Below, piece after piece: positions 1-64,000 of a DNA stretch of 64,000 bases. This stretch comes from Pseudomonas sp. 21. Lineage in GTDB: Bacteria > Pseudomonadota > Gammaproteobacteria > Pseudomonadales > Pseudomonadaceae. The DNA is taken from assembly GCF_000955805.1 (NCBI RefSeq), contig NZ_JYOA01000011.1, positions 10,786 through 74,785 of the forward strand, written 5' to 3'. The notes below the pieces were generated by a model. It saw only the letters and a list, made by a program, of their open reading frames with translations. It did no database searches and was not told where the DNA came from. Both the position numbers and the translations under genes were made by a program. Position 1 is the stretch's first letter. Each line of letters begins with the position of its first letter.

Positions 1-71
1 CGATCGCGCCCATGGGGCGCTCGTGCAGGGAGCATCGGTGCTGGTCGGGGCAGCGAGCGGGCAGGTGCTCG

Positions 72-824
72 TCAGTTGGGTGCGGTTTGCGACTCGCGAT
101 ACTGCGTCGGCGACAGCCCGGTCAGCGCGCGGAACTGCCGGCTGAAGGCGCTGTGATCGGTGTAGCCGCAGCGCAGGGCGATCTCGGTGATTGGCAGGTC
201 TTCGCCCAGCAGGCGGGTCGCCGCGCCCAGGCGCGCCTTGTGGATCATCTGTCGCGGGGTGAGCTGGAAGATGCGCTTGCAGTGGCGCTCCAGTTGGGCG
301 ACGGAGAGGCCGGCCAGCTCGGTCAGCTCGGCGAGGTTGATCGGCTTGTCGAAGTGCTCGCGGATGTAGGCGTCCACCGCGGCCAGGCGCTGGTAAGCCG
401 GGTGCGTGGACTGCGCCGCCTGCAGGTCGCTGGAAATCCCCGCCATGCCGATCACGACGCCTTGCGCATCGCGCAGCGCCAGCTTGTGGGTCAGGCACCA
501 GCCCGGCAGCCGGCCGGGGTAGAGGTGCAGCTCCAGCTGGTCGCTGAGCTGGCCACCGGTTTCCAGCACGCGGCGGTCCTGCTCGGTGTAGATCGGGCCG
601 AAGCGCGAGGGAAAGACTTCCTCGGCGGTGCGCCCGAGCAGCTCGCGGGCATCCTTCACGCCGCAGCGCCGCGCCAGGGTCTGGTTGACCAGCACGTAGC
701 GCGCCGCGGTGTCCTTGATGAAGAACACCACGCCGGGCATGGCATCGAGCAGCGGGGAAATCTGCGCAAGGGTCTGCAGCAGGCTGTCCAGGTCGCGGGC
801 GCCCTGGGGAATCAGGTCGTGCAT
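72..824 (-). CDS. AraC-family regulator with N-terminal PAS domain
   Basis: Cytoplasmic transcription factor of about 250 aa. Residues ~20-135 form a PAS-like sensor (FFIKDTAARYVLVNQTL, then GRTAEEVFP) and residues ~150-245 a double helix-turn-helix AraC domain (INLAELTELAGLSVAQLERHCKRIF, then ITEIALRCGYTDHSAFSRQF). The PAS ligand cannot be read from the sequence. I chose the ATG at 824 (MHDLIPQGA). An ATG at 851 and a TTG at 869 are also in frame, and none has a good Shine-Dalgarno. It is transcribed divergently from the WYL regulator at 987. No target operon is evident; the downstream side lies outside the window. Confidence 0.85.
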   Translation of the reverse strand: MHDLIPQGARDLDSLLQTLAQISPLLDAMPGVVFFIKDTAARYVLVNQTLARRCGVKDARELLGRTAEEVFPSRFGPIYTEQDRRVLETGGQLSDQLELHLYPGRLPGWCLTHKLALRDAQGVVIGMAGISSDLQAAQSTHPAYQRLAAVDAYIREHFDKPINLAELTELAGLSVAQLERHCKRIFQLTPRQMIHKARLGAATRLLGEDLPITEIALRCGYTDHSAFSRQFRALTGLSPTQYRESQTAPN

Positions 825-986
825 CGGGAGGCGAGTCGGCTGTCGGAACATCGCGAGGATACGGGGCAATCAGGTTGTGGGAAAGGGCATCGCTGCGGCT
901 GGGGCGAGAGCAGACGACGTTGCGGTTGTTGGCCGGGCCTCGGCGTGCTGGACTAGTCGGCCGACATTAGCCTTCGAGTGATCATC

Positions 987-1676
987 ATGTCCCGAGCCCA
1001 GCGGCTGCTCGACCTTCTGCAGATACTGCGGCGCCATCGTCTTCCGGTGTCGGGCCGGCAACTGGCCGATGAGCTGGGCATCAGCCTGCGCACGCTGTAC
1101 CGCGACATCGCCACCCTGCAGCAGCAGGGCGCCCATATCGAGGGTGAGGCCGGCGTTGGCTACGTGCTGCGCCCCGGTTTCGAGCTGCCGCCACTGATGT
1201 TCTCGCTGGAGGAGATCGAGGCGCTGGTGCTGGGCATGCGCTGGGTGAGCCGGCATGGCGACCAGGGCCTGGTATCGGCGGCGCGGGATGTGCTGGCGAA
1301 GGTCGGCTCGGTACTGCCGGCCAACCTGCGCCTGGAGTTGGAGAGCAATGCGCTGCTGGTGGGTAGCCGGCCATCCGAGCGAGTGGCGGACGGGTTGCTG
1401 GGCCAGGTTCGAGACAGCATTCGCCGGCAGGGCAAGCTGCAGTTCGCCTACCGGGATGCCGGCGGACAGTTCACCGAGCGGGTGGTCTGGCCGTTCGGCC
1501 TGGGCTACTTCGAGCAGGTGCGCGTGGTGATGGCCTGGTGCGAGCTGCGCCAGGACCTGCGGCACTTTCGGCTCGACCGCATGGAGCAGGTCAGCAGCCT
1601 GGCGGAGCGCTACCCGCGCCAGCGGCAGGCGTTGCTCAAGGACTGGTACGCGAGGCACGACATCCCCGCGCAGTGA
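987..1676 (+). CDS. YafY-type HTH/WYL-domain transcriptional regulator
   Basis: About 229 aa. An N-terminal winged helix of the HTH_11 type (RAQRLLDLLQILRRHRLPVS, then LGISLRTLYRDIATL) is followed by a WYL-type ligand or nucleic-acid sensing region (residues ~135-200, containing the WPFGLGYFEQVRVVMAWCE segment). YafY-like proteins are usually local repressors. The ATG at 987 is preferred because it gives the family-typical N terminus MSRAQRLLDLL; a GTG at 978 is also in frame. The VOC-fold gene lies 88 nt downstream on the same strand and is the most obvious candidate partner, but no operator is recognisable. Confidence 0.85.
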   Translation: MSRAQRLLDLLQILRRHRLPVSGRQLADELGISLRTLYRDIATLQQQGAHIEGEAGVGYVLRPGFELPPLMFSLEEIEALVLGMRWVSRHGDQGLVSAARDVLAKVGSVLPANLRLELESNALLVGSRPSERVADGLLGQVRDSIRRQGKLQFAYRDAGGQFTERVVWPFGLGYFEQVRVVMAWCELRQDLRHFRLDRMEQVSSLAERYPRQRQALLKDWYARHDIPAQ

Positions 1677-1764
1677 ATGACTGCTGCCGGAAACTGACAC
1701 GGGTACGCCATAGCCTGCGATGACCGGCAACGAAGCCGGTTCATTCAACAGCAAGGAGTTTTCC

Positions 1765-2130
1765 ATGGTCAGCCCGAACATGATCATTTTCTACGTCGAC
1801 GATGCCCAGCGCAGCGCCGGTTTCTACGCGGAGCTGCTGCAGCGCGACCCGGTGGAAAACAGCGCGACCTTCGCCTTGTTCGTCTTCGACAATGGCCTGA
1901 AATTCGGCCTCTGGACTCGCGCTGGTGTGCAGCCGAACGCCGTAGGGCAGGCTGGTGGCAGCGAGCTGGGTATCCCCGCGCAGAGCCACGCCGACGTACT
2001 GCGACTGCACCGTGACTGGCAGCAGCACGGCGTTGAGATTATCCAGGCGCCGACCCAGATGGATTTCGGCTACACCTTCACCGCGCTCGATCCGGATGGT
2101 CATCGCCTGCGCGTCTTCTGCTTGAGCTGA
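1765..2130 (+). CDS. VOC-fold (glyoxalase/bleomycin-resistance superfamily) protein
   Basis: Small cytoplasmic protein of 121 aa made of two beta-alpha-beta-beta-beta modules (MIIFYVDDAQRSAGFYAELL near the start; DFGYTFTALDPDGHRLRVFCL at the end). These are the hallmarks of the vicinal-oxygen-chelate fold. The N-terminal metal-ligand pattern of true glyoxalase I is not clear, so substrate and metal use are open. The start is fixed by a strong AAGGAG at 1753-1758, 6 nt before the ATG. It converges on the dehydrogenase gene that ends at 2156. Confidence 0.85.
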   Translation: MVSPNMIIFYVDDAQRSAGFYAELLQRDPVENSATFALFVFDNGLKFGLWTRAGVQPNAVGQAGGSELGIPAQSHADVLRLHRDWQQHGVEIIQAPTQMDFGYTFTALDPDGHRLRVFCLS

Positions 2131-2155
2131 GCATTCCCTGCCATGGCGGGTCCCT

Positions 2156-3403
2156 TCAGTCGTCGGCGAGCTGCAGCAGGGTTTCCACCCGCGCCGGGCT
2201 GAAGGGCGGGCGCGGCGCCGGTGGTTGCCAGCCGAACAGTTGCTTCACCGCCGCACCGCACACGCGGCCCTGGCAGGCGCCCATGCCGCAGCGGCTGGCG
2301 AGCTTGGCGGCGGTCCAGTCCGGTTTGCCGACGAGCGCCGAGTAGGGCACGTCTTCGCAGCGGCAGACGAGTGTGTCCGGTTGAGCGAGCTGGTTCAGAT
2401 GCAGGCCGAGGGCGAAGTCGCGTTTCAGTGCGTCGGCGAAGCCCCGCCAGCGCTGGCGCTGTGACCAGAGTTCGCGGGCGCGGTCGTGTTCCCCCACGGC
2501 GGCGTGGCCGGCGATGCGGCCTTCCACCAGGGCTTTCTCCGAGCCGCCGAAGCCAGTGCATTCGCCCGCGGCGTAGACTCCCTCGCGGCTGCTTGCCTGC
2601 CAGGCGTCGACGCGGATCGCGCCGTCGTCCACCGTGCAACCCAGCGCCTGGCCGAGTTGCACGTTGGGGATCAGACCGAAGCCGCAGGCCAGCCGGTCGC
2701 AGGCGATTTCCTTCAGCTTGCCGCCCTGGTTGATGCGCACGCCCTCCAGGTGAGCGCTACCCAGGGCGGCGACCACATGGCTGTCGGCGCGGTAGGCCGG
2801 GTCGTACAGGCCGAAGGACTGCAGCAGCTTGTTCGGCCAGCGCGGCAGCTTCAGGGCGAAACGCGCAAGCGCCGGCCAGGACGCCTGTTCGGCGATGCGC
2901 AGGATCTTCGCGCCGTTGGCGCGGGCGGTGGCGGCGCTGGCGAGCAGCAAGGGGCCGCTGCCGGCGATCACCAGGCGCTGCCCGTCGACCGGCATGCCGC
3001 CCTTGACCAGCGCCTGCAGGCCGCCCGCGCCGGTGACACCGGGCAGCGTCCAGCCGGGGAAGGGCAGCAGCAGCTCGCGGGCGCCGGTGCAGAGGATCAG
3101 CTTGCGGTATTCCAGACGCCAACCGCGTTCGAAGTCTTCCAGCAACAGGCCGCGCTCGCCAGCCAGCGCGACCACGCGCGTGCCGTTGTGAATCTTGATG
3201 TTGGCGCAGGCGGCGACCTGCTCGCGCAGTTCGACGGCGGCGCGCGGCAGGTGCGCAGTGGGCCCGTCGCGCCAGATCTGCCCGCCAGGCAGCGGGTTGT
3301 CGTCGAGGATGACGATGCTGGCGCCGCTCGGCGCGGCAGCGAGGGCGGCGGACAGGCCCGCCGGCCCGGCGCCGATGATGACGATATCGGCCACAGCGAT
3401 CAT
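2156..3403 (-). CDS. FAD/NAD(P)-binding subunit of D-hydroxyproline dehydrogenase
   Basis: About 415 aa. An N-terminal Rossmann FAD site (DIVIIGAGPAGLSAALAA) and a second dinucleotide site (RLVIAGSGPLLLASAATARA) are followed by a C-terminal BFD-like [2Fe-2S] motif (LVCRCEDV, then CGMGACQGRVC). This is the large subunit architecture of heteromeric opine, proline and hydroxyproline dehydrogenases. It overlaps the ferredoxin-like gene upstream by ATGA, so the two are translationally coupled. The ATG at 3403 (MIAVADIVIIG) is clearly the start; the upstream in-frame extension is shadow of the ferredoxin gene. Together with its neighbours it should oxidise D-hydroxyproline at the membrane respiratory chain; the electron acceptor is not visible here. 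Confidence 0.88.
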   Translation of the reverse strand: MIAVADIVIIGAGPAGLSAALAAAPSGASIVILDDNPLPGGQIWRDGPTAHLPRAAVELREQVAACANIKIHNGTRVVALAGERGLLLEDFERGWRLEYRKLILCTGARELLLPFPGWTLPGVTGAGGLQALVKGGMPVDGQRLVIAGSGPLLLASAATARANGAKILRIAEQASWPALARFALKLPRWPNKLLQSFGLYDPAYRADSHVVAALGSAHLEGVRINQGGKLKEIACDRLACGFGLIPNVQLGQALGCTVDDGAIRVDAWQASSREGVYAAGECTGFGGSEKALVEGRIAGHAAVGEHDRARELWSQRQRWRGFADALKRDFALGLHLNQLAQPDTLVCRCEDVPYSALVGKPDWTAAKLASRCGMGACQGRVCGAAVKQLFGWQPPAPRPPFSPARVETLLQLADD

Positions 3404-3636
3404 GGGCGCGTCTCCACCTGCATGCCGTCGCGGCACAGGGTCTGGCAGGCCAGGCGACGCTGGCCGTCGATGCTCACCCGGCACTCCTGGCAGACGCCCA
3501 TGCCGCACAGCGGCGCGCGGCGCTGGCCGCTGACCGAGGTGCGGGTGGTGCCGTCGCCGCCTTGGGCGAGCGCTGCCGCCACCGTGGTGCCGGCGGCGAC
3601 GCGCAGCGGGCGGCCATCGAGGATCAACTCAGGCAT
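3400..3636 (-). CDS. (2Fe-2S)-binding ferredoxin-like subunit of D-hydroxyproline dehydrogenase
   Basis: A 78-aa plant-type ferredoxin domain with the cluster-ligating pattern CGMGVCQECRVSIDG and a final Cys in RRLACQT. Such small subunits shuttle electrons between the two flavoproteins of heteromeric amino-acid dehydrogenases. It overlaps the preceding gene (stop at 3629) by 8 nt and the following gene by 4 nt, so it is the middle cistron of a coupled operon. Confidence 0.88.
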   Translation of the reverse strand: MPELILDGRPLRVAAGTTVAAALAQGGDGTTRTSVSGQRRAPLCGMGVCQECRVSIDGQRRLACQTLCRDGMQVETRP

Positions 3637-4741
3637 GGGCGGTGGCTCCGAGGAAACGGCGCGGGGAATAGGGTTCGGCCGGCAGCGGCAAGGGCTCGTC
3701 GCACAGCTGCGCGGCGAGCAGGTCGGCGGTGCCTGGCGCGGTGGTTACGCCCAGGCCTTCGTGGCCGACAGCGAGCCACAGGCCAGGGCGCTGTGGATGT
3801 TCGCCCACCAGCGGCATGCCGTCCGGGCTGGCGGCGCGGAAGCCCGCCCAGCTGCGGATCACGTTGAGGTGGGCCAGGCCGGGCATGTAGTCCACGGCGC
3901 GGCGCAGCATCTTCGCCAGCATCCAGCCTTCCACCTGCGGGTCGGTGGTGCCGAACTGCCGCGAGGCGCCGATGAACAGCTGCCCAGTGGGGCGCGGCTG
4001 GATGTTGCAGGCTACCGAGGGGCCACTGGCGTTGTGCGCGCTGGTCACGTAGCCCAGCTCGACCAGGGTGCGGCGCACCTTGCCGGGGTAGCGGTCGGTG
4101 ATCAGCAGGTGGCCCTTCTTCGGCTCGATGGGCAGACCGGGACACAATTCGCCGGCCTGGATGCCGTTGGCCAGGACGATGGCCTTGGCGCTCAGCCACT
4201 GGCCGTTGTCGAGGCGCACGCGGGGTTCGTCGATTTCCACCACTTTCGCCTGACGCTGGCGAATCGGTTTCAGTGCCGAATCCAGCAGCCACGCGGCGGC
4301 GCGCGGGGCGTAGAGAATGCCGTCGCCGGTGATCTCCAGCCCGCCGTGCAGGTCGTTGCGCAGCTCGGGCTCTTCCTGTTGCAGCTCGGCGCTGTTCAGC
4401 AGCTTGGCGGCGACGCCGTGCTCGCGCAGTACGGCGTACTTGCGCTCGGCTTCGGCCATTTCTTCGTCATTGGCTGCCAGCCACATCGTGCCGTTGCTGC
4501 GGTACGCGCACTCGGCGGGCATGTCGTGGCCCCACTCGCGCCAGCGCTGCAGCGAGTAGTTGCTCAGCGCCAGTTCGGCGGCGTTGTCGTCGAGCACCAG
4601 CAGGTGGCCCATGCCGACGGCGGTGGCGCCGGGCAGGCGCGCGTCCAGCACCAGCACGTCCAGCCCGCGACGGGCAAGGGCGTGGGCGCAGGTGGCGCCG
4701 ACGATGCCGGCGCCGATGACGATGACGTCCGCGTCGCTCAC
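3629..4741 (-). CDS. DadA-like FAD oxidoreductase, catalytic subunit of D-hydroxyproline dehydrogenase
   Basis: About 370 aa, D-amino-acid oxidase superfamily. The N-terminal dinucleotide motif is [20 protein letters not shown]; near the C terminus are [17 protein letters not shown] and [19 protein letters not shown], typical of the DAO/GlyOX fold. It starts at a GTG (4741) that overlaps the epimerase stop codon (GTGA). The longer in-frame ORF to 4948 is only shadow of the epimerase gene. Inferred role: oxidation of cis-4-hydroxy-D-proline made by the adjacent epimerase to pyrroline-4-hydroxy-2-carboxylate. The substrate is inferred from context. Confidence 0.87.
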
Positions 4742-5682
4742 GGGCGGATGCCCCAGGCGAAGGGATCGTCCTCTTCCAGCAGCAGGGTGGCTTCGGCGCT
4801 GATGTTGGCGCGGCCACGGATGGTCGGGATGATGCGCCCTTCGGCCGGCTCGCCGACCCACTCGAAGAGCCCTTCGAACTGGCTGCCGATTACGCTGGCC
4901 TGGCGCCAGGCGGCCCCTGCGGCGAGCTTGCCGTCGGCGGCCAGGCACGCCAGCTTGGCGCTGGTGCCGGTGCCGCAGGGCGAGCGGTCGTAGGCCTTGC
5001 CGGGGCAGAGCACGTAGTTGCGGCTGTCTGCGTCGGGGTCGTCGGCGAACAGTTCGATGTGGTCGATCAGCCCGCCGTCTTCGCCACGGATGCCCTGGTC
5101 TTCCAGCGCCTTCTGCACGGCGACGGTGTAGGCGGTCAGCTCATCGAGATTGTCGCCGGCGACGCGCAGGCCATGCTCGGCAATCAGGAAGAACCAGTTG
5201 CCGCCCCAGGCGATGTCGCCGTGTACCCGTCCATGGCCGGGCACGTCGACGGGAACCTGCTTGCGGTAGCGATAGGAGGGGACGTTGCGCACGCTCACCG
5301 AGCGGTCGTCATGCAGCGTCGCTTCGACGGTGCCCACCGGCGTCTCGATCTTGTGCGTGCCGGGGCCGATGCGCCCCAGGTGCGCCAGCGAGACCACCAG
5401 GCCGATGGTGCCGTGACCGCACATGCCCAGGTAGCCGGTGTTGTTGAAGAAGATCACCCCGGCACAGGCGCTCGGGTCCACCGGCTCGCAGAGCAGCGCG
5501 CCGACCAGCACATCGCTGCCGCGTGGCTCCAGCACGGTCGCGGCGCGCCAGCTGTCGTGCTCCCTGGCCAGCAGCGCGCGGCGCTCGGCCATGCTGCCCT
5601 TGCCCAGATCGGGAAAGCCTTCGAGCACCAGGCGCGTGGGCTCGCCGCCGGTGTGGGAATCGAGAACCTGGATGCGTTTCAT
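4738..5682 (-). CDS. 4-hydroxyproline 2-epimerase (proline racemase family)
   Basis: 314 aa, full length for the proline racemase superfamily. Both catalytic cysteines are present: Cys88 in [14 protein letters not shown] and Cys236 in [12 protein letters not shown]. This separates two-Cys epimerases/racemases from the Cys/Thr trans-3-hydroxyproline dehydratases. The enzyme interconverts trans-4-hydroxy-L-proline and cis-4-hydroxy-D-proline, which feeds the three-subunit dehydrogenase encoded immediately downstream. It lies 112 nt downstream of the GntR regulator. A perfect 10-bp palindrome ACCCTAGGGT at 5710-5719 lies in that gap. Confidence 0.93.
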
Positions 5683-5794
5683 GCTGCCCCCTGGGGTGTC
5701 TTGTCGTTGACCCTAGGGTGGCGCGGGGCGGGAATCGGGGCTTGAGGGTTTTCCGCCGGGCCGATGATGAAATCGGCACAGCGGTACTTTTCGA

Positions 5795-6469
5795 TCAGCT
5801 CGGCGTCGGCCGGTTTGGCAGGTGCTCGTAGAGCGTGCGGCAGACGCCGTTGATGTGCTCTTCCAGCAGGCGCGCGGCAAGGTCGGCGTTGCCGGCACGG
5901 CAGGCGTCGAGGATGTCGTGGTGCTCGTGGTCGGCGCGCTCCTTGCCGTCGGACATGCTCATCTGCAGGCGCAGGTAGCGTTCCACCTTGTCGTGGATCG
6001 AGCGGATCAGCCCCACCAGGTACGGCCGCTGTGCCGGCTCGTAGAGGCAGGCGTGCAGCTCCCAGTTCAGTTCGGCCCAGCGGCCGATGTCATCTTCGCC
6101 GACGAACTCGGCACAGATGCTCTCGGCACGGGCGAAGGTCTGTGCGCTCATGTTCGGGATCGCCAGGCGCAGTGCCTGGACTTCCAGGACCACGCGCACC
6201 TCGAACATCTGCGCCAGTTCCGGCTCGGAAATCTTCGTCACCAGCGCGCCCTTGTTGCGCTGGAACTCCACCAGACCCTCGGCTTCCAGGCGCTTGAGCG
6301 CCTCGCGCACGGGGATTTTGCTGACGTTGAAGATCTGCGCGATGTCGTCCTGGCGGATCGGCTCGTGTTCCGCCATCTGGCCGGAAATGATCGCTTCGCG
6401 CAGGTGCTTGGCGATGGTCTCCGAGGCGGAGGGGACGATACCCAGGTTGGGGGCGTTGCGTAGCGGCAC
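5795..6469 (-). CDS. GntR-family (FadR subfamily) regulator of the hydroxyproline cassette
   Basis: 224 aa. Winged helix at residues ~13-75 (SASETIAKHLREAIISGQ, then IFNVSKIPVREALKRLEAEGL) and an all-helical FCD effector domain at ~85-210 with conserved His and Asp (WELHACLYEPAQRPYLVGLI, then DHEHHDILDACRAGN). It is the first gene of the divergently unopposed hydroxyproline cassette and is probably its repressor. The 130-nt upstream region contains TATGGTATACGAA (GTATAC core at 6505-6510), which resembles operators of this subfamily. P. aeruginosa regulates its own hydroxyproline locus with an AraC protein, so this arrangement is different. Confidence 0.88.
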   Translation of the reverse strand: MPLRNAPNLGIVPSASETIAKHLREAIISGQMAEHEPIRQDDIAQIFNVSKIPVREALKRLEAEGLVEFQRNKGALVTKISEPELAQMFEVRVVLEVQALRLAIPNMSAQTFARAESICAEFVGEDDIGRWAELNWELHACLYEPAQRPYLVGLIRSIHDKVERYLRLQMSMSDGKERADHEHHDILDACRAGNADLAARLLEEHINGVCRTLYEHLPNRPTPS

Positions 6470-6499
6470 GATGCGGTCCGGTCAGGTGGCTATTGTCGG

Positions 6500-6515
6500 A
6501 TATGGTATACGAAAT
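6500..6515. promoter_or_regulatory. Possible GntR operator upstream of the hydroxyproline cassette
   Basis: The short palindromic core GTATAC in ATATGGTATACGAAAT lies about 35 nt upstream of the GntR start. VanR/FadR-type GntR proteins commonly bind TNGTATACNA-like sites. Assignment rests on position and motif only. Confidence 0.35.
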
Positions 6516-6600
6516 CCCTGTGATGCAGTGAAGCACCGGCAAGCGGTCATCGCAATGGGTGACTCACGGGATTTGCACACGCAATGCGCGTGCCGGGAAA

Positions 6601-7488
6601 TCAGTGGCGGCGTTCGACGATATAGCGGGCGAGGGCGCGCAGCGGTTCGGCGTTGTCGCCAAAACCTTCCAGCGCGGCCAGTGCCTGGTCGCGTAGCGCC
6701 AGGGCATAGGCCTTGGCGGCGTCGAGGCCGAGCAGCGCGGGGTAGGTCGGCTTGTCGTGGGCCTGGTCCTTGCCCTGGGTCTTGCCGAGGGTGGCGGTGT
6801 CGCTTTCCACGTCGAGGATGTCGTCCTGCACCTGGAACGCCAGGCCCACGGCCTCGGCGTAACGGCGCAGGGCTTCCAGCGCATCGGCGTTGGCGCGGCC
6901 GCTGGCCAGGGCGCCGAGCTGCACGCTGGCCTCGATCAGCGCGCCGGTCTTGTGCCGGTGCATGGTTTCCAGCGCCGCCTGGTCGATCTTGCGGCCCACG
7001 GACTCCAGGTCGATCGCCTGGCCGCCGACCATGCCGGCGGAACCGGCGGCGCGGGTCAGGGCCAGCAGCATGTCCAGACGGGTCTGGGCATCCTGCGGAT
7101 TGAGTCGTGCGTTACCGATCACCTCGAACGCCAGCGCCTGCAGGCCGTCGCCGGCGAGGATCGCGCAGGCTTCGTCGAAGGCGATGTGGGTGGTCGGCTG
7201 GCCGCGGCGCAGGTCGTCGTCGTCCATCGCCGGCAGGTCGTCGTGCACCAGGGAATAGGCGTGGATCAGCTCCACCGCGCAGGCCGCGCCATCGGCGCGT
7301 TCGGCCTCGCCACCCAGGGCTTCGCAGGCCGCGTAGGCCAGCAGCGGACGCACGCGCTTACCGCCGTTGACCACGCTGTAGCGCATGGCGGCATAGATAC
7401 GGGTGAGTTCTTCACGGGGGGCGACGAAGAGTTTCTCCAGCGCAGCATCGACACGCGCCGTACAGCGCGCCTGGTACGCGGCGATCAT
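6601..7488 (-). CDS. ispA: (2E,6E)-farnesyl diphosphate synthase
   Basis: 295 aa, the usual length. It condenses DMAPP/GPP with IPP to farnesyl diphosphate for ubiquinone and undecaprenyl phosphate synthesis. The first aspartate-rich motif is in [15 protein letters not shown] and the second in [23 protein letters not shown] split around DDILD; the substrate motif GGKRVRP is near residue 43. The start at 7488 (MIAAYQARC) overlaps the xseB stop by ATGA. In many pseudomonads dxs follows directly; here the hydroxyproline cassette follows instead. Confidence 0.96.
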
Positions 7489-7730
7489 GCGTCTTCGCCT
7501 TCCGGATCGAAGGGCGCTTCGCTCAGCTCGCCGTCGCGTTCCAGCAGGATCTGCACCTTCTGCTCCGCCTGGGTCAGCGCTGCCTGGCAGTCGCGTGTCA
7601 GGCGGATGCCCTGCTCGAAGGCACCCAGCGAGTCCTCCAGCGACAGCTCGCCGCTTTCCAGGCGCTCCACCAGCGTTTGCAGCTCGGCGAGGGACTGTTC
7701 GAAGTCGAGGGAAGCTTTCTTGCGGGCCAT
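7485..7730 (-). CDS. xseB: Exodeoxyribonuclease VII small subunit
   Basis: 81 aa, full length. Typical XseB sequence: [20 protein letters not shown], then [14 protein letters not shown] and a helical tail ([15 protein letters not shown]). It is the regulatory small subunit of the single-strand exonuclease XseAB. It is translationally coupled to ispA (ATGA), the standard gammaproteobacterial xseB-ispA pair. Confidence 0.95.
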
Positions 7731-7858
7731 GCGGACATCTCGGCGGGGGTATTCGGAAACCTCGCGACACTAGCAGAGACGGGCTTTGCGGGCAAATCTT
7801 CGGTCATCTGACGGATGTCCGTGCAAGCGCCTCGGTCGGCGCCTTCCGGCAGGCTGCC

Positions 7859-8488
7859 CTAGTAGCCGCCGTCGCGGACGCCCTGGTGCTCCGCCACCAG
7901 TTTCAGCATGCGCAGCGACTCGAAGGGAGCGTCCACCACGAACTGGTTCGCCAGCCAGGACGGCACGCTGCCGCCAGGCTCGCCGCGCATTTCGTAGGTG
8001 ACCTCGGTGAGCTTCGGGCCCTTGGGGACCATTTGCCAGGTGCCGGAGACGCTGGGCACGCGGATACGGTCCTTCACCTGTGGGATGTAGTCCGGCGCGG
8101 CCTGCAGGTGGCGGATCATGCCGCCGTCGGGAGTTTCCTCGGTGCTCACCTTCAACACCAGGTCGCGCGGAGCGGCGGGCCAGGGGAGTTTGGTATCGAG
8201 GTAGACCCAGATGGCTTCGTCGCTGTACTTGAGCAGGCGCATCTGCGCGCAGGCGTAGAGCCACGCGCAGGAGACGCGCAGGTTTTCCTGCAGGTGGCCG
8301 AGCGTGGCGACGTCGGCTTTCACCAGCGTCACGCCGCGAAAGCTCTTGTAGCGTGAACCGGGCACCTCGCTCAGGTAGACCTTCACGCCGTCTTCGTCTT
8401 TGGCGAGCTTCCAGTCAGCCGCTTGCGCATGGGCAAGCGCAGGGGCTGTAAGCACCAGGGCGAGCAGGAGGAACGAAGGGCGCGTCAT
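7859..8488 (-). CDS. Exported START-domain protein
   Basis: 209 aa. A signal peptide (MTRPSFLLLALVLTAPALAHAQA) is followed by a START/lipid-transfer fold over the whole mature protein (WKLAKDEDGVKVYLSEVPGS, then FRGVTLVKADVATLGHLQ, and YIPQVKDRIRVPSVSGTWQM). START domains bind hydrophobic ligands; the ligand here is unknown. It is transcribed alone, 128 nt upstream of xseB on the same strand. Confidence 0.85.
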   Translation of the reverse strand: MTRPSFLLLALVLTAPALAHAQAADWKLAKDEDGVKVYLSEVPGSRYKSFRGVTLVKADVATLGHLQENLRVSCAWLYACAQMRLLKYSDEAIWVYLDTKLPWPAAPRDLVLKVSTEETPDGGMIRHLQAAPDYIPQVKDRIRVPSVSGTWQMVPKGPKLTEVTYEMRGEPGGSVPSWLANQFVVDAPFESLRMLKLVAEHQGVRDGGY

Positions 8489-8610
8489 GGCAGCGGACCG
8501 CGGAGGGAATGATCCGATCTTATGCCTGCCTCGTGACAGCGGCGCATTGGCCGGCGAGCGGTCTGGCGCCGTGTTCGACGCCTTCGGGCCAGGGGGTTCC
8601 CACTCGGAGA

Positions 8611-9396
8611 TTACTGCAGGGCGACGTCGGTGAACTTGAGGATCTGGGTTTCGCTGTTCCGGTTGCTGAACACCAGTTTGATGGCGGGAGTGCGGGTCAG
8701 TTTGTCGTTCGCGCGCTGGAATGTGAGCGTGGCGCGGGTGGGGACATTGCGGACCAGTTGGAACTGCGACCCATAGTAGTCCTCGACCTGGCCGACCCGA
8801 ATGCTGGCGGGTTGCAGCGGACCGCCAGTCTCATCGAACAGGCGAGTGGCCCCGTCGAAGCGGAAGTCCCTGTCGACATCCAGGTTGGTCAGTTCGAAGG
8901 TGCAGGTCGGCAGGCGGCCAATGTTCTCGCAGCCCGACAGCTCGACTCGCACATTGTCCAGCACCTCCATGCGCTTGCCGAGCAGGTTGGCACCTTCGTT
9001 CTCCACGATCTTCGATTGCACCTTGGCGAACTCGAAGGAGGGTTTGGCGTACTCGGTGCCCAGGATGAAGAAGATCGCCGATAGCCCTGTAATCAGCAAA
9101 AATTGCATCGAGCCGCGCAGCATTGCCGGCAGGTTGCGCATCTGCCAACTGATCGACAGGGCGCCCAGGACGGTGAAAGTGCTTACCAGAAGCACGACGT
9201 TCTTCCAGTTGATGAAGCTGAATCCGAAGACGCTGGGGTCGGGCACTACGTAGGTGATCAGTGCCCACATCAGGCCAAGGACGACCCCCAGGCCTGTCAT
9301 GATCCGAGCGACCAGCGAGGCGACCTTGCTGGCGGGTGCCGGCGCGGAGGGGGCGGTGGGGAGGGGAAGATCCTGCTGCGTCATGTTGGGCTCCAT
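8611..9396 (-). CDS. Membrane protein of unknown function
   Basis: About 261 aa. Three to four hydrophobic segments lie in the first half (IMTGLGVVLGLMWALITYVV, NVVLLVSTFTVLGALSI, FLLITGLSAIFFILGTEYA). They are followed by a ~150-aa soluble C-terminal region containing a Cys pair (SGCENIGRLPTCTFEL) that could form a disulfide. I do not recognise a family. GAGGA 6 nt before the ATG at 9396 (MEPNMTQQD) supports this start, although the ATG at 9384 also has GGAG at a good distance. It is monocistronic. Confidence 0.6.
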   Translation of the reverse strand: MEPNMTQQDLPLPTAPSAPAPASKVASLVARIMTGLGVVLGLMWALITYVVPDPSVFGFSFINWKNVVLLVSTFTVLGALSISWQMRNLPAMLRGSMQFLLITGLSAIFFILGTEYAKPSFEFAKVQSKIVENEGANLLGKRMEVLDNVRVELSGCENIGRLPTCTFELTNLDVDRDFRFDGATRLFDETGGPLQPASIRVGQVEDYYGSQFQLVRNVPTRATLTFQRANDKLTRTPAIKLVFSNRNSETQILKFTDVALQ

Positions 9397-9645
9397 TTCC
9401 ATTCCTCGGGTCCTGTCCAGGTTCCCTTGCGGCAAAAGCTCGATACCGGGGTTGCCGCTGTGGTGGTCTGATTAGTGGCGGGTGGCCATTATCCAGTTGG
9501 AGGCGGATTGGTAAAGACTTGCCTGCCACTGCAGGGGGCGGAAAAGTGCCGGGACGCGGTAGCGCGCTCGAATGCCTTGGCGGTGAAGGAAGCTGCTGGT
9601 GCAATAGCGCGCGGCTGGCAGGAGGGATGGGCAGATTATCGCGGG
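9397..9645. other. Non-coding stretch upstream of the membrane protein gene
   Basis: Contains no convincing gene. A 72-codon open frame on the minus strand (9472-9690) starts inside a terminator-flanked region, has no ribosome site and no recognisable sequence. The promoter of the gene starting at 9396 should lie here, but I cannot fix it. Confidence 0.4.
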
Positions 9646-9676
9646 CAATAAAAAAGCCGGCTTGTGGCCGGCTTTC
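9646..9676 (-). terminator. Rho-independent terminator
   Basis: Stem AAAGCCGGC / GCCGGCTTT (9653-9661 with 9667-9675) and a 5-nt loop, followed on the minus strand by a T run (TTTTTATT). It terminates a minus-strand transcript but lies 120 nt beyond the ppa terminator. This implies a separate short transcript between the two. Confidence 0.75.
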
Positions 9677-9692
9677 AGGGGGTAGTCCAACC

Positions 9693-9797
9693 TTACTTCT
9701 GGTAGGGCGGACCGCCTTGATTCTGTGGCGATGCAGTGAGCTGCTCGCGGGGCGCAGATGGTAGCAAAGTCGGGACGAAAAGCCTAATCCCGGTCAT
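9693..9797 (-). CDS. Possible small ORF or small RNA between two terminators
   Basis: A 34-codon minus-strand frame (begins MTGIRLFVPTLL, ends GGPPYQK) stops 17 nt before a good terminator. Its ATG sits immediately downstream of the ppa terminator, and no Shine-Dalgarno is visible. A translated product is therefore doubtful; the segment could equally be a small RNA or 3' remnant. It is reported because two tandem minus-strand terminators bracket it. Confidence 0.25.
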   Translation of the reverse strand: MTGIRLFVPTLLPSAPREQLTASPQNQGGPPYQK

Positions 9798-9798
9798 G

Positions 9799-9826
9799 AA
9801 AAAGCCCCGCCGTGGCGGGGCTTTTT
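9799..9826 (-). terminator. Rho-independent terminator of ppa
   Basis: AAAAAGCCCCGCC-GT-GGCGGGGCTTTTT, a 13-bp stem with A and T runs on both sides, 27 nt after the ppa stop. It can act in both directions. Confidence 0.9.
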
Positions 9827-9852
9827 CGTGGCGCGGATAATCCGCGCCACCG

Positions 9853-10383
9853 TTACTTGGCCTGGAAGGCGGCAACGGCCTTGGTGATGTAGTCGTGAGC
9901 CTGGGCGGCGTCGCCCCAGCCTTCGACCTTCACCCACTTGCCCTTCTCGAGATCCTTGTAGTTCTCGAAGAAGTGCTTGATCTGCTCCAGCAGCAGGGCC
10001 GGCAGGTCGGTGTATTCCTTCACGTCCTTGTACAGGACGGTCAGCTTGTCGTGCGGTACGGCGATCAGCTTGGCGTCGCCGCCGGCTTCGTCGCTCATGT
10101 TCAGCACGCCAACCGGACGGGCGCGGATCACGGAGCCCGGAGCGACCGGATACGGGGTCACGACCAGCACGTCCAGGGGGTCACCGTCGTCGGCCAGGGT
10201 GTTCGGGATGAAGCCGTAGTTGGCCGGGTAGAACATCGGGGTGGCCATGAAACGGTCGACGAACAGGCAGTCGGTGTCCTTGTCGATCTCGTACTTGATC
10301 GGCGCGTGGTTGGCCGGGATCTCGATGGCGACGTAAATGTCGTTCGGCAGGTCTTTGCCAGCCGGGATGCTGCTGTAGCTCAT
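9853..10383 (-). CDS. ppa: Inorganic pyrophosphatase, family I
   Basis: 176 aa, the standard length for bacterial family I soluble pyrophosphatase. It hydrolyses PPi to 2 Pi in the cytoplasm. The signature metal-binding sequence [10 protein letters not shown] is present, along with ANYGFIPNT and the C-terminal [14 protein letters not shown] segment. Monocistronic, with its own strong terminator. Confidence 0.97.
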
Positions 10384-10463
10384 GGACGACTCCAGATAGT
10401 GGTCGGGCCGAAAAAGTGCGGCGGATTATAGGCAGATTGCCGTGTCCAAGCCACAGACATCGC

Positions 10464-11282
10464 CTAGTGCGCCCGAGTTTCCTGATATTCGGGGTGCTCG
10501 GCCTGAAGCTTGTGCAGGCGCGAGAGCGGATCTTGCCGGTAGAACAGCGAAAGCTGCTCATAGACTTTGGGATAGGCCGCCTGAAGGAGGTCCGGAGCGG
10601 TAAAGAAGTACTCGCTGGTGACGGCGAAGAACTCGGCCGGATTCTCCGCCGCGTACGGGTCGATGGCGGTGTGCGCCTGCGGGTTGTGGTCGAGCTGGCG
10701 GTTCAGGTCGTCGTAGGCGGCCTGCATGGCGGCGGCCCAGTCGGCGACGCGCATGTCGCGGTGCAGCGGTGGCATGCCGTTGGCGTCGCCATTGAGCATG
10801 TCGAGCTTGTGTGCCAGTTCGTGGATCACCAGGTTGTAGGCTTCCCAGCCACCGCCGCTTTCCACGCCGGGCCAGGCGAGGATCACCGGGCCTTGCAGCG
10901 AGGTTTCGCCGGCGCGCTCGTCGTCGAACTCGTGCATGACGCCCGCTGGGTCGCGGTGCTTCTGCGGGCTGACGAAGTCGTCGGGATACAGGACCAGCTC
11001 ATGGAAGCCGCCGTACCAGTTCAGGTCCGGGAGGTGCAGCAGCGGCAGTTCGGCCTGGGTGGCCAGCAGCAGGCGGCGGTAGTCGTCCAGTTCGATGCCT
11101 GGCAGCGGCGAGAGGCGCTTGTCGCGCAGGAACAGCAGCGCCCGCTCGCCGAGCCGGCGCAGCTCCTCTTCGCTCAGGCCGTCGAGGATCGGCAGGTGGC
11201 GGCGCACCTGCGCCCACAGCTGGGGCTCGAGCGGATAGCGGGCGAGGAAGCGCCGGCGGCGCCAGGCGCTGAACGACCACAT
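10464..11282 (-). CDS. mtfA: MtfA-type zinc metallopeptidase
   Basis: 272 aa. Family M90 with zinc motif HELAHKLD near residue 154 (YNLVIHELAHKLDMLNGDANG) and a downstream Glu-containing FFAVTSEYFF segment as the likely third ligand. In E. coli MtfA (YeeI) binds the Mlc/DgsA repressor and has aminopeptidase activity; whether that role holds in Pseudomonas is not known to me. It follows the DedA gene by 7 nt on the same strand, so the two are probably co-transcribed. Confidence 0.9.
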   Translation of the reverse strand: MWSFSAWRRRRFLARYPLEPQLWAQVRRHLPILDGLSEEELRRLGERALLFLRDKRLSPLPGIELDDYRRLLLATQAELPLLHLPDLNWYGGFHELVLYPDDFVSPQKHRDPAGVMHEFDDERAGETSLQGPVILAWPGVESGGGWEAYNLVIHELAHKLDMLNGDANGMPPLHRDMRVADWAAAMQAAYDDLNRQLDHNPQAHTAIDPYAAENPAEFFAVTSEYFFTAPDLLQAAYPKVYEQLSLFYRQDPLSRLHKLQAEHPEYQETRAH

Positions 11283-11289
11283 GGGCGGA

Positions 11290-11949
11290 TCAGTGCTCGC
11301 CGGGCTGGGCCTTGGCCGAGGGGCGCAGCTTGTGGCGGATGAAGCCGATCAGCATGGGCACCAGGGAGAAGGCGATGATGGCGACGATCATCACCGAGAG
11401 GTTCTGCTTGATGAACGGCACGTTGCCGAAGAAGAAGCCCAGGGTCACCAGGCCGCCGACCCAGGCGATGCTGCCGGCCACGCTGAAGAACAGGAAGCGC
11501 GCATAGGGCATGTAGGCCATGCCGGCAACGAAGGGGGCGAAGGTCCGCACGATAGGCAGGAAGCGCGCCAGGGTCACGGTCTTGCCGCCGTGGCGCTCGT
11601 AGAAGGCATGGGTCTGGTCCAGGTAGTCGCGGCGGAAGACCTTGGAGTTCGGGTTGCTGAACAGGCGCTTGCCCAGGGTTCGGCCGATCACGTAGTTGGT
11701 GCTGTCGCCGCTGATCGCCGCGAGCAGCAGCAGGCCGCCGAGCATCCACGGGTCCATGCCGCCGGTGGCGCAGATGGCGCCGGCGATGAAGAGCAGGGAG
11801 TCGCCCGGCAGGAAGGGCGTCACCACCAGGCCGGTTTCGCAGAAGATCACCAGGAAGAGGATGGCGTAGATCCAGGTGCCATAGTTGGCTACCGCCAGCG
11901 ACAGGTAGGAGTCGAGGTGGAGAATCAGGTCGATCGGGTTGAATTCCAT
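11290..11949 (-). CDS. DedA-family membrane protein (VTT domain)
   Basis: 219 aa, several transmembrane segments. DedA hallmarks: ETGLVVTPFLPGDSLLFIAG, GDSTNYVIGRTLGKRLF and the conserved region FYERHGGKTVTLARFLPIVR followed by RTFAPFVAGMA. DedA proteins act in membrane homeostasis and recycling of polyprenyl- or phospho-lipids. I chose the ATG at 11949 (MEFNPIDLIL) over the upstream TTG at 11970. It precedes mtfA by 7 nt. Confidence 0.9.
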   Translation of the reverse strand: MEFNPIDLILHLDSYLSLAVANYGTWIYAILFLVIFCETGLVVTPFLPGDSLLFIAGAICATGGMDPWMLGGLLLLAAISGDSTNYVIGRTLGKRLFSNPNSKVFRRDYLDQTHAFYERHGGKTVTLARFLPIVRTFAPFVAGMAYMPYARFLFFSVAGSIAWVGGLVTLGFFFGNVPFIKQNLSVMIVAIIAFSLVPMLIGFIRHKLRPSAKAQPGEH

Positions 11950-12143
11950 GAGAAGCCTGTCTGACAACAAGGTGAACGGCCGGGCCGCCCATTATAAGGC
12001 GCGGCCGGGCTGCCGGGGGCGCGCTCCGTCGAATCCTGCGACGGAGGTCCGCGGGAGGATATTACAGCTTCTGCGTGAAAATCCTGTCGCTGTGAGCGCG
12101 GCAACGCCTTGTGACAAATGCCGGGGCAGGGCCCTCTGGCACC

Positions 12144-13028
12144 TCAGAGCAGGCTCGCCTGCCAGCTCAGCAGGTCCGTTGTCGTCCGGGGCGCCAGGGC
12201 GGCCCCGTGCCGATCGCTGGTCGCCGGCAACTGCTCGGCCAGCGGATGCGCGGCGACTTCGCGGGTGTTCATCGCGCTTTCCAGATGGGCCTCGGCGATC
12301 AGTTGCTGAAGACGGCCACTGCGGCGCAGGGTGCGCAGGCCGCGATCGAGGCTGGCGGCCAGGGCTTCGCCTTCGGCGCGCTTCTTCGGCACCAGCACGT
12401 AGAGCGGCTTGACCTCCAGCGGCGGGTCGACGAACTCCAGTTGCTCGCGCAGCGCCGGGGCGTTCTGGCTGAGCAACTGGTAGCCGGTGTAGCGGTCCAC
12501 CACGGCCAGGTCGATGCGCCCGCGCAGGAGTTTTTCCAGGTTCTGCCAGTCGCTGCTGACCACGTCCTTGTTGAGGAAGTCGGCGGCGTCGAAGCCTTCC
12601 TGGTTGACGTAACCACGCACCACGCCGATGCGGTAGGGGCGCAGGGTGTCGAGGTCGCGCGGGTTGATCGGCAGGGCGCGGTCGCGGCGGCGGAAGAAGC
12701 CGAGCTGGGAGTCCAGCAGCGGCATCGAGGTGTAGAAGTCCTGGCTGCGGTCTGGCGACAGGTAGGCCGGCATCAGTGCATCGAAGCGGCCTTCGCGGGT
12801 TTCGTTGAGGGCCCGTTGCCAGGGCAGGAAGACCAGTTCCGCCTTGTCGCCGTTGAGCGCCAGGGCTTCGTTGAGGATGCGGCTGGCCAGCCCGTTGCCC
12901 GGCAGGTCACTGCCGACGTAGGGCGCCCATTCCAGGGTGGCGACGCGCAGGGTCTGGGCCTGGCCGTTGGCGCCCAGGACGGCGAGACAGAGACAGGCGG
13001 TGCGCAGAACGAGCAGGGAAATACGCAT
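12144..13028 (-). CDS. Periplasmic solute-binding family 3 (SBP_bac_3-like) protein
   Basis: 294 aa with signal peptide (MRISLLVLRTACLCLAVLGANGQAQ). The mature part resembles amino-acid-type binding domains (TLRVATLEWAPYVGSDLPGN, then GRFDALMPAYLSPDRSQDFY and LRGRIDLAVVDRYTGYQLL). No permease or ATPase gene is adjacent, so it may be an orphan sensor-type binding protein. The C-terminal ~40 residues extend beyond the fold. A hairpin with CTCCGTCG / CGACGGAG arms (12024-12046) lies beyond its stop without a T run. Confidence 0.8.
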   Translation of the reverse strand: MRISLLVLRTACLCLAVLGANGQAQTLRVATLEWAPYVGSDLPGNGLASRILNEALALNGDKAELVFLPWQRALNETREGRFDALMPAYLSPDRSQDFYTSMPLLDSQLGFFRRRDRALPINPRDLDTLRPYRIGVVRGYVNQEGFDAADFLNKDVVSSDWQNLEKLLRGRIDLAVVDRYTGYQLLSQNAPALREQLEFVDPPLEVKPLYVLVPKKRAEGEALAASLDRGLRTLRRSGRLQQLIAEAHLESAMNTREVAAHPLAEQLPATSDRHGAALAPRTTTDLLSWQASLL

Positions 13029-13129
13029 GGGATCCCTTCATGCGGAGGCCGCGGCGATTCCGATGATGGCACTTTAATGCGCCCGGCCCGCCGATGCCAG
13101 CGGGCCGGTCTGCGGCCTTTACCGGAACG

Positions 13130-13594
13130 TCAGTTCAGGTCGTCGCTGATCGGCAGGATGTAGTTCTTGAACTCGCTGTCCTCGCGGAAACCGATGGACT
13201 CGTAGACCTTCTGCGCCACTTCGTTGTTGACGCTGGTGGACACGCGCATGCGCACGGCCTGGGTCTCGCGGGCCATCTGTCGGGCGGTCTGCAGCAAATG
13301 GTCGGCGACCAGCTGGCGGCGGGCCTCTTCGGCGACGTAGATGTCGTTGAGGATCCACACGCGCTTGAGTGACAGCGAGGAGTAGCTCGGATAGAGCTGG
13401 CAGAAACCCATCAGCTTGCTGTCGTCGTCGTCCGGCAGGGCCAGGTAGATCACCGATTCCTTGCGACGCAGGCGCTTCTCCAGAAATTTCCGCGAGGACT
13501 CGGGGTAGGGGAGCATGCCGTAGAACTCGCGGTATTTGACGAACAGCGGCGCGAGCAGGTCGAGATGGTCGAGCGTGGCTTGCACGATGCGCAT
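13130..13594 (-). CDS. GNAT-family N-acetyltransferase
   Basis: 154 aa. Acetyl-CoA binding region ILNDIYVAEEARRQLVADHLL, with the usual R/Q-x-x-G/A variant region degenerate, and the C-terminal VNNEVAQKVYESIGFRED motif. Substrate unknown. It lies downstream of the pilin operon on the same strand with a 122-nt gap. Confidence 0.87.
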   Translation of the reverse strand: MRIVQATLDHLDLLAPLFVKYREFYGMLPYPESSRKFLEKRLRRKESVIYLALPDDDDSKLMGFCQLYPSYSSLSLKRVWILNDIYVAEEARRQLVADHLLQTARQMARETQAVRMRVSTSVNNEVAQKVYESIGFREDSEFKNYILPISDDLN

Positions 13595-13716
13595 AAGCGG
13601 GCCTCGGCGGGAGGTGAATGGGCTGGTATGGCAATGCAGGGGCTATGCCAGCGGATAGCCATTGGTCCGATGCTGCACCAGAAATTGTTGAAAGCGCAAT
13701 CCAAGCGAGCGTTTGA

Positions 13717-14178
13717 TCAACGCCAGCAGCTGTCGACGCTGCCCACGCTCACGCCGCGGGTGCCGTGTTCGTCCAGGGTGAAGTCGCCGCAGTCCGGATC
13801 GCGCAGTTGGGCGCCCCTTCGCTGGGCGGTCAGCCGGTAGCGGCGCATATCGCCGTCGGGATACTCGGCGGCCAGTTCGTACAATTGGCTGGTCGAGAGG
13901 CGCTTGCCGTCGGCCGTGAGCGGGTAGGTGAACGCCAGCTTCGCGGGATCGTCGGTGTACTTGCTGTATTGCGCCAGGTAGCGCTCCTGTTGGGCGGCGG
14001 CGTCGTGCAGCAGGCTCTGGGCCTCGCTGCGGTTGGCGCGCAGGACGAACTGGCGGTAGCTGGGTATGGCGATGCCGGCGAGCAGGGCCAGGATGGAAAC
14101 GACCACCATCATTTCGACCAGGGTGAATCCGCCGGCGTTTGTGAGGTGCGGCGCAGGCGCTGGGGGCAGGGCTTTCAT
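13717..14178 (-). CDS. pilE: Type IV pilus minor pilin PilE
   Basis: 153 aa. Class III N-terminus: leader ending in Gly17, then FTLVEMMVVVSILALLAGIA with the conserved Glu at mature position 5, so it is a PilD (prepilin peptidase) substrate. A pair of cysteines near the end (DPDCGDFTL, then VDSCWR) matches the C-terminal disulfide loop of pilins. It overlaps the pilY1 stop by ATGA and is the last gene of the minor pilin operon. pilY2, found between pilY1 and pilE in P. aeruginosa, is not present. Confidence 0.9.
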   Translation of the reverse strand: MKALPPAPAPHLTNAGGFTLVEMMVVVSILALLAGIAIPSYRQFVLRANRSEAQSLLHDAAAQQERYLAQYSKYTDDPAKLAFTYPLTADGKRLSTSQLYELAAEYPDGDMRRYRLTAQRRGAQLRDPDCGDFTLDEHGTRGVSVGSVDSCWR

Positions 14179-17100
14179 GGGTAACTCACGGGCAGGTTGT
14201 AGTTCATGATCCGCCAGTTGAAGCGGCCCTGGTTCACCGGGTTGAACAGCTGTACGGGAAGACGGTTGCCCTCGGGGGTGTAGAGGCTGTCGCCGATGCG
14301 CGTCACCGGGCCGTCGATGCGCACGCCGCTGGCGGTCTCGCTGAAGGAGCCGTCGCCCACCAGGTCGAACACGTTGAAGTCCAGTGCACCACCGGTCTTC
14401 GGGTTCACTGCCAGCAGCCAGTAGGTGATACCCGCGCTGCAGGGGTCGGCGTTGGGTTGGCCGATGGTGACGAACAACACGTCGCCGAGCATGAAGGGCT
14501 GATCAAGGACCCTCTCGCCATCGGCGAGGTCGACGTACCAGCCACGGATGCCGACGCCGCGTTTGCCGCTGCTGTCCCAGGCCACGGTGGTATTGCTCAG
14601 CTGACGGACTTCGCTGGTGCCGGCACTGTGGGCGACGGTTTCCTGTTTCAGCGTCTGAGCCTGCAGGTCGGCAAGTCTGGTCAGGGCTGCAGGGGCGCCG
14701 GCGCCCTCGACGTGGGCGAGGTAGTCGGTCTGGTCCCAGAAGCCGTAAAGGGACTGGCGGCTGGCGGCGCCTTCCTTGTCGCCCCCCTCGAAGTACTTGC
14801 CGGTGCCGGCGATCACCAGTTGTCCGCCACGTGGATGCTGGGTGACCTCGGCGGCAGCGCTCAGTGGCTGGCTGCGGCTGGCGGGGATGCTGGCGAGCAG
14901 GCTGGACGCGAGGTCGAGGCCGGCCTGCCGGTAGAGCCGGCCCTGCAGGCTGCCGTAGTAACGCTGGGCGAGTTCGCCGGGGCTGGCGGCGTGAGTCCAG
15001 GCGACCGTGCTGCCCACCTCGCCGTCGCCGGCGGCGGACTCGCTGGCGGCGCTGATGCGCCCGTCCTCCAGGCGGATCGACAGGGAGTAGCCCTTGGCGG
15101 TGTCGTAACCGTTGCCGGTGAGCACATAGGCAACACCGTCGGCGATCGTGATCACCGGGCGGTCGAGTACGTAGCCGAAGTCGATGTCCTTGTCGTTTTC
15201 GCTGCTGGCGCTGCCGGCATACTCCCAGAGCAGGCGTGGCTCGTCGGCGTCGGTGATGTCCAGGGCGAACAGACCGCGGCCGCCGCGTCCGGGCGCCATG
15301 ACCAGTACGGTGTGCCAGCTGCCATCGAAATGGACATCGCGGGTGACCGCGCTGCCGTCGACGTAGAAGCGGTGCAGGCTGTTGGTGTTTTCCTCTTCCG
15401 AGCGCGCGGCGTAGTTGGAGTCGGAGAGGTAGTTGAGCTGCCCGTACACGGCGGCGGGAATGAAGGCCCAGCGTTCCCGGCCGGTCTCGTCGAAGGCGTG
15501 CAGCATGCCGTCGTTGGCGCCGACGTAGAGACGACTTTCGCGGTTGGCGTTGGCCCGCCGGAACGCGTCGTAGCCGGTCGCACCGGAGGCTTTCTCCAGG
15601 TAGTAGGTGACGGACGACGGCGCGCCGACGACCACGGGCGAGGAGTAGATGATGTCGCCCAGCAGGTGGTTGCGGGCGCGGAAGGTGTTGCCTTCGTCAC
15701 TGCGATCGCCGCGCAGCCAGGCGACGCGCTTTGCCCCCAGCTTGTCCTCGCGCTGGGTGCCCGGTGCGCGGTCGAGCATCTGCTGCTGTTCTGCTGCGAG
15801 GTGGCTCCAGGTGAAGGCCTGCAGGTTGCCCTTGGCGCTGTCCGGCGCGGTATTGGTGTAGATGCTGCGGCTGGCGGGCGCGCGCAGGTTGAGCTGGTTG
15901 CGGAACGACAGCGCGGAATTCGCCTGCGCATTGCCGTTGGCGTCCAGGCGGTATTGCAGGATGTCGCCGCTCCAGTCGGTAGGTTGATAGCTGGCGCGGT
16001 AGAGATGGGTGTCGGTGCTCAGCGAGGTAGAGCTGGCGCCCGCGGCGGCCACCGCCAACTGGTTGCTGGAGATGCTGCTGACGATCGCCTGGAAGGCCTT
16101 GACCAGTTCGCTGGTGGAGTCGGCGCTGAAGAACTCGCCGCGGGAGTTCAGCGCGCCGTGCCAGAGCGCGGCCACCTTGCCCTCGTTCGCGGTGACGGTC
16201 ATGCCGTCGAGGCTGGTGCTGGCGCTGGGGTTCGGCCAGCTCCTGGTGCCATCGAGCAGTCGCGGATAGGAGCCGGAATAGGTGTCGCCGTCCCATTGCA
16301 GGTACTTCAGCGTCGGGCCGAGCCCCAGGCCTACGGTGTAGGTGACCACGTGTTGCCAGGTGGCTGGGTCGTTCTTCGGATTCCAGTAGTCGTTGCCGTC
16401 GCGAAAGCGCGGCGGAACCTTGTTGTCCAGGTCGGTGCGGGCATCGGTGGCCCAGCCGAGGAAGATGTTGTCGGCCAGTGTGTTCGACCATTTGTCCTGG
16501 TAGGGCGCCGTCGCGGCGAAGGCCGTGCCGTCGGGCAGGGTTCGCGCGGTGCCGTCTGCATTGCTGCCACCGGAGCCATCGCCGAAGCCGTCGGTCATCA
16601 GCAGGTGGTAGCTGGGCCGGCAAGCGTACTCGGTCTTTACGTCGCGGGTGCTGCCCGGCACACGGGCATAGGGGTTATAGGCGGTGGTGTTGCTCAGGTA
16701 GTTGTTGACCCGGTTCTGCGCCGTACCCAGCGGTGTGCCGCCGCTGGCGGCCAGGCGGCTGGTGAAGTTGAAGAAGTCGGCCTTGTGCTGGCCGGCGAAG
16801 GCCGCGAGCGTCTGGTTGCCGCAGGCCGTGGAACTCATGCTGAAGTTGGTGTTGTAGCAGCTGTTGAGCGCCTGCCAGGTCACCCGGATGTGCTCGGGCA
16901 GGTCGAACAGCGCCAGGTTGGCGGCGGTGCGCGTGGCAAGCTGGCGGGTGCGGTAGAAGGAAAACCAGTTGGCGTAGTTCTGCTTCTCCTCCGCGCTGGT
17001 GACCCAGTGCGGGGTGAAGCAGGTCCGGGTGCAGGCGCTGGCGCTGGTGAACGACGAGTCCGCCGCGCAGTTCTGCACGGCGCTGAGGCTGCTGGTGGCC

Positions 17101-17612
17101 ACATTGCGCGCGTGCGGGCAGGACGCATCGAACTGGTAGTAGTGGGCGTAGCGCTGGTAACTGTCGGTGCTGTTGACCGCCTGGGTCGCGTTCTGGCTGT
17201 AGCCGTTGCCGGTATTCCGGTCGAGGTCGACGGTGCCGGTCTGGTTGGTGAGAAACCCGTCGTAGTAGGCCTTGTCGAAGCTCGTGGTGTAGCGCTCGCT
17301 GACGATCCGGCCGCCGCTGAACGTGACCTTCCACGGCGCCTCGTAGGTGATGTCCGGGTTGTAGTACATCGGGTTGTAGGCGGTGGATCGGTTGGCGATG
17401 CTGTAGGAGCTCATGCCATCCGGGGTGTAGGCGCTGGTCATGCTGCCGGAGTCGTCGAGGGTGACGATCAGGTTGGGGGCGACGCCTTCCACCAGGAACA
17501 GCGGTGCCTGGCTGGGCGTTGCGGCGCGGGCTCCCGTGCAGGCGAACAGCAGCGCCAGGCTGGCCAGCGCGGCGCGGCGGGACGGCGAGTGGAAGCTGTC
17601 AGCGCTGGACAC
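14175..17612 (-). CDS. pilY1: Type IV pilus tip adhesin/biogenesis factor PilY1
   Basis: 1145 aa. Signal peptide (~residues 1-30, ALLFACTGARA) and an early vWA-like metal site DDSGSM (residues 53-58: Asp53, Ser55, Ser57). The central region has many Cys residues, and a C-terminal beta-propeller of the PilY1 type starts at about residue 640 (SRLYVGANDGMLHAFDETG, ALDITDADEPRLLWEY, GTGKYFEG). It primes pilus assembly and acts in adhesion and surface sensing. The start is a GTG inside the pilX 3' end (14-nt overlap). The usual acidic DxDxDG calcium loop before the YYGSLQGRLYR segment (~residues 855-890) is not visible. Confidence 0.92.
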   Translation of the reverse strand: MSSADSFHSPSRRAALASLALLFACTGARAATPSQAPLFLVEGVAPNLIVTLDDSGSMTSAYTPDGMSSYSIANRSTAYNPMYYNPDITYEAPWKVTFSGGRIVSERYTTSFDKAYYDGFLTNQTGTVDLDRNTGNGYSQNATQAVNSTDSYQRYAHYYQFDASCPHARNVATSSLSAVQNCAADSSFTSASACTRTCFTPHWVTSAEEKQNYANWFSFYRTRQLATRTAANLALFDLPEHIRVTWQALNSCYNTNFSMSSTACGNQTLAAFAGQHKADFFNFTSRLAASGGTPLGTAQNRVNNYLSNTTAYNPYARVPGSTRDVKTEYACRPSYHLLMTDGFGDGSGGSNADGTARTLPDGTAFAATAPYQDKWSNTLADNIFLGWATDARTDLDNKVPPRFRDGNDYWNPKNDPATWQHVVTYTVGLGLGPTLKYLQWDGDTYSGSYPRLLDGTRSWPNPSASTSLDGMTVTANEGKVAALWHGALNSRGEFFSADSTSELVKAFQAIVSSISSNQLAVAAAGASSTSLSTDTHLYRASYQPTDWSGDILQYRLDANGNAQANSALSFRNQLNLRAPASRSIYTNTAPDSAKGNLQAFTWSHLAAEQQQMLDRAPGTQREDKLGAKRVAWLRGDRSDEGNTFRARNHLLGDIIYSSPVVVGAPSSVTYYLEKASGATGYDAFRRANANRESRLYVGANDGMLHAFDETGRERWAFIPAAVYGQLNYLSDSNYAARSEEENTNSLHRFYVDGSAVTRDVHFDGSWHTVLVMAPGRGGRGLFALDITDADEPRLLWEYAGSASSENDKDIDFGYVLDRPVITIADGVAYVLTGNGYDTAKGYSLSIRLEDGRISAASESAAGDGEVGSTVAWTHAASPGELAQRYYGSLQGRLYRQAGLDLASSLLASIPASRSQPLSAAAEVTQHPRGGQLVIAGTGKYFEGGDKEGAASRQSLYGFWDQTDYLAHVEGAGAPAALTRLADLQAQTLKQETVAHSAGTSEVRQLSNTTVAWDSSGKRGVGIRGWYVDLADGERVLDQPFMLGDVLFVTIGQPNADPCSAGITYWLLAVNPKTGGALDFNVFDLVGDGSFSETASGVRIDGPVTRIGDSLYTPEGNRLPVQLFNPVNQGRFNWRIMNYNLPVSYP

Positions 17613-18144
17613 GGGCGTACTCCTGAAGTCGGACCAGGGCCTGGTCGGTGATGCCGGTCGAGAGCGCGTTCATCTGCAGCAGCAAGGTGCCGCTGCCCGC
17701 CAGGCAGTCGGACAGGCCGCTGGAAGAGCGGCTCTCGCATTGCGCGGCAACGTACCAGCGGGGCGCGCTGCTCAGTTCAGCCAGTTGGTCGGGAGTGGCC
17801 AGGTCGTTGCCCCGGTAGGTGCGTGCCCGGGTCAGCAGTGCGCTGCTGGCGGCGTTCTCCGGTTCGAGCCAGAGCCGGTCGCAGAGCAACACCTCTTGCT
17901 GGTTCTGCGCGGTGCTGATGCAGGTGTCGGCTTCGCCCACGGCCATCGACGGGCTGTAGCGGGTCCGGTCGAGGGCTTCGCTGATCGCCGAGTCGGCGCC
18001 ACCCAGCGCCGCCTGGTAGTCCCTGGACTCGGCCAGGCTGTTGTCCAGCAGCAGGCCGCTGCGCAGGTTGCCCAGGGTCAGGATGCTCAGCGCCAGCAGC
18101 AGGAGCAGGGCGATCAGCAGGGTCTGGCCACGTTGCCGGTTCAT
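17599..18144 (-). CDS. pilX: Minor pilin PilX
   Basis: 181 aa. N-terminus [21 protein letters not shown]: cleavage after Gly6 and a long hydrophobic helix without the Glu5 of other pilins, as is usual for PilX. Co-assembles with PilV, PilW and PilE into the priming complex that displays PilY1. Overlaps pilW (ATGA) upstream and pilY1 downstream. Confidence 0.88.
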   Translation of the reverse strand: MNRQRGQTLLIALLLLLALSILTLGNLRSGLLLDNSLAESRDYQAALGGADSAISEALDRTRYSPSMAVGEADTCISTAQNQQEVLLCDRLWLEPENAASSALLTRARTYRGNDLATPDQLAELSSAPRWYVAAQCESRSSSGLSDCLAGSGTLLLQMNALSTGITDQALVRLQEYARVQR

Positions 18145-18887
18145 GGCTGGTTCCTCAGGTAGAGCGTCTGCGTGAAGGCGTTGCACAGGCCGCGCGCACC
18201 GGTGCTTTGCGTCGTCGCGGGGTTCAGCGGGTCCTGGTAGGTGCAGTTCTCGGACAGCAGCGCGCGGCTGGAGGTGAGCACCAGGCCGGCGCGGAGCTGG
18301 TTGGTCGAGCCGACCGCGAACATCAGGTCGTGGATGCCGCTGGCCAGGGCGACCTCGCCGGTGGAGAGGGCGTTGTTGGTCTTGCACAGCAGCTCGCCGT
18401 CGACCAGGCGCAGGTGGCTGACCAACACCTGCGGGTTGCCCGCATCGTCATCGCTGTAGAGGGGAGCGCCGGTGCAATCCTGGTGTACCTGCGCCTCGCT
18501 GCGCTGAGGGCGCTGGTAGCGCAGGCACAGGCCGCGGCCGCCGGCATCCAGGCTGGTGCCCTTGCCTGCGTCGAAGGTGCACCCGGTGGCTGAGTCGGTC
18601 AGGGCCGGAAAGGGCCCCTCGCGGTCAATGACGAAGTCGTACTGCTGGTCATCGGCGGCAGTGGCGTGGCGCACCCAGGCGCTGTAGCCGGCACGCCCGC
18701 TCTCGCGCTGCAGCAGGTCGAGAATGAAGCGGGCATTGGCCTGGTTCTGCTGCTGCGCGTGATTGAAGGCAGCGTTGTCGCTGCCTGACAGGTAAATCTG
18801 CAGCACCCCGAACAGCACCATCACGCCCAGTGCGATGGCGACCATCAGTTCGATCAGGGACAGGCCGGTCTGGCGGTGCGCGGTCAT
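18141..18887 (-). CDS. pilW: Minor pilin PilW
   Basis: 248 aa. Short leader ending in Gly8, then LSLIELMVAIALGVMVLFGV with Glu5 conserved. Large beta-rich C-terminal domain with several cysteines (TGCTFDAGKG, GLCLRYQRP, ENCTYQDP). ATGA overlaps on both sides show translational coupling within the operon. Confidence 0.9.
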   Translation of the reverse strand: MTAHRQTGLSLIELMVAIALGVMVLFGVLQIYLSGSDNAAFNHAQQQNQANARFILDLLQRESGRAGYSAWVRHATAADDQQYDFVIDREGPFPALTDSATGCTFDAGKGTSLDAGGRGLCLRYQRPQRSEAQVHQDCTGAPLYSDDDAGNPQVLVSHLRLVDGELLCKTNNALSTGEVALASGIHDLMFAVGSTNQLRAGLVLTSSRALLSENCTYQDPLNPATTQSTGARGLCNAFTQTLYLRNQP

Positions 18888-19489
18888 GGCTGGAAGCTCA
18901 GGCGATAGCGCTCGACGCCACCGCCATCGCTGCCGGAAAGGCAGGCGGCGTCGTCATCGTCGGCAGTGGTCGGACTGCCGGCCTGGCAATTGCGGCTGTG
19001 CCAGGCCAGCTGGATCAGCAGCAGCGGCTGGCGCGAACTGGCGTCGCAGGTCTTGCCGTCGCGGCTGGGGCAGATGAAGGTGGCGTCGCTCAACAGCGCA
19101 TCGTCGGTGTTGAGCTTCAGGCGCAACTGCTCGACCCAGCAGGCCAGCTCACGACGGGCCCTGTCCGACTTGCCCAGGCCGCTGGTGGCGCAGCTCTGGC
19201 CGCTGCCCAGGCTGGGAAAGCCGGTGCCGGCCGGGACCAGGTAGGCCGCGTCCGCAGTGAGCTTGCCCTTGCTGACCAGCGCCTCGCGATTGGCCTGGAT
19301 GCTGCGGGCGAGGTCCGCAGCCAGCAGCAGGGCGTTCTGCCGCTGCTGGCTATCGTGGCTGTAGGCGATGGAGCGGCTCTGCAGGGCTAGCATGCCGAGC
19401 AGGGCGACGCTGGTGAGCATCACCGCGACCATGACCTCGATCAGATAGAAGCCCCGCTGGGCCACAGGGGATCGGCGTATCAGTCGCAT
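18884..19489 (-). CDS. pilV: Minor pilin PilV
   Basis: 201 aa. Leader ending in Gly13, then FYLIEVMVAVMLTSVALLGM. The PilV-like helix ends in ALQSRSIAYSHDSQQRQNAL, and four or more cysteines lie in the C-terminal domain. It overlaps the upstream fimT gene by 10 nt and pilW by 4 nt. Confidence 0.88.
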   Translation of the reverse strand: MRLIRRSPVAQRGFYLIEVMVAVMLTSVALLGMLALQSRSIAYSHDSQQRQNALLLAADLARSIQANREALVSKGKLTADAAYLVPAGTGFPSLGSGQSCATSGLGKSDRARRELACWVEQLRLKLNTDDALLSDATFICPSRDGKTCDASSRQPLLLIQLAWHSRNCQAGSPTTADDDDAACLSGSDGGGVERYRLSFQP

Positions 19490-19998
19490 GGGGCCACCGC
19501 TCCGCCGCGCTGCAGGCAGACCTTGCTCGAGTAGCGGCCGGCGGTCAGGGTGAAGACACGCGGGAAGCTGCCGCTGCCCATGGCGATGCCGTTGCCGTCG
19601 AATGCCAGCGACCCCGCCTGCTCCTGGGTGACGAGCACATTGCCGGAATCGTCGAGACGGGTCCTGCGTAACTCGATCTCCCGGTGACCCTCCAGTTCAC
19701 CGCCGCGCAGTCGCCCCACGCTCAGCACGGAGGTCCAGTCGCCGCTGCTCTGCGGCGTCACCTGCACCGGCTGGCGACCGATCTGCGCCTGGGCGCGGGC
19801 GTACTGCAATACCGCGACCAGTTGCTTGCTGGTGCTCTGGGCGCGATTGCGGTTGATCAGCAGGTCGAAGGAGGGCACCGCGATGCCCAGCAGAATCGCC
19901 AGGATCGCGATGGTCACCATCGCTTCGATCAGGGTGAAACCGTGCTGAACCCGTTGGGGACATGCAGGGGCGTGCAACTGAGTCTTGGGTGAATCCAT
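19480..19998 (-). CDS. fimT: FimT/GspH-type minor pseudopilin, first gene of the minor pilin operon
   Basis: 172 aa. Leader ending in Gly20, then FTLIEAMVTIAILAILLGIAVPSF and a GspH/FimT globular domain (AQSTSKQLVAVLQYARAQA). It occupies the first position held by fimU or fimT in P. aeruginosa-type clusters; which of the two names applies is not certain. FimT-like pilins have been linked to DNA binding in natural transformation in other genera. The 189-nt upstream gap contains two perfect inverted repeats. Confidence 0.82.
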   Translation of the reverse strand: MDSPKTQLHAPACPQRVQHGFTLIEAMVTIAILAILLGIAVPSFDLLINRNRAQSTSKQLVAVLQYARAQAQIGRQPVQVTPQSSGDWTSVLSVGRLRGGELEGHREIELRRTRLDDSGNVLVTQEQAGSLAFDGNGIAMGSGSFPRVFTLTAGRYSSKVCLQRGGAVAPCD

Positions 19999-20044
19999 CT
20001 TCTCGCCATCGACATGAAGCGCCGTGTTCTGGTGCTTCCTTTCG

Positions 20045-20119
20045 TGCCAGGGGCACGGTCCTTGATGGCGTGGTTTTTATCGCGGCGAGCGGCAGAGGCG
20101 ATTTAAGACGATTCTTAAA
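20045..20119. promoter_or_regulatory. Two perfect inverted repeats upstream of the minor pilin operon
   Basis: CGTGCC-AGG-GGCACG at 20045-20059 and TTTAAGA-CGAT-TCTTAAA at 20102-20119 lie in the gap between eutC and fimT, 47-121 nt upstream of the fimT start. The region between them on the minus strand is A/T-richer (GATAAAAACC) and could hold the promoter. The binding protein is unknown. Confidence 0.45.
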
Positions 20120-20187
20120 GACGGCGGCGCGCTGCGCGGCATGTGGTCGCGTTCACGCTGTGGGCGGTCTGGCCAGCCGCCGATGAG

Positions 20188-20994
20188 TCAACCACTGATA
20201 AGAAAATTGCCATGCACTCCACTGCTGTCGCCCTCCAGTGCCGGAAGCTGCGCCTCGTCCTTCAGGTTCACTCCCGACAGCTGCCGGCGGCACGCCTCGC
20301 GCATCAGGTAGAGCAGGCGGTGCGTGGCGAGGCCGTAGCTCAGGCCCTCCAGTCGGACGTTGGAGATGCAGTTGCGGTAGGCGTCGTTCAGGCCGACCTT
20401 CGGCGCCCAGGTGAAGTACAGGCCGAGGCTGTCCGGCGAGGAAAGGCCGGGGCGCTCGCCGATCAGGATCACCACCATCTTCGCCCGCAGCAGCTCGGCA
20501 ACTTCGTCGGCCACGGCGACCCGGCCCTGTTGCACCAGTGCGACCGGCGACAGGCTCCAGCCCTCGTTGCGCGCCTGTTCCTCCATGCGTTCGAGGAAGG
20601 GCAGGCTGTGGCGCTGCACGGCCAGTGAGGAGAGCCCGTCGGCGATCACCACGGCGAGGTCGTAGCCTTGCGGATGGCGGTCGGCATGGCGGCGCAGGAT
20701 CTCTACCGAATCTTCGCTCAGGCGGCGGCCGAGATCGGGGCGTTGCAGATAGGTGTCGCGGTCGTCGGCGGCGCTATGCAGCAGCAGCGTCTCGCGGCCG
20801 CGTTCGGCCAGTTGCGCGGCGAGGCCATCGCGGTCGAACGGCAGGTGCACGGCGTCACGCGCCTGGGCGTGGGCGAACTGGAAATCCAGCTGCGCGCCGG
20901 TCGGCAGGCTGGTGCCGGCGCGGCCCAGGGCGATGCGCGCGGAGGTCAGCCGGCGCAGCTCCTGCCAGGGGTTGGGGGTGAAGCTGTCGCTCAT
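20188..20994 (-). CDS. eutC: Ethanolamine ammonia-lyase small subunit
   Basis: 268 aa. EutC sequence with [28 protein letters not shown] split around the GRAG motif, and later [14 protein letters not shown] and [20 protein letters not shown]. It forms, with EutB, the adenosylcobalamin-dependent lyase that converts ethanolamine to acetaldehyde and ammonia. GAGGAG precedes the ATG at 20994, 25 nt after eutB. No microcompartment shell genes are present, as expected for pseudomonads. Confidence 0.95.
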
Positions 20995-21019
20995 CGAAAA
21001 CTCCTCAGGCGATTGGCCC

Positions 21020-22414
21020 TCAGGCCAGTTGCGCAAGCGCGTGGCGGAAGGCGCCGGGAAGCTGGCCGGCCATTTCGATCCGGCCATCGTGCTGGCGGAG
21101 GATTTCCATGCGCTCCAGCCACGCCTCGAACTCCGGCGCCGGCCGCAGGCCCAGCGTCTGGCGCGCGTAGAGCGCGTCGTGGAAGGAGGTGGTCTGGTAG
21201 TTGAGCATCACGTCGTCGGAACCGGGGATGCCCATGATGAAGTTGATGCCGGCCACGCCCAGCAGCGTCAGGAGCATGTCCATGTCGTCCTGGTCGGCCT
21301 CGGCGTGGTTGGTGTAGCAGATGTCGCAGCCCATGGGCACGCCGAGCAGCTTGGCGCAGAAGTGGTCTTCCAGCCCGGCGCGGATGATCTGCTTGCCGTT
21401 GTACAGGTACTCCGGGCCGATGAAGCCGACCACGGTGTTCACCAGGAACGGCTTGAAGTGCCGCGCCACCGCGTAGGCGCGGGTTTCGCAGGTCTGCTGG
21501 TCGACGCCGTGGTGGGCGTTGGCGGATAGCGCGCTGCCCTGGCCGGTCTCGAAGTACATGAGGTTGTCGCCGAGCGTCCCGCGTTTCTGCGACAGCCCGG
21601 CCTCGTAGCCTTCCTGGAGGATCGACAGGCTCACGCCGAAGCTGGCGTTGGCGGCCTCGGTGCCGGCGATGGACTGAAACACCAGGTCCAGCGGCGCCCC
21701 GCGGTTGATCGCCTCGATGGAACTGGTGACGTGGGTGAGCACGCAGGACTGGGTGGGAATCTCGTAGCGCTGGATGATCGCGTCGAGCATCTCCAGCAGC
21801 GTGCAGATCGATTGCAGGCTGTCGGTGGCCGGGTTGATGCCGAGCATGGCGTCGCCGTTGCCGTAGAGCAGGCCGTCGAGCACGCTGGCGGCGATGCCGG
21901 CCGGGTCGTCCGTGGGGTGGTTGGGTTGCAGCCGCGTGGACATGCGCCCGCGCAGGCCCATGGTGTTGCGGAAGCGGGTGACCACGCGGATTTTCTGCGC
22001 GACCAGCACCAGGTCCTGCACGCGCATGATCTTCGACACCGCCGCCGCCATCTCCGGCGTCAGGCCCGGCGCCAGGGCGCGCAGGCTGGTTTCGTCGGCT
22101 GCATCGCCGAGCAGCCAGTCGCGCAGGCCACCCACCGTGAGGTGGCTGACCGGCGCAAAGGCCTGGCGATCGTGAGTGTCGATGATCAGCCGGGTGACCT
22201 CGTCGCTCTCGTAGGGAATCAGCGCCTCGTCGAGGAAGTGCTTGAGCGGGATGTCGGCCAGCGCCATCTGCGCGGCGACGCGCTCGGCATCGCTGCCGGC
22301 GGCGACCCCGGCGAGGCGGTCGCCGGAGCGCGCCGGGCTGGCCTTGGCCATCACCTCGCGCAGGCTGTCGAAGCGCCAGGTCTGGCCACCGACGCTGTGG
22401 ACGAATCCGGACAT
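21020..22414 (-). CDS. eutB: Ethanolamine ammonia-lyase large subunit
   Basis: 464 aa, full length. TIM-barrel catalytic subunit. Recognisable segments are [21 protein letters not shown] split at the [12 protein letters not shown] core, [16 protein letters not shown], and [20 protein letters not shown]. The start at 22414 follows GAGGAG and lies 12 nt after the eat stop. The long upstream in-frame extension is shadow of eat. Confidence 0.96.
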
Positions 22415-22425
22415 GGCGCTACTCC

Positions 22426-23790
22426 TCAGCCCTGGCTGGCGAACGATGCATCGGTGCCGCGGTTGAGGCTGATGACGATGCTGCAGATGGAGCAGCCACC
22501 GATCATCAGCACCAGGAACACCGAGGCGATGACGCCGTTGAACCAGAGCATGGCGGCCAGGCACACCAGCGCCAGGGCCAGCGCGATGGCCGGCACCACC
22601 GGGTAGCCCGGCGCGCGGAAGCTGCGCTCCAGGTCCGGCTCGCTGCGGCGCAGCTTGAACAGGCTGAACATGCTCATGATGTACATGACGATGGCGCCGA
22701 ACACGCTCATGGTGATCATCGCCGCGGTCAGGGTCATGCCCTGCAGGCTGATCAGGCCGTCGCTGAAGATCGCCGCGATGCCCACGGCGCCGCCGGCAAG
22801 AATCGCCCGGTGCGGGGTCTGGAAGCGCGACAGCTTGGCCAGGCTGCGCGGCAGGAAGCCGGCACGGGCGAGGGCGAAGAACTGCCGCGAGTAGCCGAGG
22901 ATGATGCCGTGGAAGCTCGCCACGAGGCCGAACAGGCCGATCCACACCAGCATGTGCATCCAGGTGGAGTTGTTGCCGACCACGGCCTTCATCGCCTGTG
23001 GCAGCGGGTCGTTGATGTTCGACAGGGCGCGCCAGTCACCCACGCCGCCGGCGAAGATCATCACGCCGATGGCCAGGGTCACCAGGGTCAGGATGCCGGC
23101 GATGTAGGCGCGCGGGATGGTGCGTTTCGGGTCTTTCGCCTCCTCGGCAGCCATGGCCGCGCCCTCGATGGCGAGGAAGAACCAGATGGCGAACGGAATG
23201 GCGGCGAAGATGCCGGCCATGGCGGTGGAGCCGAACACGTCGGAGCCGGCCCAGCCGTTGAGCACGAAGTTGCTGAAGCTGAAGCCTGGCGCCACCACGC
23301 CCATGAACACCAGCAGCTCGGCTACCGCCAGCACGGTCACCACCAGTTCGAAGGTGGCGGCGATGCTCACGCCGAGGATGTTCAGGGTCATGAAGATCAC
23401 ATAGGCACCAGTGGCCGCCCACTTCGGATCGAGGCCGGGGAACTGCACGTTGAGGTAGGCGCCGATGGCCATGGCGATGGCCGGCGGGGCGAAGACGAAC
23501 TCGATCAACGTGGCGATGCCGGCGACCATCCCGCCGGTCTTGCCGAACGCCCGCAGGCTGTAGGCGAACGGCCCGCCGGCATGGGGAATGGCGGTGGTCA
23601 GCTCGGTGTAGCTGAAGATGAAGCAGGTGTACATCACCGCGACGATCAGCGTGGTGACGAGGAAACCCAGGGTGCCGGCGGCGGCCCAGCCGTAGCTCCA
23701 GCCGAAGTACTCGCCGGAGATCACCAGGCCCACGGCGAGCCCCCAGAGGTGCAGGGTGCCAAGCGTTGGTTTGAGTTGTGATGCGCTCAT
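22426..23790 (-). CDS. eat: Ethanolamine permease (APC superfamily)
   Basis: 454 aa with about 12 transmembrane helices. The APC-family first helix (LGTLHLWGLAVGLVISGEYF) and a conserved EEAKDPKRTIPRAYIAGI loop are present. It is first in the eat-eutB-eutC operon, so the substrate assignment to ethanolamine is strong. GAGAGG precedes the ATG (23790) at good spacing. The upstream 275 nt do not contain a sigma-54 promoter at a workable distance. Confidence 0.93.
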   Translation of the reverse strand: MSASQLKPTLGTLHLWGLAVGLVISGEYFGWSYGWAAAGTLGFLVTTLIVAVMYTCFIFSYTELTTAIPHAGGPFAYSLRAFGKTGGMVAGIATLIEFVFAPPAIAMAIGAYLNVQFPGLDPKWAATGAYVIFMTLNILGVSIAATFELVVTVLAVAELLVFMGVVAPGFSFSNFVLNGWAGSDVFGSTAMAGIFAAIPFAIWFFLAIEGAAMAAEEAKDPKRTIPRAYIAGILTLVTLAIGVMIFAGGVGDWRALSNINDPLPQAMKAVVGNNSTWMHMLVWIGLFGLVASFHGIILGYSRQFFALARAGFLPRSLAKLSRFQTPHRAILAGGAVGIAAIFSDGLISLQGMTLTAAMITMSVFGAIVMYIMSMFSLFKLRRSEPDLERSFRAPGYPVVPAIALALALVCLAAMLWFNGVIASVFLVLMIGGCSICSIVISLNRGTDASFASQG

Positions 23791-24065
23791 TGTTGTTATT
23801 CCTCTCTCCGCAAGGGATAGGCCGCAGTGGGGCGGGCCGCAGGGGCGTGGACGGATACCTGAGCTTCGATGGTAGTGGCGCACCGCCGTGCAAGACTTGA
23901 CCGCTGGAACCGGCTTTCGCCGTGCAGGGTCAACTGGTTGTTACCCATTGCCCCACACGTCACCCGGTGCTCGCTTCTGGTGCCGGAAATCGCCTGCCTG
24001 CCCCGTGCTGTGGCAGCTGCAGGCCAGGCGTGGCGCCGTGTCCGGCTGATCGGTAATGCATGGCG
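23791..24065. other. Divergent intergenic region between eat and the AraC gene
   Basis: No gene. Contains GGGTCAACTGGTTGTTACCC (23927-23946), an imperfect dyad that could be an AraC-type site for eat. The only GG-N10-GC match facing eat (23809-23824) is too close to the ATG to be its promoter. Confidence 0.4.
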
Positions 24066-24081
24066 AGGCACGGGAATTGCT
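24066..24081 (+). promoter_or_regulatory. Sigma-54 promoter of the AraC-family gene
   Basis: AGGCACGGGAATTGCT matches the -24/-12 consensus TGGCACG-N4-TTGCW at every informative base except the first. GG and GC are separated by exactly 10 nt. The predicted transcript start is about 24092, 60 nt before the ATG at 24152. EatR, encoded 3 kb away, is the obvious candidate activator. Confidence 0.75.
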
Positions 24082-24151
24082 TTGTTTATTCGTTCCCTTG
24101 TTTCCGGGAGCCTTGTGCCTTGCGCGTCTCAAAACAAGATCGGTAACCGAC

Positions 24152-25204
24152 ATGAGCCAGCCCCTGTTTTCCCCATCCGGCCTGAGCCTGCCCCTGGCCA
24201 GCAACATCGGCGTGCTGTCCGCCGCCGCCAGCGGCCTGGGTCGCTTCATCGGCGACCAGGGCGGCGACATCGATCGCGTCTTCGGCCGCGCCGGCATCGA
24301 CCCGGAGCGCCTGCTGCATCCGACCCTGAGCCTGGCGCTGACCAACTACTGCCAGGTGCTGGAAGAAGCCGCGCGACAGTCGGGCTGTGACAACTTCGGG
24401 CTGCGTTACGGCGAGCAGTTCCGCCCGCGCGAACTGGGCCTGCTGGGCTACGTCGGGCTGTGCTCGGAGACGCTGGAGGACGCGCTGAAGAACTTCGCCG
24501 CCGCCTTCCCCTATCACCAGCACGACACCCTGATCCGCCTGGTGGATTGCGGCGAGTGCTATCGCTTCGACTACCAGGTCCGCCACGGCGCGATCCTCGA
24601 TCGCCGCCAGGACGCCGAGCTGACCCTGGGCATGGCGCTGAACCTGATGCGCCACGCGCTCGGCCCCGAGTGGGCGCCCCGTGCGGTGAGTTTCGAGCAT
24701 GCACGGCCCGAAGGCTGGCAGGAACATGGCCGGGTGTTCGACGCGCCGGTGCTGTTCCAGCGCGGCTGCAACTCGATGCTGATTCCCAAGCGTGATCTCT
24801 ATGGCCGGCAGATGCCCGAGCGCGACGCCAACCTGCTGTTCCTGGTACAGGACGTGATCCGCCGCCTGGGCGAGCAGGGCGGTGCGCCCAACCTGGTCGA
24901 AGATGCCGGCACGCAGATTCGCCTGGCTCTCAGTGACGGCGAGCCCTCGCTGGAGCTGATCGCCGAGCAGCTGGAACTCACCACCGCGGGCTTGCAGCGC
25001 CGCCTGCGCGAGGCCGGGCTGAGCTTCAGCCAACTGGTGGAAAATACCCGCCGCGAGCTGGCGCTGCATTATCTGCGTCAGCCGCAACGGCCGATTTCCG
25101 AGCTGGCGCCGTTGCTCGGCTACTCCGAGACCAGCGCCTTTTCCCGCGCCTTCCGCCGCTGGTTCGGCGTGAGCCCGCGGCAGTGGCGCAGCGACGCGAG
25201 CTGA
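24152..25204 (+). CDS. AraC-family regulator in the ethanolamine locus
   Basis: 350 aa. N-terminal arabinose-binding-like domain of the OruR/ArgR/QhpR type (GLGRFIGDQGGDIDRVFGRA, then FGLRYGEQFRPRELGLLGYV) and a C-terminal AraC helix-turn-helix (LELIAEQLELTTAGLQRRLR, then ISELAPLLGYSETSAFSRAF). It is divergent from eat and expressed from a near-consensus sigma-54 promoter. The analogy to enterobacterial EutR (also AraC type, activator of eut genes) suggests it controls eat-eutBC; that is inference. The Shine-Dalgarno is weak. From memory, P. aeruginosa has no such gene between eat and the aldehyde dehydrogenase. Confidence 0.85.
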   Translation: MSQPLFSPSGLSLPLASNIGVLSAAASGLGRFIGDQGGDIDRVFGRAGIDPERLLHPTLSLALTNYCQVLEEAARQSGCDNFGLRYGEQFRPRELGLLGYVGLCSETLEDALKNFAAAFPYHQHDTLIRLVDCGECYRFDYQVRHGAILDRRQDAELTLGMALNLMRHALGPEWAPRAVSFEHARPEGWQEHGRVFDAPVLFQRGCNSMLIPKRDLYGRQMPERDANLLFLVQDVIRRLGEQGGAPNLVEDAGTQIRLALSDGEPSLELIAEQLELTTAGLQRRLREAGLSFSQLVENTRRELALHYLRQPQRPISELAPLLGYSETSAFSRAFRRWFGVSPRQWRSDAS

Positions 25205-25213
25205 GCATTCGCA

Positions 25214-25292
25214 TGTAGGAGCGGGCCATGCCCGCGATCGCCGGCTATGCCGGCGGCCTGCATACGGATCGCGGGCATGGCCCGCTCCTACA
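25214..25292. repeat. REP pair with perfect 26-bp arms
   Basis: Inverted copies of the Pseudomonas REP core (GTAGGAGCGGGCCATGCCC) at 25214-25239 and 25267-25292, complementary over all 26 positions, with a 27-nt spacer that itself contains a GCCGGC-rich hairpin. It lies 9 nt after the AraC stop. Confidence 0.85.
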
Positions 25293-25321
25293 AGAGCACT
25301 CTTCCTGTTTTCTCCGGGCAT

Positions 25322-25347
25322 AAAAAAGCGCGGCCCGTGGGCCGCGC
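25322..25347 (-). terminator. Rho-independent terminator of the aldehyde dehydrogenase gene
   Basis: GCGCGGCCC-GT-GGGCCGCGC with six T on the minus strand after the stem, about 60 nt beyond the dehydrogenase stop. A second GC-rich hairpin (25368-25387) precedes it without a T run. Confidence 0.88.
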
Positions 25348-25407
25348 AAAGATCGATTCGGGGGAGACCGCCCGGCGAGCCGGGCGGGGTCAATCAGCAG
25401 CGCGCAA

Positions 25408-26928
<1,521 letters not shown>

Positions 26929-26981
26929 GGTCGGATCTCCTGGGTCTTGTGCTTGTTGGGGAGGACGTTGAACAAGCGTAG

Positions 26982-26997
26982 AGCAAGGGCCGGGCCA
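26982..26997 (-). promoter_or_regulatory. Sigma-54 promoter of the aldehyde dehydrogenase gene
   Basis: On the minus strand TGGCCCGGCCCTTGCT: the -24 GG and -12 GC are 10 nt apart, and it differs from TGGCACG-N4-TTGCT at one position. Predicted transcript start ~26972, leaving a 44-nt leader. Confidence 0.8.
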
Positions 26998-27094
26998 TGC
27001 CAGTGAAAGCCCCGCGCCGCTTGGGTTGCGGCGAATCGAGCCGGGCGCCGGAAATCGCCCTGTAACGGCCCTGGCACAGGGCTGGGTGACACTT

Positions 27095-27112
27095 TGTCCC
27101 GTATTCGTGACA
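27095..27112. promoter_or_regulatory. Candidate EatR upstream activator site
   Basis: TGTC-N10-GACA dyad located 98-115 nt upstream of the -24 element of the aldehyde dehydrogenase promoter, the usual enhancer distance. A second short dyad TTGTC-T-GACAA lies at 27186-27196, closer to eatR. Assignment is by position only. Confidence 0.4.
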
Positions 27113-27251
27113 GTCGTGACCTGACGGTCGGACAGGCGTTGCATTGGGGTGGCGCGTGGGGGATGCTGTCCTGCGTTTCGGCGAATTGTCTGACAAACAG
27201 TCGCAGGAATCCGGGGCTGCCTCCCCGTCCCCCAAGCGGAGAACAACAAGA

Positions 27252-29162
<1,911 letters not shown>

Positions 29163-29170
29163 GCCTTGGC

Positions 29171-29260
29171 GGTTCGCGAGCAAGCTCGCTCCTACAACAA
29201 GCCTGCGCCCCGGCTGCTCTTCGTAGGACCGAGGGGGGCGCCTAGCCCTTGCTCGCGAAC
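29171..29260. repeat. Degenerate REP-like inverted repeat
   Basis: TTCGCGAGCAAGCTCGCTCC at the left and TTGCTCGCGAA at the right, with REP-type GTAGGA in between. It is a different REP variant from the GCGGGCC type found elsewhere in the window and lies just after the eatR stop. Confidence 0.6.
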
Positions 29261-29299
29261 GGATGCCCGGATCGTTCGGTGGTTGGGCGGTGCTCCGCT

Positions 29300-29331
29300 C
29301 CCTCTCCCTGACCTGGCCCTCTGGGAGAGGG
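29300..29331. repeat. CCCTCTCCC/GGGAGAGGG hairpin, common Pseudomonas intergenic repeat
   Basis: Nine-bp perfect arms separated by 14 nt, followed by CTGGGGTGAGGGG. The remaining sequence from 29261 to 29564 holds no recognisable gene; the mpl promoter must lie in its last ~100 nt. Confidence 0.55.
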
Positions 29332-29564
29332 CTGGGGTGAGGGGACAGAGCGCCTGGCAAGCTGGAGCCGGGCTCTGAAACCGCATGGGTATCGCTTCGC
29401 TCCACCCATCCTACGGTCCTTGCCTGTGACGGCTTTCGCTGCTCACCGGGAACCGTCTCCCCACCTCGTCGTCTGATGCCCCGGCGGCCGGCCGCGCGGG
29501 GGCGCGCTGTGCTACTCTGCCGCCCATTCGAAGCGCCTGGAAAGGCTTGATTGCAGGAGTCTGC

Positions 29565-30917
29565 ATGCATATCCACATCCTCGGCATCTGCGGCACCTTC
29601 ATGGGCTCGCTGGCCGTCCTGGCCAAGGAGCTGGGCCACCGCGTGACCGGTTCCGACGCCAACGTCTACCCGCCCATGAGCACCCAGCTGCAAGCCCAGG
29701 GCATCGAGCTGATGCAGGGCTACGACCCCGCGCACCTGGAGCCGGCCCCGGACCTGGTGGTGGTCGGCAACGCGCTGTCGCGCGGCAACCCCGCCGTGGA
29801 ATACGTCCTCAACAAGGGCCTGCCCTATGTGTCCGGTCCGCAGTGGCTGGCTGACCACGTGCTGCAGGGCCGCTGGGTCCTGGCGGCTGCCGGCACCCAC
29901 GGCAAGACCACCACCAGCAGCATGCTGGCCTGGGTGCTGGAGCATGCCGGCATGAGCCCGGGCTTCCTGATCGGCGGTGTGCCGCAGAACTTCGGCGTCT
30001 CCGCGCGACTGGGCGGCACGCCGTTCTTCGTGGTCGAGGCCGACGAGTACGACAGCGCCTTCTTCGACAAGCGCTCCAAGTTCGTCCACTACCACCCGCG
30101 CACGGCGATCCTCAACAACCTGGAATTCGACCACGCGGATATCTTCCCCGACCTGGCCGCCATCGAGCGGCAGTTCCACCACCTGGTGCGGACCATCCCC
30201 GGCGAAGGCCTGGTCATCCACCCCACCTCCGAAACCGCGCTCAAGCGCGTGATCGGCATGGGCTGCTGGACGCCGGTACAGACCACCGGCGAAGGCGGCC
30301 AGTGGCAGGCGCGCCTGCTCAGCGAAGACGGCTCGCACTTCGAAGTCCTGTTCGACGGCAAACCCCAGGGCACCGTGGACTGGGAACTGACCGGCCAGCA
30401 CAACGTCGCCAACGCCCTGGCCTGCCTCGCGGCGGCCCGCCATGTCGGCGTGGTGCCGGAGCTGGGCTGCGCCGCGCTGTCGGCCTTCAAGAGCGTCAAG
30501 CGACGCATGGAGAAGGTTGCCGAGGTCAAGGGCATCACCATCTATGACGACTTCGCCCACCACCCGACCGCCATCGCCACCACCCTCGACGGCCTGCGCA
30601 AGCGCGTCGGTGATGCGAAGGTGATCGCCGTGGTCGAGCCACGCTCCAACTCCATGAAGCTCGGCGCCCACCGCGACGGCCTGCCGGAGTCCGTGGTGCA
30701 GGCCGACAACGTGTTCTGGTACGCCCCGCCGAACCTCGGCTGGGACCTGGCCGCCACCGTCGCCGGCTCCACCGTGCCCACGCAAGTGTGCGACTCGCTG
30801 GAAGCCATCATCGAGGGCGTGAAGGCCATCGCCACGCCGGGCACCCAGGTGGTGGTCATGAGCAACGGCGGCTTCGGCGGCCTGCACGGCAAGCTGGCCC
30901 AGGCACTGGAGGGCTGA
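29565..30917 (+). CDS. mpl: UDP-N-acetylmuramate:L-alanyl-gamma-D-glutamyl-meso-diaminopimelate ligase
   Basis: 450 aa. Mur-ligase family recycling enzyme that reattaches the murein tripeptide to UDP-MurNAc. N-terminal Rossmann motif [17 protein letters not shown]-binding loop AGTHGKTTT (residues 109-117), [16 protein letters not shown] and [12 protein letters not shown]. Start at 29565 after CAGGAG. Three nucleotides separate its stop region from ubiX, so they form an operon. Confidence 0.96.
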
Positions 30918-30919
30918 GC

Positions 30920-31549
30920 ATGGCCGGAGCCGAACGCGTCACCCTCGCCATGACCGGTGCCTCGGGCGCCCAGTACGGCCTGCGCCTGCTCGACTGCCTG
31001 GTGCAGGAAGACCGCGAGGTGCACTTCCTCATCTCCAAGGCCGCGCAACTGGTGGTGGCCACCGAGACCGACGTGACCCTGCCGAGCAAGCCGCAGGCGA
31101 TGCAGGCTTTCTTGAGCGAATACACCGGCGCCGCGCCGGGGCAGATCCGCGTGTACGGCAAGGAAGACTGGATGGCCCCGGTGGCCTCCGGCTCCGGCGC
31201 ACCGAGTGCGATGGTGGTGGTGCCCTGCTCGACGGGGACGCTCTCGGCCATCGCCACCGGCGCCTGCAACAACCTGATCGAACGCGCCGCCGATGTGGCG
31301 CTGAAGGAGCGCCGCCAGCTGATCCTGGTGCCGCGCGAGGCGCCGTTCTCCAGCATCCACCTGGAGAACATGCTCAAGCTGTCCAATATGGGCGCAGTGA
31401 TCCTGCCGGCTGCTCCGGGCTTCTATCACCAGCCGCAGACGGTGGACGACCTGATCGACTTCGTCGTCGCGCGCATCCTCAATCAGCTGGGCATTCCCCA
31501 GGACATGCTGCCGCGCTGGGGCGAACACCATCTTGTCAGTGACGAATAA
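30920..31549 (+). CDS. ubiX: Flavin prenyltransferase UbiX
   Basis: 209 aa. Makes prenylated FMN for the UbiD decarboxylase in ubiquinone synthesis. Flavin-binding [20 protein letters not shown], conserved [21 protein letters not shown] split at [11 protein letters not shown], and [19 protein letters not shown] with the catalytic region. It follows mpl by 2 nt. Confidence 0.95.
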
Positions 31550-31826
31550 GCTCCTCGCCGCCCTGCTGCTGTTGCAACTGGGCGGCTGCGCCACCGTGAA
31601 GACCCTCAACGACAGCCGCCCCGGCGATCCGCTGATCTACGCCGGCACCCGGCTGGACTGGTATTCGCTCAATGGCGGCTGTTGCCCGAAGGATCACTTT
31701 GGCACCGACGCGCCGGCCTATCCCGGCCTCGACCTGCCGGGCAGTGCGCTACTGGATACCTTGCTGCTGCCGCTGTCGATCGCCGCGGAACTGGGGGTTG
31801 GCCTGCAGGTGTGGGGCGGGAACTAG
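31539..31826 (+). CDS. YceK/YidQ-family small lipoprotein
   Basis: About 95 aa. Lipoprotein signal with lipobox LGGC ([16 protein letters not shown]) and a YceK-like body ([20 protein letters not shown], then [19 protein letters not shown]). The residues after the lipidated Cys (A, T) predict outer-membrane sorting. The GTG at 31539 is the best start, overlapping the ubiX 3' end by 11 nt; TTG at 31533 is also possible. Function unknown. Confidence 0.8.
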
Positions 31827-31872
31827 CCCCGCTCCGACGCTGGCGCCCGTGTACCCGGCCGGCAGGGGTTAC

Positions 31873-32007
31873 CTGTAGGAGCGGGCCACGCCCGCGATCA
31901 CGGACAAAGTCCGCGCCCACATGCGCGCACGATGCGGACCGGCTGGATGGCAACTCCCCTGCAATGGCGCCTGCCGGCGCCTTCGCGGGCATGGCCCGCT
32001 CCTACAG
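31873..32007. repeat. REP pair
   Basis: Inverted REP copies (TGTAGGAGCGGGCCACGCC at the left; its complement ending CCCGCTCCTACAG at the right) enclosing ~90 nt with internal GGACAAAGTCC. Located between two convergent genes. Confidence 0.8.
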
Positions 32008-32043
32008 GGTGCGCTGTCTCGCGAAGGCCGGGGAGGATGGTGG

Positions 32044-32685
32044 TTACTTGCCGAGCTTGCGCAATTCGTCCGATTCGACGACGCGGGTGCCCTTGCCGGT
32101 TTCCAGCGCCAGGCGCCAGAGCGCGCGGGCCAGGGCGATGGCTTCGATGCCGTGCAGCTTGCCCGGCAGGATGCGCGAGAAGGGCGCGGCGAGCAGTTCG
32201 GCGAGGCGGATTTCCTCGCGCTGCCCCAGCAGCAGTGACGGCCGCGCGATGGTCAGTTGCTGCCAGCCTTGCTGGCGCAGGGCATCTTCCAGTTCGCCCT
32301 TGACCCGGCTGTAGAAGATCGACGACTTGCTGTCCGCACCCAGCGCGCTGACCACGATGTAGTGCCGCGCGCCGAGGGCCAGGCCGCGCTCGCCCAGGGC
32401 CAGCGGCAGGTCGTAGTCGACACTGCGGAAAGCTTCCTCGGAGCCGGCCTCCTTGAGCGTGGTGCCCAGGCAGCAGAACACCGTGTCCACCGGCTGGACC
32501 AGGTGCGGGATGAGCTCGGCCAGCGGGCCGATGGGATTGTCCAGGCGTGGATGCTCCGCCAGCTTCCTTCGGGCCGGGGCGATGACGCGCTTGACCGTGG
32601 GTTCGTTGAGCATGCGGTCGAGCAGGTGCTCACCGGTCAGGCCGGTGGCGCCAGCTAGCAGGATATTCGTCGGTTTCGAGTACAT
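32044..32685 (-). CDS. NAD(P)H-binding atypical SDR oxidoreductase
   Basis: 213 aa. N-terminal nucleotide motif [20 protein letters not shown], then [20 protein letters not shown] and [20 protein letters not shown] with a Y-x-x-x-K type catalytic pair. It resembles HTATIP2/YwnB-like SDRs (semialdehyde-dehydrogenase-like fold). Substrate unknown. Monocistronic, 31 nt downstream of the MORN-protease gene on the same strand. Confidence 0.85.
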
Positions 32686-32715
32686 CTGTGTTTCCCCTCT
32701 GACACACTTTCCAGC

Positions 32716-34446
32716 TTAGTTGTCGCCTTGTCCTTTTGCCTGCGCATCGTTGCTGCCGAGCGCCAGGGCTCCGTGCGACTGCTGTGCACGCAGGGCCTGC
32801 CAGCGAGTAATGACCGCTTCCGGTGCCCAGAGTTGCGGCTCCGATGGCTCGAACTCTTCCTCCTTCTCGCGCTGGGCCACGGTGGCGCTGGCCAGCTTGA
32901 ACGCCTGCCGGAGGTCGTCGGTCTGCTGGAAGGCCTTGGCAAAGAGCGCATCGCCGAAGTAAGTGAAGTCCGCCTCCTCGGAGCAGCCGAAGGACACCCG
33001 GTCGCTGCGCGCGGCGGTCATGATCAGGGTCTTGTCGTCCTTGAGCGCGGGGATGAAACCGCCGCTGTAGCAGGCGGAGATCACCAGTACCTTGTAGCGG
33101 TCCTTGAGCGGGGCGAGCAGCGTGGCCAGCTCGCTGGCCGGCAGGTCGTCGAGCTTCAGGCCCGGCATGTCGAGCACCAGCTGATGGTCATGGGAGCCGT
33201 GGCTGGTCAGGTAGATGAACACCAGGTCCTCCGGGCCGCTGCGCTCGGCAATGGTGCGCAGGGTGCGGGCGAGGGTTTCGCGGGTGGCCATGGGGCGGTC
33301 GGCCAGGTGATCGCGGTGGTTCACCAGGCGTACCACGCCGCGCGCACCGAAGCGATTACCGAGCAGGTTGGCGACGTAGTCGGCCTCACGCAGGAACACG
33401 CTCTGCTTGCCGTCGCCGCCCAGGCTGACGCCGTAGAGCTCGATCGCAGGCGTGGACGCGGGGACGGCCGCCAGCGCCTTGTCCAGCAGCGCGCCTTGCT
33501 CCAGCAGGCCCACTTCCAGAGGGTTGGGCAGCCGCTTGCCAGCGGCGTCCTGGCGTAGCTGGCCGGCATTCCAGGTGCCTTTCTGCACACTGCCGTCGCG
33601 GCGGGTGAGGGTGCCTTCTCCGGAGTATTCGCCACGGGCAAAGCCGCCGGTGTAGACCTGGCCATCGGCGCGGGTCAGCGTGCCCTGGCCGTCGAAGCGC
33701 CAGAAGCGGAAGTCGCCCCGGTAGCGGCTGCCGTCGGCACCGATGAACTCGCCCGGCCCGCTCAGCGCGCCGGCCTTGAAGCGGCCGAACCAGACATCGC
33801 CGTCGGCGTTCTGGAAGCGTCCGGTTCCGTCGAACTGGTCGTTGCGGAACTCGCCGCTGTACTGGTCGCCCGCGTCGTCGCGGAAGATGCCCTTGCCTTC
33901 GAGCACGCCGTTCTTGAACGGGCCGCTGTACTGGTTGCCCAGGCTGTCGCGGCGAGCCCCTTCGCCGTTGGCTTCGCCCCTGGCGAAGGCACCCTGATGG
34001 CGGGTGCCATCGGGCTGCTCGAGGCTGCCCAGGCCTTCGTAACGCCCCTTGCGGAAGCCGCCGCTGTAGGTGGTGCCGCCCTGGGAAATCCGCCCTTCGC
34101 CGTCGAATTCGCCGCGCTTGAACTGGCCTTCGTAGAAGCTGCCGTCGGCATATTGCAGGCGGCCGCGACCGTCGAACAGGCCGTCGCGGAACTCACCTTC
34201 GTAGCTCGTGCCGTTGCCGTCGTTCCACTTGCCCTGGCCGCTCTGCAGGCCCTTGTCGAAGCCGCCCTCGTACCAGGCGCCATTGCTGTAGTCCAGCCGA
34301 CCCGGCCCTTGCAGCTGGCCGTTCACCAGCTCGCCACGGTAGCGCGCGCCGTCGGGCAGGCGGGCGTCCGGGGGCGTCAGCGGTTCGCCTTCGCCGCAGG
34401 CGGTCAGGAGCAGGGCGAGGCTCAAGGGCAGGAGTTGGCGTGGCAT
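32716..34446 (-). CDS. Lipoprotein with 12 MORN repeats and a C13/caspase-like protease domain
   Basis: 576 aa. Lipobox LTAC with Cys17 as lipidation site. Residues ~33-298 hold about 12 consecutive ~23-aa MORN repeats (pattern DGxxYxGxFxxGxxxGxGxL). Residues ~310-540 form a C13 (legumain/GPI-transamidase-like) caspase-fold domain with catalytic pair His416 (YLTSHGSHD) and Cys459 (VISACYSGG). Residues after Cys17 (G, E) do not signal inner-membrane retention, so outer-membrane anchoring is predicted. Substrate and trigger are unknown. It is separated from the MaoC gene by a terminator, so it has its own promoter. Confidence 0.88.
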   Translation of the reverse strand: MPRQLLPLSLALLLTACGEGEPLTPPDARLPDGARYRGELVNGQLQGPGRLDYSNGAWYEGGFDKGLQSGQGKWNDGNGTSYEGEFRDGLFDGRGRLQYADGSFYEGQFKRGEFDGEGRISQGGTTYSGGFRKGRYEGLGSLEQPDGTRHQGAFARGEANGEGARRDSLGNQYSGPFKNGVLEGKGIFRDDAGDQYSGEFRNDQFDGTGRFQNADGDVWFGRFKAGALSGPGEFIGADGSRYRGDFRFWRFDGQGTLTRADGQVYTGGFARGEYSGEGTLTRRDGSVQKGTWNAGQLRQDAAGKRLPNPLEVGLLEQGALLDKALAAVPASTPAIELYGVSLGGDGKQSVFLREADYVANLLGNRFGARGVVRLVNHRDHLADRPMATRETLARTLRTIAERSGPEDLVFIYLTSHGSHDHQLVLDMPGLKLDDLPASELATLLAPLKDRYKVLVISACYSGGFIPALKDDKTLIMTAARSDRVSFGCSEEADFTYFGDALFAKAFQQTDDLRQAFKLASATVAQREKEEEFEPSEPQLWAPEAVITRWQALRAQQSHGALALGSNDAQAKGQGDN

Positions 34447-34490
34447 CGGGACTCTCGAATCGACGGTGGGGCGTAGATTGAGTGTGACGT

Positions 34491-34518
34491 AAAAAAGCCC
34501 GCGGACGCGGGCTTTTTT
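34491..34518 (-). terminator. Rho-independent terminator of the MaoC gene
   Basis: AAAAAAGCCCGC-GGAC-GCGGGCTTTTTT, 22 nt after the MaoC stop; symmetric, so active in both directions. Confidence 0.88.
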
Positions 34519-34539
34519 CTCAGCGTTGTGCCCGATCCG

Positions 34540-34995
34540 TCAGACGAAGCACAGGCTCAGCGATTCGGCGATGTAGGCTGGCTTGGGCAGCCCTTCGATC
34601 TCCAGGGTGCAGCGCGCCTTGATCAGCCACTGGCCGGGATTCTTCTCGGTGATGTCGGTGATGGTCACCTGCAGGCGCACGCGCGAATCCACCGGTACCG
34701 GCTGGATGAAACGCACGCTGTCCAGGCCGTAGTTGACCACCATCTTGGGGTTCTCCGGCAGGACCAGCAGGCCCTCGCAGAGCTTGGGGATCAGCGACAG
34801 CGACAGGAAACCGTGGGCGATGGTGCCGCCGAAGGGCGTCTTCTTCGCCTTCTCCGGGTCGACGTGGATGAACTGGTGGTCCTCGGTGCACTCGGCGAAC
34901 TGGTTGATGCGCTGTTGATCGACGGTGATCCACTGCGAATGGCCCAGGTCCTTGCCGATGTAGTCCTTCAGTGCGCTTACGGGTACGAATGCCAT
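34540..34995 (-). CDS. MaoC-family (R)-specific enoyl-CoA hydratase-like protein
   Basis: 151 aa, single hot-dog domain. Hydratase-2 motif with Asp39 and His44 (FAECTEDHQFIHVDPEKA) followed by FGGTIAHGFLSLSL. It is likely to hydrate enoyl-CoA esters; a specific pathway is not indicated by the neighbours. It carries its own terminator downstream. Confidence 0.9.
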   Translation of the reverse strand: MAFVPVSALKDYIGKDLGHSQWITVDQQRINQFAECTEDHQFIHVDPEKAKKTPFGGTIAHGFLSLSLIPKLCEGLLVLPENPKMVVNYGLDSVRFIQPVPVDSRVRLQVTITDITEKNPGQWLIKARCTLEIEGLPKPAYIAESLSLCFV

Positions 34996-35174
34996 GTTTC
35001 CTCCGGGGATATCGTTGTTCTTCTAGTGCGGCCTGCGTAAGAGTCCGACAACAGATCAGCATGGGGTCCGCGGCCGGTCAAGCCGCAGCGGCATTCATGC
35101 TTTGGGCGAATGCCGAGCCATAGCGGGCGCCGGGCGGGCATAATGGCGGCTCCTTGCGCTGGAGATGTTCCCTG

Positions 35175-35537
35175 ATGTTGCTACGCGGCCTGACCTGGCT
35201 GGTGCTGTTCCAACTGCTCGGCACGGGCCTGAATGCTCTCATCCTGCACATGATCCCCGGCCCGATCATTGGGCTGGTGCTGCTGTTCGCCTTCCTGGTG
35301 TGGAACGGCGAGGTGAGCAAGCCGGTGAACGAGGCGGCCGCTTCGCTGCTGCGCTACCTGCCGTTGTTGCTGGTGCCGGCGGCGGTGGGGGTGATGGCCT
35401 ATGCGAAGCAGATCGCCGCGGACTTCTGGGCGATCGCCGGGGCGCTGGCGCTGTCGCTGCTGGTGTCCTTCGTGTTCGCCGGCTGGCTGATGCAGAAGCT
35501 CATCGACCGCCAGCGCAAGCAGAAGGAGGGCGCGTGA
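35175..35537 (+). CDS. CidA/LrgA-family holin-like membrane protein
   Basis: 120 aa with four hydrophobic segments (LTWLVLFQLLGTGLNALIL, PGPIIGLVLLFAFLVW, LLVPAAVGVMAYAKQ, LALSLLVSFVFAGWLM). The PGPIIGLVLL motif is characteristic. Start ATG at 35175 after CTGGAG. Its stop overlaps the lrgB-type start (TGATG). CidA/LrgA proteins modulate murein hydrolase release or small-molecule (pyruvate) transport; the role here is open. Confidence 0.87.
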   Translation: MLLRGLTWLVLFQLLGTGLNALILHMIPGPIIGLVLLFAFLVWNGEVSKPVNEAAASLLRYLPLLLVPAAVGVMAYAKQIAADFWAIAGALALSLLVSFVFAGWLMQKLIDRQRKQKEGA

Positions 35538-36250
35538 TGTTCGACTGGCAAGGCGCGCTCGACTCCGTCATCCACCATCCCCTGTTCTGCGTCGGCGTGA
35601 CCCTCGGCGCCTACCAGCTGGCGCTGGCCGCCTACGAGCGCACGCGCTGGGTGTTCCTGCAGCCGGTGCTGGTGTCGATGCTGATCGTCATCGCGGTGCT
35701 GCTGGCCTGCGGCATCGACTACGCGGAATACAGCAACAGCGCCAAGGTGCTGACCATCCTCCTCGGCCCCGCGACCGTCGCGCTGGCGGTGCCGCTGTTC
35801 CTCAACCTGAAACGCATCCGCCAGCTGTTCTGGCCGACGCTGATCACCCTGCTGGTTGGTGGGCTGTTCGCCACCGCGCTGGGTATCGGCCTGGGCTGGC
35901 TGTTCGGCGTCGACCACGAATTGCTGATGAGCCTGGCGCCCAAGTCGGTGACCTCGCCCATCGCCATGCTGGTGGCCAGCCAGATCGGCGGCGTGGCGGC
36001 GCTGGCGGCGGTGTTCGTGCTGATCACCGGCGTGCTCGGCGCCATCCTCGGCCCGGAACTGCTGCGCCGCTTCGGCATCCACCATCCGGCTGCGCAAGGC
36101 ATGGCGCTGGGCATGACCGCCCACGCCGTAGGCACCTCCCGCGCCCTGCAGGAGGGCGAGGAATGCGGTGCCTTCGCCGCCCTGGCGATGAGCCTGATGG
36201 GCGTGGCCACCGCTGTGCTGCTACCGTTGGCGGTAGCACTGATCGCCTGA
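35537..36250 (+). CDS. LrgB/CidB-family membrane protein
   Basis: 237 aa, multiple transmembrane helices. LrgB signature KVLTILLGPATVALAVPLF, then LAPKSVTSPIAMLVASQIGG, and GLAMGMTAHAVGT-like sequence (MALGMTAHAVGTSRALQEGE). Translationally coupled to the CidA/LrgA gene; the pair forms a membrane complex. Confidence 0.92.
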   Translation: MFDWQGALDSVIHHPLFCVGVTLGAYQLALAAYERTRWVFLQPVLVSMLIVIAVLLACGIDYAEYSNSAKVLTILLGPATVALAVPLFLNLKRIRQLFWPTLITLLVGGLFATALGIGLGWLFGVDHELLMSLAPKSVTSPIAMLVASQIGGVAALAAVFVLITGVLGAILGPELLRRFGIHHPAAQGMALGMTAHAVGTSRALQEGEECGAFAALAMSLMGVATAVLLPLAVALIA

Positions 36251-36268
36251 TTGCCCAATGGAGTACCC

Positions 36269-36859
36269 ATGAGTTTCCCGCTCTTCCCCCTCAATACCGT
36301 GCTGTTCCCCGGCTGCCGCCTCGACCTGCAGATATTCGAGGCGCGCTACCTGGACATGATCGGCCGCTGCATGAAGAAGAACGGCGGGTTCGGCGTGGTG
36401 GCCATCGTCGAGGGCGAGGAAGTCGGCGATGCGCCGGAGCGCTACAGCCTGGTTGGCTGCGAAGCACACATCAAGGACTGGAAGCAGCAGTCCAACGGCC
36501 TGCTGGGCATCCGGGTCGAGGGCGGGCGGCGCTTTCGTGTGCTTTCCGCCAATGTGCAGACGGACCAGCTGACGGTGGCTGAAGTGGCGTGGCTGGACGA
36601 GCAGCCGGACCGGCCGCTGACCAAGGAACACGACGACCTCGCCGCACTGCTCGAAGCGCTGTCCATGCACCCCATGGTCTCGGCGCTGGAGATGGGGGGC
36701 GAGGTCAACGGCCAGCAGGAACTGGCCTGCCAGCTCGCCTACCTGCTGCCCTTCGAGCGCGACCAGAAGCAGGTGCTGCTGGAAATGGGCGATCCGACGG
36801 TGCGTCTGGCGCGCATCCAGGTGCTGCTGGAGCAGTTGCAGGGCGATTTCGTCGCCTGA
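36269..36859 (+). CDS. LON peptidase substrate-binding-domain protein
   Basis: 196 aa. The N-terminal LON_substr_bdg domain stands alone, without ATPase or protease domains (FPLFPLNTVLFPGCRLDLQI, then FEARYLDMIGRCMKKNGGFG). Function unknown. TGGAG precedes the ATG at 36269, 18 nt after the lrgB stop, so it is probably in the same operon. Confidence 0.88.
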   Translation: MSFPLFPLNTVLFPGCRLDLQIFEARYLDMIGRCMKKNGGFGVVAIVEGEEVGDAPERYSLVGCEAHIKDWKQQSNGLLGIRVEGGRRFRVLSANVQTDQLTVAEVAWLDEQPDRPLTKEHDDLAALLEALSMHPMVSALEMGGEVNGQQELACQLAYLLPFERDQKQVLLEMGDPTVRLARIQVLLEQLQGDFVA

Positions 36860-36890
36860 CACGCCGGCTCACTCTTCACGCTTGCCTACC

Positions 36891-37024
36891 CTGTAGGAGC
36901 GGGCCATGCCCGCGAATGCGCCGGTAGGCGCCGCTGCATGGGATTCCCGTTCAACCTGTCGGCACGGTGCGTTCATGGCAACGCGGACCTTGTCCGCGAT
37001 CGCGGGCGCGGCCCGCTCCTACAA
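36891..37024. repeat. REP pair
   Basis: Inverted REP copies (CTGTAGGAGCGGGCCATGCC left; GCGGCCCGCTCCTACAAG right) enclosing ~90 nt, in the gap before the prp cluster. Confidence 0.8.
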
Positions 37025-37070
37025 GGGAACGCTGTGCGGATGAATCCGCTCCTGCGTGACCTGAAACGAC

Positions 37071-37092
37071 AAGGCCCGCTGATGCGGGCCTT
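37071..37092 (-). terminator. Terminator-like hairpin at the end of the prp operon
   Basis: AAGGCCCGC-TGAT-GCGGGCCTT, 25 nt beyond the prpF stop; only a short T tract follows on the minus strand, so efficiency is uncertain. Confidence 0.6.
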
Positions 37093-37116
37093 GTACTTTA
37101 CGGGTAGGGCGAGCGC

Positions 37117-38304
37117 TCAGAACGAATCGCCCGGCACTCGTACCCAACCTTCCATGAGGATGCGCGAGCTGCGGCTCATGATGGCCTTGGTCACGGTCCA
37201 CTCGCCGTTCACCTGCCTGGCCTCGGCGCCCACGCGCAGGGTGCCGGAAGGGTGGCCGAAGCGCACGGCGCTGCGCTCGCCACCGCCGGCGGCGAGGTTC
37301 ACCAGGGTGCCGGGGATGGCGGCGGCGGTGCCGATGGCCACGGCCGCGGTGCCCATCATGGCGTGGTGCAGCTTGCCCATGGACAACGCGCGTACCAGCA
37401 GGTCGATGTCGCCGGCCTGGACTTCCTTGCCGCTGGAGGTGACGTAGTTCTTCGCCGGCGCGACGAAGGCGATCTTCGGCGTGTGCTGGCGGGTCGCGGC
37501 TTCTTCAGGGGTCTTGATCAGGCCCATGCGCAGGGCGCCGGCGATGCGGAACTTCTCGAAGCGCGCCAGTTGCTCGGGGTCGCCATTGATCGCTTCGCGC
37601 AGCTCGGCGCCGGTGTAGCCGATGTCCTGGGCGTTGACGAAGATGGTGGGGATGCCGGCGGTGATCATGGTCGCCTTGAAGGTGCCGATGCCGGGCACTT
37701 CCAGGTCGTCCACCAGGTTGCCGGTGGGGAACATCGAGCCGCCGTCCTCGCCATCGTCGGACGGGTCGAGGAACTCCAGCACGATCTCGGCGGCGGGGAA
37801 GGTCACGCCGTCCAGTTCGAAGTCACCGGTTTCCTGGACCTGGCCGTTGCTGATCGGCACGTGGGCGATGATGGTCTTCTGGATATTCGCCTGCCAGATA
37901 CGCACTACGCAGGTGCCGTTGTCCGGGATGCGCGAGGGATCGACCAGGCCGGCGTGAATGGCGAAGGAGCCGGCGGCGGTGGAGAGGTTGCCGCAGTTGC
38001 CGCTCCAGTCGACGAAGGCCTTGTCGATGGAAATCTGCCCGTAGAGGTAGTCGACGTCGTGATCGGGCTGGGTGCTTTTCGACAGGATCACGCACTTGCT
38101 GGTGCTGGAGGTCGCGCCGCCCATGCCGTCGATGTGCGCGCTGTACGGGTCGGGGCTGCCGATCACGCGCATGAACAGCTGGTCACGGGCTTCACCGGGC
38201 ACCTGGCAACGCTCGGGCAGGTCCTGCAGGCGGAAGAACACGCCCTTGCTGGTGCCGCCGCGGATGTAGGTGGCGGGGATCTTCACTTGGGGTACGTGGG
38301 GCAT
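37117..38304 (-). CDS. prpF: 2-methylaconitate cis-trans isomerase PrpF
   Basis: 395 aa, full length. PrpF/AcnD-accessory family: IPATYIRGGTSKGVFFRLQD, then GATSSTSKCVILSKST and DWSGNCGNLSTAAGSFA. It isomerises the product of AcnD so that aconitase can hydrate it, completing the AcnD branch of the 2-methylcitrate cycle. Last gene of the cluster; prpD, which follows it in P. aeruginosa, is absent here. Confidence 0.94.
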   Translation of the reverse strand: MPHVPQVKIPATYIRGGTSKGVFFRLQDLPERCQVPGEARDQLFMRVIGSPDPYSAHIDGMGGATSSTSKCVILSKSTQPDHDVDYLYGQISIDKAFVDWSGNCGNLSTAAGSFAIHAGLVDPSRIPDNGTCVVRIWQANIQKTIIAHVPISNGQVQETGDFELDGVTFPAAEIVLEFLDPSDDGEDGGSMFPTGNLVDDLEVPGIGTFKATMITAGIPTIFVNAQDIGYTGAELREAINGDPEQLARFEKFRIAGALRMGLIKTPEEAATRQHTPKIAFVAPAKNYVTSSGKEVQAGDIDLLVRALSMGKLHHAMMGTAAVAIGTAAAIPGTLVNLAAGGGERSAVRFGHPSGTLRVGAEARQVNGEWTVTKAIMSRSSRILMEGWVRVPGDSF

Positions 38305-38327
38305 GGGGTACGTCCTGACAGATCAGT

Positions 38328-38396
38328 TGTAGGAGCGGGCCATGCCCGCGAAATCCCCGCGCGGAGGAAGGTCGCGGGCATGGCCCGCTCCTACAG
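38328..38396. repeat. REP pair between prpF and acnD
   Basis: Inverted REP copies (TTGTAGGAGCGGGCCATGCC and GGCATGGCCCGCTCCTACAG) with a short spacer, inside the prp operon. It may affect mRNA stability between the two cistrons. Confidence 0.8.
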
Positions 38397-38435
38397 GGTT
38401 CGATCCGGCACGCCGCGGGGCGTGCCGGAGTTACA

Positions 38436-41045
<2,610 letters not shown>

Positions 41046-41047
41046 GG

Positions 41048-42208
41048 TTATTTACGGTCCTTGAGCGGCACGAACTTCAGGTCTTCAGGGCCTGTGTAGT
41101 TGGCGCTCGGGCGGATGATCTTGCCGTCGATGCGTTGCTCGATGACGTGGGCGGACCAGCCAGCGGTACGGGCGATGACGAACAGCGGGGTGAACATCGC
41201 GGTGGGCACGCCCATCATGTGGTAGCTCACGGCGCTGAACCAATCGAGGTTGGGGAACATCTTCTTGATGTCCCACATGATGGTCTCCAGGCGCTCGGCG
41301 ATGTCGTACATCTTGGTGTTGGACTGCTCGTTCGACAGCTGGTGGGCGACTTCCTTGATCACCTTGTTGCGCGGGTCGGACACGGTGTAGACCGGGTGGC
41401 CGAAGCCGATCACCACTTCCTTGCGCTCGACGCGGGCACGGATGTCCGCCTCGGCTTCGTCCGGGTTGTCGTAGCGCTTCTGGATCTCGAAGGCCACTTC
41501 GTTGGCGCCGCCGTGTTTCGGGCCGCGCAGCGCGCCGATGGCGCCGGCGATGCAGGAGAACATGTCCGAGCCGGTGCCGGCGATCACGCGGGAGGTGAAG
41601 GTCGAGGCGTTGAATTCGTGCTCGGCATACAGGTTCAGCGAGGTGTGCATGGCGCGCACCCAGGACTCGCGCGGCTTCTGCCCGTGCAGCAGGTGCAGGA
41701 AGTGGCCGCCGATGGAGTCGTCGTCGGTCTCGACGTCGATGCGCTTGCCGTTGTGGCTGAAGTGGTACCAGTAGAGCAGCGCAGAGCCCAGGGAAGCCAT
41801 CAGCTTGTCGGCAATGTCGCGGGCGCCCGGATGGTTGTGGTCGTCCTTCTCCGGCGACAGGCAGCCGAGCACGGACACGGCGGTGCGCATCACGTCCATC
41901 GGGTGCGCCGAGGGCGGCAGGGTTTCCAGGGCGGCTTTCACGCCGGCGGGCAGGCCGCGCAGGGCTTTCAGCTTGGCCTTGTAGCCGGCCAGTTCGGCGA
42001 CGTTGGGCAGCTTGCCGTGGACCAGCAGGTGGGCGATTTCCTCGAATTCGCAACGGTTGGCGAAATCCAGTACGTCATAGCCACGGTAGTGCAGGTCGTT
42101 GCCGGTGCGGCCGACGGTGCACAGGGCGGTGTTGCCAGCGGCGGTGCCACTCAGGGCCACGGACTTCTTGGGTTTGAAGGCGGTGGTGGTTTCTGCGGTA
42201 GCGCTCAT
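41048..42208 (-). CDS. prpC: 2-methylcitrate synthase
   Basis: 386 aa. Citrate synthase fold; condenses propionyl-CoA with oxaloacetate. Recognisable segments: [38 protein letters not shown] and [14 protein letters not shown]. The ATG at 42208 (MSATAETT) has GAGGAG 8 nt upstream and is preferred over the ORF start at 42226. Confidence 0.95.
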
Positions 42209-42286
42209 CGCGTGTCTCCTCATCAAATCCGGTTGCTTGTTCTTGTTCCGCCGGCATGGGCCGTGCGGTCGGTTCGAATCTGGTTT

Positions 42287-42356
42287 GGCGGATAACGCGA
42301 AGCGTTATCCGCCGTCATAGCCAAGGGTGGATAACGCCTGGGGCGTTATGCACCCT
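42287..42356. repeat. Tandem related palindromes (GATAACGC type)
   Basis: GGCGGATAACGC-GAA-GCGTTATCCGCC (42287-42313, perfect) followed by AGGGTGgATAACGCC-TGG-GGCGTTATgCACCCT (42324-42356, one mismatch pair). Both share the core ATAACGC/GCGTTAT. It looks like a short interspersed palindromic family unrelated to the REP type, in the prpB-prpC gap. Confidence 0.7.
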
Positions 42357-42392
42357 ACGATTCGTTCAGGCCGGGCCCGAACGATCGGGAAA

Positions 42393-43280
42393 TCACTTCT
42401 TGCCGGCAGCGAACAGCGCGTCGAGCTTCTGCTCGAAGGCGTGGTAGCCGATGCGGTCGTACAGCTCGGCGCGGGTCTGCATCAGCTCGATCACGTTCTG
42501 CTGGTGGCCTTCCTCGCGGATCGCGGTGTACACGGCTTCGGCGGCCTTGTTGGCGGCGCGGAAGGCGGACAGCGGGTAGAGCTGGATGGCCACGCCGACC
42601 GAGGCCAGCTCGTCGCGGGTGAACAGCGGGGTGGCGCCGAACTCGGTGATGTTGGCCAGGATCGGCACGTTCAGCGCATCGACGAAGCGCTTGTAGGTCG
42701 GCAGGTCGTAGGCGGCTTCGGCGAAGATCGCATCGGCGCCGGCCTCGACGTAGCGCAGGCAACGCTCGATGGCGGCGTCCACGCCTTCGGCCTGGATGGC
42801 GTCGGTGCGGGCGATGAGGAAGAAGTTCGGGTCGGTCTTGGCATCGGCGGCGGCTTTCACGCGGTCGGCCATTTCATCGACGGAGACGATCTCCTTGCCC
42901 GGACGGTGGCCGCAACGCTTGGCGCCGACCTGGTCCTCGATGTGGGCAGCGGCAGCGCCGGCCTTGATCAGGCTCTTCACGGTGCGCTCGATGTTGAAGG
43001 CGCTGGGGCCGAAGCCGGTGTCGATGTCGACCAGCAGCGGCAGGTCGCAGACGTCGGTGATGCGGCGCACGTCGGTGAGCACGTCATCCAGGGTGTTGAT
43101 GCCCAGGTCCGGCAGGCCGAGGGAACCCGCCGCCACGCCGCCACCGGAGAGGTAGATGGCCTTGAAGCCGGCGCGCTTGGCCAGCAGCGCGTGGTTGGCG
43201 TTGATCGCGCCGATCACCTGCAGCGGCTTTTCTTCGGCAAGGGCTTCGCGGAAACGTTGGCCGGCGGTCTTGTAGCTCAT
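42393..43280 (-). CDS. prpB: 2-methylisocitrate lyase
   Basis: 295 aa. Isocitrate-lyase superfamily; cleaves 2-methylisocitrate to pyruvate and succinate. Catalytic loop KRCGH with Cys123, metal site LVDIDTGFG, and [13 protein letters not shown]. Overlaps the GntR regulator stop by ATGA. Confidence 0.95.
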
Positions 43281-43999
43281 TGTTCACCTCGTTCGTTGGC
43301 GGTCTTGGCTTGGGCGTCCAGGTAGTGGCGCTCCATATTGCGTTTCGAGGCGCCGATGTGACGGCGCATCAGCAACTCGGCCAGTTCGCCGTCACGATCG
43401 GCGATGGCATCGAGAATCCGGTGGTGTTCGGCGAAGGCCTGGCGCGGCCGGTTGGGCGTCGCCGAGAACTGCAGGCGGTACATGCGCACCAGCTGGTACA
43501 GCTCGCCGCAGAGCATGCGGGTGAGGGTGCGGTTGCCGCTGCCCTGGATGATCCGGTAGTGGAAGTCGTAGTCGCCTTCCTGCTGGTAGTAGCCACGGCC
43601 GGCCTGGAAGGCCTCGTCGCGCTCGTGGGTGTCGAGCACCCGGCGCAGTTCGTCGATCTCGGCCGGCGTCATGCGTTCGGCGGCCAGGCGGCAGGCCATG
43701 CCTTCGAGGGATTCGCGGATCTCGTAGAGTTCCAGCAGCTCCTCGTGGCTGAGCGAGACCACGCGGGCGCCGACGTGCGGCACGCGCACCAGCAGCTTCT
43801 GGCCTTCCAGGCGGTGGATCGCTTCGCGCAGCGGGCCCCGGCTGATGCCATAGGTGCGCGCCAGCTCCGGCTCGGAAATCTTGCTGCCGGGGGCGATGTC
43901 GCCCTTGACGATGGCCGACTGGATCTTGCGGAACACGTGTTCCGACAGGGTCTCGCCGTCGTCGCTGGCAGGGGTGGGCAGAATCAGGTTATCGCTCAT
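43277..43999 (-). CDS. GntR-family regulator of the 2-methylcitrate cluster
   Basis: 240 aa. Winged helix ([20 protein letters not shown], then [20 protein letters not shown]) and FCD domain ([17 protein letters not shown], then [15 protein letters not shown]). First gene of the prp operon and coupled to prpB; the same position as in P. aeruginosa. It is probably an autoregulated repressor that responds to a methylcitrate-cycle intermediate. A TGTCGACAATC site lies immediately before its start codon. Confidence 0.9.
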
Positions 44000-44001
44000 G
44001 G

Positions 44002-44088
44002 TGTCGACAATCTTCTTGATGTGCGGCGAAAGCTACCCCCGTAGAGCCGTCTGGTCAATCGAGATCTGATGAATTGTCGACAATCGTC
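44002..44088. promoter_or_regulatory. Two TGTCGACAATC operator candidates upstream of the prp operon
   Basis: TGTCGACAATCTTC at 44002-44015, directly before the GntR start codon, and ATTGTCGACAAT at 44073-44084, a perfect 12-bp palindrome within AATTGTCGACAATCGTC. They flank the likely promoter of the operon. FadR-type GntR proteins bind short palindromes of this kind, so this regulator is the best candidate. Confidence 0.6.
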
Positions 44089-44241
44089 TAATGGGGACCG
44101 TTGGTTATGCCGAGCCGGGCGGCTCGCTGGGGCCGGTGCACGGGAGAATGGTGCGCGAGAATGGCGGATATCCCCTCGTCGGCCGCTGTGCCGGCGCGCT
44201 GCAGGCCCGCTAGGATCGGGGAAACGACGGAAGAATCGCCC

Positions 44242-44853
44242 ATGCAACTCTATGATCGCTATGTGCTGCCCCGCCTGATCGACTTCGCCTGTGGCATGGG
44301 CGATGTGATGAAGCAGCGCTCGCTGCTGGTGCCCCGTGCCCGCGGCCGGGTATTGGAGATCGGCATGGGCACCGGCCTGAACCTGTCCTTCTACGATCCG
44401 GCGAAAGTGTCGACAATCGTCGGCGTCGACCCGGCGGCGCAAATGCAGAAGCTCGCCCGCAGCCGTGCCGAGGCCATCGGCATTCCGGTGGAAATGGTGG
44501 CGCTGGAACTGGGGCAGATCCGTGCCGACGCCGGCAGCTTCGACAGCATCGTCTGCACTTTCACCCTGTGCAGCATCCCCGATGCGGTGGCGGCGCTGAA
44601 GGAAATGCGCCGGGTGCTAAAGCCCGGTGGCGAGTTCCTCTTCTGCGAGCATGGCCTGGCGCCGGATGCGGGCGTGCGCGCCTGGCAGCACCGCCTGACG
44701 CCGGTCTGGAGGCCGCTGGCCGGCGGCTGCCACCTGGACCGCGACATGCCGGCACTGATCGAATCCGGCGGCTTCCACCTGCGCGAACTGATCCAGGACT
44801 ACCTGCCGGGCCCGCGGCCAATGACCTACGTCTACCGTGGCATGGCCGACTGA
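44242..44853 (+). CDS. Class I SAM-dependent methyltransferase (PmtA/METTL7-like)
   Basis: 203 aa. SAM-binding motif I VLEIGMGTGLNLSFYD, acidic end of strand 2 VGVDPAAQM, and FDSIVCTFTLCSIPDAVAAL for motif IV. It resembles PmtA-type phospholipid N-methyltransferases and METTL7. In P. aeruginosa the gene next to the prp regulator is pmtA, so this is probably its counterpart; activity is not proven by sequence. Ribosome site weak (GGAAG). A TGTCGACAATCGTC copy lies inside the gene at 44408. Its 3' end overlaps the convergent gene by 22 nt. Confidence 0.8.
   Translation: MQLYDRYVLPRLIDFACGMGDVMKQRSLLVPRARGRVLEIGMGTGLNLSFYDPAKVSTIVGVDPAAQMQKLARSRAEAIGIPVEMVALELGQIRADAGSFDSIVCTFTLCSIPDAVAALKEMRRVLKPGGEFLFCEHGLAPDAGVRAWQHRLTPVWRPLAGGCHLDRDMPALIESGGFHLRELIQDYLPGPRPMTYVYRGMAD
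44408..44421. promoter_or_regulatory. Third TGTCGACAATCGTC copy, inside the methyltransferase gene
   Basis: Identical over 14 nt to the upstream site at 44075-44088. It codes for Ser-Thr-Ile-Val, so coding constraint could explain part of it. A spaced auxiliary operator for the prp GntR protein is possible. Confidence 0.35.
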
Positions 44854-45089
44854 CGCGTGGGCAGGCGGTCGAGCAGTTCGATGCTGAGGATGTAGGCGCT
44901 GCGCACGTAGATGTCTTCAGGGCGTTCGAGCAGGCCCATGTCCGACTGGCAGTCATTCATGCGCACCACGAAAGGCGCATCGCCGGCGCACAGCGCGCTG
45001 TAGTCGCCCTGGCTGATCCAGCCCTGGAGGACCGAAGACTCGCGGTTGTGCGCGCGAACCACGACTTCGACCTTGAGATGTTCGTTCAT
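44832..45089 (-). CDS. Small protein of unknown function, paralogue A
   Basis: About 85 aa, cytoplasmic, no recognised domain. Start at 45089 (MNEHLKVEVV). It is clearly related to the next small gene on the same strand (shared pattern: VLxGxIS, D, ALxAGxAP, VRxxxCQS, IL). The conserved CQS motif is near residue 46. Convergent with the methyltransferase and overlapping it by 22 nt. Confidence 0.7.
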   Translation of the reverse strand: MNEHLKVEVVVRAHNRESSVLQGWISQGDYSALCAGDAPFVVRMNDCQSDMGLLERPEDIYVRSAYILSIELLDRLPTRQSAMPR

Positions 45090-45214
45090 TGCCACGCTGC
45101 TCCGCTGAAGGTGGGAAAAGGTGGCAAACCTTAACGTCCGTCCCACGCGGTCTCTGTCAGGTTCCTCTGAATGGGCTGTGGGACTATCCCCCCTGAGTTT
45201 CCAGCCCTCGTCCT

Positions 45215-45457
45215 TCAGGCCACCCGCTCGGTCGGGGTGACATTGAGGATGTGCGTGCCGCTGAGGAACAGGTCCTGTACCGGGCCGGTGGGGCAGTGGC
45301 GGCTCTGGCAGTTCCCCAGGCGTACTTCGGCTGGGGCATGGCCGGCGCGCAGGGCCTGGAAGTCGGCGAGGCTGATGCGGCCGTGGAGGATGCGTTGTGG
45401 GCGGTAGGGAGACCAGGTCTCCACATCGACCCAGAGACTGTCGGGAGCGTGGCTCAT
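45215..45457 (-). CDS. Small protein of unknown function, paralogue B
   Basis: 80 aa, start ATG 45457 (MSHAPDSLWVDVETW). Paralogue of the gene at 44832-45089 with the conserved RILHGRISLADFQALRAGHA core and VRLGNCQSRHC; here two extra residues bring a second Cys (CQSRHC). No function can be assigned. The two genes are 125 nt apart on the same strand. Confidence 0.7.
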   Translation of the reverse strand: MSHAPDSLWVDVETWSPYRPQRILHGRISLADFQALRAGHAPAEVRLGNCQSRHCPTGPVQDLFLSGTHILNVTPTERVA

Positions 45458-45578
45458 GGCGGTTGGTCCGGCTGAATGGAAATGGGCGAATACTCTAGAC
45501 AGCGGACCAACGCCGAATTCATCAGAGGCCTCTGAGAAATTTGTAGGAAATTGTTTAGTTCTGACTGAAGGCCTTGCT

Positions 45579-46472
45579 TTACGACAAGGCCCGATAGGCT
45601 TTGGCCCAGTCCTCGGCGAAGTCCTCGAACGGCGTCGCCGTGGTATTGCGTGGCGAGCGGACTTCCTGCGCGCGTACGCGGCCGCTGCTGATCGCCTCCC
45701 CCAGTTCCGCGTAGCAGGCGGCGACGCTGGCGGAATAGCCGGCCTCCTGCAGGGCGCCCTCCAGTTCTTCCGACGACACCTGAACGTAGGGCAATGCGGG
45801 CCGGCCAATGGCCTTGCCGAGCAGGCGCGTCGCCTCGGCATAGCTGATATCGCGCTGGCCGAGTACTTCGCGGGTCAGCACGCCCCGCCAATTACGGTCC
45901 AGCAGGGCTTGGCCGGCGGCATCGGCGACATCTTGCGTAGCGACCATCGGCACCGGCACATCCGGCGCCACCGCATCGCTGTAGCAGTCGTAGGCGCGGA
46001 CGATCTCCAGCGCGCCGTAGAGGTTCTCGAACAGCGCGCCGGAGCGCAGCATCAGCACGTTCACTTCCGGGGGGAGCTGGCGCAGGCGCTGCTCCTGGTC
46101 GTGCATGCTGATGATCGGCCCGGTGCCGGAGGCCACCTCGGCGCCCACGCTGCTGAGGAATACCACCCGGCGCACAGCGCTGGCGCGAATGGCCTGGAGA
46201 ATCGCTTCCCCTTGGGCGGCCTGCTGCTGGCGGTAGTCCTCGGTGTCGGGCCCGTAGGCGAGCAGGGTGTAGACCGCGTCGGCGCCTCGGAACGCGTCGC
46301 TCAGGAAGCTGGCGTCGTCCGGCTCGCCCACGGCGATCCGCGCGCCGGCTTTGGCCAGCGCTTCCAGGCGTTCGGCGTTGCGGCCGAGGGCAAGTACCGG
46401 CACGCCGGCATCCAGCAGGGTCTGGCAGATTCTCGAACCGGTGCGGCCGGTGGCTCCCATTACGGTGATCAT
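45579..46472 (-). CDS. NmrA-family NAD(P)-binding protein
   Basis: 297 aa. N-terminal MITVMGATGRTGSRICQTLL nucleotide-binding motif and SDR-a features (AVYTLLAYGPD, VVFLSSVGAEVASGTGPI). Such proteins are quinone-reductase-like or redox sensors. It is divergent from the AraC regulator at 46640, which probably controls it. The start at 46472 follows the natural N-terminus; the ORF extension to 46589 is non-coding. Confidence 0.87.
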   Translation of the reverse strand: MITVMGATGRTGSRICQTLLDAGVPVLALGRNAERLEALAKAGARIAVGEPDDASFLSDAFRGADAVYTLLAYGPDTEDYRQQQAAQGEAILQAIRASAVRRVVFLSSVGAEVASGTGPIISMHDQEQRLRQLPPEVNVLMLRSGALFENLYGALEIVRAYDCYSDAVAPDVPVPMVATQDVADAAGQALLDRNWRGVLTREVLGQRDISYAEATRLLGKAIGRPALPYVQVSSEELEGALQEAGYSASVAACYAELGEAISSGRVRAQEVRSPRNTTATPFEDFAEDWAKAYRALS

Positions 46473-46550
46473 GGCAGTGTCCTCGCTTTGGCCGTCCCGC
46501 GGCGCCCGCCGTGGGTTCGTTGGCCTGGGTTCAGTCTGCAGCTGAGGTGT

Positions 46551-46609
46551 TGGACGGTTAATGCCAGGAAGTCGTCGCTTTATGCTCATTCGTCCAAAAG
46601 TGCTGGACG
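46551..46609. promoter_or_regulatory. Three TGGACG half-sites between divergent genes
   Basis: TTGGACG at 46550-46556, CGTCCAA at 46591-46597 and TGGACG at 46604-46609. The last two form GTCCA-N7-TGGAC, a perfect dyad. The arrangement suits an AraC-family protein regulating the divergent NmrA gene and itself. Confidence 0.45.
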
Positions 46610-46639
46610 ATGCCGTTCCGCAAGGCCAGTCTCGAAGGC

Positions 46640-47614
46640 ATGAACACCGCTTCCGTTCCCGACCTGACCGATGCCTGGGCCTCTACCGATCCGCTGGGCG
46701 AGGCCCTGCATTTCCTGCGCATGAGCGGCACCTTCTACTGCCGCTCGGAGTTCACCGCACCCTGGGGGCTGGACCTGCCGGCCATGCCGCAGTGCCTGAT
46801 GTTCCACGTGCTCACCGTTGGCGAATGCTGGCTGGAGGCCGCGGGCGACTCGCCACGCCGGCTGGCGCCGGGCGACCTGGTGCTGGTACCCCATGGCGAA
46901 GGGCACCGGCTGGTGAGTTCGCCGGGCGAGACGGCGGCGGGGCTGTTCGACCTGCCGCGCGCCTACGCCAGCGACCGTTATGAGGTGCTGCGCCAGGGCG
47001 GCGGTGGCGAGCCGACGGCGATGATCTGCGGCGCGGTGCGCTTCGACCATCCCGCCGCGTTGCAGCTGGTGCGCCTGCTGCCGCGCGTGCTGGAAGCACG
47101 GGTGCGTGACCCCGGCCAGCGCGACTGGCTGATGAGCACCCTGCAGTTGATGGAGAACGAGGCAAGGGCCATGCGCCCCGGCGGTGAGACGGTGATCACC
47201 CGCCTGGCCGACATCCTGGTGATCCAGGCCATCCGCGCCTGGATCGAGCAGGACCCCGCTGCCCAGTCGGGCTGGCTCGGCGCCCTGCAGGATCGCCAAT
47301 TGGGCCGCGCACTGAGCCTGATCCATCGCGAGCCGGCGCGGGACTGGAGCCTGCCGGCGCTGGCGGAGGCGGCGGCCATGTCGCGCTCGGCCTTTGCCGC
47401 GCGCTTCGCCGAGCGGGTCGGCGTGCCGCCCATGCAGTACGTCACCCGCTGGCGCATGCACGTGGCGCTGGGCTGGCTGCAGGAGCGCGAGATCGCAGTG
47501 GCGGAACTGGCCGAGCGCCTCGGTTACCAGTCCGAGGCGGCCTTCAGCCGGGCGTTCAAGCGCTGCATCGGGATTGCTCCCGGCAGCGTGAGGCGTGCTG
47601 CTTCGCGAGCCTGA
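46640..47614 (+). CDS. AraC-family regulator with cupin_6 domain
   Basis: About 324 aa. N-terminal cupin_6 domain (FYCRSEFTAPWGLDLP, HVLTVGECWLEAAG, LAPGDLVLVPHGEGHRL) and C-terminal AraC helix-turn-helix (WSLPALAEAAAMSRSAFAAR, then VAELAERLGYQSEAAFSRAF). Typical local activator of a divergent oxidoreductase gene. An ATG at 46610 is also in frame (10 residues longer); neither start has an ideal ribosome site. Confidence 0.88.
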   Translation: MNTASVPDLTDAWASTDPLGEALHFLRMSGTFYCRSEFTAPWGLDLPAMPQCLMFHVLTVGECWLEAAGDSPRRLAPGDLVLVPHGEGHRLVSSPGETAAGLFDLPRAYASDRYEVLRQGGGGEPTAMICGAVRFDHPAALQLVRLLPRVLEARVRDPGQRDWLMSTLQLMENEARAMRPGGETVITRLADILVIQAIRAWIEQDPAAQSGWLGALQDRQLGRALSLIHREPARDWSLPALAEAAAMSRSAFAARFAERVGVPPMQYVTRWRMHVALGWLQEREIAVAELAERLGYQSEAAFSRAFKRCIGIAPGSVRRAASRA

Positions 47615-47790
47615 TGAAGGCAGCCGTCTGACGGACGAATGTCTCCGCGCGACCGGACGTGTCGTTTTCCGCTCTGCTCCCTGATTCGGGTGGTCACTAC
47701 CCGTTTGCAGCACCCGTACGGTGATTCGGTCCGTCGGCGCTCGCCCTTCCGAAGTGATCCATGGCGCCGCTCATTCGCAGGAGTCCGTCG

Positions 47791-49515
47791 ATGTCCCGTC
47801 GTTGCATGCCTTCCCTTCGTCTGCTTCCGTTCTCCATTGCGCTCGCCCTGTGCGGCGGCCTGGCCCACGCCGCCGAACCGGCGTGGCCTGCGCAGAATCC
47901 GTACCTCGCCCAGTCCTATAACAACCAGACGCACTGGAACGATGGCGCCACCGACAGCGTCGGCTTCCCGGTGGCCCGTGGTGCCTACGACGTCACGCCC
48001 GATTCGGTGCAGTTCCTGCCCGGCGAAGGCGTGGGCCTGCCGATTTTCTCCGATACAGTGGACGGCAAGCCGGTGTATTTCTGGTGGTCGGGCTTTGCGT
48101 TGCGCAAGGTCAGCCTGGAGGGCGGCAAGCTCACCGAGCTGGCGCGTGCCGATATTCCGGTCAAGCTGCCCAACTACACGCCCGTGACTGCCCAGCAGCG
48201 CGTCGATCAGTCCCGGGCGGTGCAGAAGTTCCTCGATGCGAAGGACGAGAAGGGCCTGCTCGACTACATGAAGACGCAGCCGAACCGCATGCTCAGCGCG
48301 GCCTCGGACCAGGCACTCAATGGTTCGGTCTACGCGTTGCTGACCCGTGAAGATGCTTTCGTCGGCTGCAATGCCCGCCAGGTATTCCGCATCGATCAGG
48401 TCGATCCCAAACGGGCCGACTCGGCGATGAAGCTGGGTAAGGCCAGCGCGATTCCCGCAAACCTGTTCGACAACGAGAAGGTCAAGCGCGGAACCCGCTT
48501 CCCCGGTGACATGCTGTTCGGCATGAGCATGAGCTACAACGGCTTCATCGTGGTCAACACGCTGGGCGGCAAGATCATCACGCTGAATCGCGACACGCTG
48601 GAGGTGATCGACACCTACGCAGTGGCCGGCAATGACGAGCTGTTCCTCAACAGCTTCGCGACTGGCCCGGAAGCCAACGGCGGGGCGATCTACGTCGCCT
48701 CGAACACCACCATGTATCGCCTGGTGGTGGACAGCGACGGCAAGATCCACGACGACGAAGCCCACGGGGCCTGGAAGGCAGGCTATGAGCGCGGCATCCG
48801 CATGCCGGCACCGAAGATCGCCGACGGCACCGGTGCCACGCCGACGCTGATGGGCTTCGGGCCCGATGAAGACAAGCTGGTGGTGATCACCGACGGCGCG
48901 AAGAACATGAGCATGGTCGCCTTCTGGCGCGACCAGATTCCCGCCGGCTGGAAGCAGAAGCCGGGCACCGCCAGCCCGCGCATCGCCGATCAGCGCAAGG
49001 TGGAGATCCCCGGTACCGATACGGTGCAGTCGGAGCAGTCGGTGGCCGTGTACGGCGATTACGCCTTCGTGGTGAACAACATCCGCAGCGCCGACGAGAA
49101 GACCCTCGACCCGAGCCCCTACTACGTCAGCACCCTGCTCGGCGCGACGCGTCCGGGGCCACTGGGCGCAGCGAGCTTCCGCTGGAACAGCCAGACCCAT
49201 GAGTGGAAGCAGCTGTGGGGCCGCAACGACGTATCGTCGATTTCCGTGGTGCCGATGATTTCCGGCGAAGGCCACATGGCGCTGATCGACGGCTATTTCA
49301 GCAAGGCCTGGAATGACCGCTATCACATCGGCATGGACCTGGACACCGGCAAGACCGTGCTGACCATCCGCGAGGGCAGCGACCCGATCTACAACGGCAT
49401 GTACGCGCCGATCAAGGTCGATACCAACGGCAACATCTTCTATGGCACCGCGTTCGGCCTGCTGCACCTGGACACCAGCAAGATGAAGCAGGACCAGTTG
49501 TCGGCCAACCGCTGA
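47791..49515 (+). CDS. Exported protein of unknown function, probable beta-propeller
   Basis: 574 aa with signal peptide (LLPFSIALALCGGLAHAAEP). The mature part has repeated strand-like units with Gly and Asp turns (GGKIITLNRDTLEVIDTYAV, GGAIYVASNTTMYRLVVDSD, GNIFYGTAFGLLHLDTSKM), which suggests a quinoprotein- or PQQ-like beta-propeller. Catalytic Asp or Cys-Cys motifs of PQQ dehydrogenases are not evident. GGAG precedes the ATG at 47791. Monocistronic, with its own terminator. Confidence 0.65.
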   Translation: MSRRCMPSLRLLPFSIALALCGGLAHAAEPAWPAQNPYLAQSYNNQTHWNDGATDSVGFPVARGAYDVTPDSVQFLPGEGVGLPIFSDTVDGKPVYFWWSGFALRKVSLEGGKLTELARADIPVKLPNYTPVTAQQRVDQSRAVQKFLDAKDEKGLLDYMKTQPNRMLSAASDQALNGSVYALLTREDAFVGCNARQVFRIDQVDPKRADSAMKLGKASAIPANLFDNEKVKRGTRFPGDMLFGMSMSYNGFIVVNTLGGKIITLNRDTLEVIDTYAVAGNDELFLNSFATGPEANGGAIYVASNTTMYRLVVDSDGKIHDDEAHGAWKAGYERGIRMPAPKIADGTGATPTLMGFGPDEDKLVVITDGAKNMSMVAFWRDQIPAGWKQKPGTASPRIADQRKVEIPGTDTVQSEQSVAVYGDYAFVVNNIRSADEKTLDPSPYYVSTLLGATRPGPLGAASFRWNSQTHEWKQLWGRNDVSSISVVPMISGEGHMALIDGYFSKAWNDRYHIGMDLDTGKTVLTIREGSDPIYNGMYAPIKVDTNGNIFYGTAFGLLHLDTSKMKQDQLSANR

Positions 49516-49534
49516 AGGCGCTCCGCGCGCCGAC

Positions 49535-49566
49535 AAAAAAGCCCGTTCGGTTGAACGGGCTTTTTT
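49535..49566. terminator. Bidirectional rho-independent terminator
   Basis: AAAAAAGCCCGTTC-GGTT-GAACGGGCTTTTTT between two convergent genes, serving both. Confidence 0.93.
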
Positions 49567-49584
49567 CATTGGTCGGGCGGGGCG

Positions 49585-50034
49585 TCAGAGCTGGATATCG
49601 TCGCGGATCAGCACGCAGGTGCAGCCGTCTTCGTCTTCGCGCCAGTCGTGGAGGAAGTACATCTGGATCTTGCCGCCGTCCATCACCGCCAGGTAGTCGC
49701 CCACCTCAGGGACGAAGAACGCGGAGGTGCCCGGCTGGGCTTCGCATTCGATGCGGACGCTGAAGAACAGCGCCGGGTCGGCGTCGTCGAAGAAGTCTTC
49801 GCGCTCGGCGGCGTCCCATTCGACGGGAGCTTCGAAGGGCCCGAGGAACAGGACCTTGGCGTCGCCCATGTCCAGTTCTTCGGCGTCCGGGTCGTTGTCG
49901 TCCGGGCGGTAGACGGTGGCGTCCAGCGCGCTGCTGTCCGCGAGGACGGCCTGGCGTGCGGCCATGCGCTGCTGCGGGTCGACGCCGGCGTCGGCGCAGA
50001 GCTGGTTCCAGAGGGTTTCGGCTTGGGTGGACAT
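49585..50034 (-). CDS. Acidic small protein of unknown function
   Basis: 149 aa, strongly acidic (DDNDPDAEELDMGD, EREDFFDDADPALFF, HDWREDEDGCTC). No signal peptide or membrane segment. I do not recognise a family. Start at 50034 (MSTQAETLWNQLCADAG); upstream in-frame codons run into a REP element and are not coding. Confidence 0.7.
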   Translation of the reverse strand: MSTQAETLWNQLCADAGVDPQQRMAARQAVLADSSALDATVYRPDDNDPDAEELDMGDAKVLFLGPFEAPVEWDAAEREDFFDDADPALFFSVRIECEAQPGTSAFFVPEVGDYLAVMDGGKIQMYFLHDWREDEDGCTCVLIRDDIQL

Positions 50035-50140
50035 GGTGGCTCCCGCTCGTGCGGCCGGTTCAAAGGTGGGTAGTGTCCGGGACCGGACGGCGCAGATCAA
50101 TGGGAGCGGCCCTTGCAGGTGATTCCGGCCCCAGCGGGAA

Positions 50141-50213
50141 TGTAGGAGCGGACTCCGTCCGCGATTGGTCCGAATCGCGCTGGACACCATCGCGGACAGA
50201 GTCCGCTCCTACG
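50141..50213. repeat. REP pair, GGACTCCGTCC variant
   Basis: TGTAGGAGCGGACTCCGTCC and the inverted GGACAGAGTCCGCTCCTACG. Same head as the other REPs but with a different stem, between two minus-strand genes. Confidence 0.78.
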
Positions 50214-50257
50214 CGACGGGGCATCACGGAGCTAGCCTGCAGGTTCGCGGGCGTGGC

Positions 50258-51592
50258 TCACTCGCCCTTCAGGCCGTACTTCTTCACCTTGTCGAACAGC
50301 GTGGTCTTGGCCATGCCCAGGGCGTGGGCGGCCTGGCTGAGGTTGCCGGCGTGGCGTTCCAGGGCGGTGGACAGCAGGCTCTTCTCGAAGGCTTCCACGG
50401 CTTCGGCGAAGCGCGGCTCGCCGGCGTCCGGGCCGAGGTTGCCGCCGGCCAGCACCGGCAGGCCGAGGGCGAAGCGTTCGGCGACGTTGCGCAGTTCGCG
50501 TACGTTGCCCGGCCAGTCGTGGGCCATCAGGGTGGCGGCGGTGGCGTTGTCGATGGCGGGCGCCGGGCGGTCGAAGCGCAGCGAGGACTGCTGCAGGAAG
50601 TGCTCGAAGAGCATCAGGATGTCTTCGCGGCGTTCGCGCAGCGGCGGCAGGTTCAGGGTGATGACGTTGAGGCGGTAGTAGAGGTCGCTGCGGAAGGCGC
50701 CTTCGCGGCCCATGACGGCGAGGTCGGATTTGGTCGCGGCGATTATCCGGCAGTCCACGCGGATCAGTTCATTGGAGCCCAGGCGTTCCAGCTGCTGTTC
50801 CTGCAGCACGCGCAGCAGCTTGATCTGCAGGTTCAGCGGCATGCTCTCGATCTCGTCGAGGAACAGGCTGCCGCCGTCGGCGTGCTCGATCTTGCCGATC
50901 CGGCGCTTGCCGGCGCCGGTGAAGGCGTGGGCCTCATGGCCGAAGATTTCGCTGTCGATCAGGCTTTCCGGCAGGCCGCCGCAGTTGAGCGCGACGAAGG
51001 GCTTGGGCTGGCGCCGGCTGGAGTCGTGCAGGCAGCGCGCGACCAGTTCCTTGCCGGTGCCGGTCTCGCCTTCGATGAGCACGTTGGCGGAGGTGTCGGC
51101 GACGTTGGCGATCAGCTCGCGCAGCGCCTGCATGGCCGGCGAGCGGCCGATCAGCCGGCTTTCCAGGGCCTGCTTGCCGGCGAGCTGGCGGCGCAGCTGG
51201 CTGACTTCGCGGGTCAGCGCGCGCTGGGCCAGGGCGCGGCGTGCGGTGTCGACCAGCTTCTCCGGGGAGAAGGGCTTCTCCATGAAGTCATAGGCGCCGT
51301 CGCGCATGGCCTTGACCGCCATGGCGATGTCGCCATGGCCGGTGATCAGCACCACCGGCAGGCTGGGGTCGCGTTCCTTGAGCTTTTCCAGCAATTGCAG
51401 GCCGTCCATGCCGGGCATGCGGATGTCGCTGACGACGATGCCGGGGAAGTCGGCGCCGACTTTCTTCAGCGCTTCCTCGGCGCTGCCCACGCTGTCGGTC
51501 TCGATGTCCTCCAGGGCCAGCGCCTGCTGGCAGCCGAGCCGTACGTGCGGGTCGTCCTCGACGATCAGGACGCGCAGGGATGGATCGCTCAT
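50258..51592 (-). CDS. aauR: Sigma-54-dependent response regulator AauR
   Basis: 444 aa. Receiver domain with phospho-acceptor Asp56 (IVVSDIRMPGMDG), AAA+ domain with Walker A GETGTGKE (175-182) and GGSLFLDEIES, and a C-terminal Fis helix-turn-helix (GNLSQAAHALGMAKTTLFDK). The sigma-54 contact loop reads HAFTGA (222-227) instead of GAFTGA. Acts with AauS to activate the aat operon in response to acidic amino acids, binding TTCGG-N4-CCGAA sites. Overlaps the aauS stop by ATGA. Assignment as AauR rather than DctD rests on the aat/ggt context. Confidence 0.9.
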   Translation of the reverse strand: MSDPSLRVLIVEDDPHVRLGCQQALALEDIETDSVGSAEEALKKVGADFPGIVVSDIRMPGMDGLQLLEKLKERDPSLPVVLITGHGDIAMAVKAMRDGAYDFMEKPFSPEKLVDTARRALAQRALTREVSQLRRQLAGKQALESRLIGRSPAMQALRELIANVADTSANVLIEGETGTGKELVARCLHDSSRRQPKPFVALNCGGLPESLIDSEIFGHEAHAFTGAGKRRIGKIEHADGGSLFLDEIESMPLNLQIKLLRVLQEQQLERLGSNELIRVDCRIIAATKSDLAVMGREGAFRSDLYYRLNVITLNLPPLRERREDILMLFEHFLQQSSLRFDRPAPAIDNATAATLMAHDWPGNVRELRNVAERFALGLPVLAGGNLGPDAGEPRFAEAVEAFEKSLLSTALERHAGNLSQAAHALGMAKTTLFDKVKKYGLKGE

Positions 51593-53544
51593 GCGGGTGT
51601 CTCCAGGGCGGGCAGCAGCGGCAGGTGCAGCTCGAACGCGGTGCCGCCGGTTTCCGGGTAGGCCACGCCCAGGGAACCGCCGGCGGCGGTGGCGAGGCTG
51701 GCGGAAAGGGTCAGGCCCAGGCCCAGGCCGAGTTCGCCGGGCTTGGTGGTGAAGAAGGGCTCGAACAGGTGCACGCGGGCATCCGGCGGAATGCCGGGTC
51801 CGTTGTCGCGCACCACCAGGCGGTAGTGGCCGTCGCCTTCGCTGCGGCCTTCCAGCCAGAGCTGGCGGTCGGCTTGCGGGCCCATGGCGTCCAGGGCGTT
51901 GGCGATCAGATTGACCAGGATCTGTTCCAGGCGCGTCTGGTCGATGGCCAGGTGCGCATCGGGGTAGTCGCGGTGCAGGATCACCGGCACTTCGGAAAGC
52001 CGCCCCTGCAGCACCATCACGGCGGCGTCCACCGCCTTGCTCAAGGTCGCCTGGCCGTGGTCGTCGGCGCGCCGGGCGAAGGCGCGCAGGCTGGCGGTGA
52101 TGCGGCCCATGCGGTCGACCATCTCGGCGATGGCTTCGAGGTTGCTGCTGGCGACGTCGAGCTTGCCGCGCTCAAGGAAGCGCACGCTGTTGCTCGACAG
52201 GGTGCGCAGTGCCGCCAGCGGCTGGTTGAGTTCGTGGGCGATGCTGGTGGACATCTGCCCGATCACCGCCAGCTTGCCGGCCTGCACCAGGCGGTCCTGG
52301 GCCTTGCGCAGGGTGTCCTCGGCCTGCCGGCGTTCGCGGATCTGTTCGCGCAGGTGCTGGTTGCTGGCGCGCAGGTCGGCGGTGCGCTCGGCGATGCGGC
52401 GCTCCAGGGCGTTGTTGGCCTGCTCCAGTGCCTCACGGGCGGCGAGGCGGGTGGCGATGACCTTGCGCCGCTCGTTCCAGGCGATCAGCAGGAAGGCGAA
52501 CAGGGCGAAGCCGACGGCGGCCAGCACGCCGTGCATCAGCGCTTCGCGGCGCAGGTCGGCCAGCGGGGTGAGCAGGGTGAAGTTCCACGGCGTGTCGCTG
52601 AGCTGGCGCGTCTGCATCAGGTAGCTGAGCGGCTTGTGGCTGTCGGCGTGCTCGCCGGGCGGGAAGCTGATTTCCTCGACGCCGTCGCCCAGTGGCTGGC
52701 GCGACAGCGGCTGCCATTCGTTGAGCGCCCACCAGTAGTACTGCAGGCTGCGGGCGAGGCGTTCCTTGTCCTGGTCGCTGAGCGGACGCACGGCCTTCAG
52801 GCGCAGGGCGGGGTCGCTGGAGAGGATGATGATGCCGTTCTCGTCGCTGACGAAGGCTTGCAGGCGCGCCTTCTCCCAGCGCTCCTCGAGGGATTCCATG
52901 CGCACCTTGACCACCGCCACGCCGACGATCCTGCCGCCATGCACCAGGCCGTGGGCGAGGTAGTAACCGGGCTCGCCGGTGGTGCTGCCGATGCCGTAGA
53001 AGCGGCCGGGGCGGCCATTCACCGCTTCCTGGAAATAGGCGCGGAAGGACAGGTCTTCCCCCAGGTAGCTGTCGGCGTCCTGCCAGTTGCTGGTGGCCAG
53101 CACGCGGCCGGAGGTGTCCAGCAGGTAGACGGCGCGGCTGCCGGCGCGGCGGTTGAGGCCTTCCAGGTAATGGTTGACGCGGTCGCGGTGCAGCGGCGTC
53201 GGGTCTACCAGCAGGCGGCTGACGCTGCCTTCGAGTTCCAGCAGGCTGGGCAGGTAGGTGTAGCGGCTGATCTCGCTTTCCACGCCGCGGGCGTGCAGCT
53301 CCAACTGGCGCTCGCCGGATTCGATCAGGCTGCGGGTGCCGGCGCCTTCGCTGATCAGGTAGCCGCCGTAGCCGAAGCCCAGGGTGAGCAGGAGCAGCAG
53401 GAAGGGCAACAGGTAGTTGCGCACGAGGCGTGGCTTCACGGTGAGCGGCGGCGGCAATGGGCTGGAAGCGCATTGCAGCACAGTCGCCGGGGCCGAGCCA
53501 GCCCAACGCCGGGGGGCGGCGATGGACTGGCTCGGGTACCACAC
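51589..53544 (-). CDS. aauS: Sensor histidine kinase AauS
   Basis: Up to 651 aa. Two membrane helices (YLLPFLLLLLTLGFGYGGYL at ~44-63 and LAAVGFALFAFLLIAWNE at ~345) flank a ~280-aa periplasmic Cache-like sensor domain of the DctB type. Then come a coiled-coil linker, H-box STSIAHELNQPLAALRTLSS, N-box NLIANALDAMG and G-boxes DNGPGIPP and GLGLGLTLS. The true start is uncertain: the frame opens at a GTG (53544) and an internal GTG at 53439 sits just before the first helix. An inserted repeat element lies directly upstream. Confidence 0.9.
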   Translation of the reverse strand: MWYPSQSIAAPRRWAGSAPATVLQCASSPLPPPLTVKPRLVRNYLLPFLLLLLTLGFGYGGYLISEGAGTRSLIESGERQLELHARGVESEISRYTYLPSLLELEGSVSRLLVDPTPLHRDRVNHYLEGLNRRAGSRAVYLLDTSGRVLATSNWQDADSYLGEDLSFRAYFQEAVNGRPGRFYGIGSTTGEPGYYLAHGLVHGGRIVGVAVVKVRMESLEERWEKARLQAFVSDENGIIILSSDPALRLKAVRPLSDQDKERLARSLQYYWWALNEWQPLSRQPLGDGVEEISFPPGEHADSHKPLSYLMQTRQLSDTPWNFTLLTPLADLRREALMHGVLAAVGFALFAFLLIAWNERRKVIATRLAAREALEQANNALERRIAERTADLRASNQHLREQIRERRQAEDTLRKAQDRLVQAGKLAVIGQMSTSIAHELNQPLAALRTLSSNSVRFLERGKLDVASSNLEAIAEMVDRMGRITASLRAFARRADDHGQATLSKAVDAAVMVLQGRLSEVPVILHRDYPDAHLAIDQTRLEQILVNLIANALDAMGPQADRQLWLEGRSEGDGHYRLVVRDNGPGIPPDARVHLFEPFFTTKPGELGLGLGLTLSASLATAAGGSLGVAYPETGGTAFELHLPLLPALETPA

Positions 53545-53562
53545 GGTGCGCGCTCGCGGGCT

Positions 53563-53828
53563 TAGGGTTTGTTGGTGTTTCGGCGCGAGCCGCGTTGCTG
53601 CGCCAAATCACGCCAGGCTAGACGCGGGACGCCGGCAATGGCCATTCCCTTGCCTAGTCCCGCAACGACGCCTGGCGTGATTTGCCGCGCAACCCGAAGG
53701 GACGGAGCGGATTTTGCGCAGCGGCGTTCAATCAGTCGTTCGGATGTAATAACCATGCTTCTTCCTCGCGCCTTGCCCTGCGCAAAATTCGCTCCGTCGC
53801 GGCCGCGACGAAGCACCAACAGACCCTA
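53563..53828. mobile_element. MITE-like element with nested inverted repeats and TA flanks
   Basis: About 266 bp, non-coding. Terminal inverted repeats of ~31 bp begin TAGGGTTTGTTGGTG (53563 onward) and end in the complement of TAGGGTCTGTTGGTG (to 53828), with a few mismatches. Inside are two further inverted pairs: a perfect 14-bp pair, 53605-53618 with 53670-53683 (AAATCACGCCAGGC), and a 20/21-bp pair, 53701-53721 with 53778-53798. Both ends abut TA. Removing the element and one TA rejoins the ggt reading frame to a TAA stop. No ORF inside resembles a transposase, so mobilisation would be in trans by an IS630/Tc1-like enzyme (inference). Confidence 0.7.
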
Positions 53829-55499
53829 CTGCTTGACCACCAGCCCGACGCCGCGGCCGCGCGGATCGGAGGCGGTTTCCAGGGCGTTGCCGTTCACACG
53901 GATGGCCTGGATGTCACCCATGTTCCAGCCCTGGTCTTCCAGGGTGTAGCCCATGGCCTTGAGCTCGTCGGCGACCTTGCCGGTGAGCGGTGCGTACGCG
54001 TCGTAATAGATAGTGTCTTTCGGCAGCAGTTGGTGATGCACACGCTGCGCGGCCACGGCCTTCTCCAGGGGCAGGTGGAAGTCGTAGACGTTGTTCAGCA
54101 CCTGGAAGATCGAAGTGAAGATCCGCGAACCGCCGGGCGTGCCGAGCACCAGGCTGACATGACCGTCGCGGGTGACGATGCTCGGGCTCATGGAGGAGAG
54201 CATGCGCTTGCCCGGCTCGATGGCGTTGGCGTCGCTGCCCACTACGCCGAAGGCGTTGGCCACGCCCGGCTTGGAGCTGAAGTCGTCCATCTCGTCGTTG
54301 AGCAGGAAGCCGGCGCCCTTGACCACCACGCCGCTGCCGAAGTCCCAGTTGAGGGTGTAGGTGTTGCTGACGGCGTTGCCGTCCTTGTCGACGATGGAGA
54401 AGTGCGTGGTCTGGTGCGGTTCCAGGCCCGGGCGGACTTTCTCGGTGGCCGAGATGGCGTCCGGATTCACTTCCCCGGCGCGCTTGGCGATGTATTTCGG
54501 GTCGGTCAGCTGGGCCACCGGCACCTTGGAGAACTGCGGGTCGCCCAGGTAGTCGGCACGGTCGGCGAACACGCGCTTCTCGATCTCCGAGAGCAGGTGG
54601 ATGTACTTGGCGGAGTTCAGTTCCACGCCCTTGAAGTCGGCGGCGCGCTGTTCCTTGATGCCGATCAGCTGGGCCAGGGCGATGCCGCCGGAGCTGGGCA
54701 GCGGCGCGGTGTAGAGGGTATTGCCCTGCCAGTCGATGCGCATCGGCTCGCGCCACTGGGCCTTGTAGTCGACGAGGTCGTCGGCGGTGATCAGGCCGCC
54801 ATCCTGCTTCATCTGCGCGATGAGCAGCTTGGCGGTCTCGCCCTTGTAGAAATCGTCCGGGCCGTTGCCTGCGATGCGTTCCAGGGTCTTGGCCAGTTCC
54901 GGCTGCTTGAACACTTCGCCCGGCTTCATGGTGCCGAAGTAGTCGCCGAAGTTGGTCTTGCCGTTGAACAGCGCGATGGCGTCCTGGCGGTACTGGTACT
55001 GCTGGTCGGCGACCTTGAAGCCGCTCTGTGCGTAGCCAATGGCCGGGGTCAGCAGCTCGCTCCACTTCAGCTTGCCGAAGCGCTTGTGCGCCTCCCACAG
55101 GCCCATCACCGTACCCGGCACGCCGGCGGCCTTGGCGCCGACCAGGCTGAGGTTCTCGATCACCTCGCCTTTCTCGTTCAGGTACATGGTCTTGGTCGCG
55201 GCCTTCGGCGCGATCTCGCGGTAGTCGAGGAAGTACGGCTTGCCGTCGACGTACAGGGTCATGAAACCGCCGCCGCCGATGTTGCCGGCCTCGGGGTAGG
55301 TGACCGCGAGGGTGAAGGCGGTGGCGACCGCGGCGTCGACGGCGTTGCCGCCCTTCTTGAGGATCTCGGCGGCGACTTTCGCACCGTACTGGTCGGGGGA
55401 GGCGACCGCGCCGCCGTCGAGGGTGACGGCGAACACCGAAGAACTCGCCGCGAGGATCGCGACGCCCAGGGGCAGCTTGCTGAAGTGGAACACGCGCAT
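53826..55499 (-). CDS. ggt: Gamma-glutamyltransferase
   Basis: 557 aa. Periplasmic N-terminal nucleophile hydrolase with signal peptide (LGVAILAASSSVFA). Self-cleavage is expected before the nucleophile Thr364 (PHQTTHFSIVD); the small subunit has LNDEMDDFSS and SSMSPSIV. It hydrolyses glutathione and gamma-glutamyl compounds to release glutamate for the adjacent transporter. Its TAG stop is formed by the edge of the repeat element; before insertion the stop would have been TAA at the same codon. It lies 83 nt after aatP and is probably in the same operon. Confidence 0.95.
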   Translation of the reverse strand: MRVFHFSKLPLGVAILAASSSVFAVTLDGGAVASPDQYGAKVAAEILKKGGNAVDAAVATAFTLAVTYPEAGNIGGGGFMTLYVDGKPYFLDYREIAPKAATKTMYLNEKGEVIENLSLVGAKAAGVPGTVMGLWEAHKRFGKLKWSELLTPAIGYAQSGFKVADQQYQYRQDAIALFNGKTNFGDYFGTMKPGEVFKQPELAKTLERIAGNGPDDFYKGETAKLLIAQMKQDGGLITADDLVDYKAQWREPMRIDWQGNTLYTAPLPSSGGIALAQLIGIKEQRAADFKGVELNSAKYIHLLSEIEKRVFADRADYLGDPQFSKVPVAQLTDPKYIAKRAGEVNPDAISATEKVRPGLEPHQTTHFSIVDKDGNAVSNTYTLNWDFGSGVVVKGAGFLLNDEMDDFSSKPGVANAFGVVGSDANAIEPGKRMLSSMSPSIVTRDGHVSLVLGTPGGSRIFTSIFQVLNNVYDFHLPLEKAVAAQRVHHQLLPKDTIYYDAYAPLTGKVADELKAMGYTLEDQGWNMGDIQAIRVNGNALETASDPRGRGVGLVVKQ

Positions 55500-55582
55500 G
55501 GAACTTCCTTATTTATTCTTGTGCTTGCGGTGAGGTTGAGTGCCCCGGCGAACCCGGGCACTCGGGTGGAACAACAGCGGGA

Positions 55583-56317
55583 TCAGTGCGGCAGGATCTT
55601 GGCGAGGAACTGCTGGGTGCGCTCGGCGCGGTTCTGCAGGTCGCCGAAGAATTCCTCCTTCGGGCAGTCCTCGACGATCTGCCCGCGGTCCATGAAGATC
55701 ACCCGGTCGGCGACCTTGCGCGCGAAGCCCATCTCGTGGGTCACGCACATCATGGTCATGCCTTCGTGGGCGAGCTGGACCATCACGTCGAGCACCTCGT
55801 TGACCATCTCCGGGTCGAGCGCCGAGGTGGGTTCGTCGAACAGCATGACGATCGGGTCCATGGCCAGCGCGCGGGCGATCGCCACGCGCTGCTGCTGGCC
55901 GCCGGAGAGCTGGCCGGGGTGCTTGTGCGCATGGGCCTTGAGGCCGACGCGGTCGAGCAGCTTCATGCCCTTGTCCATCGCCTCTTCCTTGCTCCGCCCC
56001 AGCACCTTGCGCTGGGCGATGGTGAGGTTTTCGGTGATGGTCAGGTGCGGGAACAGCTCGAAGTGCTGGAACACCATGCCGACCCGCGAGCGCAGCTTGG
56101 GCAGGTCGGTCTTGGGGTTGGCGATGGAGGTGCCGTCGACGGTGATGTCGCCCTTCTGGAAGGGCTCCAGCGCGTTGACGCACTTGATCAGGGTCGACTT
56201 GCCCGAGCCGGACGGCCCGCAGACCACCACCACTTCACCCTTGGCGACCTGGGTGTTGCAGTCGGTGAGAACCTGGAAGTCGCCGTACCACTTGCTGACG
56301 TTATCGATGGAGATCAT
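55583..56317 (-). CDS. aatP: Glutamate/aspartate ABC transporter ATPase
   Basis: 244 aa. Walker [10 protein letters not shown] (34-42), signature LSGGQQQR, Walker [14 protein letters not shown], and switch His in [10 protein letters not shown]. Belongs to the polar amino acid uptake ATPases (GlnQ/GltL type). ATGA overlap with aatM. Confidence 0.95.
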
Positions 56318-56982
56318 ACGGTTAACCTTTTCTGCAGGCGCTTCACGCAGAGGGACGCGGCGAAGCTGATGACGAAGTAGACGAGACCGGCGAAGATCAG
56401 GAATTCATGGGGCTGGCCGATGATGTCGCCACGGGAGCGGGCGGCGTTGAGGAAGTCCATCAGGCCCACCGAGTACACCAGCGAGGTGTCCTGGAACAGG
56501 ATGATGCTCTGCTGCAGCAGCAGCGGGGTCATCTTGCGGAACGCCTGGGGCAGGATGATCAGGCGCATGGACTGGCCGTAGGTCATGCCCAGCGCATACG
56601 ACGCGCCGATCTGGCCCTTCGGGATGGCCTGGATGCCGGCGCGGACGATCTCGCAGTAGTAGGCCGCCTCGAACATCATGAAGGCCACCAGGCACGAGGT
56701 GAACGCGCCCACGGGGGTGTCCTGGCCGGTGATCCAGCGCAGGATGAAGGGCACCGCGAAGTAGAACCAGGTGATCACCAGCAGCAGCGGGATCGAGCGG
56801 AAGTAGTTCACGTAGAAGCCGGCGATGTTCGACAGCAGCTTGCTGCTGGACAGGCGCATCAGCGCCAGGATGGTGCCCAGCACCACGCCGCCCAGCACAC
56901 CCAGCGCCATCAGCTGCAGGGTGGTGATCATGCCTTCCCACAGGCCGGGGAGGGCGGGGACGATCTGGCTGAAGTCCATCAT
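56314..56982 (-). CDS. aatM: Glutamate/aspartate ABC transporter permease AatM
   Basis: 222 aa, HisM/GltK-type permease with about five helices. EAA loop in [20 protein letters not shown] ([14 protein letters not shown]). The start ATG at 56982 overlaps the aatQ stop (ATGA). Confidence 0.94.
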
Positions 56983-57725
56983 TTACCTCCCACGGAGATC
57001 AGGCCCGGCACAGCGACTTTCTTCTCGACCATGCGCATGATCAGCATCAGGCTCATGTTCAGGGTGAAGTAGATCGCGGTGGCGAGGGTGAAGGCCTCGA
57101 ACAGGTTGGCGCTGAACTCGGCGGTCTGCTTGGTCTGCGCCAGCAGTTCCATGAGGCCGATCAGCGAGGCCACCGAGGAGTTCTTGAAGACGTTGAGGAA
57201 TTCCGAGGTCAGCGGCGGAATGATGATCCGGAAGGCCTGCGGCAGCAGCACGTAGCGGTACACCGCCGGCAGGCGGAAGCCCACGGCGCTGGCGGCGGCG
57301 AGCTGACCCTTGGGCAGCGCCTGGATGCCGGTGCGCACCTGCTCGCAGACCCGCGCGGCGGTGAACAGGCCCAGGCACACGACGACGCTGATGAAGGCCG
57401 AGGTTTCCGGGGCGATGCCCAGCTTGAACCAGTCCTGGATCGGCTGCGGCAGGTAGTCCGGCACCAGGAAGTACCAGAGGAACAGCTGCACCAGTAGCGG
57501 CACGTTGCGGAACAGCTCCACGTAGGCGGTGGCGATGCCCGACAACCAGCGGTTGGGCAGGGTGCGCATCACGCCCAGCAGCGAGCCGAGCGCCAGGGCG
57601 ATGACCCAGGCCGCGAGCGACACGGCGATGGTCCAGCCCAGGCCGGTGATGTACCAGTCCAGGTAGCGTTCGTCGCCGATCCCGGTGGACTTGAAGAACA
57701 CGCCCCAGTCCCAGTTGTAATCCAT
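56979..57725 (-). CDS. aatQ: Glutamate/aspartate ABC transporter permease AatQ
   Basis: 248 aa, GltJ-type permease with a characteristic N-terminus (MDYNWDWGVFFKSTGIGDER) and EAA loop VCEQVRTGIQALPKGQLAAA. The ATG at 57725 is chosen over the longer in-frame ORF, which is non-coding upstream. Pairs with AatM to form the membrane channel. Confidence 0.94.
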   Translation of the reverse strand: MDYNWDWGVFFKSTGIGDERYLDWYITGLGWTIAVSLAAWVIALALGSLLGVMRTLPNRWLSGIATAYVELFRNVPLLVQLFLWYFLVPDYLPQPIQDWFKLGIAPETSAFISVVVCLGLFTAARVCEQVRTGIQALPKGQLAAASAVGFRLPAVYRYVLLPQAFRIIIPPLTSEFLNVFKNSSVASLIGLMELLAQTKQTAEFSANLFEAFTLATAIYFTLNMSLMLIMRMVEKKVAVPGLISVGGK

Positions 57726-57850
57726 GACGGGTTTCCCCTCGATTGCTTTGCACGGTGGCTTGGTACGGTACGGGGCCGGATGCGGGCGCAAGGCCGCCCG
57801 CCACCCGCGGGTAGCGGGTGTTCCGGCATCGTCAGATTGGAAGTTGGGCC

Positions 57851-57873
57851 GGGAGCGCATGGCTTGCGCTCCC
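57851..57873 (-). other. Intercistronic hairpin between aatJ and aatQ
   Basis: GGGAGCGC-ATGGCTT-GCGCTCCC without a T run, in the 194-nt gap after aatJ. It is likely to stabilise the aatJ mRNA 3' end and give more binding protein than permease, as in many ABC operons. The rest of the gap holds no gene. Confidence 0.6.
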
Positions 57874-57919
57874 GATCCCCCGCGTGGCTACGCCTTGTGG
57901 GCGCAGCCGCGCGCGACCG

Positions 57920-58828
57920 TTACATCTGCTCGGCAGACTTGTCGGTCGGATTGGCGATCAGCTTCTTGAGCTCATCACTCATCGGGAAGTTGAGGTTCAG
58001 GTTCTTCGGCGGGATGGGCTGCATGAACCACTTGTCGTAGATCTTGTTGACCTCACCCGAGGCGAAGGTGTCGGAGATGGCCTTGTCGACCACCTTCTTG
58101 AACGGCGCGTCGCCCTTGCGAACCATGCACGCGTAGATCTCGTAGGACTGCGGCTTGCCGACCACGTGCCAGTCGTCGGGCTTCTTGGCCTTGGCCATTT
58201 CACCGTAGAGCAGCGCGTCGTCCATCATGAAGGCCACGGCACGGCCGGATTCGAGCATCAGGAAGGACTCGCCGTGGTCCTTGGCCGAGATGATGTTCAT
58301 GCCCATCTTCTGGTCGGCGTTCATCTGCTTGAGCAGGCGCTCGGAAGTGGTGCCGGCGGTGGTCACCACGTTCTTGCCCTTGAGGTCCGGGAAGTCGTTG
58401 ATGCCGGAGCTGGTCTTGGTCAGCAGGCGGGTGCCGACCTCGAAGATGCCGACGGAGAAGTCGACCTGCTTCTGGCGCTCGAGGTTGTTGGTGGTGGAGC
58501 CGCACTCGATGTCCACGGTGCCGTTCTGCACCAGCGGGATACGGGTCTGGGAGGTCACCAGGTTGTAGCGGACCTTCAGGTCAGGAACGTTCAGCTCTTT
58601 CTTCAGGGCTTCGACGACCTTGATCTGCAGGTCGTGGGAATAACCTTCCGGCTGACGCGGGTCGCTGCCGAGGTAGGAGAAGGGGATGGAGGCGTCACGG
58701 TGGCCGAGAACGATGGTGCCGGAGTCCTTGATCTTCTTCAGGGTACCGGTGAGTTCTTCGGCGACGACGGGAGTGGCGAGCAGGGCCGCGACAATGGCGA
58801 CGCCCAACGCACGGGGTGCGAAACGCAT
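57920..58828 (-). CDS. aatJ: Glutamate/aspartate periplasmic binding protein
   Basis: 302 aa. Signal peptide (LGVAIVAALLATPVVAEEL) and SBP family 3 domain (GTIVLGHRDASIPFSYLGSD, then VDIECGSTTNNLERQKQVDF, a motif typical of GltI/AatJ). First gene of aatJQMP-ggt. It has its own sigma-54 promoter and AauR sites upstream. Confidence 0.95.
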   Translation of the reverse strand: MRFAPRALGVAIVAALLATPVVAEELTGTLKKIKDSGTIVLGHRDASIPFSYLGSDPRQPEGYSHDLQIKVVEALKKELNVPDLKVRYNLVTSQTRIPLVQNGTVDIECGSTTNNLERQKQVDFSVGIFEVGTRLLTKTSSGINDFPDLKGKNVVTTAGTTSERLLKQMNADQKMGMNIISAKDHGESFLMLESGRAVAFMMDDALLYGEMAKAKKPDDWHVVGKPQSYEIYACMVRKGDAPFKKVVDKAISDTFASGEVNKIYDKWFMQPIPPKNLNLNFPMSDELKKLIANPTDKSAEQM

Positions 58829-58916
58829 GGAGACTACCTCGACTGGTTGTGTTTGTTATTCAGTCCTGCGCCGACGAGGCTCACTCCAGGCCGGTCGCAT
58901 GTTCGAGGTGGAGCAG

Positions 58917-58932
58917 AGCAGGCTCCGTGCCA
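58917..58932 (-). promoter_or_regulatory. Sigma-54 promoter of aatJ
   Basis: Minus strand TGGCACGGAGCCTGCT: matches TGGCACG-N4-TTGCT at all but one base, with GG and GC 10 nt apart. Predicted transcript start ~58907, leader ~79 nt. Confidence 0.85.
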
Positions 58933-59009
58933 AGGCTGTCTTTTTTATTTAACTATTTGAATTTAAACAATTATTTTTCGAGCGGCGGTGCTCGAAAAGT
59001 CCCCCGTCA

Positions 59010-59054
59010 TTCGGATATCCGGATTTTCCCGGATTCCTCGTTCGGAAAACCGAA
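59010..59054. promoter_or_regulatory. Two AauR upstream activator sites
   Basis: TTCGGAAAACCGAA (59041-59054) fits the published AauR consensus TTCGG-N4-CCGAA exactly. TTCGGATATCCGGA (59010-59023) fits it except one base. They are 31 bp (about three helical turns) apart and 79-123 nt upstream of the -24 element. Confidence 0.85.
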
Positions 59055-59066
59055 CGACAGACAGGG

Positions 59067-59681
59067 TCAGACGTCCGGCTGGCCGCCCCATTGGCCGCGC
59101 TGGAACGGCTGGTCACGATCGGCCAGGTGCGCGGCGATGCGCTCGAGCAATTGGTGCGTCGGAGCGCGCACACCAGTGGCCGTCTGCCCGAGAGCCAGCG
59201 CGACGACCAGCAGCAGGGCGGCCGGATGGAAGGCCGGCAACTGCGCACGGGTGGCGGCGAGGAAGGCTGCGCTGGTGCCCAGGCCCAGCGCCAGCCCTGC
59301 GTAGACCTCGGCCGGCGAATGCACGTGGATCGCCAGCCGGGACAGTCCCACCAGCACGGCAACCACCGCCGCCAGTGCGGCAGCGGCGAGGCCGGCGCGG
59401 CGCGAGGTGAAGAGCTGGGCGGCCAGCGTCGGCAGCACGGCACCGGCGAGCATGCTGTGCCCGGAGATGCCGGTGAAGTTGAGGTTCGGAATTCCGATTC
59501 CCCAGCCCATGAACGCCAGCTTCGAACCCACCACCAGCGCGGTCGAGAATCCGAACAGCAGCAGCCACAGCCCGGCCTTCGCGGGCTCTCGGCGATATGC
59601 CAGCCAGCAGAAGACGAACACGGCGACAGGCGCCAGCAGGGAGCTGTCGCCCAGGCGGGTGATCAGGGGCCAGAAATCCAT
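59067..59681 (-). CDS. PAP2-superfamily membrane phosphatase
   Basis: 204 aa, several transmembrane helices. Phosphatase motifs FTGISGHSMLAGAV (SGH) and VGLSRLAIHVHSPAEVYAGL (SR-x6-H-x3-E, with Glu replacing the usual Asp after the His). Probably acts on a lipid or prenyl phosphate. The ATG at 59681 (MDFWPLITRLGD) is chosen; the upstream frame is shadow. Its stop lies 12 nt from the AauR sites of aatJ. Confidence 0.85.
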   Translation of the reverse strand: MDFWPLITRLGDSSLLAPVAVFVFCWLAYRREPAKAGLWLLLFGFSTALVVGSKLAFMGWGIGIPNLNFTGISGHSMLAGAVLPTLAAQLFTSRRAGLAAAALAAVVAVLVGLSRLAIHVHSPAEVYAGLALGLGTSAAFLAATRAQLPAFHPAALLLVVALALGQTATGVRAPTHQLLERIAAHLADRDQPFQRGQWGGQPDV

Positions 59682-59751
59682 GGTGTTGGGACGGTGCAGG
59701 GAAAGGCTGGAACCATAGCACGGCGCCCCTGCGCGCCGTGCGTGACCGGGT

Positions 59752-60813
59752 TCATTCCCGCTCGTTGGACTGACCGGCGGCACGTTCCTCGCGGCGCAGC
59801 AGTTCGCGCTTGCGCGGCAGCCCCCAGCGATAGCCGCCTTCGCCGCTACCGCCGACCACGCGGTGGCAGGGCACCAGCAGGCCGACGTTGTTGCTGGCGC
59901 AGGCGCGGGCAATGGCGCGCGGGTGCGTGCCCAGTTCCTCCGCCAGCTCGCCGTAGCGCCGCGTCTCGCCGCTGGGAATGCGCGTGAGGGCACGCCAGAC
60001 GCGCAGCTGGAAGGCGCTGCCGTGCAGGTCCAGCGGCAGGTGCGCGGCCTGTTCGGGTTCTTTCAGCTGGGTGATCACCTCGCGCAGCCAGTCGCCCAGG
60101 CCGGCGTCGTCGCGGCGGCGTTCGGCGGCGGTGAAGCGCTCGGCCAACTGGCGTTCCAGTTCGCCGGCATCGTCGGCGAAGAGCAGGGCGCAGACGCCCT
60201 TGTCGGTGGCTGCCAGCAGCACCAGCCCGAGCGGGCAGGGCGCGATGGCGTAGCGCAGGTGCTCGCCGGCGCCTTTCTGCCGGCGTTGCCCGGGGCTCAG
60301 CGGCGTGGCGCTTTCGTACAGGGCACGGGTGCCGGAGTAGCCGGCCTCCAATGCGGCATCGAGCACCGAGCGAGCTTGCGGCAGGGCCGCGGCCAGGCGC
60401 TGCTCGCGGCGGGATTCCGCCCAGGCTCTGGGCGTGAGGCCGGTGCGGGCCTTGAAGGCGCGGGCCAGGTGCGAGGCGGAGAGGCCGATGCGGCTGGCCA
60501 GTTCGTCCAGGGTCAGGGGCTTCTCGGCCTTGTCGAGCAGCTCGCAGGCCGCGGCAACCAGCGCGTCGAGCTGCTGGCGCGGGCTCGGGCCGCGCGGCGA
60601 GCAGCGTTTGCACGGGCGGAAGCCGGCGGCCTCGGCCGCTTCGGGCGCGGCGTGGAAGGCCACGTTCTCCCGCGATGGCCGGCGGGCCGGGCAGTTCGGC
60701 CGGCAGTAGACGCCGGTGGAGCGCACGCTGAAGACGAAGCGCCCCTCGTAGCGCTCATCGCGCTCGCAGACCGCCTGCCAGCAGCGCTCGGGGTCAAGTC
60801 GGGTAGTCGTCAT
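59752..60813 (-). CDS. ada: Bifunctional O6-alkylguanine-DNA alkyltransferase / transcriptional activator Ada
   Basis: 353 aa with all Ada modules. N-terminal zinc Cys4 domain Cys37, Cys41, Cys68, Cys71 ([19 protein letters not shown]), where Cys37 takes methyl groups from phosphotriesters. AraC helix-turn-helix ([20 protein letters not shown]) and C-terminal alkyltransferase with acceptor Cys316 in [10 protein letters not shown]. Start at 60813 ([11 protein letters not shown]). Adaptive-response repair gene, single cistron, divergent from the histidine kinase. Confidence 0.95.
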
Positions 60814-60948
60814 GGCCGCTCTCCGGGGCAATGGCTGTTGGGGCGATTGTCCGTCCCGACACGAAGTGCAGCAATCCGCATCGCGTTTTCAAACTCGAAG
60901 CGCGGCGGCAGGGGCTACGCTTGCTGGGTATTCCCTGAAGAAGATCCC

Positions 60949-63300
60949 ATGCCCTTGCGCCGATTCTGCCTGTGCTGCCTTCTGCTGCTCCTCGCGCTGA
61001 GTGCCCAGACCCGTGCCGCGAGCCTGGCGCTGAGCGAGCAGGAGCGAGCCTTCATCTCAGCCCACGAGCCGATCCGTGTCGGCCTGTTCCGTGCCGGCTG
61101 GCCGCCGTTCGAGGTGATCGACGAGTTCGACCAGTTCCACGGCATCAGCGCCGACTACCTGCAGTTGATCTCCGAGCGCCTGGGCATGAAGGTCCAGCCG
61201 GTGCTGTACAACACCTGGGAAGAGGTGCTGGCCGCGGTGAAGGCCGGCGAGGTGGACCTGCTGCCGTCCATGGCGGCCACCGAGGAACGCCAGCATTTCC
61301 TGAGTTTCACCCAGCCCTACGTCACCACCAGCAGCCTGATCTTCGCCCGGCGCGACAGCACCATCCGCACGCTGGACGACCTGTCCGGTCGCCGCGTGGC
61401 CGTGGAGCAGGGCTATGCCGTCCATGAATTGCTGACCAAGGCGGTGCCGGGGATCGACTTCGTGCTGGTGGAGGATTCCCCCAGCGCGCTCAAGGCGGTC
61501 TCCACCGGGCGCGCCGATGCCTATGTCGGCAACCTCATCACCACCACTTTTCTGATCGAGCAGCTCAGCCTGTCCAACATGGAGGTGCGCGGCGACAGCG
61601 GGCTGGGCAACAGCCAGGTACGCTTTGCTACGCGCAAGGCGCTGGAGCCTCTGGTGCCGCTGCTGGACCGCGCGCTGGGCAACATTACCCGCAACGAGCA
61701 GGAGGCGATCCAGGCGCGCTGGTTGCCGTCGCTGGATGTCTTCGACTGGATGAACCTGCTGCAGATCGCCTGGCCGTGGGTGGTGGGTTTCCTCGCCCTG
61801 CTGACCTTCGTGCTGGTGTGGAACCGCCGGCTGTCGATCCAGGTGGCCGAGCGCGCCCGCGCCGAAGCGGAGGAACGGCGCCAGCGCAGCACGCTGCTGG
61901 CACTGATCAACTCGATCCCCGATCCGATCTGGTTCAAGGACACCCAGGGCCGCTACCTGGGAGTCAACCAGGCGTTCGCCGACTGCCTGGGGCGCGCGCC
62001 GGAGGACATAGTCGGGCGCAGCGACCAGCAGATGTTCAGCCGTGCCGCCGGCACCGGACGCCAGGAACGCGACCGCCAGGCGCTGACCGAGAGCGAGCCC
62101 TTCGCCAGCGAAGGTTGGGTGGTCTATCCCGATGGTCGGCGGGTGCTCTTCGATACCCTGCGCAGCGCCTTCCACGACGACCAGGGGCGGTTGCTCGGTC
62201 TGGTGGGCGTCAGCCGTGACGTCACCGCGCGCAAGTCCACCGAGCTGGCGCTGGCCGAGGCCCGCGACCTCGCGGAAGAGGCCGCGCAACTCAAGAGCGA
62301 CTTCCTGGCCAACATGAGCCATGAGATCCGCACGCCGCTGAACATCATCATCGGCCTGGCGCACCTGCTCCAGGAAACCACCCTGGACCCGCAGCAGGTG
62401 GACTACCTGGGCAAGATCCAGGGCTCGGGCCAGTACCTGCTGGAGCTGATCAGCGACATCCTCGACCTGTCCCGCGTGGAAGCCGGAAAGCTGGAGTTCG
62501 AGCACATCGGCTTCGACCTGGAGCGCCTGCTCGGCGAGCTGTTCGACCTGTTCAACATCCGCGCGGCGAGCAAGGGCCTGGCGGTGCGCTGCGAGATCGA
62601 CCCAAGGGTGCCCGCCCAGGTGGTGGGGGATTCGCTGCGCCTGCGACAGATCCTGATGAACTACGGCAACAACGCGCTGAAGTTCACCGAGCAGGGCGAG
62701 GTGGTGCTGATCGTCCGCCTGGAAGACGAGGACGAAGACAGCCTGCAGCTGTACTTCGCCTTCCGCGACACCGGCATCGGCATCACCGAGCCGCAGCAGG
62801 AGCGCCTGTTCGAATCCTTCCAGCAGGCGGACAGCTCGATCACCCGCCGTTATGGCGGCTCCGGCCTGGGCCTGGCGATCTGCAAGAAGCTGGCGGAGGC
62901 GATGGGCGGCAGCGTCGGGGTGGAGAGCGAGCCGAACCGCGGCAGCCTGTTCTGGTGCCGGCTGCCCATGGGACGGGTGGATGACTCGGTCAGCCTGAGC
63001 CTGCAGAACATCAGCCACGAACCGCTGCCGGTGCCCGTGCTGCCGGCGGCCGCAGCGGCACCGGCGCTGCTGGAAAGCGGCAACGACGCCGAGGTGGAAC
63101 AGGTCTGTCGGCGCCTGGCGCACCTGCTGGCGGCGGACGATCCGCGCGCCGGGCGGTTGCTCGGCGAGCGTGCAAGCCTGCTGCGCAGCGTCTTCAATGA
63201 GGGCTACGAGGGCATCGCCACGAGCGTGCGGCGCTTCGAGTTCGAGCGGGCCCTGGAAAGTCTGGTGAATCTCGCGAGGGAGCGCGACATCCGTATATGA
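60949..63300 (+). CDS. Membrane histidine kinase with periplasmic SBP_bac_3 sensor and PAS domain
   Basis: 783 aa. Signal segment, family 3 solute-binding domain (~35-255; [20 protein letters not shown]), transmembrane helix ([20 protein letters not shown]), PAS (~320-430), HisKA with His458 ([11 protein letters not shown]) and HATPase ([26 protein letters not shown]). No receiver domain is present. The last ~90 residues after a Pro/Ala linker resemble the helical tail found after receiver domains in hybrid kinases but lack a phospho-acceptor His. GAAGAAG precedes the ATG. A response regulator starts 99 nt downstream and is the likely partner. Confidence 0.92.
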
Positions 63301-63399
63301 CCGGGCGGATATGGAAAGGCGGGGTATGAACACGCGGGCAAGGCCGTGGTCCGATCCCCCAATGGCATGTCACGAATCTGACCGATGCGAGGAGTTGCA

Positions 63400-64000
63400 A
63401 TGGATAGCATGCTGGACCGCCCGGAGCAGGAAATGATCCTGGTGGTGGACGATCAGCCCGACAACCTGATGCTCATGAGCGAGCTGCTCATGGACCGCTA
63501 CCAGGTGCGTGTCGCCGCCAGCGGGCCGAAGGCGCTGCGCCTGATGCAGAGCGACCCGCGCCCGGACCTGGTGCTGCTCGACATCATGATGCCGGAGATG
63601 GACGGCTACGAAGTCTGCCGCCAGCTCAAGGCCGACCCGTTGACCCGCGACATCCCGGTGATCTTCCTCACCGGCATGGTCAGCGCCGCCGACGAACAGA
63701 AGGGCCTGGACCTGGGTGCGGTGGACTACCTGACCAAGCCGATCAGCCCGCCGGTCACCCTGGCGCGCATCCGCGCCCACCTGAACCTCAAGGCCAACTC
63801 CGACTTCCTGCGCGACAAGAGCGAATACCTGGAGCTGGAAGTGCGCCGCCGCGCGCGCGAACTGCAGGCCATCCAGGACGCCACCCTGGAAGCCATGGCG
63901 ACCCTCTGCGACCTGCGCGACAACCCTCACAGCAACCATCTGGTGCGAATCGAGCACTACATGCGCCTGCTGGGTAGTGCGCTGTCCCTGCACGACGAGT
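63400..64000 (+). CDS. REC-HD-GYP two-component response regulator (partial, right edge)
   Basis: The first 200 codons are in the window; the gene continues beyond 64000. Receiver domain (~12-130) with phospho-acceptor Asp61 ([13 protein letters not shown]), conserved Lys in DYLTKPIS. Then a helical linker ([18 protein letters not shown]) and the beginning of an HD-GYP domain ([20 protein letters not shown]). HD-GYP domains degrade cyclic di-GMP. GAGGAG-type ribosome site (GCGAGGAG) before the ATG at 63400. Downstream of and probably paired with the histidine kinase. Confidence 0.9.

Follow-up and report, generated by a model that had tools for sequence, protein, structure and literature searches.

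The 266-bp segment at positions 53563–53828 of the window (the whole 64,000-nucleotide stretch of Pseudomonas sp. 21 DNA that was analysed) is, as judged by sequence comparison, a non-autonomous mobile element (MITE) that occupies the TA within the stop codon of ggt. With a probability of about 85%, it is an IS427-like MITE of the IS5 family, which a putative IS5 transposase would move in trans. Comparison shows the insertion at ggt, the TA flanks, the match of the ends, the dispersal of near-identical copies, the architecture and the distribution.

The element starts with TAGGGT and ends with ACCCTA; its parts and the host genes are listed in Table 1. As described in the first-pass annotation, terminal inverted repeats beginning TAGGGT, with TA at both termini, enclose two nested inverted pairs, one of which (53701–53721/53778–53798) is 21 nt long and 95% complementary, and the other was found to extend to 19 nt (53600–53618/53670–53688), also with 95% complementarity. 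The folding energy of the element was −168 kcal/mol (z −14); 200 dinucleotide shuffles gave −101.8 (sd 4.7), and no shuffle folded as well. Several open frames cross the element, and no sign of a gene was observed on inspection. Being under about 500 bp, having terminal inverted repeats and carrying no transposase gene, the element has the make-up of a MITE. Dispersal of copies to unrelated sites and relatives with an empty site, which also characterize MITEs, were found as described below. In the surroundings of ggt, genes for a sensor kinase and a sigma-54 response regulator lie downstream and one for an ABC transporter ATPase lies upstream. The names ggt and aauSR are labels of the first-pass annotation, and the kinase is known here by its domains alone.

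Table 1. Parts of the element and host genes next to it (window positions)
Feature	Position	Strand	Remarks
Left TA (one of two TA copies)	53563..53564	.	TA on both sides; relatives with the empty context have one TA
Left terminal inverted repeat, outer stem P1	53565..53594	+	Family consensus GGGTCTGTTGACGTTTCG
Hairpin unit P2, with conserved internal loop and CCCGAAGGG joint	53591..53702	+	Match to model R1, E 1.3e-28
Small hairpin CCCGAAGGG between both units	53693..53701	+	Highly conserved
Hairpin unit P3	53701..53798	-	Opposite-strand homologue of P2 in better-conserved copies
Right terminal inverted repeat, outer stem P1'	53798..53826	-	
Right TA	53827..53828	.	With the terminal G of the element (53826), forms the present TAG stop of ggt
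ggt (gamma-glutamyltranspeptidase), host gene, stop codon carries the insertion	53826..55499	-	PF01019, E 1.4e-176
Sensor kinase gene (aauS of the first-pass annotation), downstream	51589..53544	-	HATPase_c and dCache_1

Orthologues of ggt in 17 genomes of the same genus (L073–L089) all lacked the element at the stop codon, and in 15 of these genomes, the exceptions being G012 and G017, the kinase-side sequence directly adjoins ggt. Inspection by eye showed that the stop codon was TAA in 15 of the element-free orthologues and TGA in 2, and the exact pre-insertion context, TTACTG, was present in two (L081 and L086). Removal of the element together with one TA leaves CAG TAA, as had been pointed out earlier, and the proposal of a TA-flanked insertion on the ggt stop is borne out by the single TA in the empty context of the relatives and by the absence of the element from the 17 orthologues. 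The first-pass annotation had suggested looking for empty ggt-kinase sites in relatives and for copies at other loci, and both exist. A second copy in the same genome (L002, G000:C6:35060-35324) is 81% identical over positions 2–265, and matches were found in 19 of the 25 genomes of the genus, its own included, with up to 14 per genome when partial and palindromic matches are counted. A separate observation was made in G021, in which an independent copy of the family (L008:1498-1769) lies one gene upstream in the same operon, in the gap between the ABC-transporter gene and ggt.

The site of the second copy has an empty counterpart in G016, with flanks 98–99% identical. At this counterpart, a small GC-rich palindrome (ACGGGGCC...GGCCCCGT) was found; the comparison shows no clean TA duplication, and about 6 bp differ at the junction. 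For one copy of P. oleovorans, the corresponding site of P. indoloxydans was examined as a possible empty site, and it was filled in both.

Flanking sequences were compared among near-identical copies at unrelated sites. TA was present on both sides at all 7 loci in G257 (context Y-TA..TA-R), at all 5 loci with both ends readable in G104 (always C-TA..TA-G) and at all 3 loci in G297, these three being genomes of the same order as that of the window, and also in all 8 copies of G014. These recent copies and the copy in the window thus have a 2-bp TA target duplication. TA does not flank every copy, and such a rule was rejected; many of the copies from the window's genus have GA..TC, CA..TG or AA..TT as their outermost bases, which are paired and contain no TA. 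In G114 (L166–L169), copies with the same core have GAGCCTGTT ends, and the flanks TTA, TCA and TAA correspond to TNA at 3 of the 4 loci; at least two types of transposase must therefore take part.

The ends of the element, TA followed by GGG(T/C)CTGTTGACGTTTC, match those of 842–861 bp insertion sequences of the IS5 family (IS427-like) from Azotobacter and Paracoccus. When a 32-base terminal query was compared with plasmids, MITE copies were found in P. aeruginosa and Halomonas, and IS5-family ends were found in A. chroococcum and Paracoccus. The IS5 elements of the A. chroococcum plasmids (L234 and L239) are 859–861 bp long with terminal repeats alike at 16–17 of 18 positions, and the Paracoccus element (L237) is 842 bp long; all three are flanked by TA and have TAGGG(T/G/C)CTGTTGACG ends. 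For one further IS5 locus (L235), no second end was recovered. The transposase belongs to NCBIfam IS5_3 (E 2.5e-82). A copy named ISAba31 (L382, 862 bp) has one end TAGGGTCTGTTGACATTT, and a relative from Alteromonas has the end TAGAGGYTGTTGATC. Members of the IS427 group are 832–865 bp long, and 2-bp duplications are given for them in 10 of 11 rows from a published table, ISPha1 having 4 (PMC3281130); for ISPsp10 of this group, TA is duplicated (PMC4133298). From these features we infer that the partner elements belong to the IS427 group. This group (IS1248, ISPsp10; ISAba31-type) resembles the element in the GGG(T/C)CTGTTGAC-type ends of the copies read and in the TA duplication, and is unlike it in carrying a transposase (about 832–865 bp) and in having no P2/P3 hairpins at the ends of the copies read.

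The element and IS5 copies occur together in other species. An A. chroococcum plasmid (CP010421) contains both a MITE copy and the matching IS5, and the closest element-partner pairing found was in P. oleovorans (L306), where a deleted IS5 copy of 684 bp and a MITE copy, 47 bp apart, share the GTTGCC end variant. No IS5_3 relative was found in the genome of the window, and the 25 genomes of the genus gave one weak match only (E 3.8e-5, G017); the partner was therefore taken from other species, from which an IS5 transposase is the presumed mover of the element. With no IS5_3 match in this genome, its copies, that in the window included, are probably now stranded. For the copy ends in G257 (GGGGGCGTTCTC) and G104 (GTACTCTTTCC), no IS5 partner was found.

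The first-pass annotation had proposed an IS630/Tc1-type MITE instead. IS630 prefers CTAG, and the TA flanks and CTAG-like context of the copies would fit such an origin. The carrier G257 has 62 matches to DDE_3, with a few more in G104 and G297, and one IS630 type of G257 has TAAGTACTC ends, GTACTC being common to it and the G104 copies. However, the three IS630 types read in G257 end with TAAGTACTCACG, TAAGTAGGTCATAG and TAAACCGCGCCC, unlike the element copies in that genome, DDE_3 had no match in G014 and G022 (the two genomes of the genus that were tested) or in G114, and the GGGTCTGTTGAC ends match IS5 elements. IS630 was rejected as the partner of the GGGTCTGTTGAC ends on the basis of the G257 IS630 ends and the lack of DDE_3 matches in G014, G022 and G114, and this part of the earlier proposal, which we consider very unlikely, gives way to an IS5-family, IS427-like origin. 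The 62 DDE_3 matches of G257 are contained in one genome of 5.2 Mb and represent at least three TA-flanked IS630 types, an observation in its own right.

For an IS427-like MITE of the IS5 family, the following mechanism is proposed. An IS5-type transposase would recognise in trans two GGG(T/C)CTGTTGAC-type ends, and the element would enter TA, which would be duplicated, with YTAR preferred in two lineages read. Because the element begins with G, insertion in the TA of a stop codon, be it TAA or TAG, would rebuild TAG and leave the protein unchanged, as at ggt. A TA-targeting element with an initial G would have a harmless landing on the stop codons of GC-rich genomes.

Orientation and neighbouring genes were tallied with gene calls made by simple base-composition rules. 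Removal of 18 copies with a predicted ORF overlapping them and of 1 at the edge of a contig left 39 of the 58 copies of the genus, representing 28 usable sites; 20 of these sites were in tandem in one orientation, 4 were in tandem in the other and 4 were divergent, such that one orientation accounts for 20 of the 24 tandem sites (p 0.0015). Of the 24 genus sites into which a gene runs, 15 have a stop codon no more than 4 nt from the element; the same proximity was found for 22 of 158 TA sites (14%) that are non-coding or belong to stop codons, all of them from the window, a single 64-kb stretch. Some of the abutting stops may belong to genes cut short by the TAG of the element itself. TA is mostly coding in the window, which has 67% GC (664 of 822 sites). 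Outside the genus, one sample gave << 3, >> 4, >< 5 and <> 4 (29 loci taken, 13 dropped), and another gave << 8, >> 6, >< 6 and <> 5 (45 of 80 loci given, 2 lost and 25 tallied, L252 and L302 being one shared site), neither with a bias. Orientation bias as a property of insertion was rejected, the samples from other genera being without bias. The simplest reading of the pattern in the genus is retention, in which stop codons offer harmless targets and the initial G rebuilds TAG.

Full-length copies, 58 in number, were aligned. In a 42-sequence alignment, 65 of the 88 consensus pairs were changed on both sides with pairing kept in at least one sequence, and the loop motifs and the CCCGAAGGG joint were highly conserved. 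The two hairpins are, as judged with a covariance model, homologous and inverted relative to each other, which is clear only with such a model. Model R1, built from the left hairpin P2 only, found the right hairpin P3 in 17 of 29 sources, on the strand opposite to that of P2 and with E values down to 1.7e-13; the opposite-strand match was the left palindrome itself in 5 sources, the window copy included, and there was none in 7. In the window copy (L001), the P2 model gave no match to P3 at E 1e-6, and pairwise alignment of P2 and P3 gave a z of 5.5 in the best of 8 copies and near 0 in several. Since the P2 model matches P3, the element can be read as a terminal repeat, a hairpin unit, an inverted hairpin unit and a terminal repeat.

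One-unit copies were also found in G257, together with a 38-bp copy of the terminal repeats alone. This 38-bp copy has a full-length copy nearby whose ends are different (L208 and L179, near G257:C1 position 1945529). In P. oleovorans (G857) and P. indoloxydans (G856), many palindromes of approximately 60 bp consisting of terminal repeats only were recognised by eye from adjacent partial matches, and among the matches listed they were, by eye, at least as numerous as the full-length copies.

The core is coupled to several kinds of ends, namely GGGTCTGTTGAC with TA, GAGCCTGTT with TNA, and GTACTCTTTCC and GGGGGCGTTCTC with TA. We infer that the stems remain paired either because a hairpin of DNA or RNA is under selection or because arms are copied from each other as templates. 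A conserved selfish or functional module, recognised by protein or RNA and spread across the class and beyond by hitch-hiking on different transposases, appears rather doubtful to us as an account of the hairpin pair. It is possible, though not the account we favour, that pairing is maintained by arm-to-arm copying without selection, the element being otherwise a plain IS5 MITE. Quasi-palindrome template switching is a mechanism for such copying. In the stems, double transversions are frequent and unpaired intermediates few, which fits arm-to-arm copying (pair 52/123, CG 24 and GC 16; pair 154/237, GC 12, UA 11 and CG 9). One double transversion was found even between two 96.7% identical copies of one genome (L011 and L025), and in a copy with the right hairpin P3 only (L170, G257:C1:25728-25882), the arms match over a longer stretch than those of full-length copies. 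However, arm-to-arm copying leaves the class-wide conservation of the loops unexplained.

A regulatory role of the element on its neighbours, including ggt-aauSR, is possible as far as can be read from sequence, although no sigma-70-like or intrinsic-terminator-like site was found in the window element. In its stronger form, the element would owe its retention to an operon function, as a structured RNA or an intercistronic regulatory element, and its mobility would be incidental. Such a role would accord with the 65 of 88 pairs that have two-sided changes with pairing kept, with the conserved loops, and with the shared orientation in 20 of 24 tandem genus sites (p 0.0015) and the stop within 4 nt in 15 of 24. 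Among the 39 site representatives, G.T exceeded A.C on the plus strand (P2, 32:2; P1, 49:22; P3, 18:6), and the consensus fold of the alignment was better for this strand (−129.0 vs −88.4), which together would suggest selection on the plus strand. However, those mismatches read A.C on the mRNA strand of the favoured orientation, and the two strands do not differ in total folding energy (p 0.74 for the 39 site representatives and p 0.13 for 17 others); selection on plus-strand RNA was thereby weakened as a candidate, the G.T excess having no counterpart in the folding energies of the two strands. The lack of orientation bias in other genera and the empty ggt site in 17 relatives also argue against it, and Rfam models gave no match to the window copy, up to E 1 over window positions 53400–54000. 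We consider a role of this kind unlikely, and a mobile IS5-type MITE is retained as the preferred reading.

The element is apparently undescribed. A literature search, with supplements, most subscription journals and ISfinder outside its scope, yielded no description recognised as this element. Five of six strings from the ends or the core do appear in published text (eight papers), in one case within primers (PMC12457610). Correia elements and ERIC are TA-flanked, palindromic, non-autonomous intergenic repeats, and they differ from the element in sequence, size and hosts. The element could hardly be one of the known repeats of Pseudomonas (REP/BIME, REPIN, an R-family repeat, MITEPsy1/2 or a TIME), even though it is likewise palindromic, intergenic and multicopy. 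MITEPsy1 of P. syringae is also short, non-autonomous and thought to be derived from IS5, with CTAG or YTAA as the target, and has been shown to transpose in vivo; by its description, however, it is 100 nt long with GGAAGGTCTGAAAAAGCC ends and a 4-nt duplication, and no paired-hairpin core appears in the text available to us (PMC3189936). MITEPsy2 differs, again by description, in its GGGGGTGTAAGCC ends (PMC3189936), and the R families, as described, are 50–352 bp long with other inverted repeats (PMC2718517). TIMEs, which are derived from Tn3, come close in being 262 bp long and non-autonomous with predicted folded transcripts, but have 38-bp repeats of the Tn3 type and duplications of 5–6 bp (PMC4133298).

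Among the genomes sampled, model searches detected the core in 55 of 293 from the order, representing 32 of 118 genera (R1, E 1e-5), in 85 of 274 genomes of the class, representing 70 of 222 genera (R2, E 1e-6), and in 76 of 299 genomes of the phylum, representing 36 of 153 genera, Pseudomonas relatives included. Copy numbers per genome are lower bounds, with at most 12–13 candidates scored per genome and stricter filters applied. Carriers among the matches listed included Azotobacter, Stutzerimonas, several Pseudomonas, Salinicola and Chromohalobacter. No match to the element was found in phage records, nor an exact TAGGGTCTGTTGACGTTTCG in viral contigs. MITEs are usually seen as decayed insertion sequences whose interior carries no meaning. 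In the present family, one inner architecture, comprising two inverted homologous hairpins with paired stem changes and fixed loops, occurs with different ends in 70 of the 222 sampled genera of the class. Such a recurrent architecture needs explaining, by a function or by a mechanism of copying, and lends itself to a natural test of structure selection versus arm-to-arm copying; in addition, a model of the family could annotate many intergenic stretches that are now blank.

Of 11 class-level loci, 8 were delimited (3 were too short); five end with AGGGCCTGTT, one with AAGGCCTGTG and two with AGAGCCT. A primer used for the deletion of lpg2920-21 in Legionella contains TTTAGGGTCTGTTGAC, which is like the ends of the family or of its IS5 partner (PMC12457610).
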